From assembly GCF_005843985.1 (NCBI RefSeq), contig NZ_CP040463.1, forward strand, positions 794,001 through 858,000: a stretch of DNA of 64,000 nt, written 5' to 3'. The DNA comes from Caminibacter mediatlanticus TB-2 (GTDB lineage Bacteria; Campylobacterota; Campylobacteria; Campylobacterales; Nautiliaceae). The notes beneath the pieces are model-generated. The model searched no databases. It was not told the DNA's origin and saw nothing but the letters and a program-made list of their open reading frames with translations. The position numbers and the translations under genes were made by a program. Shown here piece after piece: positions 1 through 64,000 of this stretch (positions are counted from its first letter, which is position 1; every line of letters begins with the position of its first letter).

Positions 1-2
1 AA

Positions 3-1028
3 GAAGCATTTATGCTTATTTTTAAACCAGGATTTTCAACTGCTGAAAAAGTTACAAATGTATCAGGGCGTGGTGTTGGAATGGATGTAGTTAAGACAAA
101 TATTGAAAAATTAAATGGTATTATTGAAGTTGATTCAGTGCCAGGTAAAGGATCAACTTTTAAATTAAAAATTCCATTAACTCTTGCAATTATTCAAGCT
201 TTGCTTGTTGCAAGTCAAGAAGATTTGTTTGCAGTTCCTTTATCAAATGTTATTGAAACAGTAAGGATTGTAGAAGAAGATATTTATACAATTGAAGGAA
301 AGAGTGTATTAAAATTAAGAGATGAAGTTTTACCTCTTGTAAATATGGCTGATATTTTTGAGATTGAGAAGATACTTGAACCTGAAAAATATTTATATGT
401 AGTTATTTTAGGGCTTGGTGCTACAAAAATTGGTCTTATTGTAGATAGATTTATAGGACAAGAAGAGATAGTTATTAAATCTCTTGGAGAGTTTTTAAAA
501 GGACTTCCTGGAATTGCAGGTGCTACAATTAGAGGTGATGGTAGGGTTACATTAATTGTAGATGTTGCAAGTTTAATGAAATTAGCAAAAGAAACACACA
601 ATAAAAAACTTGTAACTGATTCATTAAATGAAGCTAAAAAGAAAAAAGAAAAACCGCAAGATTATAAAGTTTTAATTGTTGATGATTCAGCAATGGATAG
701 AAAGATAATGAGACAAGCAATCGAGCCTCTTGAAGTTACTATCTTAGAAGCAAAAGATGGAGTAGAAGCTTTAAATATTTTAAAACAAAATAATGATATT
801 GATGCAATGCTTATTGATATTGAAATGCCAAGAATGGATGGGTATACTCTTGCACAAGAGATTAGAAAATATAATAAATTTAGAAAACTACCTCTTATAG
901 CTGTTACAAGTAGGGCTACTAAGTCTGATAGAGTAAGAGGTGTTGAAGTTGGTATGAATGAATATATTACTAAACCATATACACAAGAATATTTACAAAA
1001 TGTTGTAAGAAGAAATTTAAAATTATAA
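3..1028 (+). CDS. cheA: Chemotaxis histidine kinase CheA with C-terminal receiver domain (5'-truncated by window edge)
   Basis: The reading frame is open from base 3, so the N-terminal HPt, P2 and dimerisation domains lie outside the window. Visible in order: the end of the HATPase domain with the G2 box (GRGVGMDVVK), a CheW-like coupling domain (about residues 50-200 of the visible part), and a receiver domain in the last ~125 residues with phospho-acceptor Asp in LIDIEMPRMDG and Lys in ITKPYT. CheA phosphorylates CheY in response to chemoreceptors at the polar array. A fused receiver (CheAY) is typical of Campylobacterota and is thought to act as a phosphate sink or competitor. It is followed 11 nt later by cheW. 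The ATG at 12 is internal and not the real start. Confidence 0.96.
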   Translation, partial: EAFMLIFKPGFSTAEKVTNVSGRGVGMDVVKTNIEKLNGIIEVDSVPGKGSTFKLKIPLTLAIIQALLVASQEDLFAVPLSNVIETVRIVEEDIYTIEGKSVLKLRDEVLPLVNMADIFEIEKILEPEKYLYVVILGLGATKIGLIVDRFIGQEEIVIKSLGEFLKGLPGIAGATIRGDGRVTLIVDVASLMKLAKETHNKKLVTDSLNEAKKKKEKPQDYKVLIVDDSAMDRKIMRQAIEPLEVTILEAKDGVEALNILKQNNDIDAMLIDIEMPRMDGYTLAQEIRKYNKFRKLPLIAVTSRATKSDRVRGVEVGMNEYITKPYTQEYLQNVVRRNLKL

Positions 1029-1039
1029 AGGAATAAAAA

Positions 1040-1552
1040 ATGGGACTTGGAGATATTGTAAAGCAACAACAAAAATCATTGACTGAACCTGAGAAAAAAT
1101 TAGAAGAAATAGTTCAACTTGTTGGGTTTGTAGTAGGAGAGGAAGAATTTGCAGTTCCAATTTTATCTATTCAAGAAATAATTAAACCAATTGAGTGGAC
1201 AAGAGTGCCATTTGTACCAGATTATGTATTAGGAGTATTTAATTTAAGAGGAAATGTTTTACCTTTAATTGATTTAAGAAAAAAATTTAAATCTTCAAGT
1301 AATGATGAAATAGATGAAAATACAAGATTTATTGTTATGAAAATAAAAGGGGAAGATGTTGCCTTTGTAATTGATAGATTAACATCTGCTATAAGAATAG
1401 AAAAAAGTAATATTTTGCCTCCTCCTGATACATATAGTAATGAAGAAGATATTATTGAAGGAGTAGGAAGACTTCCAGATGGAAGGATTATTACAATTTT
1501 AAAAGTAGATAATTTAATAAAAAGAGAAGAAATAGTTCCTAATAAAGACTAA
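1040..1552 (+). CDS. cheW: Chemotaxis coupling protein CheW
   Basis: A 170-residue protein that is a single CheW domain: VGFVVGEEEFAVPI near the start, then the hallmark NLRGNVLPLIDLR stretch, then GEDVAFVIDRL. CheW is the cytoplasmic adaptor linking CheA to chemoreceptors. It starts 11 nt after cheA behind a Shine-Dalgarno (aaaggaat), so the two are co-transcribed. It is about 15 residues longer at the N terminus than minimal CheW proteins. Its stop overlaps the stop of convergent speA by 4 nt. Confidence 0.96.
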   Translation: MGLGDIVKQQQKSLTEPEKKLEEIVQLVGFVVGEEEFAVPILSIQEIIKPIEWTRVPFVPDYVLGVFNLRGNVLPLIDLRKKFKSSSNDEIDENTRFIVMKIKGEDVAFVIDRLTSAIRIEKSNILPPPDTYSNEEDIIEGVGRLPDGRIITILKVDNLIKREEIVPNKD

Positions 1553-3375
1553 TCATTTTTTAGATAAATCATATCATTAAGTAATAAAAATAGTTCACCT
1601 AAAATCTCTTTTCTTTCTTCTTCATCATTAATAATTTCAAGTTTGTTTTTAAGAAGTCTTTCAATTTCATCAATATCATAGTCTAAATCAATTAGAATTT
1701 CTCTAATTTTTTGAGTTGGTTCTAAAAATTCTATTTCATAATTGCCTTCTATATCAAAGTTGATAATAGCTTCATTTGTGTAGCTAAAAAGATTGTGTTT
1801 CATTCCAAGAATTTCTTGATAAGCCCCAACTAAAAAGAATCCTAAATAATAATCCTCTTTTTCTAAATCTACATCGTGAAGATATAGAGGATACTCTTTA
1901 CTAAATGGTATTTCTCCATCGCTATCACAAGTTATATCCCAAATAGTGGCACTTCTTGTAGGAGTTATGTTTAATTTTGTAAGAGGCATTATCGGAAATC
2001 TTTGTCCAAGTCCCCAAAAGTCAGGAAGACTTTGAAAAATTGAAAAGTTTGCAAGATATTTTTCTTGAATTTTTTCATTAATAGATTTTAAGTCTTTATT
2101 TTTAAATCCTTTTAAAGTAGCATAAGTTATTGCTTTTTTTATCATCAAATTTACTAAAATTTCACTATTACTTCTATCAATTAAATCTATTATTCCTAAA
2201 TCAAATAGTGTTAGTAAACTCTCAAAATGGTCGAGTGCATCGTGGAAATATTCAATATAATTGTTTTCATTAATAGTTTTATATAAATCGTATAATTCTT
2301 CTACTAAATCAGGGTTTTTATCTTTAAGTTTTAAATTTTTTTCATGATATTCTTGCGAGAAAAGTTCAATTACAGGTGCTATTAAAATAGTAGAAGGTGA
2401 AGCAATAAATCTTCCACTCTCAGTAAAAATATCAGGCATTGGAACCTCTTTTTTTTGAGAGATTTCTTTTAGAAGGTATACTACATCATTACTAAACTCT
2501 TCAATTGAGTAGTTTTTGTCTCTTTTTTCTTCCCATTGAGAATATTCAATAGCTAAACCTCCACCAATATTAATTGCACTAAGATTTTTTGCCCCCATTT
2601 TTCTAAGGTCTGCATAAATATTTCCAGATTCTCTAATAGCTTTTTTTAAGGGTGAGATATCATTTATTTGACTTCCTATATGAAAATGAATCATTTTTAA
2701 TTTATCAAGCATTTTTTCCTTTTTTAATATATCAATTGCTTCAATTATTTCCGTAGAACTAAGCCCAAATTTACTCTCAATTCCGCCAGATTTGGCCCAA
2801 ATTCCAACTCCACTTGTATGAAGTCTAATTCTAATTCCAATATTTACAGGTATTTTTTCATACTCTTTGCTAACTTCTATAATTGAATTTAATTCATTTA
2901 ATCCTTCAATTGTGATAGTTACATCATATCCCATAAAACCTGCAATAAATGCAAGTCTTATCATATCTTTGTCTTTAAAACCATTAATTGTAATTGGAGC
3001 ATTTTTATTATTATAAGCCATTGCTAAGATAAGCTCAGCTTTACTTCCAGCTTCAAGACCATAGTTGAACTTATTAGCTATTTTTATTAATGGCTTTACA
3101 AATGTTGGGAATTGATTAACTTTAAGAGGGAAAACAGCGTGAAACTTACCTTTATAATTAAATTCTTTTATAGCTTTATTAAATGCTGAGTATAAAGAGT
3201 TTATTTGTTTTCTAATTAAGTGTGGAAATCTAAGTAAAATTGGTCCTTGAAAACCTCTCTCTTCAATCTCTTTTATAATATCAATTAAAGCTGGTTGATT
3301 TCCAAAATTTACTTTTAATTTTCCATTTTCTATAAAAAAATTATTACCTCCCCAAATATCAATTCCGTAATTCAT
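1549..3375 (-). CDS. speA: Biosynthetic arginine decarboxylase
   Basis: A 608-residue PLP enzyme converting arginine to agmatine and CO2, the first step of polyamine synthesis through agmatine. The N-terminal alanine-racemase-fold barrel carries the PLP lysine in AVFPLKVNQ, followed by GLEAGSKAEL, the phosphate-binding glycine run INIGGGLAIEY and ESGRFIASPS. The C-terminal part contains the CDSDGEIP motif typical of SpeA rather than LysA. Length is close to the family norm (about 610-650). It lies 9 nt downstream of hisS and is probably co-transcribed. Long-chain and branched polyamines are important in thermophiles, which fits the inferred lifestyle. Confidence 0.95.
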   Translation of the reverse strand: MNYGIDIWGGNNFFIENGKLKVNFGNQPALIDIIKEIEERGFQGPILLRFPHLIRKQINSLYSAFNKAIKEFNYKGKFHAVFPLKVNQFPTFVKPLIKIANKFNYGLEAGSKAELILAMAYNNKNAPITINGFKDKDMIRLAFIAGFMGYDVTITIEGLNELNSIIEVSKEYEKIPVNIGIRIRLHTSGVGIWAKSGGIESKFGLSSTEIIEAIDILKKEKMLDKLKMIHFHIGSQINDISPLKKAIRESGNIYADLRKMGAKNLSAINIGGGLAIEYSQWEEKRDKNYSIEEFSNDVVYLLKEISQKKEVPMPDIFTESGRFIASPSTILIAPVIELFSQEYHEKNLKLKDKNPDLVEELYDLYKTINENNYIEYFHDALDHFESLLTLFDLGIIDLIDRSNSEILVNLMIKKAITYATLKGFKNKDLKSINEKIQEKYLANFSIFQSLPDFWGLGQRFPIMPLTKLNITPTRSATIWDITCDSDGEIPFSKEYPLYLHDVDLEKEDYYLGFFLVGAYQEILGMKHNLFSYTNEAIINFDIEGNYEIEFLEPTQKIREILIDLDYDIDEIERLLKNKLEIINDEEERKEILGELFLLLNDMIYLKND

Positions 3376-3384
3376 ATTAAGCCT

Positions 3385-4545
3385 TTATAACTCTTTTTCA
3401 AAAAATGTATTATTTTTAAGTTCATCTTCTCCCACAATTAAAGCTTTTTTATACATACCTTTATCAGCTGCTTTTAGGTGTGCTTTTAGAGATTTTGGTT
3501 TTACTTCTACAAATATTTTTTTGTTTTTTCTTAATTTTTTAGCTTCTTTTTGAATATAAGGAATTGCTTCTTCTATCATTGCCCCCATATAAATTCCTTC
3601 TCTTTTATCTTCTATTTTAACTAAATCTAAAATTCTCTCAACTCCAATTGCAAACCCAACCCCAGCAGTTGGTTTTCCTCCTAAGAATTCTACTAATTTA
3701 TCGTATCTTCCACCACCAGCAATTGCACTTTGAGAGCCAATTTCATTTGAGATAAATTCAAAAGTAGTTTTTGTATAATAATCAAGCCCTCTTACTAAAT
3801 GTTTATCGACTTCATAGTTTATTTCTAAATTTTTAAGACCACTTTTTAATTTTTCAAAATCGCTTTGACATTGTTGACATAAATTATCAGTAATTTTTGG
3901 AGCATCTTTTAAGATAGCTTGGCAGGTTTGATTTTTACAATCAAGTGTTCTTATTGGGTTTTGATTTATTCTTCTTTGACAATCTTCACATAAATTTTCT
4001 TTATGTTGATTTAAAAATTTGACTAACTTTTCTTTATAATTTGGCATACATTTTTCACATCCAAGAGAGTTTATTTTTAATGTATAGTTTATATTAAGTT
4101 TATCAAATATTTCACTTGCAAGGGAGATTATATTGATATCTTCATATACACTCTCTTCTCCAAAACTCTCAATTCCAAACTGATGAAACTCTCTAAATCT
4201 CCCTTTTTGAGGTCTTTCATATCTAAACATAGGGCCAAAATACCAAAATCTTTTAGGAATTCCAGCTTTATCAAATTTATGCTCTATAAAACTTCTAACA
4301 ACACCAGCAGTTCCTTCTGGTCTAAGACAGACATCATTACCACCTTTATCAATAAATTCATACATCTCTTTATTTACTATATCGCTACTTTCTCCAACAC
4401 TTCTTTTAAAAAGTTTGGTTTCTTCTAAAATTGGTGTTTCTATATAACTATATCCATAATTTTCTGCTACTTCCCTTGCTGTATCAAAAATTTTTAAAAA
4501 TCTTTTATCTAAAATATCTTTCATACCTCTTAGAGCTTTAATCAT
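3385..4545 (-). CDS. hisS: Histidine--tRNA ligase
   Basis: Class II aminoacyl-tRNA synthetase, 386 residues. Motif 1 lies near ETPILEETKLFKRSVGE, motif 2 is FRYERPQKGRFREFHQFG, the histidine-A signature is LVRGLDYYTKT and motif 3 is GVGFAIGVERIL. A cysteine-rich insertion (GCEKC, LCEDC, LDCKNQTC, CQQC) follows the bacterial pattern. At about 420 residues the family norm is longer: the C-terminal anticodon-binding domain stops soon after ALIVGEDELKNN, so it looks shortened. The protein attaches histidine to tRNA-His in the cytosol. It is first of a pair with speA. Confidence 0.96.
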   Translation of the reverse strand: MIKALRGMKDILDKRFLKIFDTAREVAENYGYSYIETPILEETKLFKRSVGESSDIVNKEMYEFIDKGGNDVCLRPEGTAGVVRSFIEHKFDKAGIPKRFWYFGPMFRYERPQKGRFREFHQFGIESFGEESVYEDINIISLASEIFDKLNINYTLKINSLGCEKCMPNYKEKLVKFLNQHKENLCEDCQRRINQNPIRTLDCKNQTCQAILKDAPKITDNLCQQCQSDFEKLKSGLKNLEINYEVDKHLVRGLDYYTKTTFEFISNEIGSQSAIAGGGRYDKLVEFLGGKPTAGVGFAIGVERILDLVKIEDKREGIYMGAMIEEAIPYIQKEAKKLRKNKKIFVEVKPKSLKAHLKAADKGMYKKALIVGEDELKNNTFFEKEL

Positions 4546-4572
4546 AAATAAGCCTTTTTTATGAAATTTTAT

Positions 4573-5382
4573 CTAAAATTTAACATTTAATGAGGTAGTT
4601 AGGTTGAATCTTGGTGAATAATGATGTTCTTTTGAAGAGAGTATATAAGGTGTTATATCTAAATAGATATACCTTTTATTAAATAGTATATGTCTATACG
4701 TAAAAAATAATTTATGATAATAAATAAATGGGTCATGTTTTCTATCACCACCAAAGGTATAACCATATATTCTAATAAATTTATATAAATCAGAAGAGTA
4801 GTAAACACCAAAGCTATAAAATATATTATTTTTTTGAGTTGAATTATATGTTTTTGAAGCTTGAAATTCTAAATTACTAATATTTATAAATCTTTTTAAA
4901 GTTATAGTAGAAATTTCTTTATATTCTGTAAAAGTAGTGTAGTAATAGATAGTTTCGTTAAAATAAAAATCTCTTAAAAAAGTTAATGAATTGTATGTAA
5001 AAGAGGCTTTTAAGGTTATTGTAGGTAGTTTTTTATAAAGTTGTAAAATAGGTAGTAATTTAAATTTATATATTCTTGTTTTTTTAGTAGTTGATGAAGA
5101 TTTTTTACCTTCAATGCTTGGGAAGAAAACTTTAATATTTAAGTTTGAAGAAAATGTTTTAGTATCTGTATCATATTTAATTGAAAATTTAAACATATTT
5201 TCTTTTGGCTCAGCTTGAAGATAGGATGGTAATACAGCATTTATTTTATCAATTAGCCATTTTCTAAAAATAATTTCTTCTGTAATGACTTTGTTTTTTT
5301 TGATTTTTTCTTTCTTTTTAAGAACAATTATATTTGAAGCAAAAAGAATTGATGTTAAAATTAGCAAAATTATTTTTTTCAT
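4573..5382 (-). CDS. Putative outer-membrane beta-barrel protein, function unknown
   Basis: A 269-residue protein with a typical signal peptide (MKKIILLILTSILFASN). After a short charged segment the rest alternates polar and aromatic residues with many Tyr/Phe/Thr, as in transmembrane beta strands, and the chain ends in Phe (TSLNVKF), the usual last residue of outer-membrane barrels. I see no named domain. It sits 27 nt upstream of hisS on the same strand and is divergent from the ymdB-like gene. The outer-membrane assignment is inference from composition; a secreted soluble beta protein is the alternative. Confidence 0.6.
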   Translation of the reverse strand: MKKIILLILTSILFASNIIVLKKKEKIKKNKVITEEIIFRKWLIDKINAVLPSYLQAEPKENMFKFSIKYDTDTKTFSSNLNIKVFFPSIEGKKSSSTTKKTRIYKFKLLPILQLYKKLPTITLKASFTYNSLTFLRDFYFNETIYYYTTFTEYKEISTITLKRFINISNLEFQASKTYNSTQKNNIFYSFGVYYSSDLYKFIRIYGYTFGGDRKHDPFIYYHKLFFTYRHILFNKRYIYLDITPYILSSKEHHYSPRFNLTTSLNVKF

Positions 5383-5407
5383 TCAAAAATTATATCAAAG
5401 GTTTTTT

Positions 5408-6181
5408 ATGAATATATTGTTTATTGGAGATATTGTTGGAAAACCAGGTAGAAAAATAGTAAAAAAATTTCTTCCAAAATTAAAAGAAGAATATAATATT
5501 GATTATGTAATAGCTAATTATGAGAATATTGCTCATGGATTTGGTGTTACAGAAAAAACATATAATGAATTAAAAAATGCAGGTGTAGATATTTTTACAG
5601 GAGGTAATCATACTTTTGATAGAAAAAAAGAAGCAATTCCACTTTTGGAAGCAAAAAAGATATTAAGGCCTTTAAATTACTTTGAAGCACCAGGGGATTG
5701 GTATTATGAAGATGATAATATAATTGTAATTAGTGCTATGGGAATATTTTCTATGCCATATGGTAAAAATCCTTTTATTGAGCTTAAAAATTTTGTAGAA
5801 AATAAAGAAAAATTTATTTTTATAGATTTTCACGCCGAAGCTACTGCTGAAAAAAAAGCTTTATTTCATTTATTAAAAGGAAAAGTAGGAGCAATTGTTG
5901 GTACTCATACACATATAGGGACTGATGATTTAGAAATAGAAGATGGGACTTGTTATTTAACAGATATAGGAATTACTGGATGTAAAGATAATGTTATTGG
6001 AATGAAAATAGATGGTCCTATTGATAGTATGCTTACAGGAATAAAACAGCATTTTGATGTGCCAGATAAATGTAAAAGTATTATGCAGTGTTTAATTATT
6101 AATGCTGATGGTCTTAAATCAAAGAAGGCATTTAAGCTTAAAATTATTGATGATAAAATTTTAAAAACACAGGAAGTGTAA
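5408..6181 (+). CDS. YmdB-family metallophosphoesterase
   Basis: A 257-residue calcineurin-like phosphoesterase of the TIGR00282/YmdB family. The N terminus MNILFIGDIVGKPGR matches the family signature; ANYENIAHGFGVT, TGGNHTFDRK, FIDFHAEATAEK and GTHTHIGTDD supply the metal-binding Asp, Asn, Glu and His residues. Family members hydrolyse 2',3'- or 3',5'-cyclic nucleotides; the substrate here is unknown. I chose the ATG at 5408 because it follows aaagg at a good distance and starts exactly at the conserved N terminus. An in-frame ATG at 5285 would add 41 residues antisense to the neighbouring gene. The stop overlaps the next start (taatg). Confidence 0.9.
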   Translation: MNILFIGDIVGKPGRKIVKKFLPKLKEEYNIDYVIANYENIAHGFGVTEKTYNELKNAGVDIFTGGNHTFDRKKEAIPLLEAKKILRPLNYFEAPGDWYYEDDNIIVISAMGIFSMPYGKNPFIELKNFVENKEKFIFIDFHAEATAEKKALFHLLKGKVGAIVGTHTHIGTDDLEIEDGTCYLTDIGITGCKDNVIGMKIDGPIDSMLTGIKQHFDVPDKCKSIMQCLIINADGLKSKKAFKLKIIDDKILKTQEV

Positions 6182-6804
6182 TGGAATTTAGCAACTCATA
6201 TGAACTTTTAATATTACTTAGAGAAAAAAATTTATTAAAAAACTCACCAAAATATTGGTGGCCAAATGTAGGTTCTTTTGAAGTAGTAGTTGGAGCTATT
6301 TTAACTCAAAATACAAAATGGGAAAATGTTCAAAAAGCACTAAATAAATGGAAAATTGAAAATGGAGAATTAAGAGTTGAAGTAGTAGCAAGTTTTGATG
6401 TTTCATATTTAGCTGAGATTATCAAGCCAGTAGGATTTTATAATCAAAAAGCAAAAAGATTAATAGCATTATCAAGAAATATTTTAAGAGATTTTGGAAA
6501 TTTTGAGAGTTTTAGTGAAAATGTTGATAGAGAATGGCTTTTAAATCAAAAAGGGATAGGTTTTGAAACAGCTGATAGTATATTATGTTATGCTTGTTTT
6601 AGAGAAGTGATGGTCGTTGATGCATATACAAAAAGATTGTTAAAAAAATCAGGGTATGAATTTGAGAGTTATGATGAGATGAAAGAGTGGTGTGAGAGAG
6701 GTATTTTAGAAAATTGGGATAAAATTAAAAGCTTTTATGAAGATGATTTAAATTTATGTTTTGCAAGGTTTCACGGAAAAATAGTAGAGTTTATGAAAAA
6801 ATGA
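6181..6804 (+). CDS. MagIII-type DNA glycosylase (endonuclease III superfamily)
   Basis: A 207-residue HhH-GPD protein close to Helicobacter pylori MagIII, a 3-methyladenine DNA glycosylase. Recognisable blocks are KNSPKYWWPN, GAILTQNTKWENV, GFYNQKAKRLI, the helix-hairpin-helix LNQKGIGFETADSILCYA and the catalytic-Asp segment VMVVDAYTKR. The C terminus has no iron-sulfur cysteines, as in MagIII. It removes alkylated bases in base-excision repair. The segment KWKIENGELRVE is encoded by a short repeat-like DNA stretch (see findings) and sits where homologues differ. It is coupled to ymdB (1-nt overlap) and to the next gene (4-nt overlap). Confidence 0.9.
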   Translation: MEFSNSYELLILLREKNLLKNSPKYWWPNVGSFEVVVGAILTQNTKWENVQKALNKWKIENGELRVEVVASFDVSYLAEIIKPVGFYNQKAKRLIALSRNILRDFGNFESFSENVDREWLLNQKGIGFETADSILCYACFREVMVVDAYTKRLLKKSGYEFESYDEMKEWCERGILENWDKIKSFYEDDLNLCFARFHGKIVEFMKK

Positions 6805-7313
6805 AAGTAAAAATTATAAGGAAAAATATAAAACATATGTATATAGAAAATAAAGGTGATTATATTGAAGTTAGATGCAATAAATATTTAAGTGATGAAG
6901 AGATATATAAATTTTTAGATAAAATTAAAGATAAATTTCAAAAAATTGAAAAAAAAGAATTGGTTTTTGGAAAAGAAGGTAAAATTACTCAAAAAGATTA
7001 TGAAAAATTAAAAGAAATAATTAATTTTTTGATAAATAAATATTCAAAAAAAATGAATCTTTATCCTTCAAAAATTTCTTTTAGAGAGAAAAACACTTCT
7101 TGGGGAAGTTGTACTTATAAAAATCATATTATATTTAATCTTAAATTAGTTAGTTTGCCAGTAGAATTAATTGAATATGTTGTTGTTCATGAATTAGCAC
7201 ATATAAAAGAGAAAAATCATTCAAAAAAATTTTGGAAAATAGTTGAAAAATATTTGCCAGATTATAAAGATAAAATTAAAAAAATAAGAAAAATTGAAAA
7301 GGTAATACGTTGA
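6801..7313 (+). CDS. YgjP-like (DUF45) zinc metallopeptidase domain protein
   Basis: A 170-residue protein of the YgjP/WLM-like family. The conserved SWGSCTYKNHIIFN block is followed by the zinc motif VHELAHIKEKNHSKKFW, i.e. HExxH plus a downstream His. These small cytoplasmic proteins are gluzincin-like putative metallopeptidases; the substrate is not known. The start at 6801 (ATGA overlap with the glycosylase stop) is preferred over the in-frame ATG at 6756 because the family begins near MKVKIIRKN. It has an unusually high lysine content. It is third in a coupled four-gene run. Confidence 0.88.
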   Translation: MKVKIIRKNIKHMYIENKGDYIEVRCNKYLSDEEIYKFLDKIKDKFQKIEKKELVFGKEGKITQKDYEKLKEIINFLINKYSKKMNLYPSKISFREKNTSWGSCTYKNHIIFNLKLVSLPVELIEYVVVHELAHIKEKNHSKKFWKIVEKYLPDYKDKIKKIRKIEKVIR

Positions 7314-8557
7314 AAGAGATATATACTTTAATTATTTTTAGTATTTTAGTGGGTTTAATTTTTATTCTTTGGATAATAGAAAAAAGAAAAAATAAAATAT
7401 TGCAAAATCAATTAAATTATCTTAAAGAAGAAAATAATTTTTTAAAAATAAATTTAGAAGATAAAAAAAATGAATTGAGTAACATCCAAAAAAGATATGA
7501 TGAATTGATGCAAGAATATATTATTTTAAATAGTGATTTTTCAGCTCTTTCTTCAAAATTTCAAGAAAAAGAGAAGTTTTATAAAGAATTAGTAGAAAAT
7601 AAAGAGAAGTTAAAAAATGAATTTGAGGTATTAGCAAATTCTATTTTTGATAAGTTTTCAATAAAAAATGAAGAAAATATTTCTAAAATTTTAGACCCAA
7701 TATCTAAACAAGTAAAAGATTTTGAAGAGAAAATTATTTATTTGAAAGAAAAAGATATTGAGCTGATGAATGAACTTAAAAATTTAAAAGAATTAAATTA
7801 TAAACTCTCAGTTGAAGCAGAGAATTTAACAAAGGCATTAAAAGGAGATAAGAAAATTCAAGGGATTTGGGGTGAGATGATACTTGAAAGAGTTCTTGAA
7901 ATGAGTGGACTTAGAAAAGATAAAGAATTTATAAAAGAGAAGAGTTTGATTTGTAATGGTGAAGTTTTCAGACCAGACGTAATAGTTAAACTTCCAAATA
8001 ATAGATACATAATTATTGATGCTAAAACTTCATTAAATGTATATAGTGAATATATTAAAACAGAAGATAAAAGTTATTTAAAAGAGCATATTAAAGCTAT
8101 AAAAAATCATATTGATAAATTAGCAAGTAAAAATTATGAAAATCTTGATGGAATTAATACACTTGATTTTATTTTTATGTTTATACCAATTGAAAATGCT
8201 TTAAAGGTGGCGTTAGAGTATGATTCAACTTTGTATGAATATGCTTTTAAAAAAAGGGTTATTTTAACTACTCCTTCAACGCTTTTAGTGTCTCTTAGAA
8301 GTATAGAGGCTATTTGGAGGTTTGAGAGACAAAATGAGAATATAAAAGAGGTTATAAAATTAGCTGATAATATCTATAATAAAATGAGACTATTTTTAGA
8401 AGATTTTGAAAAGATTGATAGGTCTATTGAATATACCAAAAAATACTATTTAAATGCGAAGAATAAACTTATAAGTGGAAGAGGCAATTTAATAGATTTA
8501 CTTGAAAATATGAAAGAAAAAGCAGGAATTAAACCAAAAAAAGAATTAAGAGAGTAA
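7310..8557 (+). CDS. rmuC: RmuC-family DNA recombination protein
   Basis: A 415-residue protein with an N-terminal membrane helix (about residues 4-24), a long coiled coil (to ~residue 175) and the RmuC nuclease-like core: KGDKKIQGIWGEMILERVLE, FRPDVIVKLPN, IIIDAKTSLNVY, FIFMFIPIENAL and TPSTLLVSLR. RmuC limits DNA inversions/rearrangements at short inverted repeats. The start is a TTG overlapping the previous stop (ttga); no ATG fits. Its 3' end overlaps the convergent permease gene by 12 nt. Confidence 0.93.
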   Translation: MKEIYTLIIFSILVGLIFILWIIEKRKNKILQNQLNYLKEENNFLKINLEDKKNELSNIQKRYDELMQEYIILNSDFSALSSKFQEKEKFYKELVENKEKLKNEFEVLANSIFDKFSIKNEENISKILDPISKQVKDFEEKIIYLKEKDIELMNELKNLKELNYKLSVEAENLTKALKGDKKIQGIWGEMILERVLEMSGLRKDKEFIKEKSLICNGEVFRPDVIVKLPNNRYIIIDAKTSLNVYSEYIKTEDKSYLKEHIKAIKNHIDKLASKNYENLDGINTLDFIFMFIPIENALKVALEYDSTLYEYAFKKRVILTTPSTLLVSLRSIEAIWRFERQNENIKEVIKLADNIYNKMRLFLEDFEKIDRSIEYTKKYYLNAKNKLISGRGNLIDLLENMKEKAGIKPKKELRE

Positions 8558-9487
8558 CTTAGCCCATTTTTGAGTTTTATTTGAATATTGAAGTGCAAGT
8601 TTTAAGCTAAGTGTTAGTGGTACTGCAAAAAAAGTTCCAACAATTCCAAAAATATATCCCCAAAAAATTAATGAAAAGAAAATAACAGCAGGTGAGAGAT
8701 TTAATCCATTTCCCATAATTTTAGGTTCTAAAATATTAGAAATTGAAATATTTATTATTACATAAAAAATAGAAACATAAATTGCACTCTCTATTCCATA
8801 GTTAATTAAAGCTAAGAAAATCCCAGGAATTGCAGCAATTATTGAACCAACTACTGGTATAAAATTTAGTATAAACGCTAAAAATCCTAAAAGAAATGCA
8901 TAATCTATTTTAAATGAATAAACCATAATTCCTACACATATTCCTGTAAGTAAGCTTGTAAAAAATTTTATTACAAAATATTTTTGGACAGATTTATAAA
9001 ATTCGATAAAAATTTTAGGATTATTAGATAATAAATTTATCTTTTGATGAAAGATATTACTCTCAAATAATAAAAAACTAACTCCAATAACTACAATTAT
9101 AAAACCACTAACTATGCTTCCAGCTTTTCCAAGAAACTTTTGAATGAAAGGAATAATATTAATATCTTGAAAATTAAAATTGATTTTTTCTAAGGAATCT
9201 TTATATTGAATTATTAAATTGTGAAGTTTGCTTTCATAGATAGGGTAGTTTTTTATAAATTCATCAAGTGAAGTTTTTATTAAAATAGAAATAATTAAAA
9301 AAATTAATAAAAAACTACTAATTGTTAAAGTATATGAAATAATAGAAGGCAAACCTTTATTTTCAAAAAACTTAAAAATAGGTATTAGCAAAAATGATAA
9401 AAAAATTGAAAGTATTAAATAAATTAAAATAGGAGATAAAAATTTAAGTCCGAAAATAATTATAAAAATTGAAGCTAAATAAAGCAT
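8546..9487 (-). CDS. AI-2E/PerM-family transporter
   Basis: A 313-residue integral membrane protein with about seven to eight hydrophobic helices and the AI-2E permease C-terminal signature (LEPKIMGNGLNLSPAVIF, then GTFFAVPLTLSLK). Family members range from autoinducer-2 exporters to Na+/H+ antiporters, so the substrate cannot be assigned. It lies 8 nt below the DUF505 stop on the same strand. Its Shine-Dalgarno (aaggg) falls inside the 3' arm of a hairpin at 9490-9512, which may limit translation. Confidence 0.88.
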   Translation of the reverse strand: MLYLASIFIIIFGLKFLSPILIYLILSIFLSFLLIPIFKFFENKGLPSIISYTLTISSFLLIFLIISILIKTSLDEFIKNYPIYESKLHNLIIQYKDSLEKINFNFQDINIIPFIQKFLGKAGSIVSGFIIVVIGVSFLLFESNIFHQKINLLSNNPKIFIEFYKSVQKYFVIKFFTSLLTGICVGIMVYSFKIDYAFLLGFLAFILNFIPVVGSIIAAIPGIFLALINYGIESAIYVSIFYVIINISISNILEPKIMGNGLNLSPAVIFFSLIFWGYIFGIVGTFFAVPLTLSLKLALQYSNKTQKWAKLLS

Positions 9488-9489
9488 AA

Positions 9490-9512
9490 AAGCCCTTATT
9501 TATTTAGGGCTT
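9490..9512 (-). terminator. Hairpin between DUF505 gene and permease, possible weak terminator or translation block
   Basis: On the minus strand a 7-bp perfect stem (aagccct / agggctt) with a 9-nt loop is followed by only ttat. It spans the DUF505 stop codon and contains the permease Shine-Dalgarno in its 3' arm. The short U tract makes it a poor terminator; it could instead lower permease translation. Confidence 0.55.
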
Positions 9513-11352
9513 CTACTGCTTTAAGCATTAATAAACCAGCTTCATTTACACTATTTCTTCCAAGATATTTTGCTTCTCTTGCAGCAATATATGCTTTATC
9601 AAATGTTTCTTTGCTAAGCCCTGATTTTTTAATTGCTTCTTTAATGTTTTGAGGTAATATTCTTACTTTTTTCTCTTTTACATACATACTTCCAGTATCA
9701 GCTATTGCTTTTACTACTCTATAAATTGTTGGATTAATTGGTGCTCCAAATCCTTCTGGTACTCCACTCATAGCTTCATCCATCATTTTTCCATATTCAG
9801 TTTCAATGATATGACCATCTGGTAAAAGTTCAATAAATCCTTTTGCTTCAAGTTTATCAAGAGCTTCTATAATTTTTCTTTTTTCATCTTCATTTTTACC
9901 TTCTAAGATATCTTCACAAGCAATTCCAGCATCTGGAATCATTTTGAAAATATCCATTTCATATCTTGTCATATAAGGTAATTTTGGATGAGTTGCAAGT
10001 TCTTCATACATAAGTCCTGATTTTGTTGGTTCATAAGTTCCTAATATTCTTTCTTTTCTTGCTTCTTCAACCCATTCTCTATTAGGAGCTGAGAAAATTT
10101 TGTTTGAAATTGCAAGAGTTTTAACTGAATAGCTATGAATAGCTCTTTCATCATAGTTTTGGTCTTCAATTACTCTCTCACCATCTGGCGTTATAAAATA
10201 TACTGCTTTTCCTTTTTCATCAACACCCTCACTAATAAGTCCAAAAGCTTCAAGTGAATATAAATATTCTCTTAGATCAAAGTTTTCTTCAAACCATTTT
10301 TTCTTATCTTCTAAATCAGCAAATTTTTTAGCAATTTCTTGTTTTTTCTTAGGCATTTCATCAAGTCTTCTACCATATTTTTCAAGAAGTTTTTTATACT
10401 CTCTAATTTTTCTTTCAATTAATTCTGCTTTAATTTCATCAAATGTTGGAGTTTCTTCTGGATTTTCAGGTACTTTTTCATCCCATATTTTTTTGATAGT
10501 TTTTAGAGTTTCTACTTCTTCTTGTTCGATCGCAAATGTTTTTAGAGGTTTTTCTGTTTTGTCTTTATAAATTCTATACACTTCAAGTGCATATTCTCCT
10601 GCTTTTGTTAATGTATCAACATCTGCTACATATCCAAGAGCTTCAAGGTTTGCTAAACTATCTAAATCAATTTCTTCTCCATCTGCTACTTTTGCAATAT
10701 CTTCTAAAATCGATAAATCAAGCACACTTCCTTCACTTGCCCATCCACCATAAGTTAAAGTATTTTTGACAGCTTGACCAAGTTCAGTAAATGTAAAGAA
10801 ATCACCATTAGGAATAGAATATGCAATAAGTCTCATAGCTTCAAGTAAGTCTTTGTTGTTTCCTTCAATAGGTAGATAATGCGCATCAGTTGGACCCATT
10901 GGAGATTTTCTTATATACTCAGCAAGTTCAGCATCAATTACAAGTTCTGGATTTGTAAGTTTATATGCTTCATATAAATCAATAGCTTCTTTTGTTAATT
11001 CTCCATTCTCAGCAAATCCTCTTTTTTCTAATGCTTCATTTGATATTTTTGTAGTTTTATTTTTATTTTTAATAGCCGCATCAATCATTGCTATAACTTC
11101 ACTACTTACCCATTTAAAATTATCTTTCCACTCATCAATATTTTCAATTTTATCTTTTACTCTATTTAATACATCTGCAATTATACTTCCTGCATATGTG
11201 AATTCTGCAACTGCTGGCATTGGAAATCTAATAATTCCACCTAAGTTTAATTCTTCAACTGCTTCATTGTTTAATGCTTCTGTTTTTATTGTTTTAGTAT
11301 TACTATTTAGTAGTTCTAAAATAATTTTTGCTGCTTCTTTTTTAATTACCAT
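9496..11352 (-). CDS. DUF505 family protein, array of winged-helix-like modules
   Basis: A 618-residue, acidic, cytoplasmic-looking protein without signal peptide or membrane helix. It matches what I know of DUF505 proteins, which occur mainly in thermophilic bacteria and archaea and have no established function. Similar short motifs (LE..G followed by a hydrophobic residue, a wing, and LT or an equivalent plus G) recur with their glycine at residues 112, 240, 371 and 505, i.e. every 128-134 residues: [52 protein letters not shown]. This suggests tandem winged-helix-like modules, hence possible nucleic-acid or protein binding. ATG start with ggggcgcaa upstream. It has its own promoter with an overlapping palindrome. 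Confidence 0.8.
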
Positions 11353-11379
11353 TTGCGCCCCTTTGTTTAATTTTTTGTA

Positions 11380-11408
11380 ATTTTATCATATCATTTTTGT
11401 TTAGTCAA
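11380..11408 (-). promoter_or_regulatory. Sigma-70-type promoter of the DUF505 gene
   Basis: On the minus strand TTGACT (11408-11403), a 17-nt spacer and TAAAAT (11385-11380). The -10 box ends 27 nt before the ATG. The gene is separated from tatC by 141 nt, so an independent promoter is expected. Confidence 0.65.
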
Positions 11409-11419
11409 TTAAACTAAAC
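11399..11419. promoter_or_regulatory. Perfect 7-7-7 palindrome over the DUF505 -35 box, HAIR-like operator candidate
   Basis: GTTTAGT - 7 nt - ACTAAAC, a perfect dyad covering the -35 hexamer. The HspR operator (HAIR, CTTGAGT-N7-ACTCAAG) has the same 7-7-7 geometry and five of seven identical bases per arm. A repressor bound here would block RNA polymerase. Which protein binds is inference. Confidence 0.5.
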
Positions 11420-11493
11420 TTTTTTGGCCAGAGCTTGGTCGGGGATTAAGATGAAATAGTAGCTAAAAAATAAAAAAAAGAAAAATGTTGATT

Positions 11494-12225
11494 TTAACTA
11501 TTTTCTTCTTTTTTTTCAGGGTTTACTACTTTTGCAATCAAAATTGATATTCCATATAATATTAAAAGAGGAGTTGCCATTGCAAGTTGTGAGAACAAAT
11601 CAGGTGGGGTTAAAATAGCTGCTAATATAAATATAATTACAATTGCGTATCTACTAAACTCAATTAAAGTCCTATCAGTTACAAGTCCAAGCTTAGCAAG
11701 AAAATATGTAACAACTGGAAGCTCAAAAGCTATTCCAAATCCAAGCATAAGTTTTCCAAAAAAACTAACATATTCACTCATTTTAGGCATTGCAGTAAAT
11801 TCTCCTCCACCAAATTGGACTAAAACTTTAAAACCAACAGGAAATACAACATAATATGCAAATGCTGCTCCTATAACAAACATTAAAGTTCCCCAAAATA
11901 CAAAAGGAAGCACAAGTTTCTTTTCATGTTCATATAGACCTGGTGCAATAAAAGCCCAAACTTGATATAAAATAAAAGGCAGTGCAAAGAAAAATCCAGC
12001 AAAAAGAGATATTTTTACAGCAGTAAAAAATGGTTCTGCAAGTCCAGTAAAAATTATTTTGCTATCTTTTTCATATTTCAATGCTTCAAGAAGTGGCATA
12101 CTCATCCACTCAAATATATATTTCCAAAATACAAAAGCTACTAAAAAAAAGATAAAATATATAATTACTATTTTAATTAAGCGAGAGCGAAGCTCCGCTA
12201 TGTGTGGTTTTAAATCTTCAAGCAT
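11494..12225 (-). CDS. tatC: Twin-arginine translocase subunit TatC
   Basis: A 243-residue inner-membrane protein with six predicted helices. The N-terminal HIAELRSRL, the [24 protein letters not shown] block and [11 protein letters not shown] (conserved Glu) are TatC hallmarks. TatC recognises the twin-arginine signal of folded exoproteins and forms the pore with TatA. It overlaps tatA by 8 nt. No tatB is seen; a TatA/TatC-type system is usual in this group. A mononucleotide-rich region without a clear terminator follows. Confidence 0.96.
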
Positions 12226-12436
12226 TTTCTTTTTTTTCTGCGTTTGTAGTAGTTGTAGTTTGTTCAGTTAGTTTTTCATTGTTTTCTTTTTTTTCTTCTT
12301 CACCTTCTTTTACTGCATCTTTAAAATTTTTTATACCTTTTCCAAGACCTTGAGCAAGTTCTGGAATTTTTTTACCTCCAAATAGTAGTAAAACTACTAA
12401 TAAAATAACAATTATTTGCCAAGTACTAACACCCAT
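12218..12436 (-). CDS. tatA: Twin-arginine translocase subunit TatA/E
   Basis: A 72-residue protein with one N-terminal membrane helix (residues 5-21), the [18 protein letters not shown] amphipathic segment and an acidic/Thr-rich tail. The Phe-Gly pair at the hinge is the key TatA feature. It oligomerises around TatC to pass folded proteins. Short length fits the family (55-90). It is first in a two-gene operon with tatC. Confidence 0.95.
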
Positions 12437-12499
12437 TATTAATCCTTTTTATTGAATTTTAGCATAATTTGTTAAAATTGTATCAAAAAAGGTAAAAAT

Positions 12500-13120
12500 A
12501 TGAAATTAGCTGTATTTGATTTTGATTCTACATTGATGGACGGAGAAACGATAGATTTTTTAGCAGAACCTCTTGGACTTAAAGATAAAGTAGCTTTAAT
12601 TACTGAAATGGCTATGAGAGGAGAGCTTGATTTTTTTGAGAGTCTAATTATGAGAGTAAAGCTTCTTGAAGGATTAGAAGATAAAAAAGTAAATGAGATT
12701 TGTCATAATCTTCCATATATGCCAGGGGCTGATGAGACTATAAAAGCATTGAAAAAAGATGGATATAAGGTAGTAGTTTTTAGTGGTGGATTTAGAAATG
12801 CTACAAGTTATGCAAAAGAGATTTTAGGTTTTGATGCAGATTTTAGCAATATACTTCATTCAAAAAATGGAAGATTAACTGGACTTGTTGGTGGAGAGAT
12901 GATGTTTTCACATTCAAAAGGAGATATGTTAAAAAGACTTCAAGCTATTTTAGGTATAAGTATTGAAGATACTTTGGTTGTTGGAGATGGTGCTAATGAT
13001 TTAAGTATGTTTAAATATGCGGGAACTCGTATTGCTTTTTGTGCAAAAGATGTTTTAAAAAAAGAAGCAAATGTTATAATTGAAGAAAAAGATTTAACAA
13101 AAATTTTAGAATTTATATAA
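12500..13120 (+). CDS. serB: Phosphoserine phosphatase SerB
   Basis: A 206-residue HAD-superfamily enzyme releasing serine from phosphoserine. Motif I is FDFDSTLMDGE with both aspartates, motif II is VFSGGF (Ser), motif III is the Lys of HSKGDML, and motif IV is VVGDGANDLSM. There is no N-terminal ACT domain, so this is the short form as in Helicobacter and Campylobacter. It lies 9 nt ahead of tal; serB-tal next to che genes is also seen in Campylobacter. Confidence 0.94.
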   Translation: MKLAVFDFDSTLMDGETIDFLAEPLGLKDKVALITEMAMRGELDFFESLIMRVKLLEGLEDKKVNEICHNLPYMPGADETIKALKKDGYKVVVFSGGFRNATSYAKEILGFDADFSNILHSKNGRLTGLVGGEMMFSHSKGDMLKRLQAILGISIEDTLVVGDGANDLSMFKYAGTRIAFCAKDVLKKEANVIIEEKDLTKILEFI

Positions 13121-13129
13121 GGAGAAAAA

Positions 13130-14083
13130 ATGACAAGTATTTGGGTAGATTATTTAGATAGAGAATTTTTAGATACAACTTTTAAAGATTGGGTTAATAG
13201 TAGATTAGTGAATGGACTTACAAGTAATCCTGCTATTTTTTCAAATGCACTAAAAAAAGATGTTTATAAAGGTGAGATTGAAAAACTAAAAAAAGAAGGA
13301 AAAAATTCAAAAGAAATTTATGAAGAATTAGCTGTTAGAGATATACAAAAAGCTTGTGATATATTAGAACCTTTATATGACGAAGGAGATGATGGATTTG
13401 CAAGTATAGAAGTAGACCCAAGACTTATTAATGATGCTAAGGGGACAATTGATGAAGCATTAAGATTATATGATAAAATTGAGCGGGATAATGTAATGAT
13501 AAAAATACCAGCAAATGAAGCTGGATATAAGGCTATGGAAGAACTTGCAAAAAGAGGAATTAATATAAATGCAACATTAGTTTTTTCTCCAAATCAGGCA
13601 ATGAAATCACTTGAAGCTATTAGTAAAGGTGGAAGAAGAATTGAGGGAGTTATTTCTGTTTTTGTAAGTAGATTTGATAGAAAACTTAACAATCAACTTG
13701 CTATGCAAAATTTAGCAAAAGATAGAGTTGGGTTTTTTAATGCTATTAAAATTTACAATCAAATTGAAGAAGCTGGCTATTCTAATATAAGAACTCTTTT
13801 TGCATCAACAGGAGTAAAACAAGATTATTTAAATAAAGATTATTATGTTGAAAATTTATATCTTCCTCATTCAGTTTTAACACTTCCTCTTGATGTTATT
13901 GAAGAGATAAAAAATAAAGAATTAAATGAGAGTTTTCATTTTCAAACAAAACATATTGATGCATTTTTTAGCTTTTTAACTCCTGCTGGAATTAATATGC
14001 AAAAAGTTTATCAAGAGTTATTTGATGAGGGAGTAGAAGCATTTGAAAAGGCATTTGAAGATATGTTGAATTCAATTAAGTAA
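13130..14083 (+). CDS. tal: Transaldolase
   Basis: A 317-residue class I aldolase-fold enzyme of the non-oxidative pentose phosphate pathway, moving dihydroxyacetone between sugar phosphates. Key pieces: SRLVNGLTSNPAIFSNAL, the Schiff-base lysine in NVMIKIPANEAGYKAM, GININATLVFS, and SVFVSRFDRKLN. The C-terminal part (LFASTGVKQDYLNKDYYVE, LPHSVLTLP) matches the bacterial Tal branch. It starts behind aggagaaaaa, 9 nt after serB. Confidence 0.94.
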   Translation: MTSIWVDYLDREFLDTTFKDWVNSRLVNGLTSNPAIFSNALKKDVYKGEIEKLKKEGKNSKEIYEELAVRDIQKACDILEPLYDEGDDGFASIEVDPRLINDAKGTIDEALRLYDKIERDNVMIKIPANEAGYKAMEELAKRGININATLVFSPNQAMKSLEAISKGGRRIEGVISVFVSRFDRKLNNQLAMQNLAKDRVGFFNAIKIYNQIEEAGYSNIRTLFASTGVKQDYLNKDYYVENLYLPHSVLTLPLDVIEEIKNKELNESFHFQTKHIDAFFSFLTPAGINMQKVYQELFDEGVEAFEKAFEDMLNSIK

Positions 14084-14091
14084 GGATTAAA

Positions 14092-15207
14092 ATGACAAGA
14101 GAAGAGTTAAATAAATATCTTTATACTCTTATTAATTATGAAGGAAGTGACCTTCATATTAAAGCAGGAGAAGGTGTTAGATTTAGAATACATGGAGAGC
14201 TACATAAAGTAGAATCTCCAAAACTTACAAGAGAGAGTGTTGTTAATTTATTAAAAGAACTTTTAAGAAGTAGATTTGAAGAAATGGTTAAAAATAAAGA
14301 GATAGATTTTTCTTATAAGCTTGATGAAAATTATCGTTTTAGAGCTAATGCTTTTTTTCAAGTAGATGGTCCTTCAATAGTATTTAGGGTTATTCCATTA
14401 AAAATACCAACATTAGATGAACTTGATTTTCCAAATGTTATTAGAAAATTTACTGAAATTGAAAGAGGTCTTGTATTAGTAACAGGAGTTACAGGGAGTG
14501 GTAAATCTACAACTCTTGCAGCTTTAATTAATGAAATAAATGAAAAAAAAGCTAAACATATCATTACAATAGAAGACCCAGTTGAATTTATTCATAAAGA
14601 TAAAAAAAGTTTAATTAATCAAAGAAGTTTAGGCGAAGATACAAGAAGTTTTACAACAGCTCTAAGAGCTGCTTTAAGAGAAGACCCTGATATTATTTTA
14701 GTTGGAGAAATGAGAGATAGAGAAACGATAGAAATTGCACTTCATGCAGCAGAAACTGGCCATTTAGTTTTTTCAACTCTTCATACTCTTGATGCAAAAG
14801 AGACAATAAATAGAATTATTGGAGTTTTTCCAATTGATGAACAACAAAGAATAAGACTTGTATTATCATCAGTGCTTCAAGGGATAATTTCTCAAAGGTT
14901 AGTTCCAACCGTTAATAAAAAAAGAACAGCTGCAATGGAGGTTTTAATATCAACACCAAGAATTCAAGATATGATATTAAAAAATAGAGATAAAGAAATT
15001 AAAGATGCATTAGAAGAAGGAAAATTAATATATGGTACTCAAAGCTTTGATCAACATTTAGTTGATTTAGTATTAAGTGGTAAAATTAATGAAGATACTG
15101 CACTTAAATTTGCAACAAGTAAAGATGATTTGAAACTAAAATTAAAACAAGAAAAAATGAAAGTAGGAAAAGATACGAAAACAACTGCAATACCTTTAAA
15201 AGATTGA
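14092..15207 (+). CDS. PilT-like type IV pilus retraction ATPase family protein
   Basis: A 371-residue secretion ATPase. It has the PilT N-terminal domain (EGSDLHIKAGEGVRFRIHGE), Walker A GVTGSGKSTT, Asp box EDPVEFIH, Walker B DPDIILVGEMRD and His box TGHLVFSTLHTLDA. In the C-terminal part the usual AIRNLIRE retraction motif is not clear (NRDKEIKDALEEGK stands there) and a lysine-rich tail follows. It probably powers pilus retraction or a related assembly. No other pilus gene is in the window. It starts 8 nt after tal. Confidence 0.88.
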   Translation: MTREELNKYLYTLINYEGSDLHIKAGEGVRFRIHGELHKVESPKLTRESVVNLLKELLRSRFEEMVKNKEIDFSYKLDENYRFRANAFFQVDGPSIVFRVIPLKIPTLDELDFPNVIRKFTEIERGLVLVTGVTGSGKSTTLAALINEINEKKAKHIITIEDPVEFIHKDKKSLINQRSLGEDTRSFTTALRAALREDPDIILVGEMRDRETIEIALHAAETGHLVFSTLHTLDAKETINRIIGVFPIDEQQRIRLVLSSVLQGIISQRLVPTVNKKRTAAMEVLISTPRIQDMILKNRDKEIKDALEEGKLIYGTQSFDQHLVDLVLSGKINEDTALKFATSKDDLKLKLKQEKMKVGKDTKTTAIPLKD

Positions 15208-15231
15208 TTTGTAATTTTTTTTTGATATAAT
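15204..15231 (+). promoter_or_regulatory. Promoter upstream of rplY
   Basis: TTGATT (15204-15209), 16-nt spacer, then TATAAT (15226-15231) preceded by a T-rich run, 29 nt before the rplY ATG. The -35 overlaps the stop of the pilT-like gene. It starts the long rplY-to-dxs gene block. Confidence 0.6.
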
Positions 15232-15260
15232 GTCAATTCAAAAAAATCTAAGGAGATATT

Positions 15261-15797
15261 ATGCTTGAAGGAATAATCAGAGAGAGTACTTCTAAGTCTG
15301 CAACTAAAAAACTTAGAAGAGATGGTTATCTGATTGCAAACATTTATGGTAAAGGGCAAGAAAACATAAATGCTGCATTCAAAAAAAGTGATTTTATTAA
15401 ATATATGAGAAATAAAGAACATTTAATTTTTCCTGTAAAAGTTGGAGATAAAGAATTTAAAGCTGTTGTACAAGAATATCAAAAAGACCCAGTAACAGGT
15501 GATTTATTACATGTTGATTTATTAATAGCACAAGATGGTGTAAAACAATATTTTTATGTTCCAATTAAAGTAAAAGGTACTCCAATTGGTCTTAAAAATA
15601 AAGGTGTTTTAGTTTATCATAGAAGAAGAATTAAAGTTAAATCAACTCCTGAAAAATTACCAGATTATTTCGAACTTGATGTAAGTAATCTTGATGTTGG
15701 TGATAATATTTTAATTAGAGATATTGAATTTCCAGAAGGTGTTGAGTGTTATCTAAATCCATCAATTCCTATCGTAGGTGTAATAAAAGCTAAATAA
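15261..15797 (+). CDS. rplY: 50S ribosomal protein L25/general stress protein Ctc
   Basis: A 178-residue long-form L25 (CTC). The N-terminal half ([19 protein letters not shown], then [10 protein letters not shown]) is the 5S-rRNA-binding L25 domain; the C-terminal TL5-like half carries [18 protein letters not shown] and [12 protein letters not shown]. It binds 5S rRNA at the large subunit central protuberance. It is first in the rplY-pth order seen in Campylobacterota and many other bacteria. Confidence 0.95.
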
Positions 15798-15803
15798 TTC
15801 TTC

Positions 15804-15821
15804 TCTCGCTCTTTTGCGAGA
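15804..15821 (+). other. Hairpin between rplY and pth
   Basis: A 6-bp GC-rich stem (tctcgc / gcgaga) with a 6-nt loop, 7 nt after the rplY stop, followed by actttaaag rather than a T tract. It may act as a processing site or attenuator; it lacks the U run of a normal terminator. Confidence 0.45.
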
Positions 15822-15836
15822 CTTTAAAGAGGTAGT

Positions 15837-16376
15837 ATGAAACTTATTGTTGGTCTTGGAAATCCTGGTAAAAAATATGAAAAAAATAGGCATAATGTTG
15901 GTTTTATGGTTATTGATTATTTAATAGATAATTATAATTCTTCCAAAATTTCTTCAAAATTTAAAGGTGAACTTTTTAAATCAAATGATTTTTTATTTTT
16001 AAAACCTACTACTTTTATGAATTTAAGTGGAGAGAGTATAAAATTAGTTAAAGATTTTTATAAAATTGATAATGAAGATATTATAGTTATTCATGATGAT
16101 TTAGATTTAAAACTTGGGGCTTTAAAATTTAAAAGAGGTGGTAGTAGTGGTGGTCATAATGGACTTAAATCAATTGATAGTTTAATAGGAAATGATTATT
16201 ATAGAATAAGAGTAGGTATAGGAAGACCTGAAAGAAAAGAAGAAGTAATAAATTATGTATTAAGTGATTTTAGTGATGAAGAATTAGAATGTATAAAAAA
16301 ACTTTTTCCTTTAATTGAAGAAGCTATAAAAGATATTAAAAAAGCTCCTAATCTTTATACAAGAAAAGGTTGTTAG
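15837..16376 (+). CDS. pth: Peptidyl-tRNA hydrolase
   Basis: A 179-residue enzyme that frees tRNA from stalled peptidyl-tRNA. The N-terminal LIVGLGNPGKKYEKNRHNVGF contains the catalytic His region and substrate-binding Asn; FLKPTTFMNLSGES, VIHDDLDLKLG and GGSSGGHNGLKSI complete the active site. Length matches bacterial Pth (about 180-195). It starts 39 nt after rplY; its stop overlaps the next gene's start by one base if GTG is used there. Confidence 0.96.
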   Translation: MKLIVGLGNPGKKYEKNRHNVGFMVIDYLIDNYNSSKISSKFKGELFKSNDFLFLKPTTFMNLSGESIKLVKDFYKIDNEDIIVIHDDLDLKLGALKFKRGGSSGGHNGLKSIDSLIGNDYYRIRVGIGRPERKEEVINYVLSDFSDEELECIKKLFPLIEEAIKDIKKAPNLYTRKGC

Positions 16377-17392
16377 TGTATTTTTGGTATATTTTAAGAA
16401 ATTATTTAAAAAATTTTGTAATTACTTTAATAGGATTTGCTTTATTGTTTGTTCTTGTAGATTATTCTTTTAATTTTGCTAAATTACCAAACTCTTCAAA
16501 TTTGCAAATTTTATATATTTTTTATGTATTTATAGATTCAATTTTTATTTTATATCCTCTTGCATTGGTTTTTGCTTTTTTATTAACATTAAATAAAATG
16601 ATAAAATTCAATGAGTTGGTTAGTTTTTATTCATTAGGTTTTAAACCTTTTAAAATTTTAAAACCTATTATTTATTTTTCATTATTTTTTTTTATTTTAA
16701 TAATGTATTTACAAAGTACAAAAATTGCATATGTAAATCAATATGCAAAAGCTATAAAAAATAATATGCAACTAAAAAATAAAAATCTTTTTTTAAAATA
16801 TAATAATAGTGTCGTATATATTAAAGAATTAAATCCGATTCTTAAAGAAGCTTATGATGTAAAAATATTCGTTGTAAAAGATAATAAATTAATAAAAATT
16901 ATTTATACAAAAAAAGCAAAGTTTTTTAAAAATCATTGGATTAGCAATAAAGCTGTTATTACGACTTTAAGTAAAGATAGATGGGATAAAGAAGAAAAAA
17001 AATTAGTTTTTTTAGAAAACTTTAAACCAAAGATTTTATCTAATCTTAAAACTCTTAATACTATTTCATTATCTGATGCATATATTGCAATTAAATATTT
17101 TAAAGATATAGATTTAAATAGAGTTTTATCTATTGTGTTTTTTAAAGTTTTTACACCTCTTAGCTTGATTATATTAATAATTTTGTTTTTTTATACTTCT
17201 CCTATTCATATTCGAATTTCAAATGTATCGATATTTATGATAAAATCAATCTCTTTAACAATTTTTGTGTGGGGGATTGAGCTTTTATTATTTAAATTTA
17301 CAAAACAAGGAGTAATGCCGTATTATGTAATAGCATTACCATTTTTTATTTTGATAATTTTAACTTTTCTTATTTTAAGGAGATATAAATGA
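16376..17392 (+). CDS. LptF/LptG-family permease (LPS export)
   Basis: A membrane protein of about 338 residues with the LptF/G pattern: an N-terminal helix, two further helices by residue ~110, a periplasmic middle domain (about 115-245) and three C-terminal helices. With its partner it forms the membrane part of the ABC transporter that extracts lipopolysaccharide toward the Lpt bridge. I prefer the GTG at 16376 (overlapping the pth stop, aagg 6 nt upstream) over the in-frame TTG at 16370. Same position as the LptF/G permease between pth and lysA in Campylobacter. It ends in an ATGA overlap with lysA. Confidence 0.88.
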   Translation: MYFWYILRNYLKNFVITLIGFALLFVLVDYSFNFAKLPNSSNLQILYIFYVFIDSIFILYPLALVFAFLLTLNKMIKFNELVSFYSLGFKPFKILKPIIYFSLFFFILIMYLQSTKIAYVNQYAKAIKNNMQLKNKNLFLKYNNSVVYIKELNPILKEAYDVKIFVVKDNKLIKIIYTKKAKFFKNHWISNKAVITTLSKDRWDKEEKKLVFLENFKPKILSNLKTLNTISLSDAYIAIKYFKDIDLNRVLSIVFFKVFTPLSLIILIILFFYTSPIHIRISNVSIFMIKSISLTIFVWGIELLLFKFTKQGVMPYYVIALPFFILIILTFLILRRYK

Positions 17393-18597
17393 ATTTTTTA
17401 GAATTTGCAAAAAAATATGATACACCACTTTATGTATATGATTTTAATCATTTTGAGAAACAATATAATGAATTAAAGCAAGCTTTTAAAGCAAGGAAAA
17501 GTATAATTGCATATGCTATAAAAGCAAATAGCAATTTAAGTGTAATAAAAAAATTTGCTTCTCTTGGAAGTGGAGCTGATTGTGTTAGTATTGGCGAAGT
17601 AAAAAGAGCGTTACTTGCAGGTGTAGATAAGTATAAAATAATTTTTAGTGGAGTTGGAAAAAGAGATGATGAGATAAAAGAAGCATTAGATAAAGATATT
17701 TTAATGTTAAATGTTGAGAGTGAAGCAGAACTTAAAAGAATTGATGAAATAGCTAAAAGTATGAATAAAGAAGCGAGAATTTCAATAAGAGTAAATCCTG
17801 ATATTGACCCAAAAACACATCCATACATTTCAACAGGACTTAGTGAAAATAAATTTGGTGTAGATATAGAGAGTGCTAAAAAAATGTATATTTATGCAAA
17901 AAAATCTAAAAATTTAAATCCTATTGGAATTCACTTTCATATTGGAAGTCAATTAACTGAATTAAATCCAATAAAAGAAGCAAGTGAAATTGTTGCTAAT
18001 TTAGTTAGAAGCCTAAAAGCTATAAATATTGATATTAAATTTTTTGATATAGGTGGTGGTCTTGGTATTAAATATAAAGATGAAGATACAATAAAACCAT
18101 ATGATTACGCACAAGCAATTCTATCAACTCTAAGTGGACTTGATGTTACAATTATCTGTGAACCTGGCAGATTTCTTGTTGGTAATGGTGGATGGTTTTT
18201 AACAAAAGTGTTATATGAAAAGATAAATGGTGATAAAAGATTTGTTATTGTAGATGGTGCGATGAATGATTTAATTAGACCAAGTTTATATAATGCATAT
18301 CATAAAGTAGAAGTTATAAGTAGTGTAAAAAATCCTCAAATTTCAAAAGCAAATATTGTAGGACCAGTTTGTGAGAGTGGAGATTTTTTTGCAAAAGATA
18401 TTGAAGTACCACAAACAAATCCAGGAGATTTAATAGTTATTCATTCAGCAGGGGCGTATGGATTTACAATGAGTAGTAATTATAACACTCGTCCAAGACC
18501 TTGTGAAATAGCAATTGAAGATGGAAAAGATAGAGTAATTAGAAGAAGAGAAACTTTTGAAGATTTAATAGCATGTGAGATTGATTATTTGATATAA
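17389..18597 (+). CDS. lysA: Diaminopimelate decarboxylase
   Basis: A 402-residue fold III PLP enzyme making lysine from meso-diaminopimelate. PLP lysine in IIAYAIKANSNL; GADCVSIGE, HFHIGSQLTE, FDIGGGLGIKY, CEPGRFLVGNGG and the C-terminal Cys motif GPVCESGDFFA with GAYGFTMSSNYNTRPRP are all present. Length is normal. ATG overlaps the permease stop (atga). It provides lysine while upstream diaminopimelate is also used for peptidoglycan. Confidence 0.96.
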   Translation: MNFLEFAKKYDTPLYVYDFNHFEKQYNELKQAFKARKSIIAYAIKANSNLSVIKKFASLGSGADCVSIGEVKRALLAGVDKYKIIFSGVGKRDDEIKEALDKDILMLNVESEAELKRIDEIAKSMNKEARISIRVNPDIDPKTHPYISTGLSENKFGVDIESAKKMYIYAKKSKNLNPIGIHFHIGSQLTELNPIKEASEIVANLVRSLKAINIDIKFFDIGGGLGIKYKDEDTIKPYDYAQAILSTLSGLDVTIICEPGRFLVGNGGWFLTKVLYEKINGDKRFVIVDGAMNDLIRPSLYNAYHKVEVISSVKNPQISKANIVGPVCESGDFFAKDIEVPQTNPGDLIVIHSAGAYGFTMSSNYNTRPRPCEIAIEDGKDRVIRRRETFEDLIACEIDYLI

Positions 18598-18605
18598 GGA
18601 AAAAA

Positions 18606-19349
18606 ATGCAAGGTTTTTTTGTTGATATTCAAGGTACACTTATAGATGATAAAAATAAAAAGCCTCTGCCTGGGGCTGTGGAGTTTTTAGAGTATTTAAA
18701 TGAAAAAGAGATTCCTTTTATTTTACTTACTAATAATACTAAATATCCATCACATGAATTTAAATCATATTTAAAATCTCTTGGTTTTAAATTTAAAAAT
18801 TATCTTGACCCTTTGATGGTTTTAGATGAATTGATTGATGGAAAAATTGCTCCATTTGGAAATGAAAATTTTTTAAAAATTATGCAAAAATATGAAATTG
18901 ACTATAAAAAACCTAAAAAAATTATTGTTGGGCTTAAAATTTATTCGTCTGATGAGTTAGCTAATATAATTGAGCTTATTTTAAATGAAAGTGAATATAT
19001 AGGAATGCATAAGACTTCTTTGTATCATAAAAATAATAAACGCTATCCTGGACTTGGGGCTGTTTTAGAGATGCTTAAATTTGCAACAGGCAAAGAATAT
19101 GATGTTGTTGGAAAGCCATCATTAAGATTTTTTAATAAAGCAAGAGAAATTTTGGGATTAGATTTTGATAAAATTTCTATTATTAGTGATGATTTATATG
19201 GAGATATTTTGCCTGCTAAAAATCTTGGAATGAGAGGGATTTTGGTTTTAAGTGGGAAAATAAAAAGTGAAAATGAGGTTACTAAAAAACCTGATGAGAT
19301 TTATAAAAATATAGGAGAGTTTTTAAAATATTTAAAAATGGAGAAATAA
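18606..19349 (+). CDS. HAD-IIA-type hydrolase with altered motif I
   Basis: A 247-residue HAD-family protein resembling the NagD/HAD-IIA branch: motif II FILLTNNTKYP, motif III in VVGKPSLRF, motif IV IISDDLYGDILPAKNLGM. Motif I is VDIQGTLIDD: the first Asp (nucleophile) is kept but the second, normally the general acid, is Gln. The Campylobacter gene in the same position has, from memory, the same DVQGTL variant, so this is probably a lineage feature rather than decay. Substrate unknown. It lies 8 nt after lysA and is followed directly by pheA. Confidence 0.82.
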   Translation: MQGFFVDIQGTLIDDKNKKPLPGAVEFLEYLNEKEIPFILLTNNTKYPSHEFKSYLKSLGFKFKNYLDPLMVLDELIDGKIAPFGNENFLKIMQKYEIDYKKPKKIIVGLKIYSSDELANIIELILNESEYIGMHKTSLYHKNNKRYPGLGAVLEMLKFATGKEYDVVGKPSLRFFNKAREILGLDFDKISIISDDLYGDILPAKNLGMRGILVLSGKIKSENEVTKKPDEIYKNIGEFLKYLKMEK

Positions 19350-20420
19350 ATGGAAGAGAAGTTAAAAGAGTTAAGAAAAAAAATTGATGAAATTGATAAT
19401 GAGATTTTAAGACTTCTTAATAAAAGAATGGAAATTGTAAAAGAGGTTGGAAAACTAAAAAATAATACTAATGCTCCAATTTATAGACCTGAGAGAGAAA
19501 AAGAAATAATAAATAGATTAACTAATCTTTCTAAAAAAGAGGGTGGTATTTTAAGTAAAGATGAGATTGAAGCAATATTTTTAGAGATATTTGCAATAAG
19601 TAGAAGTTTAGAGAGAAAAGAAAAAATAGCATTTTTAGGACCGGTTGGTACTTATACTCATCAAGCAGCGGAGAGTAGATTTGGAGCTAATGCTAAATAT
19701 TTACCTGTTATGAATATTGAAGGAGTTTTTAAAACAGTAGCTAATAAAGAAGCTAAATATGGAGTTGTTCCAATTGAAAATAACACCGAAGGTGTTGTAG
19801 GTGTTACACTTGATAGTTTAAAAAAATATGATGTAAAAATTGTTGCTGAAATTTGTATGGAAATTCATCACTCTTTTGCAAGTTATTGTGAAGATATTTC
19901 AAAAATAAAGAGAATATATTCACATCCCCAAGGTTATAATCAATGTTTAGGATTTTTGGAAACATATGGACTTTTAGATGTAGAGTTTATTCCAACAAAA
20001 TCAACAGCAGAAGCTGCTCAAATTGCAAGTAAAGATAAAGAAGGTGCTGCTATATGTTCAAAAATTGCAGCAAAACTTTATAATGTTCCATTACTTTTTG
20101 AAAAAATAGAAGATAATAAAGCAAATCGTACCAGATTTATAATAATAAGTGATTTTAAAACTAAAAAAAGTGGAAACGATAAAACATCTATTATTGCAAA
20201 AACTTCTCATAAATCAGGTGCATTATTTGAATTGCTTAAAAAATTCAAAGATAGAGATATAAATCTTTTAAAAATAGAAAGTAGACCACTTAAAGATGAT
20301 ACTTTTAATACTTGGTTTTATATAGATTTTGAAGGTCATATTGATGATGAGAAAATAAAAGAGTTAATTGAAGAAGAAAATATGATTTGGCTTGGTAGTT
20401 ATTTGAAAGATTGTGAATAA
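19350..20420 (+). CDS. pheA: Bifunctional chorismate mutase/prephenate dehydratase
   Basis: A 356-residue P-protein for phenylalanine synthesis. The N-terminal AroQ chorismate mutase helix bundle (residues 1-90: LRKKIDEIDNEILRLLNKR) is followed by the dehydratase domain (IAFLGPVGTYTHQAAESRFG, VPIENNTEGVVG, NRTRFIII) and a C-terminal ACT domain with GALFELLKKF and the ESRP-like motif ESRPLKDDTFNT that binds phenylalanine for feedback inhibition. The start is immediately after the HAD stop. Confidence 0.96.
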   Translation: MEEKLKELRKKIDEIDNEILRLLNKRMEIVKEVGKLKNNTNAPIYRPEREKEIINRLTNLSKKEGGILSKDEIEAIFLEIFAISRSLERKEKIAFLGPVGTYTHQAAESRFGANAKYLPVMNIEGVFKTVANKEAKYGVVPIENNTEGVVGVTLDSLKKYDVKIVAEICMEIHHSFASYCEDISKIKRIYSHPQGYNQCLGFLETYGLLDVEFIPTKSTAEAAQIASKDKEGAAICSKIAAKLYNVPLLFEKIEDNKANRTRFIIISDFKTKKSGNDKTSIIAKTSHKSGALFELLKKFKDRDINLLKIESRPLKDDTFNTWFYIDFEGHIDDEKIKELIEEENMIWLGSYLKDCE

Positions 20421-20429
20421 AGGAAGAGA

Positions 20430-21506
20430 ATGTTTGAAAGTTTAGAGCAATTAAAAACATATGAGGCAGGAAAACCAATTGAGCTTGTAGTTAGAGAATA
20501 TGGAATAAAACCACAAAATATTATAAAACTTGCAAGTAATGAAAATCCATATGGTCCATCACCAAAAGTTATAGAAAAAGTAAGAAAAAATGCTACTTTA
20601 ATGCACAGATATCCTGATGATAGTTTTTATGAATTAAAAGAAGGGTTATCTAAAAAATTTGATATTAAGAGTGAAAATATTATTATTGGGGCAGGGAGTG
20701 ACCAAGTTTTAGAATTTGCTATACATGGTATAAAGCCAAAAAAAGTATTAATGGCAGGAATTACTTTTGCAATGTATGAGATATTTTCAAAACAAGTAGG
20801 GGCTGAAATTTTAAAAACACCTTCTAAAACTCATAATTTAGAAGAATTTTATGAAATATATAAAAAAGAAAAACCAGAAATTATTTTTTTGTGTATTCCA
20901 AATAATCCACTTGGTGAGTGTTTAAATAGTAATGAGGTTTTTGATTTTATTGAGAAAATTGATGAAGAGACATTAATAATTATTGATGGTGCTTATCAAG
21001 AGTTTGCTTCTTTTAAAGATAAAAATAAAGAGATAAAGCCAAAAGATATCTTAAAATATAAAAATGTATTATATACCGGGACATTTAGCAAAGCTTACGG
21101 GCTTGGTGGTATGAGAGTTGGGTATGGAATTGCAAATGAATTTATTATTAAAAATCTTCATAAGTTAAGACCTCCTTTTAATATTTCAATTCTTTCATTA
21201 ATTGCTTCAATTGAAAGCTTAAAAGATAAAGATTGGGTTAGAATGGGTATTGAAAATAATTTTAAAGAGATGCAAAAATATATTGATTTTGCAAATGAGA
21301 ATAATTTAGAATATATAGAAAGTTTTACAAATTTTATTGTTTTATACATAAATAATTCTACAAAAGTAGCTAATGAATTGCTAAAAAAAGGTATAATTAT
21401 AAGAGATATGGCAAGTTATGGTTTTTCTGCTATTAGAATTACTATTGGAAAACCAAGTGAAAATGATATATTATTAAAAAATCTAAGGGAATTAATTGAA
21501 CTTTGA
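20430..21506 (+). CDS. hisC: Histidinol-phosphate aminotransferase
   Basis: A 358-residue fold-type I PLP aminotransferase. IIKLASNENPYGPS, GAGSDQVLEF, CIPNNPLGE, IIDGAYQEF and the PLP-lysine segment TGTFSKAYGLGGMRVGY are typical of HisC. In bacteria of this kind HisC may also serve in phenylalanine/tyrosine transamination, which fits its position next to pheA; that second role is inference. It overlaps fliF by 11 nt. Confidence 0.94.
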   Translation: MFESLEQLKTYEAGKPIELVVREYGIKPQNIIKLASNENPYGPSPKVIEKVRKNATLMHRYPDDSFYELKEGLSKKFDIKSENIIIGAGSDQVLEFAIHGIKPKKVLMAGITFAMYEIFSKQVGAEILKTPSKTHNLEEFYEIYKKEKPEIIFLCIPNNPLGECLNSNEVFDFIEKIDEETLIIIDGAYQEFASFKDKNKEIKPKDILKYKNVLYTGTFSKAYGLGGMRVGYGIANEFIIKNLHKLRPPFNISILSLIASIESLKDKDWVRMGIENNFKEMQKYIDFANENNLEYIESFTNFIVLYINNSTKVANELLKKGIIIRDMASYGFSAIRITIGKPSENDILLKNLRELIEL

Positions 21507-23175
21507 AGCTATATTTAAACAAATTATAGATTTTTTTAATCAATTAAATAAAAAGCAAAAATATATTATTATAGGTTCAATTATTTCTGTTGTTTTGATT
21601 ATAACTTTTTTAATAGTTTATAACTCTTCTACTACAAAAAAAGAGTCAAACTATGCTATTTTATTTGAAAATTTAAAACCACAAGATGCAGCCTTAATAG
21701 TTCAATACCTTGATAAAAAACAAATACCTTATAAAATACCTGAAAATGGGATAATAGAAGTTCCAAAAGATATAGTTGGGAAAGTTAGACTTGATGTTGC
21801 AGCTCAGGGCCTTCCTAAATCTTCAAAAGTTGGATTTGAAATTTTTGATAAAAATTCTTTTGGTGCTACTGACTTTGAACAAAGAGTTAAATATTTAAGG
21901 GCATTAGAAGGAGAACTTGCTAAAACTATTGAGTCAATCTCTGCGGTTGAGAGTGCAAAAGTAAATATTGCAATTCCAAAAGAGAGCGTTTTTGTTGAAA
22001 ATCAAACTCCACCTACTGCTTCAATTTTAATAAAACTTAGACCAAATATGACATTAACTCCAAAACAAATAGAAGGGATAAAATGGCTTGTTGCAGCTGC
22101 TGTACCTAAATTAAAACCAGAAAATGTAAAAATAGTAGATCAATATGGTAATCCACTTGGTGAGAATAGCGAAGCAGTTGCTAATAGTGAATTATTAAAA
22201 GCTGAACTTTTGTATAAAAAAAGATTGGAAAAAGCGCTTGAAGATAAAATATCGTCTTTAATTGCACCAATTGTTGGAGGGAAAAATAAAGTAGTTGCAA
22301 AAGTGAGTTTAGATATAGATTTTTCAAAAGTAAAATCCAAAGCTACAATTTATTCACCTGATAATGTGGTAAGAAGTGAACAAACTCTTGAAGAGAGTAG
22401 AATTGGTACAAAACCAAAAGAAGTTGGTGGAGTTCCTGGGGCTGTTAGTAATATTGGACCTGTACAAGGTACAAAAAATAATCAAATAGTAGATAAATAT
22501 AATAAAACAGAAACTACTACTAATTATGAAATATCTACCACAATAAAAGATATAAAAGATGATTATCCTAAAATAAAAAGAATTACAGCAGCTGTTGTAG
22601 TTGATGGATATTATAAAAAAGATAAAGATGGGAAAATTAAGTTTGTACCATTAAGTGAGATGCAAATAAAAAGTATTGAAAACTTAGTAAAAAATGCAAT
22701 AGGAATAGACCCAAAAAGAGGCGATAGTGTAAGTGTTAGTAGTTTTCAATTTAATCAGCCAACATCTAATGCTCCACAAACTCCAGTAGGAAAAGTTATG
22801 AGTATGGTAAGTATGTATTTAGGACCTTTTGAGAGTATTTTTAAATATTTATTTTTAGCAATAGTATTATTTGTTTTTTATAAAAAAGTAATTAATCCCT
22901 TTACTCAAAAAATGCTTGAAACTCCTGTTAAAGAAGAAGAGCCTATTAAAGAAGAAATTCATATTGATGAAGAAGAAATTGAATCAACTTATGATAAAAT
23001 AAAAGAATTAAAAGAAAAAGTAGAACAACAACTTGGAATAAGTGGTGAAATAAATGAAGAAGAATTAAAATATGAAGTTTTACTCGAAAGAGTAACAAAG
23101 ATGGTTGAAGATAATCCAGAACAAGTTGCAAAAGTATTAGAAAATCTATTAAAAGAGGAGCATCCTCAAACATAA
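21496..23175 (+). CDS. fliF: Flagellar M-ring protein FliF
   Basis: A 559-residue protein forming the MS ring in the inner membrane, on which flagellar export and rotor parts assemble. Two membrane helices (about residues 24-44 and 448-464) flank the periplasmic ring-building motifs; ALEGELAKTIESISAVESAKV and the proline-rich loop before the C-terminal helix are family features. The C-terminal cytosolic tail, acidic and helical, binds FliG. The start is a TTG with aaggga 5 nt upstream, inside the hisC end. Confidence 0.96.
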   Translation: MNFEAIFKQIIDFFNQLNKKQKYIIIGSIISVVLIITFLIVYNSSTTKKESNYAILFENLKPQDAALIVQYLDKKQIPYKIPENGIIEVPKDIVGKVRLDVAAQGLPKSSKVGFEIFDKNSFGATDFEQRVKYLRALEGELAKTIESISAVESAKVNIAIPKESVFVENQTPPTASILIKLRPNMTLTPKQIEGIKWLVAAAVPKLKPENVKIVDQYGNPLGENSEAVANSELLKAELLYKKRLEKALEDKISSLIAPIVGGKNKVVAKVSLDIDFSKVKSKATIYSPDNVVRSEQTLEESRIGTKPKEVGGVPGAVSNIGPVQGTKNNQIVDKYNKTETTTNYEISTTIKDIKDDYPKIKRITAAVVVDGYYKKDKDGKIKFVPLSEMQIKSIENLVKNAIGIDPKRGDSVSVSSFQFNQPTSNAPQTPVGKVMSMVSMYLGPFESIFKYLFLAIVLFVFYKKVINPFTQKMLETPVKEEEPIKEEIHIDEEEIESTYDKIKELKEKVEQQLGISGEINEEELKYEVLLERVTKMVEDNPEQVAKVLENLLKEEHPQT

Positions 23176-23185
23176 AGGATTTTTT

Positions 23186-24211
23186 ATGGCATTATCACCT
23201 CAGCAGCAAGCAATTTTAGAAGAATTATCTATGGCAGAAAAAATTGCAATCTTACTTATTCAAGTTGGAGAAGATTTAACTGCTCAAATTTTTTCATATA
23301 TGGATGTTGAGACAATAACAGAAGTTTCTAAATATATTGCAACAGCAAGAGCAATAGATAAAGCAATTGCAGCAGCAGTTTTAGAAGAATTTTATGTTAT
23401 TTTTCAATCTAATCAATATATTGCAAGTGGGGGGCTTGATTATGCAAAAGAGATTCTTTATAAAGCATTAGGTCCAGAAGAGGCAAAAAAAGTTTTAGAT
23501 AAATTAGCAAAATCTCTTCAAAGCGAGCAAACTTTTGGTTTTTTACAAAAAGTAAAACCTCAACAACTTGCAGATTTTATTGTAAATGAACATCCTCAAA
23601 CAATTGCACTTATATTAGCTCATATGGACCCAAGTAGTGCAGCAGAAACACTTAGTTATTTTCCAGATGAAATTAGGGCTGAGGTGTTAATGAGAATGAG
23701 TAATCTTGGAGACATTTCACCACAAGTTATTAAAAAAGTTAGTGCAATTCTTGAAACTAAGCTTGAATCTCTAACGGGATATAAAGTAGAAATTGGTGGT
23801 GTTAGATTTGTTGCTGAAATTTTTAATAGACTTGGTCAAAAAGCTGCAAAATCAACTTTAAAATATATCGAACAAATCAATAATAAACTTGCAGAAGAGA
23901 TAAAAGAGAAAATGTTTACTTTTGAAGATATAATTAAGCTTGATAACACTGCAATTAGAGAAATTTTAAAAGAAGTTGATAAAAATACATTAATGATAGC
24001 CCTAAAAGGTGCACCAGAAGAATTAAAACAGAAATTTTTATCAAACATGTCTCAAAGAGCAGCAGCTGCTTTTGAAGAGGAAATGCAGTTTTTAGGACCT
24101 GTAAAAGTTAAAGAAGTAGAAGCTGCTCAAAGAAAAGTAATAGAAGTAGTTCAAAAACTTGCAGAAGAAGGTAAAGTAAGTATTGGAGCAGAGGAAGAGA
24201 TAATTGAGTAA
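23186..24211 (+). CDS. fliG: Flagellar motor switch protein FliG
   Basis: A 341-residue rotor protein that couples to FliF by its N domain and to the stator by its C domain. Seen: LSMAEKIAILLIQVGEDL, the EHPQTIALILAHM segment of the middle domain, LGDISPQVIKKV, and the C-terminal torque helix with FTFEDIIKLD-type charged residues (MFTFEDIIKLDNTAIREIL). Typical length. It overlaps fliH by 8 nt. Confidence 0.97.
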   Translation: MALSPQQQAILEELSMAEKIAILLIQVGEDLTAQIFSYMDVETITEVSKYIATARAIDKAIAAAVLEEFYVIFQSNQYIASGGLDYAKEILYKALGPEEAKKVLDKLAKSLQSEQTFGFLQKVKPQQLADFIVNEHPQTIALILAHMDPSSAAETLSYFPDEIRAEVLMRMSNLGDISPQVIKKVSAILETKLESLTGYKVEIGGVRFVAEIFNRLGQKAAKSTLKYIEQINNKLAEEIKEKMFTFEDIIKLDNTAIREILKEVDKNTLMIALKGAPEELKQKFLSNMSQRAAAAFEEEMQFLGPVKVKEVEAAQRKVIEVVQKLAEEGKVSIGAEEEIIE

Positions 24212-24977
24212 AATAATTAATGATAAAAAGACAAAAAAGCATATTATAAAACCATATAAGTTTAAACAATTAGATGAAACTGGTAATACAATGAGTGAAG
24301 AATTTATTACTTTTAGTGATAATTCTAAAAAAGAAAATGAAAAAAAAGATATAGATATAGAAATTAAAGATAATGAAAAGCAACATAGTAGTGAAATTAT
24401 AGAGAACTTATTGTCTAAAATAGAAGAGCTTTCTAATAGTATAATAACTTCACAGCTTAATTTTGAAAAAGAGATTAAAAAATGTCATGAAGAATCTCAA
24501 ATAAAAATTAAAGAAGCTTTTGAAGAAGGATATAATAAATCAAAAGAAGAATGTGAAAAAGAATGTCAAAAAAAACTTCAACAAACACAAGAGATTTATC
24601 AAGATTCAATAAAAAAACTTGAAGAAATTACTAAGATTTTTAATAAGAAAATTGAAGAGATTGAAAAAGAACTTGTAGCAGTTGCACTTGATATTGCAAA
24701 AGAGGTATTGCAAAAGGAAGTAACAACTGATTCAAAAAATATAGCTCTTTCTCTTGCAAAATCTTTATTAAATGATATAAAAGAAGCAAGTAAAGTTACA
24801 ATAAAGATTAATCCAGAAGATGCAGAATATGTTAAAAAACATATAAAAGATATTGAAATTATTCCTGATGAAGCTGTTAAAAAAGGTGGTATTGTAATTA
24901 TTAGTGATGTAGGAAATATTGATGGAGATATTGAAGAGAGGTTCAATACAGTAAAAGAAGCTATTGTAAATAAATGA
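24204..24977 (+). CDS. fliH: Flagellar assembly protein FliH
   Basis: A 257-residue export-ATPase regulator. A variable charged N terminus is followed by a long coiled coil (about residues 60-155) and a conserved C-terminal domain (LVAVALDIAKEVLQKEV, IKINPEDAEYV, DEAVKKGGIVIISDVGNIDG) resembling the peripheral stalk fusion of FliH/YscL/V-ATPase subunits. It binds FliI and the C ring. The TTG start has gaggaagag upstream and overlaps fliG. Confidence 0.92.
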   Translation: MSKIINDKKTKKHIIKPYKFKQLDETGNTMSEEFITFSDNSKKENEKKDIDIEIKDNEKQHSSEIIENLLSKIEELSNSIITSQLNFEKEIKKCHEESQIKIKEAFEEGYNKSKEECEKECQKKLQQTQEIYQDSIKKLEEITKIFNKKIEEIEKELVAVALDIAKEVLQKEVTTDSKNIALSLAKSLLNDIKEASKVTIKINPEDAEYVKKHIKDIEIIPDEAVKKGGIVIISDVGNIDGDIEERFNTVKEAIVNK

Positions 24978-24986
24978 AGGGTATAA

Positions 24987-26804
24987 ATGGAGAGAATAGA
25001 TGTTAAAAATATGAATATAATTGAATTAGAAAATTTAGCAAAAAAAATTAGAGAAAGAATTTTAGATGTTGTTTCAAGAAAAGGAGGCCATCTAAGTTCC
25101 ACACTTGGAGCGGTGGAATTAATAATAGGAATGCATTATGTATTTGATGTAGAAAAAGACCCCTTTATTTTTGATGTATCTCATCAAGCTTATGCTCATA
25201 AGCTTTTAACTGGAAGATGGGAAGAGTTTGAGACTTTAAGACAATTTGGTGGAATAAGTGGTTATACAAGACCAAGTGAAAGTAAATATGACTATTTTTC
25301 AGCTGGGCATTCTTCAACTTCAATTTCAGTGGCAGTTGGTGTAGCAAAAGCTATAAAACTTAAAAATGAGGATAGAATTCCAGTTGTTTTGATAGGCGAT
25401 GGCGCTATGAGTGCCGGAATGGTTTATGAAGCATTAAATGAACTTGGAGATTTAAAGCTTCCTGTGGTTATTATATTAAATGATAATGAAATGAGTATTG
25501 GAAGGCCAATTGGTGCTATTAGTAAATATCTAACAAAACTTAAAGCTGGAAGAGTTTATCAAAATTTTAAAGAGAGATTTAAAAAACTTCTTGATAAAGC
25601 ACCAAGCGATGTAAAATATGCAGCTAAAAAGTTTGAAGAACTTTTTAGTGTAAATGGGGTATTTTTTGAAGAAATGGGACTTGAGTATATAGGACCAATT
25701 GATGGGCATAATTTAGAAGAGATAATAGAAGTTTTAAAAGTAGCAAAAGAGTTAAAAAAACCTGTAATAGTACATGCAAAAACAATAAAAGGAAAAGGAT
25801 ATAAACAAGCAGAAGGATATTATGAACATTGGCATGGAGTTTCTCCTTTTAATATTAAAACAGGGGAGCCTCTTAAAAAATCTACTCTTAATGCTACAAA
25901 AGTTTTTTCTAAAAAATTATTAGAGTTAGCAAGAGAGGATAAAAAAATAGTTGGAGTTACAGCTGCAATGCCAAGTGGTACTGGAATGAAAGAATTGATG
26001 AAAGAATTTCCTGAGAGGTTTTGGGATGTAGGAATAGCCGAACAACACGCAGTAACTTCAATGGCACCACTTGCAAAAGAAGGATTTATTCCTTTTGTTG
26101 CTATTTATTCTACATTTTTACAAAGAGGATATGACCAAATAATTCATGATGTTTGTTTAGATAATTATCCTGTTAGATTTGCAATTGATAGGGCCGGAAT
26201 TGTAGGGGCTGATGGAGAAACTCATCAGGGTGTTTTTGATGTTGGGTATTTAAGGATTTTGCCAAATATTACTCTTTTTGCCCCAAGAGACTTTGAGAGT
26301 TTAAAAAAGGCTGTTGAGTTTGCTTATAAATTTGATAAGGGTCCAATAGCATTTAGATATCCAAGAGGGGCATTTAGTTTAGAAGATGAGATTTTTGAAG
26401 CAAAAGATTACGAGCTTGGAAAGGGCGAAGTATTAATTGATAGTAAAGATATTATGTTAATTGCTTATGGTAATGGAGTTGGAAAAGCATATGAAGTATA
26501 TAATATTTTAAAAGATGAATTTGATATTGGATTAGTAGATTTAAGGTTTGTAAAACCTTTTGATAAAGAGCTTTTAAAAAATTTAAAAGCAAAAAAATGG
26601 TATGTAATAAGTGATAATGCAAAAGAAGGTGGAATTGCTGAAATGCTTAGTGAATTTGCTAATAAAGAGAATTTAAATGTAAAAATAGAAAGTTTTGAAT
26701 ATCCTGATAAATTTATTCCACATGGAGATGTAAAAAGTGTTGAGAGACTTTTAAGAGTTGATGTTGATAGTATAGTTAAAAAGATAAAGGAAGATAATGG
26801 CTAA
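24987..26804 (+). CDS. dxs: 1-deoxy-D-xylulose-5-phosphate synthase
   Basis: A 605-residue thiamine-diphosphate enzyme condensing pyruvate with glyceraldehyde 3-phosphate, first step of the MEP isoprenoid pathway. Key regions: GGHLSSTLGAVELI, FDVSHQAYAHKLLTGR, the ThDP motif GDGAMSAGMVYEALN...LNDNEMSI, GPIDGHN, and the transketolase C-terminal parts (DVGIAEQHAVT, DRAGIVGADGETHQG). It closes the flagellar block 9 nt after fliH and overlaps msrA by 8 nt. Confidence 0.97.
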   Translation: MERIDVKNMNIIELENLAKKIRERILDVVSRKGGHLSSTLGAVELIIGMHYVFDVEKDPFIFDVSHQAYAHKLLTGRWEEFETLRQFGGISGYTRPSESKYDYFSAGHSSTSISVAVGVAKAIKLKNEDRIPVVLIGDGAMSAGMVYEALNELGDLKLPVVIILNDNEMSIGRPIGAISKYLTKLKAGRVYQNFKERFKKLLDKAPSDVKYAAKKFEELFSVNGVFFEEMGLEYIGPIDGHNLEEIIEVLKVAKELKKPVIVHAKTIKGKGYKQAEGYYEHWHGVSPFNIKTGEPLKKSTLNATKVFSKKLLELAREDKKIVGVTAAMPSGTGMKELMKEFPERFWDVGIAEQHAVTSMAPLAKEGFIPFVAIYSTFLQRGYDQIIHDVCLDNYPVRFAIDRAGIVGADGETHQGVFDVGYLRILPNITLFAPRDFESLKKAVEFAYKFDKGPIAFRYPRGAFSLEDEIFEAKDYELGKGEVLIDSKDIMLIAYGNGVGKAYEVYNILKDEFDIGLVDLRFVKPFDKELLKNLKAKKWYVISDNAKEGGIAEMLSEFANKENLNVKIESFEYPDKFIPHGDVKSVERLLRVDVDSIVKKIKEDNG

Positions 26805-27303
26805 GGCAGTATTTGGAGGAGGGTGTTTTTGGTGTTTAGATGCCATTTTTAGAAAAGTAGATGGGGTTAGAGAAGTTGTTTGTGGTTATGCAGGTGGAAG
26901 AAGGCCTAATCCAACTTACGAGCAAGTCTGCACGGGAGTTACAGGACATGCTGAGGTTGTAGAGATTGATTATGATGAAAATAAAATAAGTTATGAAGAG
27001 CTTTTAGATATATTTTTTGAAATACACGACCCAACTCAGCTAAATAGACAAGGGAATGATATTGGAACTCAATATCGTTCAATTATTTTATATTTAGATG
27101 AAAATCAAAAACAAAAAGCTTTAAATAAAATTGAAGAATTAAGAAAAAGAGGACAAAATATTGTTACAGAAGTTAAACCTCTTGAAGCTTTTTATAAAGC
27201 AGAAGATTATCATCAAAATTATTTTGAAAAAAATCCTCATAATCCATATTGTCAATATGTAGTTGCACCAAAAGTTGAAAAATTTTTGCAAAAATATAAA
27301 TAA
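26797..27303 (+). CDS. msrA: Peptide-methionine (S)-S-oxide reductase MsrA
   Basis: A 168-residue thioredoxin-dependent repair enzyme for methionine S-sulfoxide. The active site GGGCFWCLDAIF sits at the N terminus, followed by GYAGGRRPNPTYEQVC, GHAEVVEIDYD, EIHDPTQLNRQGNDIGTQYRS and AEDYHQNYF. No MsrB domain is fused. It overlaps the dxs end by 8 nt and ends the long forward operon or sub-operon. Confidence 0.96.
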   Translation: MAKAVFGGGCFWCLDAIFRKVDGVREVVCGYAGGRRPNPTYEQVCTGVTGHAEVVEIDYDENKISYEELLDIFFEIHDPTQLNRQGNDIGTQYRSIILYLDENQKQKALNKIEELRKRGQNIVTEVKPLEAFYKAEDYHQNYFEKNPHNPYCQYVVAPKVEKFLQKYK

Positions 27304-27334
27304 AAGTTGTATAATTAATAAAAAAGGAGGGGAA

Positions 27335-27634
27335 ATGAATTTAGAAGAGTTAATTAAAATTGGAGTTGGTGGAGTTTTTTTAGCAAAAGAAAAATTAGAA
27401 GAATTTATTAATGAAGCAAAAAAAAGAGGAGAAATTACTGAAAAAGAGGCTGAAAAATTAATTGAAGAGCTTAAAAAAAATTCAGAAGAGAAATTAATTG
27501 AGCTTAAAAAATTAATATCTGAGGAGGTGAAAAAACAATTAAATGAATTAGGTCTTGCTACAAAAGAGGATATAAAAGAGTTGAAAAAGGAAATTGAAGA
27601 GATTAAAAAGTTATTAACAAATAATGAGAAATAG
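27335..27634 (+). CDS. Phasin-like small coiled-coil protein
   Basis: A 99-residue, Lys/Glu-rich, almost wholly helical protein. The N terminus MNLEELIKIGVGGVFLAKEK resembles small phasin-family proteins commonly encoded beside UbiB/ABC1 kinases. I choose the ATG at 27335 because of the strong aaggagggg just upstream; an in-frame ATG at 27263 would run inside msrA. Its last bases overlap the following ABC1-kinase gene by 11 nt, implying coupled expression. Its molecular role is not established. Confidence 0.75.
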   Translation: MNLEELIKIGVGGVFLAKEKLEEFINEAKKRGEITEKEAEKLIEELKKNSEEKLIELKKLISEEVKKQLNELGLATKEDIKELKKEIEEIKKLLTNNEK

Positions 27635-29240
27635 TCTTTATGAATTAAAAAGAACGAAAGAGATTATTTTTATATTAGCTAAATATGGCTTTGGAGATTT
27701 AATAGAATCAATTGGTCTTCCTGTAACAAAAAAAGATTATCCAAAGCTATCACGAAATGAAAGAATAAAAAAAGCTATTGAAGAACTTGGACCTACATTT
27801 ATAAAACTTGCACAAGTTTTATCTTTAAGACCAGACTTAATACCACTTGAACTTGCAAAAGAGCTTGAAAATCTTCAAGATAATGTTTCTCCTCTTTCTT
27901 TTGATGTAATGAAAAAAGTTTTAGAAGAAGAGTTTGAAAATCCTTTTGAAAATATTTTTGAAGAAGATTTTACTCTTTTAGCAAGTGCTTCAATTGGACA
28001 AGTATATAAGGCAAAACTTAAATGTGGAGATGTTGTTGCTGTAAAAATTTTAAAGCCTAATATTGAAGAAAAAATTTATGCAGATATAGCAATAATGCTT
28101 AGACTTGCAAAATTACTTAGAGAAAGATTTTTAATCTATGGTATTGATTTAGTAAAAATTGTAGAAGAGTTTGCAAAAACAATAAAAAAAGAGCTTGATT
28201 TTAATATAGAAGCGTTAAATCTAAAAAGATTTGCTGCAAATTTTAAAAATAATCAAAATATAAAAGTACCAAAGCTTTATAAAAATTATTCTACTAAGCG
28301 TGTTTTAACAATGGAATATATAGATGGAATTAAAATTTCTAATATTGAAGAATTAATAAAAACAGGTTATGATTTAAAAGAGATAACAAAAAAAGGTTTT
28401 GATTTAATATGCGAACAAATTTTTGTTCATAGATTTTTTCATGCAGACCCACATCCTGGTAATTTAATGGTAAGTGATGGAAAAATTGTATTTTTAGATT
28501 TTGGTATTATGGGAAGATTAAGTGAAGAAGACCAAAAAAATTTTATAGAACTTATCTATTATGTAATAAAAAATAAAGAAGAAAAATCAGCATTATATGT
28601 CTTAAAACTCTCAAAAGTTTTAGGAGAGGTTGATATTTCTTCATTTAAAAAAGAGATGGCAGATATTATTTCTACATATTTTTATTCTTCTTTAAAAGAG
28701 GTTGAACTTAGAAGTTTAATTGATGATATGTTAAGAGTAATGAGTAGATATAAAATTTATTTTAAAGAAGATAATTATCTTCTTGCCAAATCACTTGTAA
28801 CAATGGAGGGTGTTGGAAAAAGATTATATCCGGAGTTTAATGCAGCTGAGGAAATCAAACCTTTTATAATTAAACTTTATAAAAAAAGATTATCTGTTTT
28901 AAGTTTAGTTAAAAATTCTCATGAATTTAATAAATCGTTATTAGAATTAATCTATTCAATGCCTGAGAGTATGGAAGAAATATTAAATAAAATAAAGAAT
29001 GGTAATTTAAAAATAGAATTTGAACATGTTGGACTTGAAAGTTTTGAAAATTCAGTTGAAAAGTCATTTAATAGACTATCAACTTCAATAGTAATTGCAT
29101 CTATTTTAATTGGTTCATCTATGCTTTTAACAGCAAAAATTCCTCCTTTGATTAATAATATTTCTCTTCTTGGCATTGTTGGGTATATTTTTGCAATTAT
29201 AATCGCAATCATTCTTATATTAAATGTGGTAAGGAAATAA
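27624..29240 (+). CDS. ABC1/UbiB-family atypical kinase
   Basis: A 538-residue protein of the AarF/UbiB family. The family-specific KxGQ-like region reads GPTFIKLAQVLSLRPDLIP; the alanine-rich loop is LASASIGQVYKA; the ATP lysine is in VVAVKILKP; HADPHPGNLMV and FLDFGIMGRL give the catalytic and metal sites. Two C-terminal membrane helices (after residue ~490) anchor it. UbiB proteins support quinone synthesis or lipid-related functions; in an organism expected to use menaquinone the exact role is uncertain. Confidence 0.9.
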   Translation: MRNSLYELKRTKEIIFILAKYGFGDLIESIGLPVTKKDYPKLSRNERIKKAIEELGPTFIKLAQVLSLRPDLIPLELAKELENLQDNVSPLSFDVMKKVLEEEFENPFENIFEEDFTLLASASIGQVYKAKLKCGDVVAVKILKPNIEEKIYADIAIMLRLAKLLRERFLIYGIDLVKIVEEFAKTIKKELDFNIEALNLKRFAANFKNNQNIKVPKLYKNYSTKRVLTMEYIDGIKISNIEELIKTGYDLKEITKKGFDLICEQIFVHRFFHADPHPGNLMVSDGKIVFLDFGIMGRLSEEDQKNFIELIYYVIKNKEEKSALYVLKLSKVLGEVDISSFKKEMADIISTYFYSSLKEVELRSLIDDMLRVMSRYKIYFKEDNYLLAKSLVTMEGVGKRLYPEFNAAEEIKPFIIKLYKKRLSVLSLVKNSHEFNKSLLELIYSMPESMEEILNKIKNGNLKIEFEHVGLESFENSVEKSFNRLSTSIVIASILIGSSMLLTAKIPPLINNISLLGIVGYIFAIIIAIILILNVVRK

Positions 29241-29241
29241 A

Positions 29242-31089
29242 ATGAAACAAAATATTTTAAAAAATTTACAAAAAAGAGTAAGTGCTTTTGGTGTTTATGA
29301 TGATTTTTTTGTAGTAGTTGATGAAATAAATCGTGTTTTATTTTTTTCAAAAAATTTAATAATGCAAAAAGGATTTAAATTAAAGCTAAGTCCAAATAAT
29401 CCAAATGAAAAATCAACAAAATTTTCAAAATATTTTAAGTATTTAATAATTACAAATAAAAATGTTGTGAATTTATTTGATTTAGAAAAGAAAAAATTTG
29501 TTTATAAACTTGAAAACAAATATGATGTCTTATCAGTCTCTATTGATAGAAATAATAGATATTTAGCTATTGGTGATATTGATGGAAGAGTTGTCTTGTA
29601 CAATATTGTTATAAAAAAAGAGATTTCAAAAATAATTAAACATAAAGATTTTATAAGTGACTTGGATTTTTGTGAGTTATCAAATGAAATAATTGCTGGG
29701 AGTTATGATAAGGCAGTTTTATTTATTAATACTTCTAATTTTGATAAAAAAGAGAGATATTTACATATTAAAAAAGTAAAAAAAGTAGAAGAAAAAGAGT
29801 ATGTAGTTAGTTGTGATGAGATAAGTGATACCATAAAATGGGATGTTTTAAAATTTGATAGTAAGGATAGAGTTGATTTTTATAGAGATTTTAAAGATTT
29901 TTTTATTGATAAAGAAATATTAGTGATGTTAACTTCAAAAAAGATTATTCTTTATGATTTAGAAAAAGAAGTTATTTTAAATGATAATTTTTTAGAAATT
30001 ATTTTGGGAGATAAAATAGCAGTTTTTAATAATTATCTTTTGATTTCTCTTGAAAATGGATTGGTGTATTACTATAATCTTTTAGAAAATGAAAGCGAAT
30101 TATTAGATTGTATTTTAAAGGAAGATTTTAAAAAAGCGTATGAATTAATTGATAAAAATCCATTTTTAAAAAGAAGTAGAGGGTATGAAAAATTAGAGAA
30201 GTTAGTTGAGTTAAAAATAAAAGAAGCTAAAAAAATTTTTGAAATTGACCCAATTAAAGGTGTTGCATCACTTCAAAAACTTCTTGAAGTGCCTTTTTTA
30301 AGAGAAAAAATACAAGAAATAATAAATCATTATACAAATTTAGTTAAATTTAAAAAGGCTATTTTAAGTGGAAATTATGTGTTAGCTTATGAATTAGCAA
30401 ATAAATATCCTCTTTTAAAAGAGACAAAATATTATGAAATTTTAGAAAAAAAATGGGAGTTAAGTTTGGAAAAAGCATTAAAATTGCTAAAAGAAGGAAA
30501 AATTATACAGGCAAAAGAAGTTTTACAACCATTTAGAGGAGTATCATCGAAATTAGAATTAATTGAATTAGTTTTAAAAAAATATGAATTAATATTTTTA
30601 CTTAAAGAAAAATTAGCAAAAAGAGATTTTAAAGGTTTTTTTGATTTAATAAAGAATCATCCTGAGTTAAAAGAGACAAAAGAATATAAAAAAGTAATAG
30701 AGTATGCTAATAGACTTTATGAAAAAGCAAAAGAATATTTAAAAAATGAAGAATTTGAAAAAGCAAAAAAAATAGCCTTAACACTTTCTCAAATACCTCC
30801 TTTTGAGGAAAAAGCTGAAAAAATTCTAAGAAGAATAGAAATTATTTTAAGACTTTTATCATTTATTTCAAATAAAGAGTATGAAAAGGTCTTTGAATAT
30901 GTAAGGTTATATCCATTTTTAAAAGAGTTAAAAAGTTATAAAGAGTTTATTAAAGAGTATGAAGAGAATGTATTTAAAGCTGAGGTTTTAATGAGCAAAG
31001 GAAAAAAAGAAGAAGCAAATAAACTTTTAAATAGTTATAACAATAGGTTTACATCAAAAAGAATAGAAAAGATAAAATCTTTATTTTAA
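29242..31089 (+). CDS. WD40-like propeller protein with four ~84-residue helical repeats (paralogue 1)
   Basis: A 615-residue protein with no signal peptide. Residues 1-290 show beta-propeller blades (DVLSVSIDRNNRYLAIGDID, IIAGSYDKAVLFI). From residue 296 four helical repeats follow, anchored at residues 296, 379, 463 and 547: AYELIDKNPFLKRS, AYELANKYPLLKET, FFDLIKNHPELKET, VFEYVRLYPFLKEL. Each is followed by a second helical unit with a G/A-rich turn (e.g. AKEVLQPFRGV). The chain ends within the fourth repeat. It is clearly paralogous to the gene at 33746. Propeller plus solenoid recalls eukaryotic coat proteins in layout only. Function unknown; a scaffold role is inference. It starts 1 nt after the ABC1-kinase stop. 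Confidence 0.82.
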   Translation: MKQNILKNLQKRVSAFGVYDDFFVVVDEINRVLFFSKNLIMQKGFKLKLSPNNPNEKSTKFSKYFKYLIITNKNVVNLFDLEKKKFVYKLENKYDVLSVSIDRNNRYLAIGDIDGRVVLYNIVIKKEISKIIKHKDFISDLDFCELSNEIIAGSYDKAVLFINTSNFDKKERYLHIKKVKKVEEKEYVVSCDEISDTIKWDVLKFDSKDRVDFYRDFKDFFIDKEILVMLTSKKIILYDLEKEVILNDNFLEIILGDKIAVFNNYLLISLENGLVYYYNLLENESELLDCILKEDFKKAYELIDKNPFLKRSRGYEKLEKLVELKIKEAKKIFEIDPIKGVASLQKLLEVPFLREKIQEIINHYTNLVKFKKAILSGNYVLAYELANKYPLLKETKYYEILEKKWELSLEKALKLLKEGKIIQAKEVLQPFRGVSSKLELIELVLKKYELIFLLKEKLAKRDFKGFFDLIKNHPELKETKEYKKVIEYANRLYEKAKEYLKNEEFEKAKKIALTLSQIPPFEEKAEKILRRIEIILRLLSFISNKEYEKVFEYVRLYPFLKELKSYKEFIKEYEENVFKAEVLMSKGKKEEANKLLNSYNNRFTSKRIEKIKSLF

Positions 31090-33702
31090 CTCTCCCCATC
31101 TTTTAGCAAAACTAATTCCTACCTTTAAAGGCACTTCAAGTTTTATTGCATTTTCCATAATTTCTTTGTATTCATATGCTTGATTTTTATTATCAATTTC
31201 AAAAATTAATTCATCGTGTATTTGCAAAATCATTTTTGAAGAAGGAAATTTATTTTTTATATCTATCATTGCTTTTTTAATAATGTCAGCTGCACTCCCT
31301 TGAAAAATAGTATTTACTGCTTCTCTTTCATATGCTGCAAGTGTTCTTGCATTTGCTGAGTTGAAATCAAAAAATCTTCTTCTTTTAAAAAGAGTTTCTA
31401 CATATCCTTTCTTTCGTGCCTCAACTTTTGTTTTTTCAATAAAATCTTTAACAGTTGAGAAGTTTTCAAAATATTTTTCTATGAATTTTTTTGCTTCTTT
31501 AGTAGATACATTTATTGTTTCACTAAGTTTTTTAGGTCCCATTCCATAAATAAGACCAAAATTTATTGATTTTGCAATACTTCTATACTCTTTGGCGTTG
31601 TCTTTCCCAAATATTTTAGCTGCTGTTTCAAGGTGAATATCTTTATCATTTAAAAAAGCTTCTATTAAATGAGGGTCTTTACTAAAATGAGCAAGAAGTC
31701 TAAGTTCGATTTGTGAATAATCTAAACTTACAAATAGCTTATCAGTTATAAAAGCATTTCTAATGTTTATTTCAGTTGAAGTTGGAATGTTTTGTAAATT
31801 TGGATTTTTAGAAGATAATCTTCCAGTTGCAGTACCTGTTTGTAGGAAGTTTGTATATACTTTTTGGTTTTTATCTTTTTTTGCATATTCTTTTAGAGGT
31901 ATAATATATGTAGTTAGTAATTTATCAAACTTTCTATATTCAAGTAATTTTTCAATTATAGGATGAGTGTTTTTTAGAGAATTTAATACTTTCTCATCAG
32001 TGGAATATCCTGTTTTTGTTTTTTTCTTTACAGGTAATTTTAATACTTCAAATAAAATATTACTAAGTTGTTTAGGGCTTTTTATATTAAATTCACTTCC
32101 AGCTAAATTGTAAATTTCTTTTGTTAAACTTTCAAGTTTTTGAGTTAATTCTTTTTGTAATTTTTCAAGATATTCAATATCAACTTTAATTCCTTCTTTT
32201 TCCATATCAATTAAAATATTAATTAAAGGCATCTCAATATTTTCTATATCCCATTTTACTTCTTCCCATGTTTTTTCTTTTAATACCTCATAAAGTTTTA
32301 ATGTAATAATTGCATCTTCACTTGCATATTTAGCAGCAGTCTTAATATCAATTTCTGAGAAATTTTGATTTTTTCCTACTATTTCTTTATATTTGATGTT
32401 TTGATGATTAAGATATCTTTTTGCTAAACTATCAAGTCCTACTGGTGAGTCTGGGTCTATAATCCATCCTAAAATCATTGTATCTGCAAAAGGTGTTGGA
32501 GTTTTTATTTTATAATTTTTTAACATTTTAAAATCAAATTTTAAGTTATGGCCTATTACTTTTTTTTCTAAAATTTTTTCTATTGCTTTTAGGGCTATTT
32601 TTTCATCTATTTGTTTAGAAACACCTAAATAAAAATGATTAATTGGTACATAATAAGCTTTATTTTCTTCAAAAGCAAAACTAAATCCAACAATTTTAGG
32701 GTTTTCAAGAGAAGTTGTTTCTGTGTCAAATGAAACTATATTATCCTCAATTTTATCTATTATTTCAAAAAGTTCTTTTTCATTTTCTAAAATAATTGCT
32801 TCAAATTCTATCTGTTTTGTTGGTTCTTTTGTTTTTACAAAAAGCCCATTTTTTTTAACTCTATCAATTACTGATGTTATATCTAAATCTATTAATTTAT
32901 CAGCAACTTTTAAAATAGGATTTATTTCAGGATATTTGAACTCTTCTAAATTTATATTCTCAAAAAGGTCAGTTTTTAACGTTACAAGTTCTCTACTTAA
33001 AAATGCATTTTCTTTTCCCTCAATTAATTTTTTTTGTAATGCACCTTTTATTTTATCAATATTTTCATAGATATTTTCAAGGTTTTTGTATTCATTTATA
33101 AGTTTTGCAGCAGTTTTAACTCCAATTCCTTTAACTCCTGGGATATTATCACTACTATCTCCTACTAATGCCTGAAAGTCTTTAAAATATTTTGGATGAA
33201 CTCCAAACTTTTCTTTGCATTTTTCCTCATTAATTTCTATTTTTTTAATTGGGTCAAAAATAACAATTTTATCATCATCTATTAATTGATACATATCTTT
33301 ATCATGACTTACAATTTTTACTTTAATACCATCATTAGCAGCTTTTTTAGCAAGTGATGCAATAATGTCATCACTTTCAAATCCAGGCATTTCTATCATT
33401 TTAAATCCCATCTCTTTTATTAAACCAATTGCAATTGGAAGTTGTACTTTTAAATCTTCTGGTGCTTCTGGTCGGTTTGCTTTATAATCTTTAAATATTT
33501 CTTTTCTAAAAGTATCTTTTTCTTTACTGTCTAATGTAAATACAACATAATCAGTAGGAAACTCTTTTCCAAGAGATGCAATAAAATTCATAAAACCTGT
33601 TATCATTCCAGTAGGTATTCCTTTTTTACTTTTAAGAGGAGGCAAGGCATAAAAATTTCGAAATAAAAATCCAAAAGTGTCGATAATAGTTAAAGTTGGC
33701 AT
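31081..33702 (-). CDS. polA: DNA polymerase I
   Basis: An 873-residue three-domain polymerase. N-terminal 5'-3' exonuclease (TIIDTFGFLFR, GFESDDIIASLA, GDSSDNIPGVKGIG), central 3'-5' exonuclease with its acidic residues intact (VSFDTETTSL, GHNLKFDFKML, YASEDAIITL), and the family A polymerase domain (motif A VSLDYSQIELRLLAHF, motif B RSIAKSINFGLIYGMG, motif C LQIHDELIFE). It fills Okazaki and repair gaps. It lies between the two propeller-repeat genes, on the opposite strand: its stop overlaps the first by 9 nt and its start is 43 nt from the second. Confidence 0.97.
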   Translation of the reverse strand: MPTLTIIDTFGFLFRNFYALPPLKSKKGIPTGMITGFMNFIASLGKEFPTDYVVFTLDSKEKDTFRKEIFKDYKANRPEAPEDLKVQLPIAIGLIKEMGFKMIEMPGFESDDIIASLAKKAANDGIKVKIVSHDKDMYQLIDDDKIVIFDPIKKIEINEEKCKEKFGVHPKYFKDFQALVGDSSDNIPGVKGIGVKTAAKLINEYKNLENIYENIDKIKGALQKKLIEGKENAFLSRELVTLKTDLFENINLEEFKYPEINPILKVADKLIDLDITSVIDRVKKNGLFVKTKEPTKQIEFEAIILENEKELFEIIDKIEDNIVSFDTETTSLENPKIVGFSFAFEENKAYYVPINHFYLGVSKQIDEKIALKAIEKILEKKVIGHNLKFDFKMLKNYKIKTPTPFADTMILGWIIDPDSPVGLDSLAKRYLNHQNIKYKEIVGKNQNFSEIDIKTAAKYASEDAIITLKLYEVLKEKTWEEVKWDIENIEMPLINILIDMEKEGIKVDIEYLEKLQKELTQKLESLTKEIYNLAGSEFNIKSPKQLSNILFEVLKLPVKKKTKTGYSTDEKVLNSLKNTHPIIEKLLEYRKFDKLLTTYIIPLKEYAKKDKNQKVYTNFLQTGTATGRLSSKNPNLQNIPTSTEINIRNAFITDKLFVSLDYSQIELRLLAHFSKDPHLIEAFLNDKDIHLETAAKIFGKDNAKEYRSIAKSINFGLIYGMGPKKLSETINVSTKEAKKFIEKYFENFSTVKDFIEKTKVEARKKGYVETLFKRRRFFDFNSANARTLAAYEREAVNTIFQGSAADIIKKAMIDIKNKFPSSKMILQIHDELIFEIDNKNQAYEYKEIMENAIKLEVPLKVGISFAKRWGELK

Positions 33703-33745
33703 TTAAAACCTTTTTTTATAAAATGTTATCATAAAAGGAGAAATA

Positions 33746-35857
33746 TTGGATGTAGTTAAAACTATTAATATTAAAAATAGTGTAAGTCGTATTAGACATT
33801 TTGAAGATAAAATAGGAGTTATTGATAAAAAAAACACTTATAGAATTTTTAAAATTGAAAATTATGAATTAGATGGTGGTTTTAGAATAAATTTACCAGA
33901 GAATAATCCAATAGAAAATAGTGTCGACATCTCTTCGAGTGGAAATTATTTAGCAATTGCTATTAAAGGAAAAAATAAAACTACAATTTGGGATATTAAT
34001 CAGAAAAAGCTTATTCATACATTAGGATGGCATAAAGGTGAAGTTTTAAGTGTAAGTTTTGATAATGAAGAAAATTATTTACTAACAGGTGGAATGGATG
34101 GAAGAGGATATTTATGGTCAATAGAAAGTGGTGGAATGGTTTTATCTTTACCTCCTCATCCAGACTATATTTTGGCTTCTTCTTTTAGCAAGAATTCTTT
34201 ATGGTGTGCTACTGGCAGTTACGATAGATTAATTTCAATTGTAAATATAACTTCAATTAATATAAATTATAGGAAAAAATCTCACAGAGGAGCAATAACT
34301 AAAATAATTTTTCTTAAAAAATATATGATAAGTGGAGATAAAACAGGAGAAATTATTGTTTGGGATTATACAAAAGGGAAGATAATAGCAAAGCTTAGTG
34401 GTGTGTCAGATATGGTAATAGATATGGTTACTGATGAAAAAGAGGAATATTTATTTGTTATTAGTAAAGAAAAAAAAGTTTATTTATATTCTTTAAATGA
34501 GTTTGAATTAGTAACAGATAAATTTATTAAATTAAATGAATTTCCAAGTTGTTTAGAGTTTGTAGGAGAAAAATCTGAATTATTAATTGGTACTTTAAGT
34601 AGTAGTATTTATGTTTATAATATTTTTTCCGATAACAAAAAATTAATTAAATTTATAAATGAAAATAATTATGAAAAAGCCTATGAATTAATTAAAGAAA
34701 ATCCTTTTTTAAAAAGAACTAATGAATATAAAACTCTTGAAGATAAGTGGAATAAGACTATTGAACTTGCTTACAAATTAATGGAAAAAGGAGATTATGA
34801 TAAAGCTAAGTTTATTTTAAAACCTTTTTTAGCTGTACCTCAAAAAAGGACAATTATTCAAAATATACTTAACGATTTTGGAGAATTTGAAAAATTCAAA
34901 CAAGCAGTACTTAAGTTGAAATATCCTCTTGCATATTCACTTGCTAATCAATATCCATCTTTTAAAGAGACAATTTATTATAAAAAAATGGAAAATGATT
35001 TTAAAAAAGTATTCAATAAAGCAAAAGAGTTGATTAAAATAAAAGGACAAGAAGAAAAAGTAAAAAAATTATTAATGCCTTTTAGAGGAGTTCCACAAAA
35101 AACACCATTAATTCAGGCACTTTTTAATGATAAACATTTATATGACTTACTTAATACGTTATTTTTAAAAAGACAATTTGATAAGTTTTTTGAGCTTATT
35201 TCAAGAAATCCATTTTTATATGAAAGTAGTGAATATGAAAATGCTATGAAGTATGCAGAGAAATTAGATAATGCAATAAGAGATTTTTTAAATAAAGGAG
35301 AATTTAAAAAAGTTATATCATATTCTAATATATTAAGGGATTTTCCAGAATATAAAGAAAAAGCAGAAGAATATATTAAAAAAGCAAAAGTATATATGAA
35401 TTTTTTAAATGCTCTTTCAAATAATAATTTTGATTTAATAGAGAAAATGGTAATAGATTATCCTTTTTTAATAGATACTAATGATTATCAAGATTATAAA
35501 AAAAATGTTACTAATAAATTTAAACAAGTAGAAAAATATTCTGCTTTTGGAGATGTAGAAAATATTTTAAAAATTATAAAAGATCTTTTAAAGTCAAAAA
35601 CATTTTATTATAAAATAATTGGATTGATTAAAAGTGCTTATCTAAATCAATTATTAAAGCTTTTACAAAAAAAAGACAAAAGTAAACTTGAAAAAGGAAT
35701 TAATAATTATATTTCTTATTTTGATATGGATAATGAGATAAAAGACATTATAAATATTGCAAATAAATTAAACTTAAATATAAAAGTTACTTCAAGTGAA
35801 AAAAACAAGCTAATTGACCTTGAATTTATGCCTAAGTTTATTTGGGAGGAGGCTTAA
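33746..35857 (+). CDS. WD40-like propeller protein with four ~84-residue helical repeats (paralogue 2)
   Basis: A 703-residue cytoplasmic-looking protein. Residues 1-300 contain clear WD-type blades (VLSVSFDNEENYLLTGGMDG, GRGYLWSIESGG, SGDKTGEIIVWDYTKGK). Four repeats begin near residues 309, 393, 478 and 562 (AYELIKENPFLKRT, AYSLANQYPSFKET, FFELISRNPFLYES, IEKMVIDYPFLIDT), alternating with units such as KLLMPFRGVPQK. About 60 extra residues follow the fourth repeat, unlike paralogue 1. The start is a TTG with aaaggag 5 nt upstream; the nearby ATG is out of frame. The 3' end overlaps convergent mobA by 48 nt. No function is known to me. Confidence 0.82.
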   Translation: MDVVKTINIKNSVSRIRHFEDKIGVIDKKNTYRIFKIENYELDGGFRINLPENNPIENSVDISSSGNYLAIAIKGKNKTTIWDINQKKLIHTLGWHKGEVLSVSFDNEENYLLTGGMDGRGYLWSIESGGMVLSLPPHPDYILASSFSKNSLWCATGSYDRLISIVNITSININYRKKSHRGAITKIIFLKKYMISGDKTGEIIVWDYTKGKIIAKLSGVSDMVIDMVTDEKEEYLFVISKEKKVYLYSLNEFELVTDKFIKLNEFPSCLEFVGEKSELLIGTLSSSIYVYNIFSDNKKLIKFINENNYEKAYELIKENPFLKRTNEYKTLEDKWNKTIELAYKLMEKGDYDKAKFILKPFLAVPQKRTIIQNILNDFGEFEKFKQAVLKLKYPLAYSLANQYPSFKETIYYKKMENDFKKVFNKAKELIKIKGQEEKVKKLLMPFRGVPQKTPLIQALFNDKHLYDLLNTLFLKRQFDKFFELISRNPFLYESSEYENAMKYAEKLDNAIRDFLNKGEFKKVISYSNILRDFPEYKEKAEEYIKKAKVYMNFLNALSNNNFDLIEKMVIDYPFLIDTNDYQDYKKNVTNKFKQVEKYSAFGDVENILKIIKDLLKSKTFYYKIIGLIKSAYLNQLLKLLQKKDKSKLEKGINNYISYFDMDNEIKDIINIANKLNLNIKVTSSEKNKLIDLEFMPKFIWEEA

Positions 35858-36313
35858 TTCTTCTTTTGTATTTATGTTAATTGAGAAATTTGTTTTTAAT
35901 TTGTTTTTGTTTATTCCATAAATTCTTAAACTTTTTTTATCAAAATTTTTAAGCATAGTATAGTCATAATATCCAATTAATGGATTTTCTTTTGCGACTG
36001 CCTTTTTTAAAAGAAGTTTTTTTAAAGTTTTTTTATTTAACAAAGGGGTGTCAACACAAATTACAAAGACTTTTTTATGTTTTTTAATAATCTCTTCTAA
36101 TGCAAAAATTGGGGCATATTCTTTACTTTTTTCAATAAAAAATGGATAATTTTTAAATTTTTTATATTTTGCTACAAAATAGACTTTTTTAAATATTTTT
36201 TTACAAAACTTATATTGGTGTTTGTAAAATAAAAAGGCTTTGTCATTTCCAAATCTGCTTGATTTTCCTCCTGCTAAGATAAAACAAGGAATTTTATTTT
36301 CTTTTAAATTCAC
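35810..36313 (-). CDS. mobA: Molybdenum cofactor guanylyltransferase
   Basis: About 167 residues. MobA links GMP to molybdopterin to give the MGD cofactor of DMSO-reductase-type enzymes such as Nap nitrate reductase or formate dehydrogenase. The nucleotide-binding start [18 protein letters not shown] is diagnostic, with [14 protein letters not shown] (metal-binding Asp) and the terminal [10 protein letters not shown] favour the GTG at 36313, with ggtgga upstream, over a TTG at 36340 lacking a Shine-Dalgarno. It overlaps the moaC end by about 20 nt and the convergent propeller gene by 48 nt. Confidence 0.88.
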
Positions 36314-36761
36314 CTGATTTTCCACCACTTTTATATTCAAGTTTTATATCAGTTAATACCATTTCTCTATCAATTGCTTTTGCCATATCATATATTGTAA
36401 GAAGTCCAACACTTACAGCAGTTAATGCTTCCATTTCAATCCCTGTTTTTGAAGTAGTTTTTGCTGTTGCAATTATTTTAAATCCATTTTCTATCTCTTC
36501 AATATCTATATCTACTCCATCAATTAAAATATTATGACACATTGGAATTAATTCACTTGTTTTTTTACTTCCCATGATTGCAGCAATAATTGCAGTTTGA
36601 AGTACTGCACCTTTTTTTGTTTTTTCTTCTAATATAGCTTTTTTTGTTTCTTTTTTCATATGAATTTCACCACTTGCAATTGCAATTCTTTTTGTGATTT
36701 CTTTTTCGCCTACATCAACCATTTTTGGATTATTTTTTTCGTTTAGATGAGTTAATTTCAT
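36294..36761 (-). CDS. moaC: Cyclic pyranopterin monophosphate synthase MoaC
   Basis: A 155-residue enzyme completing cPMP formation after MoaA. The family blocks [14 protein letters not shown], the [20 protein letters not shown] region with [12 protein letters not shown] (active-site His), [17 protein letters not shown] and the catalytic Lys in KSGGKSGEF are all present. Strong Shine-Dalgarno (aaagg). It overlaps the upstream 62-residue membrane-protein gene by 32 nt and mobA downstream, so the cofactor genes share a transcript with sulfur-handling genes. Confidence 0.95.
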
Positions 36762-36918
36762 ATTTTTCCTTTAATAATTTTTTTATATTAAAATCTAAAA
36801 TACTCCATAAAATACTTCCTACAATAAAACTAATTAAAAAAGGAAGCTTGATAATATTTAATACAATTAATGTTATTATTAGTGAAAGCAAAAAAGAAAA
36901 AATTTTATAATTTTTCAT
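36730..36918 (-). CDS. Small membrane protein, 62 residues, unknown
   Basis: Two hydrophobic stretches (about residues 6-20 and 27-43) and a Lys-rich cytoplasmic-looking tail. Its ATG overlaps the stop of the preceding 47-residue gene (atga) and its end runs 32 nt into moaC. The coupling on both sides supports it as a real gene even though I recognise no family. Confidence 0.6.
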
Positions 36919-37058
36919 ATTTCAAGCCATTTATTTAAGAAAAACAGTGTTAAATACCAAGTAAAAATTCCAATTAATAAACTTAAAACAATATTTTTTA
37001 TCCAAAAACTACTAATATATGAAACTCCACCTGCAATGATGAATTTTGCTATTTTCAT
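36915..37058 (-). CDS. Small membrane protein, 47 residues, unknown
   Basis: A short open frame beginning MKIAKFIIAGGVSY, with a glycine-bearing N-terminal segment and one clear membrane helix (about residues 23-41). It starts in an ATGA overlap with the TauE/SafE permease stop and ends in an ATGA overlap with the 62-residue gene, filling the gap exactly. A ggag lies about 10 nt upstream. The coupling is the main evidence that it is translated. Confidence 0.55.
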   Translation of the reverse strand: MKIAKFIIAGGVSYISSFWIKNIVLSLLIGIFTWYLTLFFLNKWLEI

Positions 37059-37789
37059 TTTAAAACACTCCATATCATTTTAATTGCTAACATATAAAGC
37101 ATTATAGCAATAATTTTTTTGATTTGTTTTTGGTCTAATTTAAAATGCATTAAATAATTTCCAATAAATCCTCCAAGAATTGCTGCAATAGTTGCAATAA
37201 AAAGCAAATAAAAATCAATTTTTATAATGCTAAGATATGTTAAAAAAGCACTAAATGTAGAAAAGGGAATTACAAAACTTGTAATAACTGCAACTTTTTT
37301 AGTATCCATTCCCATCATAATTAAAGCAGGGACTACAATAGCACCACCTCCAACTCCTAAAAGACCACTTAAAATTCCAACAAAACTTCCAAGCAAAATC
37401 ATAAAGCTTATAGTTATATTATTAAACTTTTTTTCTTTTTTACCAAAAAGTATCATACTTGCACTAAATACTAAAAATAGAGCAAATAAAATTTTAACAA
37501 AATGTTCAGGAATATATTTGCTAAGTATTGCTCCAAAAGGTGCAAATAAAGCCATTGTTAAAGCAAGAGGTAAGACTTCTTTTATATTAAGTGTTTTTCT
37601 TTTTATGTTCATAATAGTAGCAGTTAGGGTAGTTGAGGTATTTACAAATAGTCCTATTGCTTTACTTGCATTAAAATTAATGCCTAAAAAGTTTAGAATT
37701 GGCACTAATGCTACTGCACTTCCCATCCCACCAAGAGCAAAAAAAGTAGAAAGAATTAAAGTGATAAAAAAAACTTCGATATAAAACAT
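37055..37789 (-). CDS. TauE/SafE-family membrane permease
   Basis: A 244-residue protein with about eight membrane helices and the two glycine-rich repeats of the family (FALGGMGSAVALVPIL near the N terminus and SGLLGVGGGAIVVPALI in the second half). Members move sulfite, sulfoacetate or other organosulfur anions. Being 18 nt after a rhodanese gene suggests sulfur export or uptake; the substrate is inference. Confidence 0.88.
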   Translation of the reverse strand: MFYIEVFFITLILSTFFALGGMGSAVALVPILNFLGINFNASKAIGLFVNTSTTLTATIMNIKRKTLNIKEVLPLALTMALFAPFGAILSKYIPEHFVKILFALFLVFSASMILFGKKEKKFNNITISFMILLGSFVGILSGLLGVGGGAIVVPALIMMGMDTKKVAVITSFVIPFSTFSAFLTYLSIIKIDFYLLFIATIAAILGGFIGNYLMHFKLDQKQIKKIIAIMLYMLAIKMIWSVLK

Positions 37790-37807
37790 ATATTACTCTT
37801 TGTATTT

Positions 37808-38161
37808 TTAAACTTTTAATTTCTTTGCTTCTCCACCTCTTAGTGTTTGCATTAAATTAATAAGTCCATTTTCTAAAAATTTTGCATTAAATCCTTTTTC
37901 TTTTAAATAAGCTGCTGCAAATGGAGAGCGTCCTTGATTTGGACAAGCTATTACAATTAATTTATCTTTTGGAAGAGTATCTATTTTCTCTTCTATTTCC
38001 TCAGGAGAGATTTCTAATGCAAATGGTATTTTGAAAATATTTCTCTCAAAAGGCATTCTTATATCGACCAAAATTGCTTCTTTATTATTAAATTTTTCAA
38101 CAAACTCATCTAATGTAATTTTTAAATCTTTATTGTTTTTTGGGATTGCATATTTAATCAT
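37808..38161 (-). CDS. Single-domain rhodanese-like sulfurtransferase
   Basis: About 117 residues forming one rhodanese domain: ILVDIRMPFERN (CH2A-like), then the active-site loop ACPNQGRSPFAA, where CPNQGRS is a six-residue CxxxxR[S/T] loop with the persulfide Cys. The ATG at 38161 follows aaggaaag closely; the in-frame TTG at 38179 has no such signal. It probably carries sulfane sulfur in the cytosol. First gene of a coupled run: rhodanese, permease, two small membrane proteins, moaC, mobA; molybdopterin synthesis itself needs sulfur donors. Confidence 0.87.
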   Translation of the reverse strand: MIKYAIPKNNKDLKITLDEFVEKFNNKEAILVDIRMPFERNIFKIPFALEISPEEIEEKIDTLPKDKLIVIACPNQGRSPFAAAYLKEKGFNAKFLENGLINLMQTLRGGEAKKLKV

Positions 38162-38224
38162 ATCTTTCCTTTTTGCCAAAATTATACAACTTTTTATGTT
38201 AAAATTTTACAAAAAAGGAGAAAA

Positions 38225-38794
38225 ATGAAAAAGTGGTTATTTTTAATTCTTGCAGGAGTATTAAGTTTTAGTGCGAGTAATGATGATATTAATAAAAAAC
38301 TTGATTTATTGCTCCAAAAAATAGACCAATTAGAAAAAAAAGTTGATGCAAAAGATAAACAAATTGAAGAATTAAAAAAAGAGCTTAAAAAAGAGCAAAT
38401 TGCTATAAAAAAACAACAAGAATATACAAAAAAAGAATTTGCAATAAAAAGTTGTAATAAAATTAAAGTTGTATCTCTTAAATATAAATACCATAATGAG
38501 ATTATTCCTTATTATGATTTAGAAATTAAGCTTAAAAATACTTATCCAGAAAATATAAAGTATATTAGAGGCTCATTATTTGCAGAAGATAGTGATAAAG
38601 TTAAAATTCTTCAAGATTATATTGATAGAGAAGTTGATTTTAAAAAAGGTGATATTATAACTATTAATAAAAAGCATACAATAAATAATGATTTAGAAAA
38701 ATATTTAAAAGATGAAAATCCAAAAAACTTATATATCTATTTTAAACCAACAATGATAGAATTTTCAAATGGATATAGATTAGAGTGTAATTAA
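38225..38794 (+). CDS. Exported coiled-coil protein, unknown function
   Basis: A 189-residue protein with a signal peptide (MKKWLFLILAGVLSFSAS), a Lys/Glu heptad coiled coil (about residues 20-72) and a C-terminal mixed domain with two cysteines (Cys ~78 and the penultimate residue) that could form a disulfide in the periplasm. I recognise no family. Its stop overlaps the convergent DUF455 gene by 4 nt; it is divergent from the rhodanese gene. Confidence 0.65.
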   Translation: MKKWLFLILAGVLSFSASNDDINKKLDLLLQKIDQLEKKVDAKDKQIEELKKELKKEQIAIKKQQEYTKKEFAIKSCNKIKVVSLKYKYHNEIIPYYDLEIKLKNTYPENIKYIRGSLFAEDSDKVKILQDYIDREVDFKKGDIITINKKHTINNDLEKYLKDENPKNLYIYFKPTMIEFSNGYRLECN

Positions 38795-39591
38795 CACTCT
38801 ATTTTTTCATTTAATATTTTTAATTCTTGACAACTAAATCCTGCTTTTAATCTTGCAGATACATTTAAATCTTTTTTCTTCCAATCTTTAAAAAAATTAT
38901 CCACAATTTCAAAGTATGTTTGAATTGGTTCTAAATTTAGTCTTTTGCATTCTCTTTTGAACCATTTATCACCTTTTTTTACATGAGGAATTTCTTCTTT
39001 TAAGATTATTTTTAAAGCTTCAATTACTTCTTTTGCAAAAGAGTCATTGTATCGGGAAAGTTTATTTATAATCTTTTCATTAGCATCAAGTCCATTTGCT
39101 TCATACCATCTTGGAATTATTGCCATTCTGCTTAATAAATCTTGTGTTTTAGTGGAGGCTTCAAATAAAGAATTATGCACAGGAAAGTCTCCATATTTAT
39201 ATCCTGTTTTTTCAAGCAAGGAATTAATTAATTTAAAATGCCTAATCTCATCATCGGCAACTTCAAGCCAATCTAAATAAAACTCTTTATCTAAATTTCT
39301 AAATCTATAACAAGCATCTAAGGCTAAATCTATTGCTGAGTATTCAATATGGACTATTGCGTGTAGTAAAATTGCTTTTTTTTCATTACTCTCAAATCCT
39401 CTTCTTCGAGGGACTTGACTTGGAGAGACTATTTTACAAAAGCTTTCATAACTTGGTTTTTTAAAAATTTTTGGTTTTTTGTTTGAATGGAAGTTAAAAT
39501 TATTGATATTTTTATATAAATCATTAAACATACTAAATTTTTGTGGTATATTATCACAAGTAATTATCTCTTCTAAGGTTTTATAAAACAT
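38791..39591 (-). CDS. DUF455 ferritin-like protein
   Basis: About 266 residues. The sequence has the DUF455 pattern: a long helix with LLHAIVHIEYSAIDLALDA, then WLEVADDEIRHFKL and a later EEIPHVKKGDKWF, giving the Glu/His ligands of a ferritin-like di-iron four-helix bundle. The reaction is not known for this family. I use the ATG at 39591 with aaaaagg in front; 11 residues upstream (39624) lack a Shine-Dalgarno. Divergent from moaA by 42 nt. Confidence 0.87.
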   Translation of the reverse strand: MFYKTLEEIITCDNIPQKFSMFNDLYKNINNFNFHSNKKPKIFKKPSYESFCKIVSPSQVPRRRGFESNEKKAILLHAIVHIEYSAIDLALDACYRFRNLDKEFYLDWLEVADDEIRHFKLINSLLEKTGYKYGDFPVHNSLFEASTKTQDLLSRMAIIPRWYEANGLDANEKIINKLSRYNDSFAKEVIEALKIILKEEIPHVKKGDKWFKRECKRLNLEPIQTYFEIVDNFFKDWKKKDLNVSARLKAGFSCQELKILNEKIEC

Positions 39592-39633
39592 ATAAAGCCT
39601 TTTTGAAATTATAGCAAAGAGCAAAGGTAATAG

Positions 39634-40590
39634 ATGTTAAAAGATGGATTTGATAGGGTGATTGATTATATAAGAGTTTCAGTTACAAGTAGATGTAATT
39701 TTAGATGTATTTATTGTATGCCAAATACCCCTTTTGAGTGGCAACCTCACGAAGATGTATTAAGTTATGAAGAGATGTTTGAATTTTTACGACTTGCAAT
39801 TGATGAAGGTGTAAAAAAGATTAGAATAACGGGAGGAGAACCATTAGTTAGAAAAGAGTTAGAAGTTTTTATTAAAGTGTTAAGTAAGTATAATAAGAAT
39901 TTGGACTTAGCGTTAACTACAAATGGCTATTTTTTAAAAGAAAAAGCAAAAATTTTAAAAGAAGCAGGATTAAAAAGAGTAAATATATCTCTTGATACTT
40001 TAAAAAAAGATGTTGCTAAAAAAATTGTTCAAAAAGATGTTTTAGAGAAAGTATTAGAAGGAATTGATGAAGCTATAAAAGTAGGGCTTAAAGTTAAATT
40101 AAATTGTGTAGTTATGAAAGGTATAAATGATAATGAAATAACTGACTTATTAGATTATGCAAAAGATAAAGGCGTAATTATTAGATTTATTGAATTTATG
40201 GAAAATGAAAGAGCATATCCAGGTATTAAAAGAGTTGATAGTAAAGAAATTTTAGAAGAAATTTCAACAAAGTATAATTTTAAAGAGTTAAAAAAAGAAA
40301 ATGAAGCAAGTAAATATTATAAATTAGATGATGGATATGTTTTTGGAATAATAGAACCTCACTCAGAAGATTTTTGTAAGAGTTGTAACAGAATAAGGCT
40401 AACAGCTGAGGGGTATTTAATCCCATGTCTATTTTTTACTGAAAGTTATAATATAAAAGAAGCTTTAAGAAAAAAAGACATTAAAAAAGCTGCTGAAATT
40501 CTAAGAGATGTTGTAAGAAATAAGCCTGAGAAAAATGACTGGCAAGAAGAAAAAATTAGTGATAGGGCTTTTTGGGAGACAGGAGGGTAA
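39634..40590 (+). CDS. moaA: GTP 3',8-cyclase MoaA
   Basis: A 318-residue radical SAM enzyme that converts GTP to the cPMP precursor. The N-terminal cluster motif SRCNFRCIYCMP, GGEPLVRKEL, and the second cluster C-terminal CKSCNRIRLTAEGYLIPCLF are present, and the chain ends in the catalytic Gly-Gly tail (WETGG). It is not linked to moaC/mobA in the window's operon at 36-38 kb but lies only 3 kb away. Confidence 0.96.
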   Translation: MLKDGFDRVIDYIRVSVTSRCNFRCIYCMPNTPFEWQPHEDVLSYEEMFEFLRLAIDEGVKKIRITGGEPLVRKELEVFIKVLSKYNKNLDLALTTNGYFLKEKAKILKEAGLKRVNISLDTLKKDVAKKIVQKDVLEKVLEGIDEAIKVGLKVKLNCVVMKGINDNEITDLLDYAKDKGVIIRFIEFMENERAYPGIKRVDSKEILEEISTKYNFKELKKENEASKYYKLDDGYVFGIIEPHSEDFCKSCNRIRLTAEGYLIPCLFFTESYNIKEALRKKDIKKAAEILRDVVRNKPEKNDWQEEKISDRAFWETGG

Positions 40591-40601
40591 GGAAGTTATA
40601 T

Positions 40602-40622
40602 AAATTGAAAATGAAAAATGGA
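40602..40622 (+). repeat. AATTGAAAATGGA-type short repeat copy in the moaA-Sir2 gap
   Basis: The stretch AATTGAAAATGAAAAATGGA resembles segments at 48669-48698 (opposite strand) and 6347-6381 inside the glycosylase gene. AT-rich sequence makes chance similarity possible. Confidence 0.35.
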
Positions 40623-40630
40623 GTAGGTAA

Positions 40631-41425
40631 ATGGAAGAGATAAAGTTAGCAGCTAACGAGATAAAAAATGCTAAATATCTTTTAATTACAGCTGGGGCTG
40701 GTATGGGAGTTGATAGTGGGCTTCCTGATTTTAGGGGAAATGAAGGATTTTGGAGGGCATATCCAATAGCAAAAAAACTTGGTCTTAATTTTCAAGCATT
40801 AGCAAATCCAACTTGGTTTGATATTAATCCAAAACTTGCTTGGGCTTTTTATGGTCATAGGCTGAATTTATATAGAAATACAACTCCCCATAATGGTTTT
40901 TATATTCTAAAAAAATTACCTCATGAAAAATTTGTTTTTACTTCAAATGTGGATGGGCAATTTCAAAAGGCTGGATTTAGTGAGATGAAGATTGTAGAAA
41001 TTCATGGAAGTATTCATTATTTGCAATGCAATAAGCCTTGTAAGCAAGAGATTTGGGAGAATAATGAAGAGATTGAAGTTGATATGGAAAAGTTTGAGGC
41101 TAAAAATTTTCCATATTGTAAATTTTGTAAAAAAATAGCAAGACCAAATATTTTAATGTTTGGAGATTTTAAATTTGTAGATAAAAGAGTAAATTTGCAA
41201 CTTGCAAGATTTAGATATTGGCTTGATAGAATTGATGATAAATTAGTTATAATTGAAATAGGAGCGGGAAGTGTAGTACCTACTGTTAGGAATTTAAGTG
41301 AGGATGTAAAAAAGTTATATAATGCTACTTTAATTAGAATTAATCCAAGGGAGAGTTTTGGGGCTGATATTGAAATAAAACTTGGTGCAAAAGAAGCATT
41401 AGAGAAAATAAATTCTTATTTATGA
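40631..41425 (+). CDS. Sir2-family NAD-dependent protein deacylase
   Basis: A 264-residue sirtuin. GAGMGVDSGLPDFRG binds NAD, FTSNVDGQFQKAG and the catalytic-His segment IVEIHGSIHYLQC follow, and zinc is expected on CNKPC plus CKFCKK pairs (two of them in KPCKQEIW context). The C-terminal GAGSVVPTVRN and LIRINP segments fit the NAD-binding fold. It likely deacylates lysines using NAD. Short 40-nt gap from moaA, which contains a repeat-like stretch. Confidence 0.9.
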   Translation: MEEIKLAANEIKNAKYLLITAGAGMGVDSGLPDFRGNEGFWRAYPIAKKLGLNFQALANPTWFDINPKLAWAFYGHRLNLYRNTTPHNGFYILKKLPHEKFVFTSNVDGQFQKAGFSEMKIVEIHGSIHYLQCNKPCKQEIWENNEEIEVDMEKFEAKNFPYCKFCKKIARPNILMFGDFKFVDKRVNLQLARFRYWLDRIDDKLVIIEIGAGSVVPTVRNLSEDVKKLYNATLIRINPRESFGADIEIKLGAKEALEKINSYL

Positions 41426-41449
41426 TACAATTTTAAAAAAAGGATTTTT

Positions 41450-41845
41450 ATGAAAAAATTATTGTTTTTTATTTTATCAATTGTATTAGCTTTTTCATTT
41501 GAGATGGTTAATAATAAAAATTATAAATGTGAAGCAGTTTCTATTACTATTATGGATGGAAATCAAACAAGAAATATTCCAGTTACTCCAAAAACAAAAG
41601 AGTTAATTAAAAAAACTCTTAAAATGTTTTATAATATTGAAGCTAAAAGAAATAATAATACAGTTAATTTAACTGTTGGCAAAATAAATGAAGATTTCAA
41701 TTATTTTCAAAAATGGAAAAATTATAATCAATACATAAATAAAGATAAAAGTATTATCTTTATGCCAGATAAAGATAAAAATTCAACAAATGTTGCTTTA
41801 ATAATACCAGGTGAAAAGTTAATAATTTTTTATAAATGTAAATGA
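41450..41845 (+). CDS. Putative periplasmic protein, unknown
   Basis: A 131-residue protein with a signal peptide (MKKLLFFILSIVLAFSF), one Cys early in the mature part (NYKCEAVS) and one as penultimate residue (FYKCK), possibly a disulfide. No domain recognised. The ATGA overlap with the following GGCT-like gene suggests co-translation, but no functional link is evident. Confidence 0.6.
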   Translation: MKKLLFFILSIVLAFSFEMVNNKNYKCEAVSITIMDGNQTRNIPVTPKTKELIKKTLKMFYNIEAKRNNNTVNLTVGKINEDFNYFQKWKNYNQYINKDKSIIFMPDKDKNSTNVALIIPGEKLIIFYKCK

Positions 41846-42195
41846 AAATTTTTGTATATGGTAGTTTAAAAAAAGGCAAAAAACTATCTTACTATTTAAA
41901 AAATGCTAAATTTTTAGGAGAGGCTATTACTTGTAAGCCTTATCCTTTAATTCTTTCAAAATCAAAATGGTATCCTTATCTTTTAGAAAAAAATGATGGG
42001 TTTAAAATTAAAGGTGAAGTTTATGAAATTGATTTTAAAACATTAAAAAAACTTGATAGATTAGAAGAAGCTCCATTTTATTATTATCGTAGAAAAATTT
42101 GTGTAATTTTAAATAATAAAAAAACAAAATCTTGGTGCTATTTTAAAAGAAAACCTATAAAATATAAAAAAAGAGATTTGTTAAGAGAATTTTAA
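41842..42195 (+). CDS. Gamma-glutamylcyclotransferase-like protein
   Basis: A 117-residue protein of the GGCT/AIG2-like fold. The N terminus MKIFVYGSLKKGKKLSYYL has the substrate-loop YGSL motif; GEVYEIDFKTLKKLDRLE supplies the conserved segment with the catalytic acid region. Such proteins act on gamma-glutamyl or related amine adducts, but substrates vary. It overlaps the upstream exported-protein gene and, convergently, the Nudix gene by 15 nt. Confidence 0.82.
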   Translation: MKIFVYGSLKKGKKLSYYLKNAKFLGEAITCKPYPLILSKSKWYPYLLEKNDGFKIKGEVYEIDFKTLKKLDRLEEAPFYYYRRKICVILNNKKTKSWCYFKRKPIKYKKRDLLREF

Positions 42196-42612
42196 ATAAT
42201 CACTTATTATTTTTGAATGGTCAAAAACTAACTTTTCAAATGGAATTTCTTCAAGTTTAAAAATAAATGCTTCTTTTGCATCATCTCCTGCTTGTGGTAA
42301 TTCATATGCATTACAAATAAAAACACAACTTGCTGTATGAAGCCTTGGGTCTCTATTTGGATTTGAATAAATTCCTAAAAGTTTAACAACTTCTATTTCT
42401 AAATTAACTTCTTCTTTCATTTCTCGAGTTAATGCATCTTCTACACTCTCTCCATAATCAACAAATCCACCAGGCAAGGCATATCCAAGAGGAGGATTTT
42501 TTCTTTTTATTAATACAATCCCTTTAAATTGAGGATTAAAAATTCTAATAATTCCATCAACAGTTAAAAAAGGAGTTGGTTTTACCCACTCAGGAATTTT
42601 TACATTTTTCAT
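42181..42612 (-). CDS. Nudix hydrolase
   Basis: A 143-residue protein with a full Nudix box: GGFVDYGESVEDALTREM continuing into KEEVNL (GX5EX7REUXEEXGU, with Asn at the terminal G position). Substrate not determinable; the size and the ADP-ribose-like pattern after the box are compatible with nucleoside-diphosphate sugar or NADH pyrophosphatases. It lies 2 nt after prfA. Confidence 0.88.
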   Translation of the reverse strand: MKNVKIPEWVKPTPFLTVDGIIRIFNPQFKGIVLIKRKNPPLGYALPGGFVDYGESVEDALTREMKEEVNLEIEVVKLLGIYSNPNRDPRLHTASCVFICNAYELPQAGDDAKEAFIFKLEEIPFEKLVFDHSKIISDYLKFS

Positions 42613-42614
42613 TT

Positions 42615-43682
42615 TTAAAGTCCGGCTTCTTTTAGAGCTTCTGCTTGATAATGAGCAATTAGTGGGTCAATAATTTCATCAAATAGTCCTTCGTTCATAA
42701 TTTGTTCAAGTCTATATAATGTAAGCCCGATTCTGTGGTCTGTAATTCTATTTTGTGGGTAGTTGTATGTTCTAATTCTCTCACTTCTATCTCCACTTCC
42801 AACTTGGCTTTTTCTCTCTTTTCCAATTTTTTCAAGTCTCTCTTTTTCAAGTTTTTCATAAACTCTTGCTTTTAAAATTTGAAGTGCTTTTTCTTTATTT
42901 CTTTGTTGACTTCTTTCATCTTGCATTGATACAGTAATTCCTGTTGGAATATGAGTCATTCTAACAGCACTTTCAGTCTTATTTACATGCTGTCCACCAG
43001 CTCCACCAGCTCTCATTACTTCAATTTTAATGTCTTTTGGGTCAAGTTCTATATCTACATCATCAACTTCTGGCATTACTGCAACTGTTACAGCTGAGGT
43101 GTGGATTCTTCCTTGCGATTCAGTTGCTGGAATTCTTTGAACTCTATGAGTCCCACCTTCATATTTTAATCTGCTATAAGCACCTTCACCTTTTATAAGT
43201 AAAATAATTTCTTTATATCCACCTATATCATTTTTACTTTCACTTACAATCTCTACTTTCCAGCCTTTATTATCAGCGTATCTTAAATATGCTTTCATTA
43301 AGTCACCAACAAATAAAGCAGCTTCATCTCCGCCAGTCCCAGCCCTTATTTCAAGGAAAATATTTTTATCATCATTAGGGTCTTTCGGAAGTAATAGGAG
43401 TTTTATCTTTTCTTCAAGTTTTGGGAGTTTTTCTTCTATTTCTTTAATTTCTTCTTTTGCAAGTTCGCTCATTTCTGCATCATCAAGCATCATTTTAGCT
43501 TCTTCAAGATTATTTAAAAGTTCTTCATACTCTTTTGCCTTATTTACAATTTCTTCGAGACTTCTTGCTTCTCTTGAAAGTTTTGTCATTTGTTTAATAT
43601 CTTTTGTGATTTCAGGTGAAGAGAGTTTTTGATTAATTTCATTATATTTTTCAACGAAAGGTTTTAATTTTTCAATTAACAT
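42615..43682 (-). CDS. prfA: Peptide chain release factor 1
   Basis: A 355-residue class I release factor. The tripeptide anticodon PAT lies in [16 protein letters not shown], which marks RF1 (UAA/UAG), and the catalytic GGQ is in [15 protein letters not shown]. The ATG at 43682 is preferred to the TTG one codon earlier, because aggaaaac is then at 7 nt. Upstream a perfect inverted repeat TTTTTGTA-ATTA-TACAAAAA (43701-43720) carries a TATAAT box on this strand and could hold the prfA promoter. Confidence 0.96.
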
Positions 43683-43732
43683 CAAGTTTTCCTTTGAGGA
43701 TTTTTGTAATTATACAAAAAAGAAGAGGAGAA

Positions 43733-44005
43733 TTAGCTTTTAGGTTCGATTGATTTAACTAAGTGATGTAGTCTGCTTATTTTTCTTCTTGCTGTATTTT
43801 TCTTTAAGATACCTTTATTAATATAGCTTTGGAATTTTTTGTTTGCTACTTTCCAATAATTTAAAGCTTGTTCGTAATTTCCTTCTTCAACTGCTTTTTC
43901 TACATTTTTTGTAATAGTTTTAATTCTTGTTCTATAATATCTGTTTCTTTCAGTTCTCTTTGCAGTTTGTCTAATTCTTTTTTGAGCAGATTTTGTATTT
44001 GCCAT
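43733..44005 (-). CDS. rpsT: 30S ribosomal protein S20
   Basis: A 90-residue, very basic helical protein: MANTKSAQKRIRQTAKRT at the start, NYWKVANKKFQSYINKGILK region and the Arg-rich KNTARRKISRLHHLVKS end. It binds 16S rRNA in the small subunit body. Divergent from glmM with a 92-nt gap; prfA follows on the same strand, an arrangement common in this phylum. Confidence 0.96.
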   Translation of the reverse strand: MANTKSAQKRIRQTAKRTERNRYYRTRIKTITKNVEKAVEEGNYEQALNYWKVANKKFQSYINKGILKKNTARRKISRLHHLVKSIEPKS

Positions 44006-44097
44006 TTAGTTCCTTTTTTTGAAGCGTATTTTATAAAAATTTGGTAAAATTTGCAAATTAATTTTTCATTATAAAAAGGAAATGAAAAGGAGAGAGG

Positions 44098-45420
44098 ATG
44101 AAATTATTTGGTACTGATGGAGTAAGGGGTAAAGCAGGGGAAGTTATTACACCATTTTTATCTATGAATTTAGCAATGGCATTTGGTGAATGTATACCAA
44201 AAAAGACAGGAAAAATTTTAGTAGGAAAAGATACAAGAAGAAGCGGTTATATGATAGAAAATGCAATTGTAAGTGGACTTACAGCTATTGGGTTTGATGT
44301 TATTCAAATAGGGCCAATGCCAACTCCTGCAATTGCTTTTTTAACTGAGGATATGAGATGTGATGGGGGAATTATGATTAGTGCATCTCATAACCCATAC
44401 TATGATAATGGTATAAAATTTTTTGATAGTGAGGGAAATAAGTTATCGCAAGATATTGAAAAACAGATTGAAAAAAGATATTTTGAAAATAATTTTGAAT
44501 TAAAAACTAATAAAGAAATTGGAAAAAGTAAAAGAATTGATGATGTAATAGGTAGGTACATTGTTCATATAAAATCTTCATTTCCAAAACATCTAAATCT
44601 TAATGGACTAAGAGTCGTTTTAGATACAGCAAATGGGGCAGCCTATAAAGTAGCACCCACTATTTTTAATGAACTTGGAGCTGATGTTATTACTATTAAT
44701 GACAATCCAAATGGATTTAATATCAACTTAAATGCAGGAGCTATGCATCCAGAAATGCTTGCGAGTAAAGTAAGAGAATATAGAGCTGATATTGGTTTTG
44801 CTTTTGATGGAGATGCTGATAGATTAGTTGTTGTTGATGAAAAAGGTAATATTGTTGATGGGGATAAATTACTTGGTGCCTTAGCATATTATCTCCATAA
44901 GAAAAACAAACTTAGAAATAATGCAATAGCTGTTACTGTTATGAGTAATGGTGGTTTAGAAGAATTTTTAAAACAATATGGTATTAAAGTATATAGAAGT
45001 GCTGTTGGTGATAAGTATGTTTTAGAAGTTATGAAAAAATATGATTTAAATTTTGGGGGTGAGCAATCTGGTCATATTATTTTTAGTGATTATGCTAAAA
45101 CAGGTGATGGATTAGTAAGTGCACTTCAATCTGTTGCTTATTTAATTGAAAGTGGTAAAAAAGCAAGTGAAGCTTTTAATTTATTTGAACTATACCCACA
45201 AGTCCAAACAAGTATAGTTGTTTCTCAAAAACCCCCTCTTGAAAAAATAGATGGAGCAAAAAATATTTTAAAAGAGGTTGAAAAAGAGGGATATAGACAT
45301 TTAGTTAGATATTCTGGGACTGAAAATAAACTTAGACTTCTTGTTGAAGGAAAAGATAATAAAAAAGCAAAAGAGCTTTTAGATAAACTTACTAAATTTT
45401 TTAAGAGTAAATTAGTATGA
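44098..45420 (+). CDS. glmM: Phosphoglucosamine mutase
   Basis: A 440-residue alpha-D-phosphohexomutase turning glucosamine 6-phosphate into glucosamine 1-phosphate for peptidoglycan and [19 protein letters not shown], the phosphoserine loop [17 protein letters not shown], metal loop [10 protein letters not shown], sugar loop GGEQSGHI and phosphate loop [11 protein letters not shown] are complete. It overlaps lspA by 4 nt. Confidence 0.97.
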
Positions 45421-45863
45421 AAAAAATTATTTTTTTTATTTTTGCTTTTTTTTTAATATTTTTAATTGACCAAACAATAAAACATTTTTTTTTAAATGGT
45501 TTTGAATGGCATAGTAAATGTATATCGTTAGTATTAGCAATAAATAAAGGGGTTGCATTTTCTATGTTTAGCTTTTTAGGTGAATATTTAAAATATATTC
45601 AGCTTTTTTTTATTTTTTTACTTTTTTACTTTTTTATTAAAGAAAAAGTATTGTTTAAACATCCAATAATTACAGGAATATTATTTGGGGCTGCTATTTC
45701 TAATCTTTATGATAGATTTAGGGTAGGTGGAGTAGTTGATTATGTGTATTGGCACTGTTTTTTTGATTTTGCTATATTTAATTTTGCAGATGTAATGATA
45801 GACCTTTCAATTTTAATGTTTGCTTATTATTATTTTTTTGCTAAAATTTTGCTCAAAAAATAG
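45417..45863 (+). CDS. lspA: Lipoprotein signal peptidase
   Basis: A 148-residue four-helix membrane protease that cuts prolipoproteins before the lipidated Cys. IDQTIKHFF gives the first conserved region, NKGVAFSM the middle, and catalytic Asp residues lie in [20 protein letters not shown] and [16 protein letters not shown] overlap with glmM. Its final base is the first base of tRNA-Val(GAC). Confidence 0.94.
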
Positions 45864-45938
45864 GTCGCATAGCTCAGTTGGTAGAGCACTACCCCGACAC
45901 GGTAGGGGTCGCTGGTTCGAGTCCAGCTGCGACCACCA
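45863..45938 (+). tRNA. tRNA-Val(GAC), with C at position 33
   Basis: A 76-nt cloverleaf with encoded CCA: acceptor GGTCGCA/TGCGACC, D stem GCTC/GAGC, anticodon stem CTACC/GGTAG, T stem GCTGG/CCAGC with TTCGAGT loop. The anticodon loop is CCGACAC, giving anticodon GAC and, unusually, C33 rather than the near-universal U33. It abuts lspA (1-nt overlap), so it is probably cut from the glmM-lspA transcript. Confidence 0.93.
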
Positions 45939-45939
45939 A

Positions 45940-45968
45940 TTGACAATATATAAATTTTAAGATAAAAT
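45940..45968 (+). promoter_or_regulatory. Promoter upstream of thrS
   Basis: TTGACA (45940-45945), exactly 17 nt, then TAAAAT (45963-45968). It lies 2 nt after the tRNA-Val CCA end and 116 nt before thrS, leaving a leader of roughly 110 nt. Confidence 0.65.
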
Positions 45969-46008
45969 TCATAAAAAAAGGAGATTGCTATTAATTTTAA
46001 GGAAAAAC

Positions 46009-46092
46009 TTGGATAAGAGACACTTTCATAAATTCTACACATTTTCTACACAGCAATCTATTTTAAATAATCAAAAGGACATTAATGAATAA
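46009..46092 (+). CDS. Possible thrS leader peptide (27 residues)
   Basis: A TTG start with aagg about 6 nt upstream opens a frame of 27 codons that ends 8 nt inside thrS. It contains two Thr codons (in FYTFSTQQS), too few for a classical attenuator. Chance openness is quite possible in such AT-rich DNA; I list it because of the Shine-Dalgarno and the overlap. Confidence 0.22.
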   Translation: MDKRHFHKFYTFSTQQSILNNQKDINE

Positions 46093-47926
46093 TGATATTA
46101 TCGGTTATAAGATAGGGGATAATATATTTGATTTGCAAACAATTGAAGCTAAAAATATAGATATTAGTGATGCAAAACCTATTTATTTTGATGATAGTGA
46201 AGATGCTCTTGAAATTATTAGACATTCAGCTGCTCATTTGATGGCACAAGCTATAAAAGAACTTTATCCAGATGCGAAATTTTATGTAGGTCCTACAATT
46301 GAGAATGGGTTTTATTATGATTTAAAAACTTCAACTCCAATTACGGACAAAGATTTAAAAAACATTGAAAAAAAGATGAAGCAATTTGCAAAGAAAAAAA
46401 TTGATATTACAAGATATGAGATAAGTAAAGATGAAGCAATTGAAAAATTTAAAGATGATGAATTAAAACAAGAAGTTTTAAAAATGATTCCATCAGATGT
46501 TGTTTCTATTTATAAACAAGGTGATTTTGAAGATTTATGTAGAGGACCACATCTTCCTAATACAAAATATCTTCATAATGTAAAACTTCAAAAAGTAGCA
46601 GGAGCATATCTTGGAGGTGATTCAAATAAAGAGATGTTAACAAGAGTGTATGGGACTGCTTTTGCTACAAAAGAAGCTCTTCAAGAATATTTGAAAAGAC
46701 TTGAAGAAGCTTTAAAAAGAGATCACAGAAAACTTGGGAAAGAACTTGAACTTTGGCTTTTTGATGAAGAGGTTGCTCCTGGTATGCCTATTTGGCTTCC
46801 ACGCGGTGCAATGCTTAGAGCTAATCTTGAAAAATTACTATTTTCTGCTCATATTCAAAGAGAATACGAACCTGTAAGAGGACCTGAGATTTTAAGAAGT
46901 GAAATGTGGAAAATTTCAGGTCATTATTATAATTATAAAGAAAATATGTATTTTACTGAGATAGCTCATGATGATAATCAAAAGCAAGCAGAAGAGTATG
47001 GTATAAAACCTATGAACTGTTTAAGTCATGTTAAAATTTTTGGTCATAAAGTTAGAAGTTATAAAGAACTTCCTCTTAGATTTTTTGAATTTGGAACAGT
47101 TCATAGACATGAAAAAAGCGGAGTTTTACACGGACTTCTAAGGGTTAGAGAATTTACACAAGATGATGCACATATTTTTTGTAGACCAGACCAAATAGAA
47201 GAAGAAATAATTAAAGTATTAGATTTTGTAGATTCCATAATGCAAAGATTTGGATTTAAGTATGAGATGGAAATTTCAACTCGTCCTGAAAAATCAATAG
47301 GAAGTGATGAAATTTGGGAAAAAGCAACAGAGGCTTTAAAAAATGCTTTAAATAAACTTAATAGAGAATATGGAATTGATGAAGGTGGTGGGGCTTTTTA
47401 TGGTCCTAAAATTGATATAAAAATTACTGATGCAATTGGTAGAAAATGGCAGTGTGGAACTATTCAAGTCGATTTTAACTTGCCTGAAAGATTTGATATA
47501 AGTTATATTGATGAAAATAATGAAAGAAAAAGACCTGTTATGATTCATAGAGCCATTATTGGTAGTTTTGAAAGATTTATTGCTATTTTAACAGAACATT
47601 ATGCAGGAGAGTTTCCAACTTTTATTGCTCCAATAAAAGCTATTTTTGTACCAATTAGTGAAGATCATATAAATTATGCAAAAGAAATTCAAAAAGAGTT
47701 ATTAAAAGACGATTTAAAAACAGAAATTTATGCAAGTAACGATTCACTTAATAAAAGAATTAGAAACGCAGAAAAGCAAAAAGTTGCTTATGTTGTAATA
47801 ATAGGGGATGAAGAGGTAAAAGATGGTACTGTTGCAATTAGAGATAGAAGAAAAAGGACTCAATATAAAATGAAAAAAGGAGAGTTTGTGGAAATGATTA
47901 AAAAACTAAGTGAGGTTAGAGTATGA
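46085..47926 (+). CDS. thrS: Threonine--tRNA ligase
   Basis: A 613-residue class II synthetase. N-terminal editing (TGS-less or reduced TGS) segment, then the SAD/N2 editing domain with HSAAHLMAQAI and the GPHLPNTKYL region with Cys before it (DLCRGPH), the catalytic core (MNCLSH, RFFEFGTVHRHEKSG, FTQDDAHIFC) and the anticodon domain at the end. At 613 residues it is a little shorter than E. coli ThrS (642), mostly at the N terminus. infC follows with a 4-nt overlap. Confidence 0.96.
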   Translation: MNNDIIGYKIGDNIFDLQTIEAKNIDISDAKPIYFDDSEDALEIIRHSAAHLMAQAIKELYPDAKFYVGPTIENGFYYDLKTSTPITDKDLKNIEKKMKQFAKKKIDITRYEISKDEAIEKFKDDELKQEVLKMIPSDVVSIYKQGDFEDLCRGPHLPNTKYLHNVKLQKVAGAYLGGDSNKEMLTRVYGTAFATKEALQEYLKRLEEALKRDHRKLGKELELWLFDEEVAPGMPIWLPRGAMLRANLEKLLFSAHIQREYEPVRGPEILRSEMWKISGHYYNYKENMYFTEIAHDDNQKQAEEYGIKPMNCLSHVKIFGHKVRSYKELPLRFFEFGTVHRHEKSGVLHGLLRVREFTQDDAHIFCRPDQIEEEIIKVLDFVDSIMQRFGFKYEMEISTRPEKSIGSDEIWEKATEALKNALNKLNREYGIDEGGGAFYGPKIDIKITDAIGRKWQCGTIQVDFNLPERFDISYIDENNERKRPVMIHRAIIGSFERFIAILTEHYAGEFPTFIAPIKAIFVPISEDHINYAKEIQKELLKDDLKTEIYASNDSLNKRIRNAEKQKVAYVVIIGDEEVKDGTVAIRDRRKRTQYKMKKGEFVEMIKKLSEVRV

Positions 47927-48453
47927 GTAAGAAAGAGAAAACATTAATTAATGAAGAAATTTTAGATATTACAGATAGAGTAAGACTTGTAGATGGTGAA
48001 GGAGAGCCTAAAATTGTAGATTCACATAAGGCATTAGAAATTGCATATAATAAGGGATTAGATTTAGTTTTAGTTGCACCAAATGCTAATCCACCTGTTG
48101 CAAAAGTTATGGATTATGGAAAATATAAGTACGAACAAGAAAGAAAGAAAAAAGAAGCAAAGAAAAAACAAGTAAAAATTGAAGTAAAAGAGATAAAATT
48201 TACTTCGAAAATTCAACAAAATGATATAGATTATAAAGTAAAACATGCAAGAGAGTTTTTAGAAAAAGGAAAACATGTAAAACTCAGAGTGTTTTTAAGA
48301 GGAAGAGAGCTTGCTACACCTGAAAAAGGATTTGAGGTTATTAATAAAGTTTGGGATATGTTAAAAGATGTTGCAGAAAAACAAAATGAACCAAAACTTG
48401 AAGGAAATTATATTAATTTATTAATTACTCCTCCAAAAAAGAAGAAAAAATAA
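47923..48453 (+). CDS. infC: Translation initiation factor IF-3
   Basis: A 176-residue factor that checks start-codon pairing on the 30S subunit. LINEEILDITDRVRLVDGEG, KALEIAYNKGLDLVLVAPNA and PPVAKVMDYGKYKYEQ are the N domain; IKFTSKIQQNDIDYKVKHAR and KHVKLRVFLRGRE the C domain. Unlike many infC genes it starts with ATG (others use rare AUU). Its last codons form part of a terminator stem. Confidence 0.96.
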   Translation: MSKKEKTLINEEILDITDRVRLVDGEGEPKIVDSHKALEIAYNKGLDLVLVAPNANPPVAKVMDYGKYKYEQERKKKEAKKKQVKIEVKEIKFTSKIQQNDIDYKVKHAREFLEKGKHVKLRVFLRGRELATPEKGFEVINKVWDMLKDVAEKQNEPKLEGNYINLLITPPKKKKK

Positions 48454-48472
48454 TTTGGAGGTTTTTGTTTTT
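48430..48472 (+). terminator. Rho-independent terminator of thrS-infC
   Basis: CCTCCAAA (48430-48437) pairs perfectly with TTTGGAGG (48454-48461) around a 16-nt A-rich loop, then ttttt-g-ttttt. The 5' arm lies within the infC coding end. Confidence 0.8.
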
Positions 48473-48555
48473 ATTTTATTATAGATGCGATTTAATAAAA
48501 AGATGTTTAAAATTTCTTAACAAAACAGCAAATTTCTTCACATTTAGCAAAATCT

Positions 48556-48596
48556 AAAAAGCATTAACTCTCTTCGTTCAAACAAAATGCTTTTTT
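48556..48596 (+). terminator. Strong hairpin with T tract in the infC-yfdX gap
   Basis: AAAAAGCATT (48556-48565) and AATGCTTTTT (48586-48595) form a perfect 10-bp stem with a 20-nt loop, followed by another T. The A-run/T-run symmetry allows it to work on both strands; it could end the minus-strand yfdX transcript as well. Confidence 0.6.
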
Positions 48597-48668
48597 ATAC
48601 CAATTCCAAATAAGTTAGTTACTTTAAAATTTTTAAAACTTTCGTTATTTCAATATTTTTTATTATTT

Positions 48669-48698
48669 TTCCATTGTCCATTTTCAATTTTCAATTGG
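48669..48698 (-). repeat. AATTGAAAATGGA-type short repeat copy
   Basis: On the minus strand CCAATTGAAAATTGAAAA runs into TGGACAATGGAA. It resembles 40602-40622 and the coding segment 6347-6381. Best seen as a low-complexity interspersed element; no function evident. Confidence 0.4.
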
Positions 48699-48875
48699 TA
48701 TTACCGTTTTTGCTATACTAAAATTTACAATTGTTTTGTCATTTTAAACTTTTATTTGTTGTTTTATAATTTTTATTGAACTCACTATTTTTTAAATAAA
48801 TCGTATTTATTTTTTTCTATTTTAAATAAGTGTCAGAGATAATAATCTTGTAATAAAAAAGAAAAAAAGAAAGAA

Positions 48876-49742
48876 TTATTTGTTGATATGTTGAATTGCT
48901 TTTTCTTTAAATTCTTTAAGTTTTTTAAGCAATTCTTCAAATAATCCTTTTGTATTGTGATTTCTTTTAATTTCTTTTTCAAGTTTAGAAATTTCATCTC
49001 TTAACATTTTATATGTTGTATCACTTTTACTTGTGTAACCGAGAGTTTCAGCAAGTTTTAATTGATATTTTGCTTCTTCAAGATATTTTAAAGCTTGTTT
49101 TTTATCTTTTTTTACTATTTTGCTCGCTTCACTTACAAGAGCTTCTGCTTTAATTAATGGAATTGGTATTATTGTATCAACTTCAACAAGTGTTGACAGA
49201 GCCATTGCTAATACATCTTCTGCTTCTTTTATTTTCCCTTCATTAATATATTTTATTGCAAGATTTAGAGCTGCTGGATATGTTGCAAGAGGTAAATTCA
49301 CAGTTTTAATAACTATTTCATCTCTAAGTGCATTTAGTACTTCTCTTGCTGCTGGCAATTTATTTGCTACAACAAGAAGTTTTGCTTGATTTACCATTTT
49401 TGCAATATCTTTTAATTTTCCTTGGAATTGATAAGCTTCAATTTGAATATCTACTGGAAGAAGATATGGTGCTTTTGGGGTGTTTAGTACAATTGCAAGT
49501 TGTCCAACTGCATTTTTTAAAGCTTCTTTTGCTTTTTTTATTTTTTTATTTTTTAAATACATTAATGCTTCTTGTGTGTATTGAATAGCTCTAATTGCTT
49601 CTTTTACAAGTTGAGTGTTTTGTGCATTTTTTTCGGCTTTAATAACTGCATTTTTATTTACATTTGCAGTTTTAGCATCTATTGCGAAAGTATTACTTAC
49701 TAATAAAGAACCAAGTACGATTGATGTTACTATTTTTTTCAT
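48876..49742 (-). CDS. YfdX-family exported protein
   Basis: A 288-residue protein with a signal peptide (MKKIVTSIVLGSLLVSNTFA) and an all-helical mature part containing the YfdX signatures LVKEAIRAIQYTQEALMYL, APYLLPVDIQIEAYQF, KLPAAREVLNALRDEIVIKT and NLPLATYPAALNLA. YfdX proteins are periplasmic helical proteins linked to acid, metal or other stress, without a settled biochemical role. Strong Shine-Dalgarno (aaggaggg) and a consensus promoter suggest high expression. Confidence 0.87.
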   Translation of the reverse strand: MKKIVTSIVLGSLLVSNTFAIDAKTANVNKNAVIKAEKNAQNTQLVKEAIRAIQYTQEALMYLKNKKIKKAKEALKNAVGQLAIVLNTPKAPYLLPVDIQIEAYQFQGKLKDIAKMVNQAKLLVVANKLPAAREVLNALRDEIVIKTVNLPLATYPAALNLAIKYINEGKIKEAEDVLAMALSTLVEVDTIIPIPLIKAEALVSEASKIVKKDKKQALKYLEEAKYQLKLAETLGYTSKSDTTYKMLRDEISKLEKEIKRNHNTKGLFEELLKKLKEFKEKAIQHINK

Positions 49743-49774
49743 TTGTCCCTCCTTAAAAATTTTTAAGTAGTAAA

Positions 49775-49804
49775 ATTATAATACTTTTAGCCTACTTATG
49801 TCAA
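49775..49804 (-). promoter_or_regulatory. Consensus promoter of the YfdX gene with flanking dyad
   Basis: On the minus strand TTGACA (49804-49799), 18 nt, TATAAT (49780-49775): both hexamers perfect. An inverted repeat AAGTAG/CTACTT (49797-49792 and 49770-49765) brackets the -10 box and could be an operator. Confidence 0.7.
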
Positions 49805-49858
49805 GTATTTTAAATGTTTTATTTTAATTTTAACGAAATTTTAATCTTTGATATGTGA

Positions 49859-49864
49859 TATAAT
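49859..49864 (+). promoter_or_regulatory. -10 box upstream of lepA
   Basis: A perfect TATAAT preceded by tgtga, 20 nt before the ATG. No convincing -35 hexamer at 16-18 nt. Confidence 0.45.
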
Positions 49865-49884
49865 TTTAATAAAAAAGGGATTTG

Positions 49885-51666
49885 ATGCAAGATAAAATTA
49901 GAAACTTTTCAATTATAGCACATATTGACCATGGTAAATCTACCCTTGCAGATAGATTAATAGAATTTTGTGGTGGAATTAGCGAAAGAGAAAAAGAAGA
50001 CCAACTTCTTGATACTATGGATATTGAAAAAGAAAGAGGAATAACTATAAAAGCTCAAAGTGTAAGACTCGAATATAAAGGATATATTTTAAATTTAATA
50101 GATACACCAGGACATGTAGATTTTTCTTATGAAGTTAGTAAATCATTAAAAAGTAGTGAAGGAGCTTTACTTGTTGTTGATGCAACCCAAGGAGTAGAAG
50201 CTCAAACCCTTGCAAATGTTTATATGGCAATAGAAAATGATTTAGAAATTATTCCAGTAATTAATAAAATTGACCTTCCAAGTGCAGACCCAGATAGAGT
50301 TGCAGAGGAAATTGAAAGTACTATTGGAATTGATGCAAGTGAGGCTATTTTAGTTAGTGCAAAAACAGGTCAAGGGATAGAAGAACTTTTAGATGCAATA
50401 ATTGAGAGAATTCCAGCACCAAAAGGTAATCCAAATGCTCCAACAAAAGCATTAATTTATGATAGTTGGTTTGATAATTATCTTGGGGCTATTTGTTTAG
50501 TTAGAGTATTTGATGGTAGTATTAAAAAAGGTGATGAAGTTTTGGTAATGGGTACTGGTAAAAAACATAAAGTATTAGAGCTTTTTTATCCTCATCCTAT
50601 TAAGAAATTAAAAATGGATGAAATTAAAACAGGAGAAATTGGTGTTGTTGTAATGGGACTTAAAAATGTAGCTGATATTAGAGTAGGCGATACAATAACA
50701 AATGCAAAAAATCCTGCAAAAGAACCAGCTGCTGAATTTGAAGAAGCAAAAAGCTTTGTTTTTGCTGGAATTTATCCTATTGATACTGATAAATATGATG
50801 ATTTAAGAGATGCATTAGAAAAATTAAAATTAAACGACTCATCTATAACATTTGAACCAGAAACATCACAAGCCTTAGGATTTGGATTTAGGGTTGGATT
50901 TTTAGGTATGCTTCATATGGAGGTTATTAAAGAAAGACTTGAAAGAGAGTTTGGAATAGAATTAATTGCAACTGCTCCAAGTGTTACTTATAGAGTTAAA
51001 TTAACTGATGGAAGTGAAATTGAAATTTCAAATCCAAGTGAACTACCACCTCCAAATAAAATTGATAAAATATATGAACCTTATGTAAAAGCTACAATTT
51101 TGACACCAAGTGAATTTGTTGGAAATTTAATTCAATTTTTAAATGAAAAAAGAGGTGTGCAAATTAAAATGGAATATCTCTCACCTGAGAGAGTTTTACT
51201 TGAATATGAACTTCCTTTAAATGAGATTGTTACTGATTTTTATGATAAATTAAAAACACTTACAAAAGGTTATGCAAGTTTTGATTACGAGCCAATTGGA
51301 TATAAAGAAGGTGATTTAGTAAAAATGGATATAAGAGTTGCAGGCGAACCAGTTGATGCATTAAGTATTATTGTCCCAAAAGATAAAGCAGAAAAAAGAG
51401 GAAGAGAATTAATTAAAGTAATGAAAGAATTAATACCAAGACAATTATTTGAAGTAGCTATTCAAGCAAGTATAGGAAATAAAATTATTGCAAGAGAGAC
51501 TGTAAAAGCTTTAAGAAAAGATGTTACAGCAAAATGTTATGGGGGAGACATTAGTAGAAAAAGAAAGCTTCTTGAAAAGCAAAAAAAAGGTAAAAAAAGA
51601 ATGAAAGCGATTGGTAAAGTTAATATTCCACAAGAAGCGTTTTTAAGTGTTTTAAAAATTGATTAA
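49885..51666 (+). CDS. lepA: Elongation factor 4 (LepA), ribosome back-translocase
   Basis: A 593-residue translational GTPase. G1 [15 protein letters not shown]2 [10 protein letters not shown]3 DTPGHVDF, G4 NKIDLP, G5 SAKTG; the C-terminal LepA-specific domain has the basic [20 protein letters not shown] stretch. No EF-G domain IV. The ATG at 49885 is used; a TTG directly before it is in frame but closer to the aaaggga ribosome site. LepA helps ribosome assembly or rescues mis-positioned ribosomes. Confidence 0.97.
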
Positions 51667-51726
51667 TGTTATTAAATAGTTATTTTAAAAAGGTATAATA
51701 TTTTTCCAAAAATTTTAATAAATCTC

Positions 51727-51755
51727 TTGACTTTCTTTTTTATTTACCTTATAAT
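51727..51755 (+). promoter_or_regulatory. Promoter of the four-tRNA cluster
   Basis: TTGACT (51727-51732), exactly 17 nt, TATAAT (51750-51755), 31 nt before tRNA-Lys. A small hairpin (CACAAC/GTTGTG, 51764-51780) lies in the precursor leader. Confidence 0.75.
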
Positions 51756-51785
51756 TTCATCCACACAACGAAGAGTTGTGAGAAT

Positions 51786-51861
51786 GACCCGTTAGCTCAG
51801 TCGGTAGAGCATCTGCCTTTTAAGCAGAGGGCCGCTGGTTCGAATCCAGCACGGGTCACCA
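51786..51861 (+). tRNA. tRNA-Lys(TTT)
   Basis: 76 nt, CCA encoded. Acceptor GACCCGT/ACGGGTC, anticodon stem TCTGC/GCAGA with loop CTTTTAA (anticodon TTT), T stem GCTGG/CCAGC. First in a cluster with Glu, Val and Asp. Confidence 0.96.
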
Positions 51862-51863
51862 TT

Positions 51864-51939
51864 GTCCCCATCGTCTAGTGGTCTAGGATACCGCCCTTTC
51901 ACGGCGGCGACACGGGTTCGAATCCCGTTGGGGACGCCA
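51864..51939 (+). tRNA. tRNA-Glu(TTC)
   Basis: 76 nt with encoded CCA. Acceptor GTCCCCA/TGGGGAC, anticodon stem CCGCC/GGCGG with loop CTTTCAC (TTC). Two nt after tRNA-Lys. Confidence 0.96.
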
Positions 51940-51973
51940 CTTCTAAATGATAAATCCTTGATAAGCAATGTTT

Positions 51974-52049
51974 GGTCGCTTAGCTCAGTTGGGAGAGCAC
52001 CAGCCTTACAAGCTGGGGGTCGCAGGTTCGAGCCCTGCAGCGACCACCA
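51974..52049 (+). tRNA. tRNA-Val(TAC)
   Basis: 76 nt with encoded CCA. Acceptor GGTCGCT/AGCGACC, anticodon stem CCAGC/GCTGG, loop CTTACAA (TAC) with normal U33. Useful contrast to the C33 tRNA-Val(GAC) at 45863. Confidence 0.96.
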
Positions 52050-52052
52050 CTT

Positions 52053-52131
<79 letters not shown>

Positions 52132-52326
52132 AAATATATTATTTATTGTTATTTTCTTTTTTGTAAAATTTAACTCCATAGATATATCTTAAATAATAAA
52201 TTTGATAAAGCACAAGTGATAGTATTATTGACTTTATTTTAAAAATTCATAAATATTTGAACTATTCAATAGTCTTAAAAAGTTATAATTATATTGTGAC
52301 ATCAATTATACTAATGTAAAATCAAT

Positions 52327-52713
52327 TTATTTATATATTGCTTCTATAAACTTAAAACCTGCTCCTGCAAATAAAATGCTTCCTATAACATTTAGTGAAA
52401 TATAAACTAAACTTTCAATAATAAGACCATTTTTTATTAAAAAAAAGCTTTCAATTGCAAAAGTTGAGAATGTAGTTAAAGCTCCCATCATACCAGTAGT
52501 TAGTAAAGATTTAATATAAGAGTTTTCAATTATATTGTATTGAATTAAACCTATTAAAACTCCTAAAATAAAACTTCCAATTAAATTAACACTTAATGTA
52601 CCAAATGGAATATCGTGCTTTATTGTATTATTTATAAGTCCAGAAGTATATGCTCTTAAAATTGCTCCTATAAAGCCTCCGATACCAATTGCAAGCATTG
52701 TATCAAATTTCAT
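52327..52713 (-). CDS. crcB: Fluoride channel FluC/CrcB
   Basis: A 128-residue four-helix membrane protein that exports fluoride. GGFIGAILRAYTSG, the LSVNLIGSFILG helix with the fluoride-contacting Asn, and MMGALTTFSTFAIESF (TTFSTF, phenylalanine box) are diagnostic. Dual-topology homodimer in the family. It is last in the ctpA-to-crcB run; no fluoride riboswitch is seen in the 65-nt gap before it. Confidence 0.93.
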   Translation of the reverse strand: MKFDTMLAIGIGGFIGAILRAYTSGLINNTIKHDIPFGTLSVNLIGSFILGVLIGLIQYNIIENSYIKSLLTTGMMGALTTFSTFAIESFFLIKNGLIIESLVYISLNVIGSILFAGAGFKFIEAIYK

Positions 52714-52778
52714 TTAAACTCCTTGAATAATAGAGATAATTGTATATTCGTAATTTCTTTAATAAAATTAATAAATTA

Positions 52779-53477
52779 TTATTCATTAATCGAATTATAT
52801 TCTTTGTTTAGAATTTCTTGCATTTTTTCTTTTGTTCTTTCATACCAATTATTGTCAGTAGGATAAAAACTATCTAAAAAAATTACTTTTATTTTTTGTT
52901 TATCAACTCTAAAAGGATTTTGTTTAAAAGCAAAAGGAAGATTTATAATCACAAAAGGTTGAACTTTTAAATTTAATTTCTCTGCTAATGCCTTTGGGCC
53001 ACTTTTCCACTCTTTCATTTTTTTAGGATTTTCTTTATTTCTTGTTCCTTCTGGAAATACTATAATTTTTAATCCTTTATTTATTCTTTTTTTTACTTCT
53101 TTAAGCATAGTTATAACTGAGCGTTTATTGGACCTATCAACTAATATCATATCAGTTTTTGTTAGCATATATTTAATAATTGGAGTTTCTCCAAGTTCTT
53201 TTTTTGCAATCCAAATAAGTTTTTCTGGTATAACTGTTTCCATTAAAGCAATATCTAAATTATGAGTATGATTACCAATAAATAAATTAGCCTCTTTATC
53301 AATGTTCCCTTCAATTATTATTTCTTTTGCAATCATTTTAATTAAAAATTTAGAGAGCCATTTTCTATATTTTAGTTCATTTTTTGGATTAATTCCACAA
53401 AGCAAAGATACTATAATTGTAGCTAATCCACCAATCATTAAAAGTATATAAGATTTTAGGCTATTTATAATTTTCAC
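52779..53477 (-). CDS. plsC: 1-acyl-sn-glycerol-3-phosphate acyltransferase
   Basis: A 232-residue membrane-associated acyltransferase making phosphatidic acid. N-terminal helix (about residues 8-28), catalytic HTHNLD (H-x4-D) in IGNHTHNLDIALM, VFPEGTRNKEN, and the WKSGPKALAEKL block. It overlaps the upstream SH3-like gene by 17 nt. The same order (orphan envelope gene, plsC, crcB) occurs in Campylobacter. Confidence 0.93.
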   Translation of the reverse strand: MKIINSLKSYILLMIGGLATIIVSLLCGINPKNELKYRKWLSKFLIKMIAKEIIIEGNIDKEANLFIGNHTHNLDIALMETVIPEKLIWIAKKELGETPIIKYMLTKTDMILVDRSNKRSVITMLKEVKKRINKGLKIIVFPEGTRNKENPKKMKEWKSGPKALAEKLNLKVQPFVIINLPFAFKQNPFRVDKQKIKVIFLDSFYPTDNNWYERTKEKMQEILNKEYNSINE

Positions 53478-54426
53478 TTTTTATCCATCCTATTTTATTA
53501 TTTATTTTTATTTTTATATAATTTTTAGTTTTATTTAAAATTTGAGCTTTTTCGTTTTTATTAGAGATATATATAATCGTTGATTGTTTGGTTGGCAATA
53601 TTTGTACTTTTGTACCTTTTTTTATTTCAATTTCACCTTTTGGTAAAATTTTTAATAGTAGAGAAATTGAAAGAAGTATTGGTAATAGTAATATGAAAAT
53701 TTTTTGATAAACTAAAAAAATAATTAAACTAAAAGCTATTAAAATTAATATTAAAATATTTAGTGGAGTGAATATTTTTTCATCTTCGGGATTAATATTT
53801 GTTTGAGTACTTATAATATTTTGGGTAATTATTACTGGGATTTTTATTTTCTCAAAAGTTTGTTTATTTGAATTGAAATAAAAAAAAGTAAATTCTTTTA
53901 TATTTTTAGGTAGTATTACATAATATGATGCTTTATTTTGAGATATAGTTGTTAGATTTTGTTCATAGCTTGAAACTTTAAAATTTTTAATAAAACAATT
54001 TTTACATAAAATATTAAAATTTAAAATAGTATGATTTTTGTCATATTTTGTAGCAATAGGATTTTCTATTTTTAAATCGTCAGCTACTATATTAGAATAA
54101 TTTTTTGGAGGGATAATTTTTTTTATTTTAATTAAATTATTTAAATTTATTTCTTTATAAAATTTTTTGCTAATTATTATTAATTTGTGTGGTTCATTAT
54201 TCGCTAAAAATTTGACGTTTAATAAATAAATATAAGGATTAATTTGAGTGAGGTTTGTTTCTACATTATATGATGTGGTAACGTTTATTTTTTTTGGAGT
54301 TGGTAAAATTACTCTAATATTAAAATTAACTAATTCATTAGGATAATAGTAAGGTTTTATGTTTTCATATTTTAAAATTTCTGCAAAAATAAAAAAAGGT
54401 ATAAAAAGAGATATTAATATTCTCAT
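53461..54426 (-). CDS. Membrane protein with N-terminal signal and C-terminal SH3-like domain
   Basis: A 321-residue protein: signal peptide (MRILISLFIPFFIFAE), a beta-rich periplasmic region (about 20-210) with a Cys pair (LCKNCF), two membrane helices (about 222-262), and an SH3b-like C-terminal domain (KGTKVQILPTKQSTII, later NNKIGWIKSENYK). The layout resembles BatD-like or other envelope proteins, but I cannot name it. It overlaps the M23 peptidase gene by 4 nt, so a role in peptidoglycan is a reasonable inference. Confidence 0.72.
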   Translation of the reverse strand: MRILISLFIPFFIFAEILKYENIKPYYYPNELVNFNIRVILPTPKKINVTTSYNVETNLTQINPYIYLLNVKFLANNEPHKLIIISKKFYKEINLNNLIKIKKIIPPKNYSNIVADDLKIENPIATKYDKNHTILNFNILCKNCFIKNFKVSSYEQNLTTISQNKASYYVILPKNIKEFTFFYFNSNKQTFEKIKIPVIITQNIISTQTNINPEDEKIFTPLNILILILIAFSLIIFLVYQKIFILLLPILLSISLLLKILPKGEIEIKKGTKVQILPTKQSTIIYISNKNEKAQILNKTKNYIKIKINNKIGWIKSENYK

Positions 54427-55523
54427 TTTAATGCTATATTATAGTCTTTTTTTAAAGTTGAAATATATGCAAAAAAGTTTTTTCTTTGTTTACCCCATAG
54501 TGTAATTTTTGCAGATTTTCTTATTTTAAGAGGATTTATCCATTTTCCATATCTCATAACTCCAAAATGTAAGTGAGGTCCTGTTGATAAACCTGAGTTT
54601 CCAAGATATCCTATTATTTGTCCTTGTTTTACCCATTTTCCTACATAAATTCCTTTTGGCCATCCTCTTAAATGTCCATATAATGTTATGTAACCATCTC
54701 TATGTTTAATTTTCACTACTCTTCCATAGCCTCTAATCCAGCCTTTATATATTATCTTACCATCTGCTACTGATTTTATTGGCGTACCAATTCTATTTAC
54801 ATAATCTATACCATCATGCATTCTCCACTTATGTAATAGAGGATGTAATCTCATACCAAATTTAGAAGATATTCTTTTATAATGTAGTGGTGCAGGTAAA
54901 AACATTCCTTTTAAACTTCTTGCTCTTTCATCATAATATCGCCCATCATAAGGATTTAAAAATGCATTATATTGGTAAAATTTATTAAATATACTTGCAT
55001 ATAAAACTTTAATTTGTTTAACACTTCCATAGCGTGATTTTTCTTCGTATAAAATTTTAATTTTAGTATTTTTAGGAATATATCTAAAATTAAGCTTGTC
55101 ACTAAATATATTTATTATTTTATTAGTTAAGCTTCTTAAATTTGTTGCTTTGTATAAATCATAATTTAAATTATTATTAATTGTAACTTCAATGTATTTT
55201 TTTTGAGTTTCATAAATAATAGGTACAATTTTGGTTAAATATTTATTGTTTTTGTTTATAATTTGTAGTTGATTTTTATCATCAAGAGGAATTAAAGCTT
55301 GCTTTAATCTATTATTTTCAGTTAATAAAAAGATAGTTTCACCAATTCTAATTCTTTTAACTTTCCTTTTAATATTACCTGGTAAGTCATAATATAAACT
55401 AATAGGAATAGAATATTTTTTTAAAAAACCATAAAATGTATCACTTTTTGACCATTTTTTCGTTTCTACCTTATATGCAGAAAGTATAGCAATAGATATT
55501 ATTATTAATAAAAACTTTTTCAT
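54423..55523 (-). CDS. M23-family peptidoglycan metallopeptidase
   Basis: A 366-residue exported protein: N-terminal hydrophobic signal, LysM-like/Csd3-like N-terminal domains (about 25-210), then an M23 LytM domain with zinc residues in MRLHPLLHKWRMHDGIDY (HxxxD) and TGPHLHFGVM (HxH). Similar in layout to Helicobacter Csd3/HdpA and Campylobacter Pgp3, DD-endopeptidases or carboxypeptidases shaping the cell. Coupled to purQ (4-nt overlap) and the SH3-like gene. Confidence 0.88.
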   Translation of the reverse strand: MKKFLLIIISIAILSAYKVETKKWSKSDTFYGFLKKYSIPISLYYDLPGNIKRKVKRIRIGETIFLLTENNRLKQALIPLDDKNQLQIINKNNKYLTKIVPIIYETQKKYIEVTINNNLNYDLYKATNLRSLTNKIINIFSDKLNFRYIPKNTKIKILYEEKSRYGSVKQIKVLYASIFNKFYQYNAFLNPYDGRYYDERARSLKGMFLPAPLHYKRISSKFGMRLHPLLHKWRMHDGIDYVNRIGTPIKSVADGKIIYKGWIRGYGRVVKIKHRDGYITLYGHLRGWPKGIYVGKWVKQGQIIGYLGNSGLSTGPHLHFGVMRYGKWINPLKIRKSAKITLWGKQRKNFFAYISTLKKDYNIALK

Positions 55524-56188
55524 TTAAAAAAACCTTTTAACATTTTAATTCCATCTTCTCCACCAAGGATTGAACTCATTGCTCTTTCTGGATGAGGCAT
55601 AAGTCCAAATACATTTTTATTTTTATTGCATATTCCAGCAATTGAATCTACACTTCCATTTGGGTTAAATTCATTACCATTTTTATCACAATATTTTAAT
55701 AATACTTGTTCATTATCATACATTTCTTTTAAAGTATCACTATCAACTTTATAATTTCCCTCAGCATGTGCAATTGGAATATTAACTATTTCTCCAACAT
55801 TTAAATTTGATAAAAATTTATTATTATTGTTTACTACTTTTAAATGATGAAATTTTGAGATAAAGTGTAAACTTTCATTTCTTGTCATTCCACCAGGAAG
55901 TAAATGAGATTCAAGTAATATTTGAAATCCATTACAAATTCCAAGAACATATCCACCTTTATTTGCGAATTTAATAACTTCATTCATTATAGGAGAAAAT
56001 CTTGCGATTGCTCCACTTCTTAAATAATCACCATAACTAAAACCTCCTGGTAAAACTATTAAGTCAAAATTATCTAAATTTGTATGATTATGCCATATAA
56101 ATTCACTCTTTGCCCCAAGTTTTTCAAATGCCCACTTAGTATCTCTATCACAATTAGTACCAGGAAAAACAATAATTCCTACTTTCAT
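55520..56188 (-). CDS. purQ: Phosphoribosylformylglycinamidine synthase subunit PurQ
   Basis: A 222-residue class I glutamine amidotransferase supplying ammonia to PurL. KVGIIVFPGTNCDRDTKWAF, the nucleophile VLGICNGFQILLE, and the His/Glu pair in GLMPHPERAMS are complete. It overlaps purS by 4 nt. purL is not in the window. Confidence 0.96.
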   Translation of the reverse strand: MKVGIIVFPGTNCDRDTKWAFEKLGAKSEFIWHNHTNLDNFDLIVLPGGFSYGDYLRSGAIARFSPIMNEVIKFANKGGYVLGICNGFQILLESHLLPGGMTRNESLHFISKFHHLKVVNNNNKFLSNLNVGEIVNIPIAHAEGNYKVDSDTLKEMYDNEQVLLKYCDKNGNEFNPNGSVDSIAGICNKNKNVFGLMPHPERAMSSILGGEDGIKMLKGFFK

Positions 56189-56427
56189 TCTTTAACCTCA
56201 ATTTTATAATTTTCAATAACTGGATTAGCTAATAATTTATCGGCCATTTCTTTTGCCTCTTTAATTGCTTCTTCTTTGTTATTAGTATTAATTTCTATTA
56301 TAATTTGTTTTCCTACCCTTACATCTTCTACATTTTTAAATCCTAATGTTTCAAGAGCATGTAATACTGCTTTTCCTTGTGGGTCAAGAACTCCTTTTTT
56401 TAAATGAACATTTACAGCAACTTTCAT
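56185..56427 (-). CDS. purS: Phosphoribosylformylglycinamidine synthase subunit PurS
   Basis: An 80-residue helper that bridges PurQ and small PurL. KVAVNVHLKKGVLDPQGKAV at the start and VEDVRVGKQIIIEI are the family signature. 3 nt after purC and overlapping purQ, a purC-purS-purQ order usual in Campylobacterota. Confidence 0.95.
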   Translation of the reverse strand: MKVAVNVHLKKGVLDPQGKAVLHALETLGFKNVEDVRVGKQIIIEINTNNKEEAIKEAKEMADKLLANPVIENYKIEVKE

Positions 56428-56430
56428 TTT

Positions 56431-57132
56431 TTATCCTTTAAGTCTATTTAAAATTTCTGTATAAGCTTCTTTAATGTCTCCTAAATCAAATCTAAATAAA
56501 TCTTTATCCATTTTTTTACCAGTTTTTTTATCCCATAATCTACAACTATCAGGTGTTATTTCATCAGCTAATATTATATTTCCATCTTTATCTTTTCCAA
56601 ATTCTACTTTAAAATCAACTAATATAAGTCCAATTTTATCAAAAAATTTCACTAAAAAGTCATTTATTTTTAACCCATATTCTCTAAGTTTATCAAGTTC
56701 TTCTCTTTTTTCAACTAAATTTAGAATCATTGCATGGTCATCATTAATTAATGGGTCATTTAAGTCATCATTTTTATAGTAAAATTCAACAATTGTAAAG
56801 GGAAGTTTTTTTCCTTCTTTTAATCCAAGTCTTCTTGATAAACTTCCAGCAGCAATGTTTCTTACTACTACTTCAATTGGAATAATTTCTACTTTTTTTA
56901 CAAGCTGTTTTGTTTCATCAATTTGTTTAATTAAATGAGTTGGAATTCCTTCTTTTTGAAGTGCTTCAAAAATTATTGTTGTAATAGCACAATTTAGTGC
57001 ACCTTTACCTTCTTCTTTATCAGCTTTTTCACCATTAAAAGCTGTTAATGAATCTTTAAATTCACATATTACTTCATTTGGATTATCTGTTTCATAAATT
57101 TTTTTTGCTTTTCCTTCATATAAAAGTTTCAT
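56431..57132 (-). CDS. purC: Phosphoribosylaminoimidazole-succinocarboxamide synthase
   Basis: A 233-residue SAICAR synthetase of de novo purine synthesis. MKLLYEGKAKKIYETDNP, KDSLTAFNGEKA, PIEVVVRNIAAGSL and ILADEITPDSCRLWD are the conserved ATP- and substrate-binding blocks. ATGA overlap with ctpA. Confidence 0.97.
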   Translation of the reverse strand: MKLLYEGKAKKIYETDNPNEVICEFKDSLTAFNGEKADKEEGKGALNCAITTIIFEALQKEGIPTHLIKQIDETKQLVKKVEIIPIEVVVRNIAAGSLSRRLGLKEGKKLPFTIVEFYYKNDDLNDPLINDDHAMILNLVEKREELDKLREYGLKINDFLVKFFDKIGLILVDFKVEFGKDKDGNIILADEITPDSCRLWDKKTGKKMDKDLFRFDLGDIKEAYTEILNRLKG

Positions 57133-58391
57133 TTACTCTCCTTTGCAATAATTAATGCTTTTAAAATATTTGCACCTGTTAATAGTTGCAAATCTCCATC
57201 TATTTTTTTTACTTTTTCATTAGTTTTTTTGCTTATAGTTTTTTTATTATCTAATTTTTGAAGCTCTGCTTTAAGATGAGCTTTTAAATTTGCTTCTGTT
57301 ATTTCAGCAGTTGTATTATTGATTTCTTTGACTTTTCCAGGATGAATAATAATATCTGGGGTAATTCCTCTTGCTTGAATGGTTCTTCCACTTGGTAGAT
57401 AATATCTTGCAACAGTAAGTCTAATTGCTTCATCTTTGTTAACAGGAAGGATTGCTTGAACGCTTCCTTTTCCAAATGTTTTTTCACCAACTATAACAGC
57501 TCTTTTATGGTCTTGAAGTCCACCTGCTACTATTTCACTTGCACTTGCACTTCCTCCATTTACTAATACAACAATTGGAATATTTTTATAAGTACCAAAT
57601 GAATGTGCTTTAAATTCTATATTTTCACTTTTTAATCTACCCTTTTGAGATACTAAAATACCTTTATCAATAAATAAATCTAACGTTCCAACTGCTTGAT
57701 TTAAAAGCCCTCCTGGGTTATTTCTTAAATCTATTATGATTCCTTTTTTGCCTTGTTGTTTAGCTTGTTTTAAAATTTCTTTTAGTGAAGGAACTACATT
57801 TTTATCAAAACTGCTTATTCTTATGTATTCTATTTGAGGGTATCCTTTTAAAGTATATGCTTTTACTGATTTTATTTTAATTATTCCTCTTGTAATTGTA
57901 ACTTTAAATGGTTTTTTACCTTTTCTTACAATTGTAAGAGTAATTTTAGTACTAGGTTTTCCTCTCATTAAATTAACTGCTTCATCTAAACTCATATCAA
58001 TTGTTGCTTTATCATTTATTTTTAAAATAATATCACCAGCTTTAATTCCAGCTTTGAAAGCCGGAGTATCATCAATAGGAGATATTACTGTTAGTACACC
58101 ATTTCTCATTCCAACAACTATTCCAAGCCCTCCAAATTCGCCATTAGTTTGGATTTTTAATTCTTTATATGCTTTTTTATCAAGATAACTTGAATGAGCA
58201 TCTAAATTTGGAAGTAGTCCTTTTAGAGCTTTATTAATTATTGTAGAAGTGTTTAATTCATCAACATAATATGCTTCAATCATATTAACAACTTTTACAA
58301 ATTTTTCATATGCTTGAAGTCTTGTTTGTTGTGTCTCTTTTGCATGTAATAATGTTAATGCTAACAAAATTGCAAATAGCATTTTTTTCAT
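57129..58391 (-). CDS. ctpA: S41-family carboxy-terminal processing protease
   Basis: A 420-residue exported serine protease. Signal peptide (MKKMLFAILLALTLLHA), PDZ domain (about residues 90-170, FGGLGIVVGMRNG), and the S41 core with catalytic Ser in NGGSASASEIVAGGLQDH and Lys in VGEKTFGKGSVQ. It trims C termini of periplasmic proteins. First in the purine run, as in Campylobacter (secreted protease before purC). Confidence 0.95.
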   Translation of the reverse strand: MKKMLFAILLALTLLHAKETQQTRLQAYEKFVKVVNMIEAYYVDELNTSTIINKALKGLLPNLDAHSSYLDKKAYKELKIQTNGEFGGLGIVVGMRNGVLTVISPIDDTPAFKAGIKAGDIILKINDKATIDMSLDEAVNLMRGKPSTKITLTIVRKGKKPFKVTITRGIIKIKSVKAYTLKGYPQIEYIRISSFDKNVVPSLKEILKQAKQQGKKGIIIDLRNNPGGLLNQAVGTLDLFIDKGILVSQKGRLKSENIEFKAHSFGTYKNIPIVVLVNGGSASASEIVAGGLQDHKRAVIVGEKTFGKGSVQAILPVNKDEAIRLTVARYYLPSGRTIQARGITPDIIIHPGKVKEINNTTAEITEANLKAHLKAELQKLDNKKTISKKTNEKVKKIDGDLQLLTGANILKALIIAKESK

Positions 58392-58508
58392 AGAACTCCC
58401 TCGTTTTTGAAATTCTATTTAAATTAAGGCAAAAATTCAAGAAGTTTGTTATTTTTAAAATATCATTAATGAAAGTTTAATGTAAAGTAAAAAAAATAAA
58501 TCAAAAAC

Positions 58509-58529
58509 CTTGACATAAAACGACTAAAC
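58509..58529. promoter_or_regulatory. Degenerate HAIR-like operator at the clpB promoter
   Basis: CTTGACA - 7 nt - ACTAAAC, overlapping the -35 box. It keeps the 7-7-7 spacing of HAIR; the arms are imperfect complements, and the right arm equals the right arm of the DUF505 palindrome. HspR control of clpB is known in Campylobacterota; binding here is inference. Confidence 0.4.
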
Positions 58530-58539
58530 CTGTTATAAT
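58510..58539 (+). promoter_or_regulatory. Sigma-70-type promoter of clpB
   Basis: TTGACA (58510-58515), 18 nt, TATAAT (58534-58539). Both hexamers perfect. The transcript start would be about 25 nt before the ATG. Confidence 0.75.
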
Positions 58540-58570
58540 TTTACCAACTAAAACTTTTAAGGAGGAGAAT

Positions 58571-61174
58571 ATGGAAAAATTATTCGAGAAATTAACAAAT
58601 CAAATGATGGAAGCAATTGAGAGTGGGCTTAGTTTAGCTCTTCATAATAAAAACCCAGAAGTACATCCATTACATGTATTATGGGGACTTGTTACAAATA
58701 CTAATAGTGTTTTAAATCAGGCGTTTAATAAAATGGGCGTTGATAAAATGGCAATAGAGCTTGAAATTAAAAGTGCAGTAGATAGACTTCCAAAAGTAGA
58801 TAATATTACAAAAGAGTCTATTAGAATTGGAAGAGAATTAATTGATAGCTTACAAAAAGCAGAAGCTCTTGCTACAAAACTTGGTGATAAGTATATTGCT
58901 GTTGATACTTGGCTTATAGCAAATCTTGATAGATTTAAAGATGTATTAGGTAAATATGTTGATTTAATGGAGCTTAAAAAAACTCTTGAAGCAATAAGAG
59001 GAGATAAAAAGATTGAGAGTAAGAGTGCAGATGAAAATCTTGATGCATTAAATAAATATGGTATTGATTTAACTGAAAAAGCAAGAAAAGGTGAGCTTGA
59101 CCCTGTAATTGGTAGAGATGAAGAGATTAATAGAATGACACAAATCTTAATTAGAAAAACAAAAAATAATCCAATCTTACTTGGAGAACCTGGTGTTGGT
59201 AAAACAGCACTTGTAGAAGGTCTTGCTCAAAGAATAGTTAAAAAAGAAGTACCAACAAGTTTGCAAAATAAAAAAATTGTTGCACTTGATATGACAGCAT
59301 TAATTGCAGGTGCAAAATATAGAGGTGAATTTGAAGATAGATTAAAAGCAGTTGTTGATGAAGTAAAAGCAAATCCAAATATTATTTTATTTATAGATGA
59401 AATTCATACAATTGTTGGAGCAGGTGCAAGCGAAGGAAGTATGGATGCTGCAAATATCTTAAAACCAGCACTTGCAAGAGGTGAGCTTAGAACAATTGGT
59501 GCTACAACTCTAAAAGAATATAGAAAATATTTCGAAAAAGATGCAGCTCTTCAAAGAAGATTCCAACCAGTAATGGTTAATGAACCAAGTGTAAATGAAG
59601 CAATTAGAATTTTAAGAGGACTTAAAGAGAGACTTGAAGCTCACCATCAAGTAAAAATTTTAGATGAAGCATTAGTTGCGGCAGCAAAATTAACTGATAG
59701 ATATATTACTGATAGATTTTTACCAGATAAAGCAATTGATGCTATTGATGAAGCAGCAGCAGAAATTAGAATGCAAATTGAATCTGAACCATTTGAACTT
59801 GCAAAAATTAAAAGAGAAATCGAACAATTAATGGTTGAAAAACAAGCACTTGAAATGGAAGGTGCAAACAGTGAAAAAGCAAAAAAAAGACTTGAAGAGA
59901 TTGAAAAACAACTTGCTGATTTAGAAGAGAAAAAAAGACAACTTGAAGCAAAATATGAAGAAGAAAAAAGAATCTTAAAAGAAATTGCTTCAATAAAAGA
60001 AGAAATTGAAAAACTAAAAAACGAAGCTGAAATTGCAAAAAGAGAAGGCAATTATCATAAAGCAGCTGAAATTGAATATGGAAAAATAGTAGAACTTACT
60101 AAAAAACTTGAAGAGTTAGAGAAAAAATGGGAAGAAATGCAAAAAGAAGGTACACTTTTAAAAAGTGCAGTTGACGAAGAAGCAGTTGCTAATGTTGTAA
60201 GTAAGTGGACAGGAATCCCTGTAAGTAAAATGCTAAAAAGCGAACTTGAAAAAATATTACATATTGAAGATGAACTTAAAAAATATGTTGTAGGACAAGA
60301 TGAAGCAATTAAAGCAGTTGCAAGAGCAATTAAGAGAAATAAAGCTGGACTTGGTGACCCTAATAGACCAATTGGTAGTTTTATGTTTCTTGGACCAACA
60401 GGTGTTGGTAAAACTGAGACAGCAAAAACATTAGCAAGATTTTTATTTGATGATGAAAAAGCATTAATTAGATTTGATATGAGTGAATATATGGATAAAA
60501 TTAGTGTATCTAAATTAATTGGTGCAGCACCTGGATATGTTGGATATGAAGAAGGAGGTCAATTAACTGAGGCTGTTAGAAGAAAACCATATAGTGTAAT
60601 CTTATTTGATGAGATTGAAAAAGCACACCCAGATGTGTTTAATATTCTTTTACAAGTGCTTGATGATGGAAGACTTACAGATAATAAAGGTGTAACAGTA
60701 GATTTTAAAAACACAATTATTATCTTAACAAGTAATATTGCAAGTGATATTATTCAAGAAATTAAAGACCCAGAAGCAAGAAAAGAAGCTGTATGGGCAG
60801 AGCTAAAAAGAAGAATGAAACCAGAATTTTTAAACAGGCTTGATGAGGTGGTAGTATTTAATCCGCTTGGAAAAGAACAAGTTAAACAAATTGTTGATAT
60901 ATTACTTAGAAAAATTAAACAAAGACTTGAAGAGAGAGATATTGACCTTAACCTTACTGAAAGAGCAAAAGACTTTATTGCAGAGGTTGGTTTTGACCCA
61001 ATTTTTGGTGCAAGACCATTAAAAAGGGCATTAGCTGAGGTAGTTGAAGATAAATTAGCTGAACTTATCTTAGAAGGTAAAGTAAAAGAAGGTGATAAAG
61101 TTGAATTTGATGTAGATGAAAATAATATTATTGTAAGAGTTAATGGTCAAGAAGTTGCAAGGGATTCTAAATAA
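58571..61174 (+). CDS. clpB: ATP-dependent disaggregase ClpB
   Basis: An 867-residue AAA+ chaperone. N-domain ([13 protein letters not shown]), first ATPase module (Walker [11 protein letters not shown], Walker [14 protein letters not shown]), a coiled-coil middle domain (about residues 410-530, with [16 protein letters not shown]) that separates ClpB from ClpA/C, and the second module ([22 protein letters not shown]). It pulls proteins out of heat-induced aggregates with DnaK. Strong aaggaggag ribosome site. The C terminus is within a terminator stem. Confidence 0.97.
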
Positions 61175-61187
61175 TCCCTTGTTTTTA
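61158..61187 (+). terminator. Rho-independent terminator of clpB
   Basis: CAAGGGAT (61158-61165) pairs perfectly with ATCCCTTG (61174-61181) around an 8-nt loop, followed by ttttta. It spans the clpB stop codon. Confidence 0.85.
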
Positions 61188-61202
61188 TATTATAAGAATT
61201 TT

Positions 61203-61973
61203 TTAATAATCGTTTAAACATTCTCTTTCTATATTGTTATTAAAATAATTTATAATTGTTTGAGGTTTTGCTATACAATAACCTTGTCCATAATGACACC
61301 CTATATATTGTGCAGAATTAAATTCTGACACTCTTTCAATATATTCAGCTACAACTTTTATTCCTAATTTATTAAACATATTTATTAACGTATCTAAAAG
61401 ATAATATTTTTTTGGATCTTGTAAGAAGTTTTTTACCAATATTTCATCAAGTTTTATAATATCAAATTCAAATTCTATTAATGGTCCAAAAGTTGCATAT
61501 CCTTTTCCAAAATCATCCAAAGCCACTTTACTTCCTATCATATGAATATTTTTAATGAATTCTTTTACAACAATTTTGTTTGCCATAATTTCTTCTTCTT
61601 CAATGAATTCAAATGTTAAAAATTTTGCAATTTTATTATTTTCAATTGTATCGTCAATTGAACTGTAAATTAATTCTATTAATTTTTTATTTAATAAATC
61701 TGAGATAGATATATTAAATGAAATATTAATTTTGTATTTTTTAATATCATCTAAAATTTTTAAAAACATATTTTTTGTTATATCTCTTTTATTAATGTTA
61801 CTATTATTTAAAATTTCATTTGGATATATAGTTTTATTATTAAGTTTACTTCTTAATAAAGCTTCATATTTAATGATTTCATATTTATTATTATGTAGTG
61901 AACTTTTATTAATATCTATTATAGCTTGATATACTGGAAAAATATTTTCAATAATTTGGTTTTCTTCTAACAT
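61203..61973 (-). CDS. EAL-domain cyclic-di-GMP phosphodiesterase
   Basis: A 256-residue stand-alone EAL domain. The signature is YEALLR; further active-site residues are in FNISISDLL (Asn), FEFIEEE (Glu), LDDFGKGYATF (Asp-Asp), IIKLDEIL (Lys), AEYIERVSEF (Glu, where GVE is usual) and GQGYCIAKP (Gln). So catalysis looks possible. No membrane or sensor domain. ATG with aaggaag upstream. It is divergent from two orphan genes; codon use is very AT-rich like them. Confidence 0.87.
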   Translation of the reverse strand: MLEENQIIENIFPVYQAIIDINKSSLHNNKYEIIKYEALLRSKLNNKTIYPNEILNNSNINKRDITKNMFLKILDDIKKYKINISFNISISDLLNKKLIELIYSSIDDTIENNKIAKFLTFEFIEEEEIMANKIVVKEFIKNIHMIGSKVALDDFGKGYATFGPLIEFEFDIIKLDEILVKNFLQDPKKYYLLDTLINMFNKLGIKVVAEYIERVSEFNSAQYIGCHYGQGYCIAKPQTIINYFNNNIERECLNDY

Positions 61974-62111
61974 TATGCTTCCTTATTGTAAATATTTTTG
62001 TATAATATAGTGTGTGATATTGTATCATTTTTTGTATATTTATGTTGAATTTTTAAGAATTTTTTTGATAAAATTCCTAATATTTAAAATTATATAGAGG
62101 AGTAAGGATAT

Positions 62112-62375
62112 ATGTTAAGAATATTAGAGATAATGAGTGAAGATAATTTAATTTCAGTATCAGTAACTAAGGATATAGCAAAAAAATTAGTTGATGAGAA
62201 TTATGATTATAGTTTAGAAGATTATCGTAATATTCCAGATGTAATTAATCATTCTGCTGAAGTTATTGAACCAATGAAAGCTAATACTTTATTAAATAAA
62301 AATAATAATATTAAAATTTCCTATGATTCTAAAACTTTTCCTATACCTGAACTTAATTCATTTTTTAATAGTTAG
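62112..62375 (+). CDS. Small orphan protein, 87 residues
   Basis: An acidic soluble protein starting MLRILEIMSEDNLISVSVT, with aggat close to the ATG. No motif known to me. The N-terminal third looks beta-alpha, the C-terminal third Asn-rich. It is 20 nt upstream of the 308-residue orphan and possibly in one transcript with it. Confidence 0.5.
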   Translation: MLRILEIMSEDNLISVSVTKDIAKKLVDENYDYSLEDYRNIPDVINHSAEVIEPMKANTLLNKNNNIKISYDSKTFPIPELNSFFNS

Positions 62376-62395
62376 TTTTTTCATTGAGGAACAAA

Positions 62396-63322
62396 ATGAT
62401 AAATAGAGAAAGAAAAAATACGTTACTATATTATTTTAGTTATATTTTAATAAATGATATTTTACCTTTTGAAGCAAAGTATATTTCTCTTAGAAAATTC
62501 AAGAATTTTACTTTTGTAAGATATATAATTAAGTTTTATTTAGAAGAAATTTTTAAATATTCATATAAGGAATTAACAATTGAAGAATTTAATGAAAATT
62601 ATGGTAAAAAATTAGAAAAATCATTACAAAGTTATAAAATCGAGTATATTACATTATTAATTAAAAGTCATGAAGAGATACTCAAGCCATATAAGAGTAA
62701 TATAGAGCAGTATTTTGAAAAAAATAACAATAATGTTTCTATTAAACTTGAATATATTGATTCTCTTATTGAGTTTTTGGAAACAAAATTAAATATAGAA
62801 AATTCATTGATAAAAGAATATCAACTAAATATTCCAATGATAGATAAGCATGTTAATTCTAATATTTATTCATCTGATTTAAATCTTTTAAAAAATAAGA
62901 TTAAAAAATTTCATAAATATTATAAAATTTTAGAAGAAATTTTATATAAAAAAGGTTTTATTCAGAAAATTGATAATAATATAGTAAAACCTGTTGATAA
63001 AATTAGTAATTTAGAATATTTATATTTTGTGGTAATGCATGAATTTTGGAATTTTTTATCCCATTTTAGTATGGGATTTGTATATTTTAACTCTCCTAAT
63101 AATTTTTTATCTAATCTAAATAAAAGTATAAGTCATTTGAAAAGAGCTATAATGGATTTATTAGATGGAATGATAATTGAGTATGATTGTACAAAAAAAT
63201 CTGAATATTTAAAACTAAGAGTTATGAAAGTTGCTAGTTTAGGTAATAAAAGTAAAATACAAGAATTAATTAAAAATTTAGAAGATTTGTTTGATTCTTG
63301 TATAAAACAAACTTCATTTTAA
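62396..63322 (+). CDS. Helical orphan protein, 308 residues
   Basis: Almost wholly alpha-helical by composition, Lys/Asn/Ile-rich and without signal peptide. Near the C terminus VVMHEFWNFLSHFSMGF and SISHLKRAIMDLLDGM, rich in His/Asn, recall helical HEPN-like or four-helix sensory proteins, but no family can be claimed. I use the ATG at 62396 after gaggaac; a TTG at 62384 is the upstream alternative. It lies directly beyond the tmRNA 3' end, a common insertion point, and is next to an EAL gene. Confidence 0.55.
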   Translation: MINRERKNTLLYYFSYILINDILPFEAKYISLRKFKNFTFVRYIIKFYLEEIFKYSYKELTIEEFNENYGKKLEKSLQSYKIEYITLLIKSHEEILKPYKSNIEQYFEKNNNNVSIKLEYIDSLIEFLETKLNIENSLIKEYQLNIPMIDKHVNSNIYSSDLNLLKNKIKKFHKYYKILEEILYKKGFIQKIDNNIVKPVDKISNLEYLYFVVMHEFWNFLSHFSMGFVYFNSPNNFLSNLNKSISHLKRAIMDLLDGMIIEYDCTKKSEYLKLRVMKVASLGNKSKIQELIKNLEDLFDSCIKQTSF

Positions 63323-63404
63323 ACAAATAACAAATAAATTATATAAAGTTAAATTAGTAGTAATCGTTTAATATTTGTAAAAATCACTGACACTATATTT
63401 TAAT

Positions 63405-63777
63405 TGGTGGAGGTGTGGGGAATCGAACCCCAGTCCAGAAGTAGATTACCCTAAGCGTCTACACGCTTAGTTCGTTGGTTATACTGTTAGGAGGCCCAAC
63501 GAACAAGGCCTTTATCCTAACAGGGAAGGGTAAAGTTTCGGAAGTCTTAGCCCTTCCAACTAAGACTTCCTATCCGCACTTTACTCTCCACCCGAGGAGG
63601 CGGAAATCCTCAGTGGGTGGAGGCGCCCTCAATCCCTAATTATGCAGCAGCTGTTGCTACTGCTGGGCTATAAGATTTGTTATTTGCTGCGTTTATTTTT
63701 AGTGGGCCGTTTTAATGCTTGCCCAGGCATGCGTGCAGCTTAGGGCTTTCTACCCCTGTCGAAGCCGTGTCACCCCC
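63405..63777 (-). ncRNA. ssrA: Transfer-messenger RNA (tmRNA)
   Basis: About 373 nt on the minus strand. The 5' end GGGGGTGACACGGCTTCGAC and the 3' end with TTCGATTCCCC loop and encoded CCA pair as an alanine-type acceptor, GGGGGTG with CACCTCC, keeping the G3-U70 wobble that specifies alanine charging. It rescues stalled ribosomes and adds a degradation tag with SmpB. Pseudoknot regions are GC-rich compared with the surroundings. Confidence 0.95.
63640..63690 (-). other. tmRNA tag reading frame
   Basis: Within ssrA on the minus strand, from the resume codon GCA (63690) to TAA (63640-63642): encoded tag AANNKSYSPAVATAAA, 16 codons before the stop, if resumption is at the first GCA after taaac (15 if the second). 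The tail VATAAA is unlike the AKAA/ALAA endings I know in related phyla. Confidence 0.7.
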
Positions 63778-63817
63778 AAACAAGATTTTTTGAATCCTCT
63801 TTGCGAGTGACATTGAA

Positions 63818-63846
63818 ATAATATCAAAATTTACTTAAAAAATCAA
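63818..63846 (-). promoter_or_regulatory. Promoter of ssrA
   Basis: On the minus strand TTGATT (63846-63841), exactly 17 nt, TATTAT (63823-63818). The implied transcript has a leader of about 34 nt before the mature 5' end, to be cut off by RNase P. Confidence 0.6.
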
Positions 63847-63913
63847 GGTGTTTTTAAGAAAACTTTAAGTTTTAGGTATGCTAAAAGAATTATAACAAAA
63901 AGAAAAGACAAAA

Positions 63914-64000
63914 TTAGTCGTTAATTGATTCTTTTATAATTTTTGCCTTTTGTGAGATTTTTTTAATTTTTTCAGTGTTACTTATATCTTCAAGTAAAAC
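63914..64000 (-). CDS. C-terminal end of an unidentified gene (5' part beyond the window)
   Basis: An open minus-strand frame enters at 64000 and stops at TAA (63914-63916). The visible 28 residues (ending KAKIIKESIND) are charged and helical. Too short to name. The codon pattern matches neighbouring genes. Confidence 0.55.
   Translation of the reverse strand, partial: VLLEDISNTEKIKKISQKAKIIKESIND

Follow-up and report, generated by a model that had tools for sequence, protein, structure and literature searches.

An unnamed family of Campylobacterota proteins with a predicted propeller-solenoid layout: candidate signalling scaffolds

The window, a 64,000-nucleotide stretch of the genome of Caminibacter mediatlanticus TB-2, a member of the Nautiliaceae, carries two paralogous genes, P1 and P2, whose products are 33% identical (Table 1). 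The open reading frame given for P1 in the initial annotation was recovered at the same coordinates and length, and its repeat region (30127-31086) corresponds to residues 296-615. P2 consists of a propeller, four full helical units (starting near residues 309, 393, 478 and 562) and a partial fifth unit. The product of the gene directly before P1 is one we take, by eye from its sequence, to be a UbiB/AarF-like kinase; for the small gene before that, both the start and the phasin-like name are presumed by eye. In the window genome and in one other (G006, contig C24), polA is flanked on both sides by P1 and P2. P1 and P2 lie apart from each other in other Nautiliaceae.

Table 1. Features of the P1-P2 locus, in positions of the window
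Feature	Position	Strand	Evidence
P1, 615 aa propeller-solenoid gene (stop included)	29242..31089	+	ORF; AlphaFold2; orthologues in the same family of genomes
P1 predicted WD40-type seven-bladed beta-propeller, residues 1-282	29242..30087	+	AlphaFold2 strands; Foldseek; weak Pfam
P1 helical unit 1, residues 296-378	30127..30375	+	Family HMM, model, profile comparison
P1 helical unit 2, residues 379-462	30376..30627	+	Family HMM, model, conservation
P1 helical unit 3, residues 463-546	30628..30879	+	Family HMM, model, profile comparison
P1 helical unit 4, residues 547-615, truncated	30880..31086	+	Family HMM, model
P2, P1 paralogue, 703 aa, TTG start	33746..35857	+	ORF, family HMM, AlphaFold2
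Presumed UbiB/AarF-like kinase gene, end 1 bp from the start codon of P1	27624..29240	+	
Small coiled-coil, presumably phasin-like protein gene, upstream of the UbiB-like gene	27335..27634	+	ORF
polA (DNA polymerase I), between P1 and P2	31081..33702	-	ORF

The C-terminal part of P1 had been described as a series of four repeats with anchor residues 296, 379, 463 and 547, and self-comparison, hidden Markov models (HMMs) and AlphaFold2 all bear this out. An ungapped self-alignment of residues 286-615 gave top offsets of 251, 84 and 168, and the best self-comparison score was 6.75, against a maximum of 5.07 and a mean of 0.75 in 200 shuffles. The units of P1 are 20%-34% identical to one another over 70 aligned columns; shuffled units of the whole family, the control for this range, are 7.5% identical. 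Profile comparison of unit windows returned probabilities of 99.6 (unit 1 versus 2), 98.0 (2 versus 3) and 98.6 (1 versus 3). An HMM built from P1's four units alone found at least one unit (i-E<1e-3) in every one of the 89 relatives other than P1, and three or more in 69 of them. The same HMM found no unit in the 51 other proteins of the window, and it found units in 5 of 445 solenoid-shuffled controls; we take these five to be copies of a single fragment (L020), in which the shuffled part did not include the solenoid. A family-refined HMM places the units of P1 at residues 295, 378, 461 and 545, and those of most relatives near 309 (about 308), 393, 478 and 562, frequently with a partial fifth. 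Within the phylum, relatives (about 100) vary little in the number and phase of their units; a short subfamily has three. P1 ends about 75 residues short of most relatives, and its fourth unit is therefore incomplete; model confidence is low at residues 598-607.

Units with the same number in different proteins are on average 23%-35% identical, and different units of one protein 16%-26%, that is, equally or less alike. Since same-number units are at least as alike across proteins, a solenoid of four units probably existed before the paralogues arose. Conservation within the family is highest in unit 2, and Lys437 of P1, which follows the PF-x-x-V turn of this unit, is almost invariant. This conservation makes unit 2 a likely candidate for a binding site.

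Structure prediction agrees with the proposed order, in which a regular helical solenoid comes after a propeller. AlphaFold2 models, run on a three-row alignment, reached a pLDDT of 81.9 for P1 and 85.8 for P2, with a pTM of 0.55 for each, a value at which the two halves are credible and the model gives no settled placing of propeller relative to solenoid. Both models begin with 28 strands forming seven blades, within the six to eight four-stranded blades expected of the propeller in membrane-coat architecture; in P1, these strands fall within residues 4-279. Each of the units that follow is modelled in the same five-helix pattern, with helices of about 10, 5, 22, 11 and 25 residues, and pLDDT in the solenoid is mostly 75-95. 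Foldseek lists for the full models are filled by WD40 propellers, with TMt up to 0.80 for the propeller of P1 and up to 0.86 for that of P2. In Pfam, P2 scores 51.8 bits for WD40 against a cut-off of 27, whereas P1, with weak propeller matches at residues 60-220, reaches 23.6 bits and stays below it. Both proteins are thus predicted to be seven-bladed WD40 propeller proteins, P1 by its modelled fold. The likeness to WD40 propellers such as RACK1, WDR61 and a Thermomonospora WD40 domain (5yzv) covers only the N-terminal half; our searches found the conserved solenoid in no protein outside the P1 family. We saw no signal peptide or membrane-spanning stretch in P1 or P2 (19-residue hydropathy maximum of 1.3 and 0.9, respectively), and neither their models nor searches of Pfam, NCBIfam and PADLOC gave a match to a catalytic family.

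What is the helical unit? The initial annotation knew of no named family for it, and this holds for the helical part in Pfam and NCBIfam, as well as in PADLOC. It is not wholly without relatives, however, because its profile finds TPR proteins. Against the PDB, the best matches of the unit profile are kinesin-light-chain-type and consensus TPR proteins (E 1.5e-8), and TPR proteins also lead for the whole-solenoid profile (E 5.6e-5). These matches align to the hairpin formed by the 22- and 11-residue helices. Read by eye, both hairpins of the unit carry a G-x-x-x-x-A signature, part of a TPR-like A-xx-L-x-x-x-G-x-x-x-x-A pattern, and the P-[FL]-L-K turn noted earlier closes the second. With TPR proteins as the nearest solved sequences, the unit reads as two long TPR-type hairpins, which suggests that each unit is a divergent TPR-type double hairpin. 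The repeat itself is not that of TPR, which has 34 residues and two similar helices, whereas the modelled P1-family repeat has 84 residues and five helices. Pfam matches among 42 members are marginal (TPR_6 in 1, best E 0.0097; ANAPC3 in 2, best E 0.0027), and hhalign of the units, run against one TPR protein only, was weak (best E 0.008). Membership of a defence system was considered and rejected: P1 has no PADLOC match, and P2 matches HEAT-ARM_XIII of PADLOC with E 0.007, in its propeller.

To our knowledge, Campylobacterota have no internal compartments. This matters for the layout, because an N-terminal beta-propeller followed by an alpha-solenoid has been called "membrane-coat architecture", and a 2010 screen of bacterial proteomes reported it only from eukaryotes and the PVC superphylum, tied to compartmentalised cells (PMC2799638). 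Coat proteins often have no sequence similarity to one another (PMC2799638). As modelled, P1 fits this architectural definition, and the order is also that of eukaryotic proto-coatomers (clathrin heavy chain, beta'-COP, Sec31, IFT and scaffold nucleoporins). The P1-family solenoid differs from theirs in being short, with four units of about 84 residues, and in having no significant sequence match to them. Among 42 members, Pfam matched Clathrin_H_link in 2 (best E 0.0014) and COPI_C in 1 (best E 0.011); neither these searches nor PDB profile searches gave a significant coat match, and proto-coatomer homology of the solenoid was rejected. The initial annotation had seen only the layout of proto-coatomers, not homology; the layout stands, and no homology was detected by sequence. 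The PVC membrane-coat-like proteins (Santarella-Mellwig 2010, PMC2799638) are likewise bacterial, with a propeller and then stacked helix pairs. The three detailed there have 1,039-1,287 aa and come from compartmentalised bacteria; compared with them by description only, the P1 family has about 560-790 aa, occurs in Campylobacterota and has a regular repeat and signalling neighbours. Could the family nonetheless form a bacterial membrane coat, polymerising or lying on the inner membrane to shape or organise it? Its published architecture would fit, and an IFT-A chain ranks second among the Foldseek matches of P1 with 699 columns aligned, but the TMq of that match (0.37) is not above that of bare WD40 propellers (0.40). 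Set against such a role are also the lack of a membrane segment and of a significant coat family by sequence, the coupling of the genes to cytosolic regulators and the lack of known compartments, and we consider it quite unlikely. The P1 family should not be filed as proto-coatomer, since only the layout matches. Indeed, a predicted layout this common in bacteria without known compartments becomes, taken alone, weaker evidence of kinship with eukaryotic coats.

The solenoid profile detected the family in 119 of 397 Campylobacterota genomes (completeness at least 90%) and in 27 of 68 genera; the gene is missing from many of the sampled genomes. The P1 family thus appears, from sequence profiles, to be an unnamed family found across Campylobacterota, the phylum that was searched. 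In the literature searched on WD40 in Sulfurimonas, Wolinella or Arcobacter, no title or abstract concerned the family. A scan of named genome contigs for exact peptide patterns, which are strict, yielded one relative only, from a Nautiliaceae bacterium. An origin of the solenoid in phages or plasmids was rejected: tblastn of the P2 solenoid gave no match in the phages and plasmids searched, and the listed plasmid matches of full-length P2 fall in the propeller part. A tree of 100 sequences, made by a quick method and with some long branches, divides into clades A and B. The P1 and P2 groups are sisters inside clade A and contain only Nautiliaceae, which points to a duplication in Nautiliaceae within that clade. 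Gene order agrees with this placement: in one Nautiliaceae genus (L063), P1 is followed by one small frame and then by CoA-binding and ilvA genes, and these two precede the clade A gene in non-Nautiliaceae families.

The genes beside the family differ between clades, and include ubiB, msrA, polA, ilvA, dprA and recJ; they therefore name no single pathway. In clade A, ilvA often lies upstream, and in several genera a Ppx/GppA gene lies downstream, overlapping by 4 bp or abutting. At one locus (L178, G350:C12), the family gene occurs twice in tandem, with ilvA on one side and Ppx/GppA on the other. In related genomes P1 is close-coupled to its upstream gene; in other Nautiliaceae, a UbiB-like gene, a small phasin-like gene or msrA directly precedes it, and the UbiB-like neighbour recurs in several. 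A rival reading has no signalling role: the family would serve a single enzyme (Ppx/GppA, IlvA or UbiB) as its assembly chaperone or adaptor. Tight coupling in clade A to ilvA and Ppx/GppA, and in the window genus to the UbiB-like gene, would be expected of such a protein, but the REC/PAS pairs of clade B (below) and the change of neighbours between clades are left unexplained, which makes it unlikely.

Other neighbours raise the possibility of a factor acting on DNA, several subfamilies having genes for DNA repair or uptake as neighbours. polA and P2 form a divergent pair in nearly all Nautiliaceae loci read, recJ adjoins one f7 subfamily, and dprA-ruvX adjoins one f2 subfamily. However, the divergent polA-P2 pair is not an operon, other subfamilies adjoin ilvA, Ppx/GppA, ispG or REC/PAS genes, and the charge of P1 and P2 is inside the spread of window proteins, so that this role is highly improbable. 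The case for an accessory scaffold of the flagellum or a polar organelle starts from P1 itself, which lies downstream of fliF-fliG-fliH-dxs, and from the order fliH-dxs-PAS partner-family gene in another family (loci of this kind being the window, L063 and L118). Yet dxs, msrA and the UbiB-like gene lie in between, and most members are far from flagellar genes; we hold this to be very unlikely.

Some loci have features of their own. In eight (L075, L077, L082, L087, L090, L098, L103 and L111), all from f2, the order is minD, a divergent polysaccharide deacetylase gene (PF04748, confirmed for L082), the family gene and dprA. In four (L078, L104, L110 and L121), a short member of 558-569 aa with three units lies downstream of a gene for a protein of about 600-650 aa. 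That protein, which we take by eye to resemble DUF342/FapA, had no match in Pfam (L078) or NCBIfam (L078 and L104).

Among the first clade B loci read, ten have a REC and/or PAS gene immediately before the family gene; it frequently runs into the start of the family gene, with an overlap of a few to about 25 bp. Such pairs span eight families (f2, f3, f4, f6, f7, f9, f10 and f13). A nine-row profile (A5) of the C-terminal degenerate-PAS domain of the upstream gene, searched against 298 genomes, gave 17 strong matches (E<1e-20) in 16 genomes. In 16 of the 17 cases a family gene follows directly, and the other match is in tandem beside such a pair. Four matches were weaker. The first (L182) adjoins a family gene; the second (L181) is at a contig end, with a family gene at the start of a further contig from that genome (G308:C38); the third sits inside an unrelated long frame; and the fourth (L180) was rejected as apparently false, being by eye a TorD-like helical protein. 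Across the 298 genomes, the domain is thus near-exclusive to neighbours of family genes. Nine sequences made up the profile seed, and seven strong matches, from seven of the 16 genomes, belong to one seed genus, so independent support comes mainly from absence elsewhere and from the pairs outside the seed, L172 (f3), L174 (f4), L175 (f10) and L182 (f7). The profile found no copy of the domain in P1's own genome. At two loci (L105 and L107), the family gene is embedded among several response-regulator genes. At three others (L171 in G248, L174 in G405 and L175 in G390), the family gene or its partner seems to be split, by a frameshift or an assembly error.

What might these proteins do? The reading we favour, and to which we give an even chance, is that P1 and P2 are soluble cytoplasmic scaffolds or adaptors that couple a regulatory protein to a target. 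First, propeller and solenoid are classical binding folds, and no catalytic family was matched. Second, there is no membrane segment, and the number of units is nearly fixed. Third, the genes are coupled to REC/PAS, Ppx/GppA and UbiB-like genes; several branches being encoded back-to-back with signalling proteins, a signalling scaffold is probable rather than a relative of vesicle coats. The solenoid would grip the regulatory protein encoded next door, with unit 2 as the best-conserved candidate site, and the propeller would provide another surface to which a target can bind. In clade B, the coupled protein would be a response regulator and/or PAS sensor with its private C-terminal degenerate-PAS domain, and in clade A it may often be the Ppx/GppA phosphatase. 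In the window genus, gene coupling makes the UbiB-like kinase the first partner candidate for P1. Physical binding, the assignment of ligands to domains and the same kind of job for P1 are what we infer beyond the computed fold, repeats, distribution, gene coupling and partner near-exclusiveness. Against the scaffold reading stand the lack of the partner domain in P1's genome, the differing neighbours of the clades, the seven of 16 partner genomes that come from one seed genus and the dependence of the degenerate PAS on a single nine-row profile.

A broader form of the scaffold reading, which we consider possible but doubtful, is a phylum-wide class of signal-controlled scaffolds, in which the REC/PAS protein docks onto the propeller-solenoid via its private degenerate-PAS domain. 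If so, this would be an undescribed mode of two-component output, with scaffold assembly in place of transcription or an enzyme, and the "membrane-coat" layout would have arisen in ordinary bacteria from WD40 and TPR-like parts. The tightly coupled REC/PAS partner would then be an unexplored signalling output, testable in culturable organisms.

A third match in the genome (C1:898461), outside the window, was excluded from the family as a WD40-GTPase-like protein with near-identical propeller repeats. Its gene (G000:C1:898218-900212; L003:1258-3252) encodes about a dozen such repeats and then a P-loop GTPase-like segment (LMLGDSGVGKTT), and the repeats look recently amplified.

Follow-up and report, generated by a model that had tools for sequence, protein, structure and literature searches.

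Predicted HspR operators of a relaxed HAIR type at the clpB and DUF505 promoters of a Nautiliaceae genome

In Streptomyces, the HAIR operator of HspR is CTTGAGT-N7-ACTCAAG. In Campylobacter jejuni a HAIR-like site has been proposed at each of the promoters Pcbp, Pclp, Pgro and Phrc, where HspR contacts extended regions; at gro and hrc it occupies DNA further upstream than the core promoter, and HrcA sits across the start site (PMC7464140). In Helicobacter pylori, when the HAIR-like arms are mutated, HspR no longer binds and Pcbp is derepressed (PMC6102357). The HrcA-CIRCE system, which in relatives controls gro and hrc-grpE-dnaK, uses a different word, given as TTAGCACTC-N9-GAGTGCTAA where PMC7464140 quotes it. 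For the Nautiliales, passages of a metagenomic study mention hrcA and hspR without operators (PMC10696704), and in a Nautilia strain DnaJ and GroEL are reported to change with pressure, not with heat (PMC10092268). Among the titles and abstract beginnings retrieved in our literature search, no paper proposed a Nautiliaceae HspR regulon or DUF505 as a heat-shock gene.

The genome compared here with those systems (G000), from the Nautiliaceae, heat-loving bacteria of vents, has 1,685,887 bases and contains the window, that is, the whole stretch of 64,000 nt that was analysed (G000:C1:794001-858000). Two sites of this window, one at the clpB promoter (CTTGACATAAAACGACTAAAC, with TAAAACG as spacer) and the other at the promoter of a DUF505 gene (GTTTAGTCAATTAAACTAAAC, with CAATTAA as spacer), had been proposed in a sequence-only reading as a shared HspR operator. 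Both are indeed built as that reading described, with 7-nt arms, a 7-nt gap and ACTAAAC as the end (Table 1). The arm and spacer lengths and the ACT...A...A core are also those of the Streptomyces operator, whereas by our own count only 10 of the 14 consensus positions agree at either site. The DUF505 site, 47 nt upstream of the start codon of its gene, is a perfect 7-7-7 inverted repeat, and at grpE-dnaK this genome has a perfect 21-mer of the same type. The proposal implied an HspR protein in the same genome and similar sites at its other chaperone promoters. An hspR gene was found at L001:1474-1845 (NF047375, 121.5 bits; cut-off 105), having a cbpA-type DnaJ gene directly upstream and encoding the sole MerR_1 match in the genome, and similar sites were located at cbpA-hspR, grpE-dnaK and, in a weaker form, groES.

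By analogy, the promoter layout is the same as that of the HspR regulon of C. jejuni and H. pylori: hspR stands beside cbpA, HAIR-like sites occur at cbp, clpB (in C. jejuni), gro and hrc, and those of gro and hrc lie upstream of the core promoter (PMC7464140, PMC6102357). Unlike in those bacteria, the word is relaxed to TTKAGT-N7-ACTMAA, this genome and those closest to it no longer have hrcA, and the regulon seems to have gained DUF505, DUF1931 and an HdeD-like gene. We consider it likely, with a probability of roughly 0.83, that both sites are HspR operators of a relaxed Nautiliaceae HAIR type, at which HspR would repress transcription in unstressed cells and from which heat would derepress the chaperones and DUF505. 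We infer all three elements of this reading, namely HspR as the binding protein, repression as the sign and heat as the signal. In an unstressed cell, an HspR dimer would occupy the operator and block RNA polymerase; under heat shock HspR would release it, and the chaperones, ClpB, HspR-CbpA and DUF505 would be derepressed jointly, together with DUF1931 and the HdeD-like protein. DUF505 is thus predicted to be probably heat-induced along with the chaperone genes.

Table 1. Features of the clpB and DUF505 loci (window coordinates) and the chaperone sites elsewhere in the genome (contig coordinates).
Feature	Position	Strand	Basis or remark
HAIR-like operator over the clpB -35 box, CTTGACA-N7-ACTAAAC	58509..58529	+	Read from sequence and orthologous promoters
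clpB -35 box TTGACA, within the operator left arm	58510..58515	+	18-nt spacer to TATAAT
clpB -10 box TATAAT	58534..58539	+	Read from sequence
clpB, disaggregase of 867 aa	58571..61174	+	TIGR03346, 1208.5 bits, slightly below the cut-off of 1232.1
HAIR-like operator of DUF505, GTTTAGT-N7-ACTAAAC, perfect inverted repeat	11399..11419	.	Sequence; at least 11/12 in 16/18 family promoters
DUF505 -35 box TTGACT, within the operator	11403..11408	-	17-nt spacer
DUF505 -10 box TAAAAT	11380..11385	-	Read from promoter sequence
DUF505 protein (PF04458), 618 aa	9496..11352	-	Full-length match, 775 bits
AI-2E family transporter, begins 8 nt past DUF505	8546..9487	-	Gene position
cbpA-hspR site	G000:C1:932678		Intergenic, 11/12 (among 100 of 103 near-HAIR sites listed)
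groES site	G000:C1:424679		Weaker, 10/12
grpE-dnaK site	G000:C1:861483		12/12

The window alone lends no support to the claim, as neither type of match is enriched in this AT-rich DNA. HAIR matches at 10 or more of 14 positions numbered 13, compared with 22-30 in six simulated windows, and perfect 7-7-7 inverted repeats 18, compared with 14-35; ACTAAAC was present 10 times for 10.3 expected. Nor were near-HAIR matches raised genome-wide (103 vs 124 for the reversed pattern). Among 100 of these 103 sites, six scored 12/12, four of them being intergenic and preceding the DUF505, grpE-dnaK, DUF1931 and HdeD-like genes; of the other two, one was located where an ORF ends, 23 nt upstream of an AMMECR1 gene, and one inside an ORF. 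The intergenic 11/12 sites among the same listed matches precede cbpA-hspR, a YfdX gene and the gene of a 255-aa protein (L233), which matched no Pfam family.

Upstream regions of cbpA, groES, hrcA, grpE, clpB, DUF505, DUF1931 and the HdeD-like gene were extracted from 21 family genomes, which are related, so that the counts are not independent events. They were scored with the 12 positions of TTKAGT-N7-ACTMAA, whose K/M consensus was written after inspection of the sequences; two DUF505 loci (L067 and L070) and one grpE locus (L130) without N-terminus were dropped. The comparison points to a single operator word whose place in the promoter is fixed at cbpA-hspR, groES, (hrcA-)grpE-dnaK, clpB and DUF505. 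It scored 10-11/12 in all 18 cbpA promoters and 10-12/12 in all 13 hrcA promoters, in the latter 87-89 nt upstream of the start. At groES, 19 of 21 promoters reached at least 10/12 and the best site was 94-96 nt upstream of the start in 20 of 21; the sites of G003 and G005, with the left arm alone kept, scored 9, and that of G001 was weak. Where no hrcA precedes grpE the word was present in 5/5 genomes, the site of G002, beyond the scored span, being read by eye. The DUF505 promoters scored 12/12 in 11 and at least 11/12 in 16 of 18 genomes, the word being missing from those of G008 and G020. As a control, 11 of 425 other upstream regions from the same loci scored at least 11/12, and all five 12/12 cases corresponded, by eye, to target sites met from the opposite strand or from an alternative start.

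At cbpA-hspR, clpB and DUF505 the -35 box is overlaid by the operator; at groES and (hrcA-)grpE-dnaK the operator is found upstream of that box. Orthologous sites exchange T/G and A/C at mirrored positions, TTTAGT with TTGAGT at hrcA and ACTAAA with ACTCAA at groES and clpB, and this alternation was seen at hrcA of G015-G018, at groES of G009-G010 and at the DUF1931 and HdeD-like genes. Because the arms alternate at orthologous positions, both forms appear equivalent, and the swaps appear to connect TTTAGT...ACTAAA with the canonical TTGAGT...ACTCAA.

Three other explanations were weighed against HspR control of both sites. From its sequence, the clpB copy is the weakest site of the set and, beyond the -35 box, HAIR-like in the right arm only. 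The repeat is imperfect, its arms matching each other at just 3 of 7 positions because the -35 hexamer TTGACA takes up the left one, and the score of 10/12 corresponds, for a single promoter compared with shuffles, to p about 0.08. Such values would suit a site that is merely a strong -35 box plus spacer, similar to that of DUF505 by coincidence even if DUF505 were controlled by HspR. However, ACT[AC]AA lies exactly 7 nt 3' of TTGACA in 18/18 orthologous clpB promoters; five of these six columns never change although several spacer columns do, and the right arm takes the form ACTCAA in G015, G016 and G020. Moreover, of 27 promoter-like matches in sampled DNA, the only one with ACT[AC]AA at this distance was clpB itself. 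The DUF1931 promoters present the clpB-like TTGACA/T-N7-ACT[AC]AA over the -35 box in 8/18 genomes and a separate upstream repeat in some, and the existence of both layouts at one promoter connects the unusual clpB site with the other sites. We therefore regard coincidence as unlikely. The HAIR-type operator proposed as common to clpB and DUF505 is in this way favoured by its family-wide conservation (18/18 and 16/18, respectively), with the qualifications that the left arm of clpB is the -35 box and that the link to DUF505 appears confined to the Nautiliales.

The word could also be bound by a different repressor or activator that controls the chaperones too, HspR binding only the cbpA-hspR site, whose arms (TTGATT...ACTCAA) differ somewhat in appearance. 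Across 18 genomes the cbpA site never had the TTTAGT arm, which groES, hrcA and DUF505 mostly have, as this explanation would predict. It is nevertheless improbable in view of the intermediates TTGAGT...ACTAAA and TTTAGT...ACTCAA at orthologous hrcA, groES, DUF1931 and HdeD-like sites, of the known role of HspR at these promoters in Campylobacter (PMC7464140) and of its being the only MerR_1 protein here. As for HrcA, which in relatives regulates groES as well as the hrcA operon (PMC7464140), its binding to the word is very improbable. A search with PF01628 matched in none of the 21 family genomes, G000 included, but this did not prove the absence of hrcA because the model also misses the HrcA-like protein encoded upstream of grpE in relatives. 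This protein, taken from G001, gave 150 bits with NF003033, below the cut-off of 248, and 65.7 bits with TIGR00331; used as query, it matched in 13 of 21 genomes and in none of G000, G002-G006, G019 and G020. A CIRCE-like repeat 3' of the groES -10 box, searched for with a regular expression written after inspection of the sequences, was present in 13/13 genomes with hrcA vs 1/8 without it, the single exception being G019, which is 57% complete. The binomial figure calculated in the same analysis takes an intergenic share of 10% as an assumption. No such repeat was detected at groES of G000, where the best CIRCE score was 9/18. Genomes in which hrcA was not found keep the HAIR-like word at grpE, clpB and, apart from G020, DUF505; at groES its retention varies more. 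HrcA/CIRCE was rejected as the binder, since the CIRCE-like element tracks hrcA and the sites of G000 are kept with no hrcA found there.

The reach of the DUF505 link beyond the family was examined with 22 of 33 DUF505 loci, the remainder being ten from Nautiliaceae that had been found again and one with a cut N-terminus (L211). A perfect site was present in one further Nautiliales MAG (L188). Elsewhere in the Campylobacterota, all 19 DUF505 promoters scored were without the word, as were the two from Acidobacteria, none exceeding 9/12, and for this reason DUF505 seems to have joined the HspR regulon within the Nautiliales specifically. The adjacent AI-2E family transporter gene possibly forms one operon with DUF505, to judge from its position. 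The first structure model of the DUF505 protein was poor (pLDDT 63). A second one, built with 31 sequences (pLDDT 77.5, pTM 0.71), contained repeated helix-helix-helix-wing units, and its residues 271-441 and 460-535 aligned in VIA-align with MarR- and DtxR-type winged helices (Z about 8-10). Foldseek with either model gave nothing at E <= 0.001, and PDB sequences searched with a profile yielded only matches of E >= 0.3. The second model suggests that DUF505 is a multi-winged-helix protein. No paper naming DUF505 as a whole word was found in the literature search; papers examined among those retrieved dealt with DUF5059.

If HspR acts as predicted, DUF505, a family without known function, would for the first time be placed in a functional context, and one that is simple to test. 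The sites likewise suggest that the bacterial histone-fold protein DUF1931, whose role is unclear, may be under heat-shock control. More tentatively, and with chances somewhat below even, HspR of the Nautiliaceae might be a general stress repressor that in this lineage became the sole control of all major chaperones after the loss of HrcA; DUF505 and DUF1931, typical of thermophiles, would have been recruited to it, and heat shock would alter nucleic-acid handling as well as folding. Under the main reading, too, the group offers a clear case of a heat-shock circuit reduced from two repressors to one, with operator sites decaying in step.

Several minor observations were made at these loci. In G000 (L112), G002, G003, G005 and G006 (loci L112-L129), hrcA has disappeared from its place between an AI-2E transporter gene and grpE, and these genomes have also lost the groES CIRCE-like repeat; G001, of the same genus, retains hrcA. 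At the DUF1931 histone-fold gene (L007:1501-1519; L132-L149) the HAIR-like site changed place between genera. DUF1931 proteins are histone-fold pseudodimers and reportedly do not have the usual DNA-binding residues (PMC12701072, PMC11390915). The HdeD-like (DUF308) gene (L004:1501-1519; L150-L166) has TTTAGT/TTTAGC-N7-ACT[AC]AA just 5' of the -35 box in most family genomes, and an in-frame stop in G015 (TGA, L158) and G019 (TAA, L164), which may reflect a pseudogene or a sequencing error. The 11/12 HAIR-like site of the YfdX-family gene (L219, G000:C1:607396) is directly upstream of it. Finally, a perfect 7-7-7 inverted repeat, TAGAGTG-N7-CACTCTA, lies at positions 38781-38801 of the window where two gene ends meet, and is probably a terminator.
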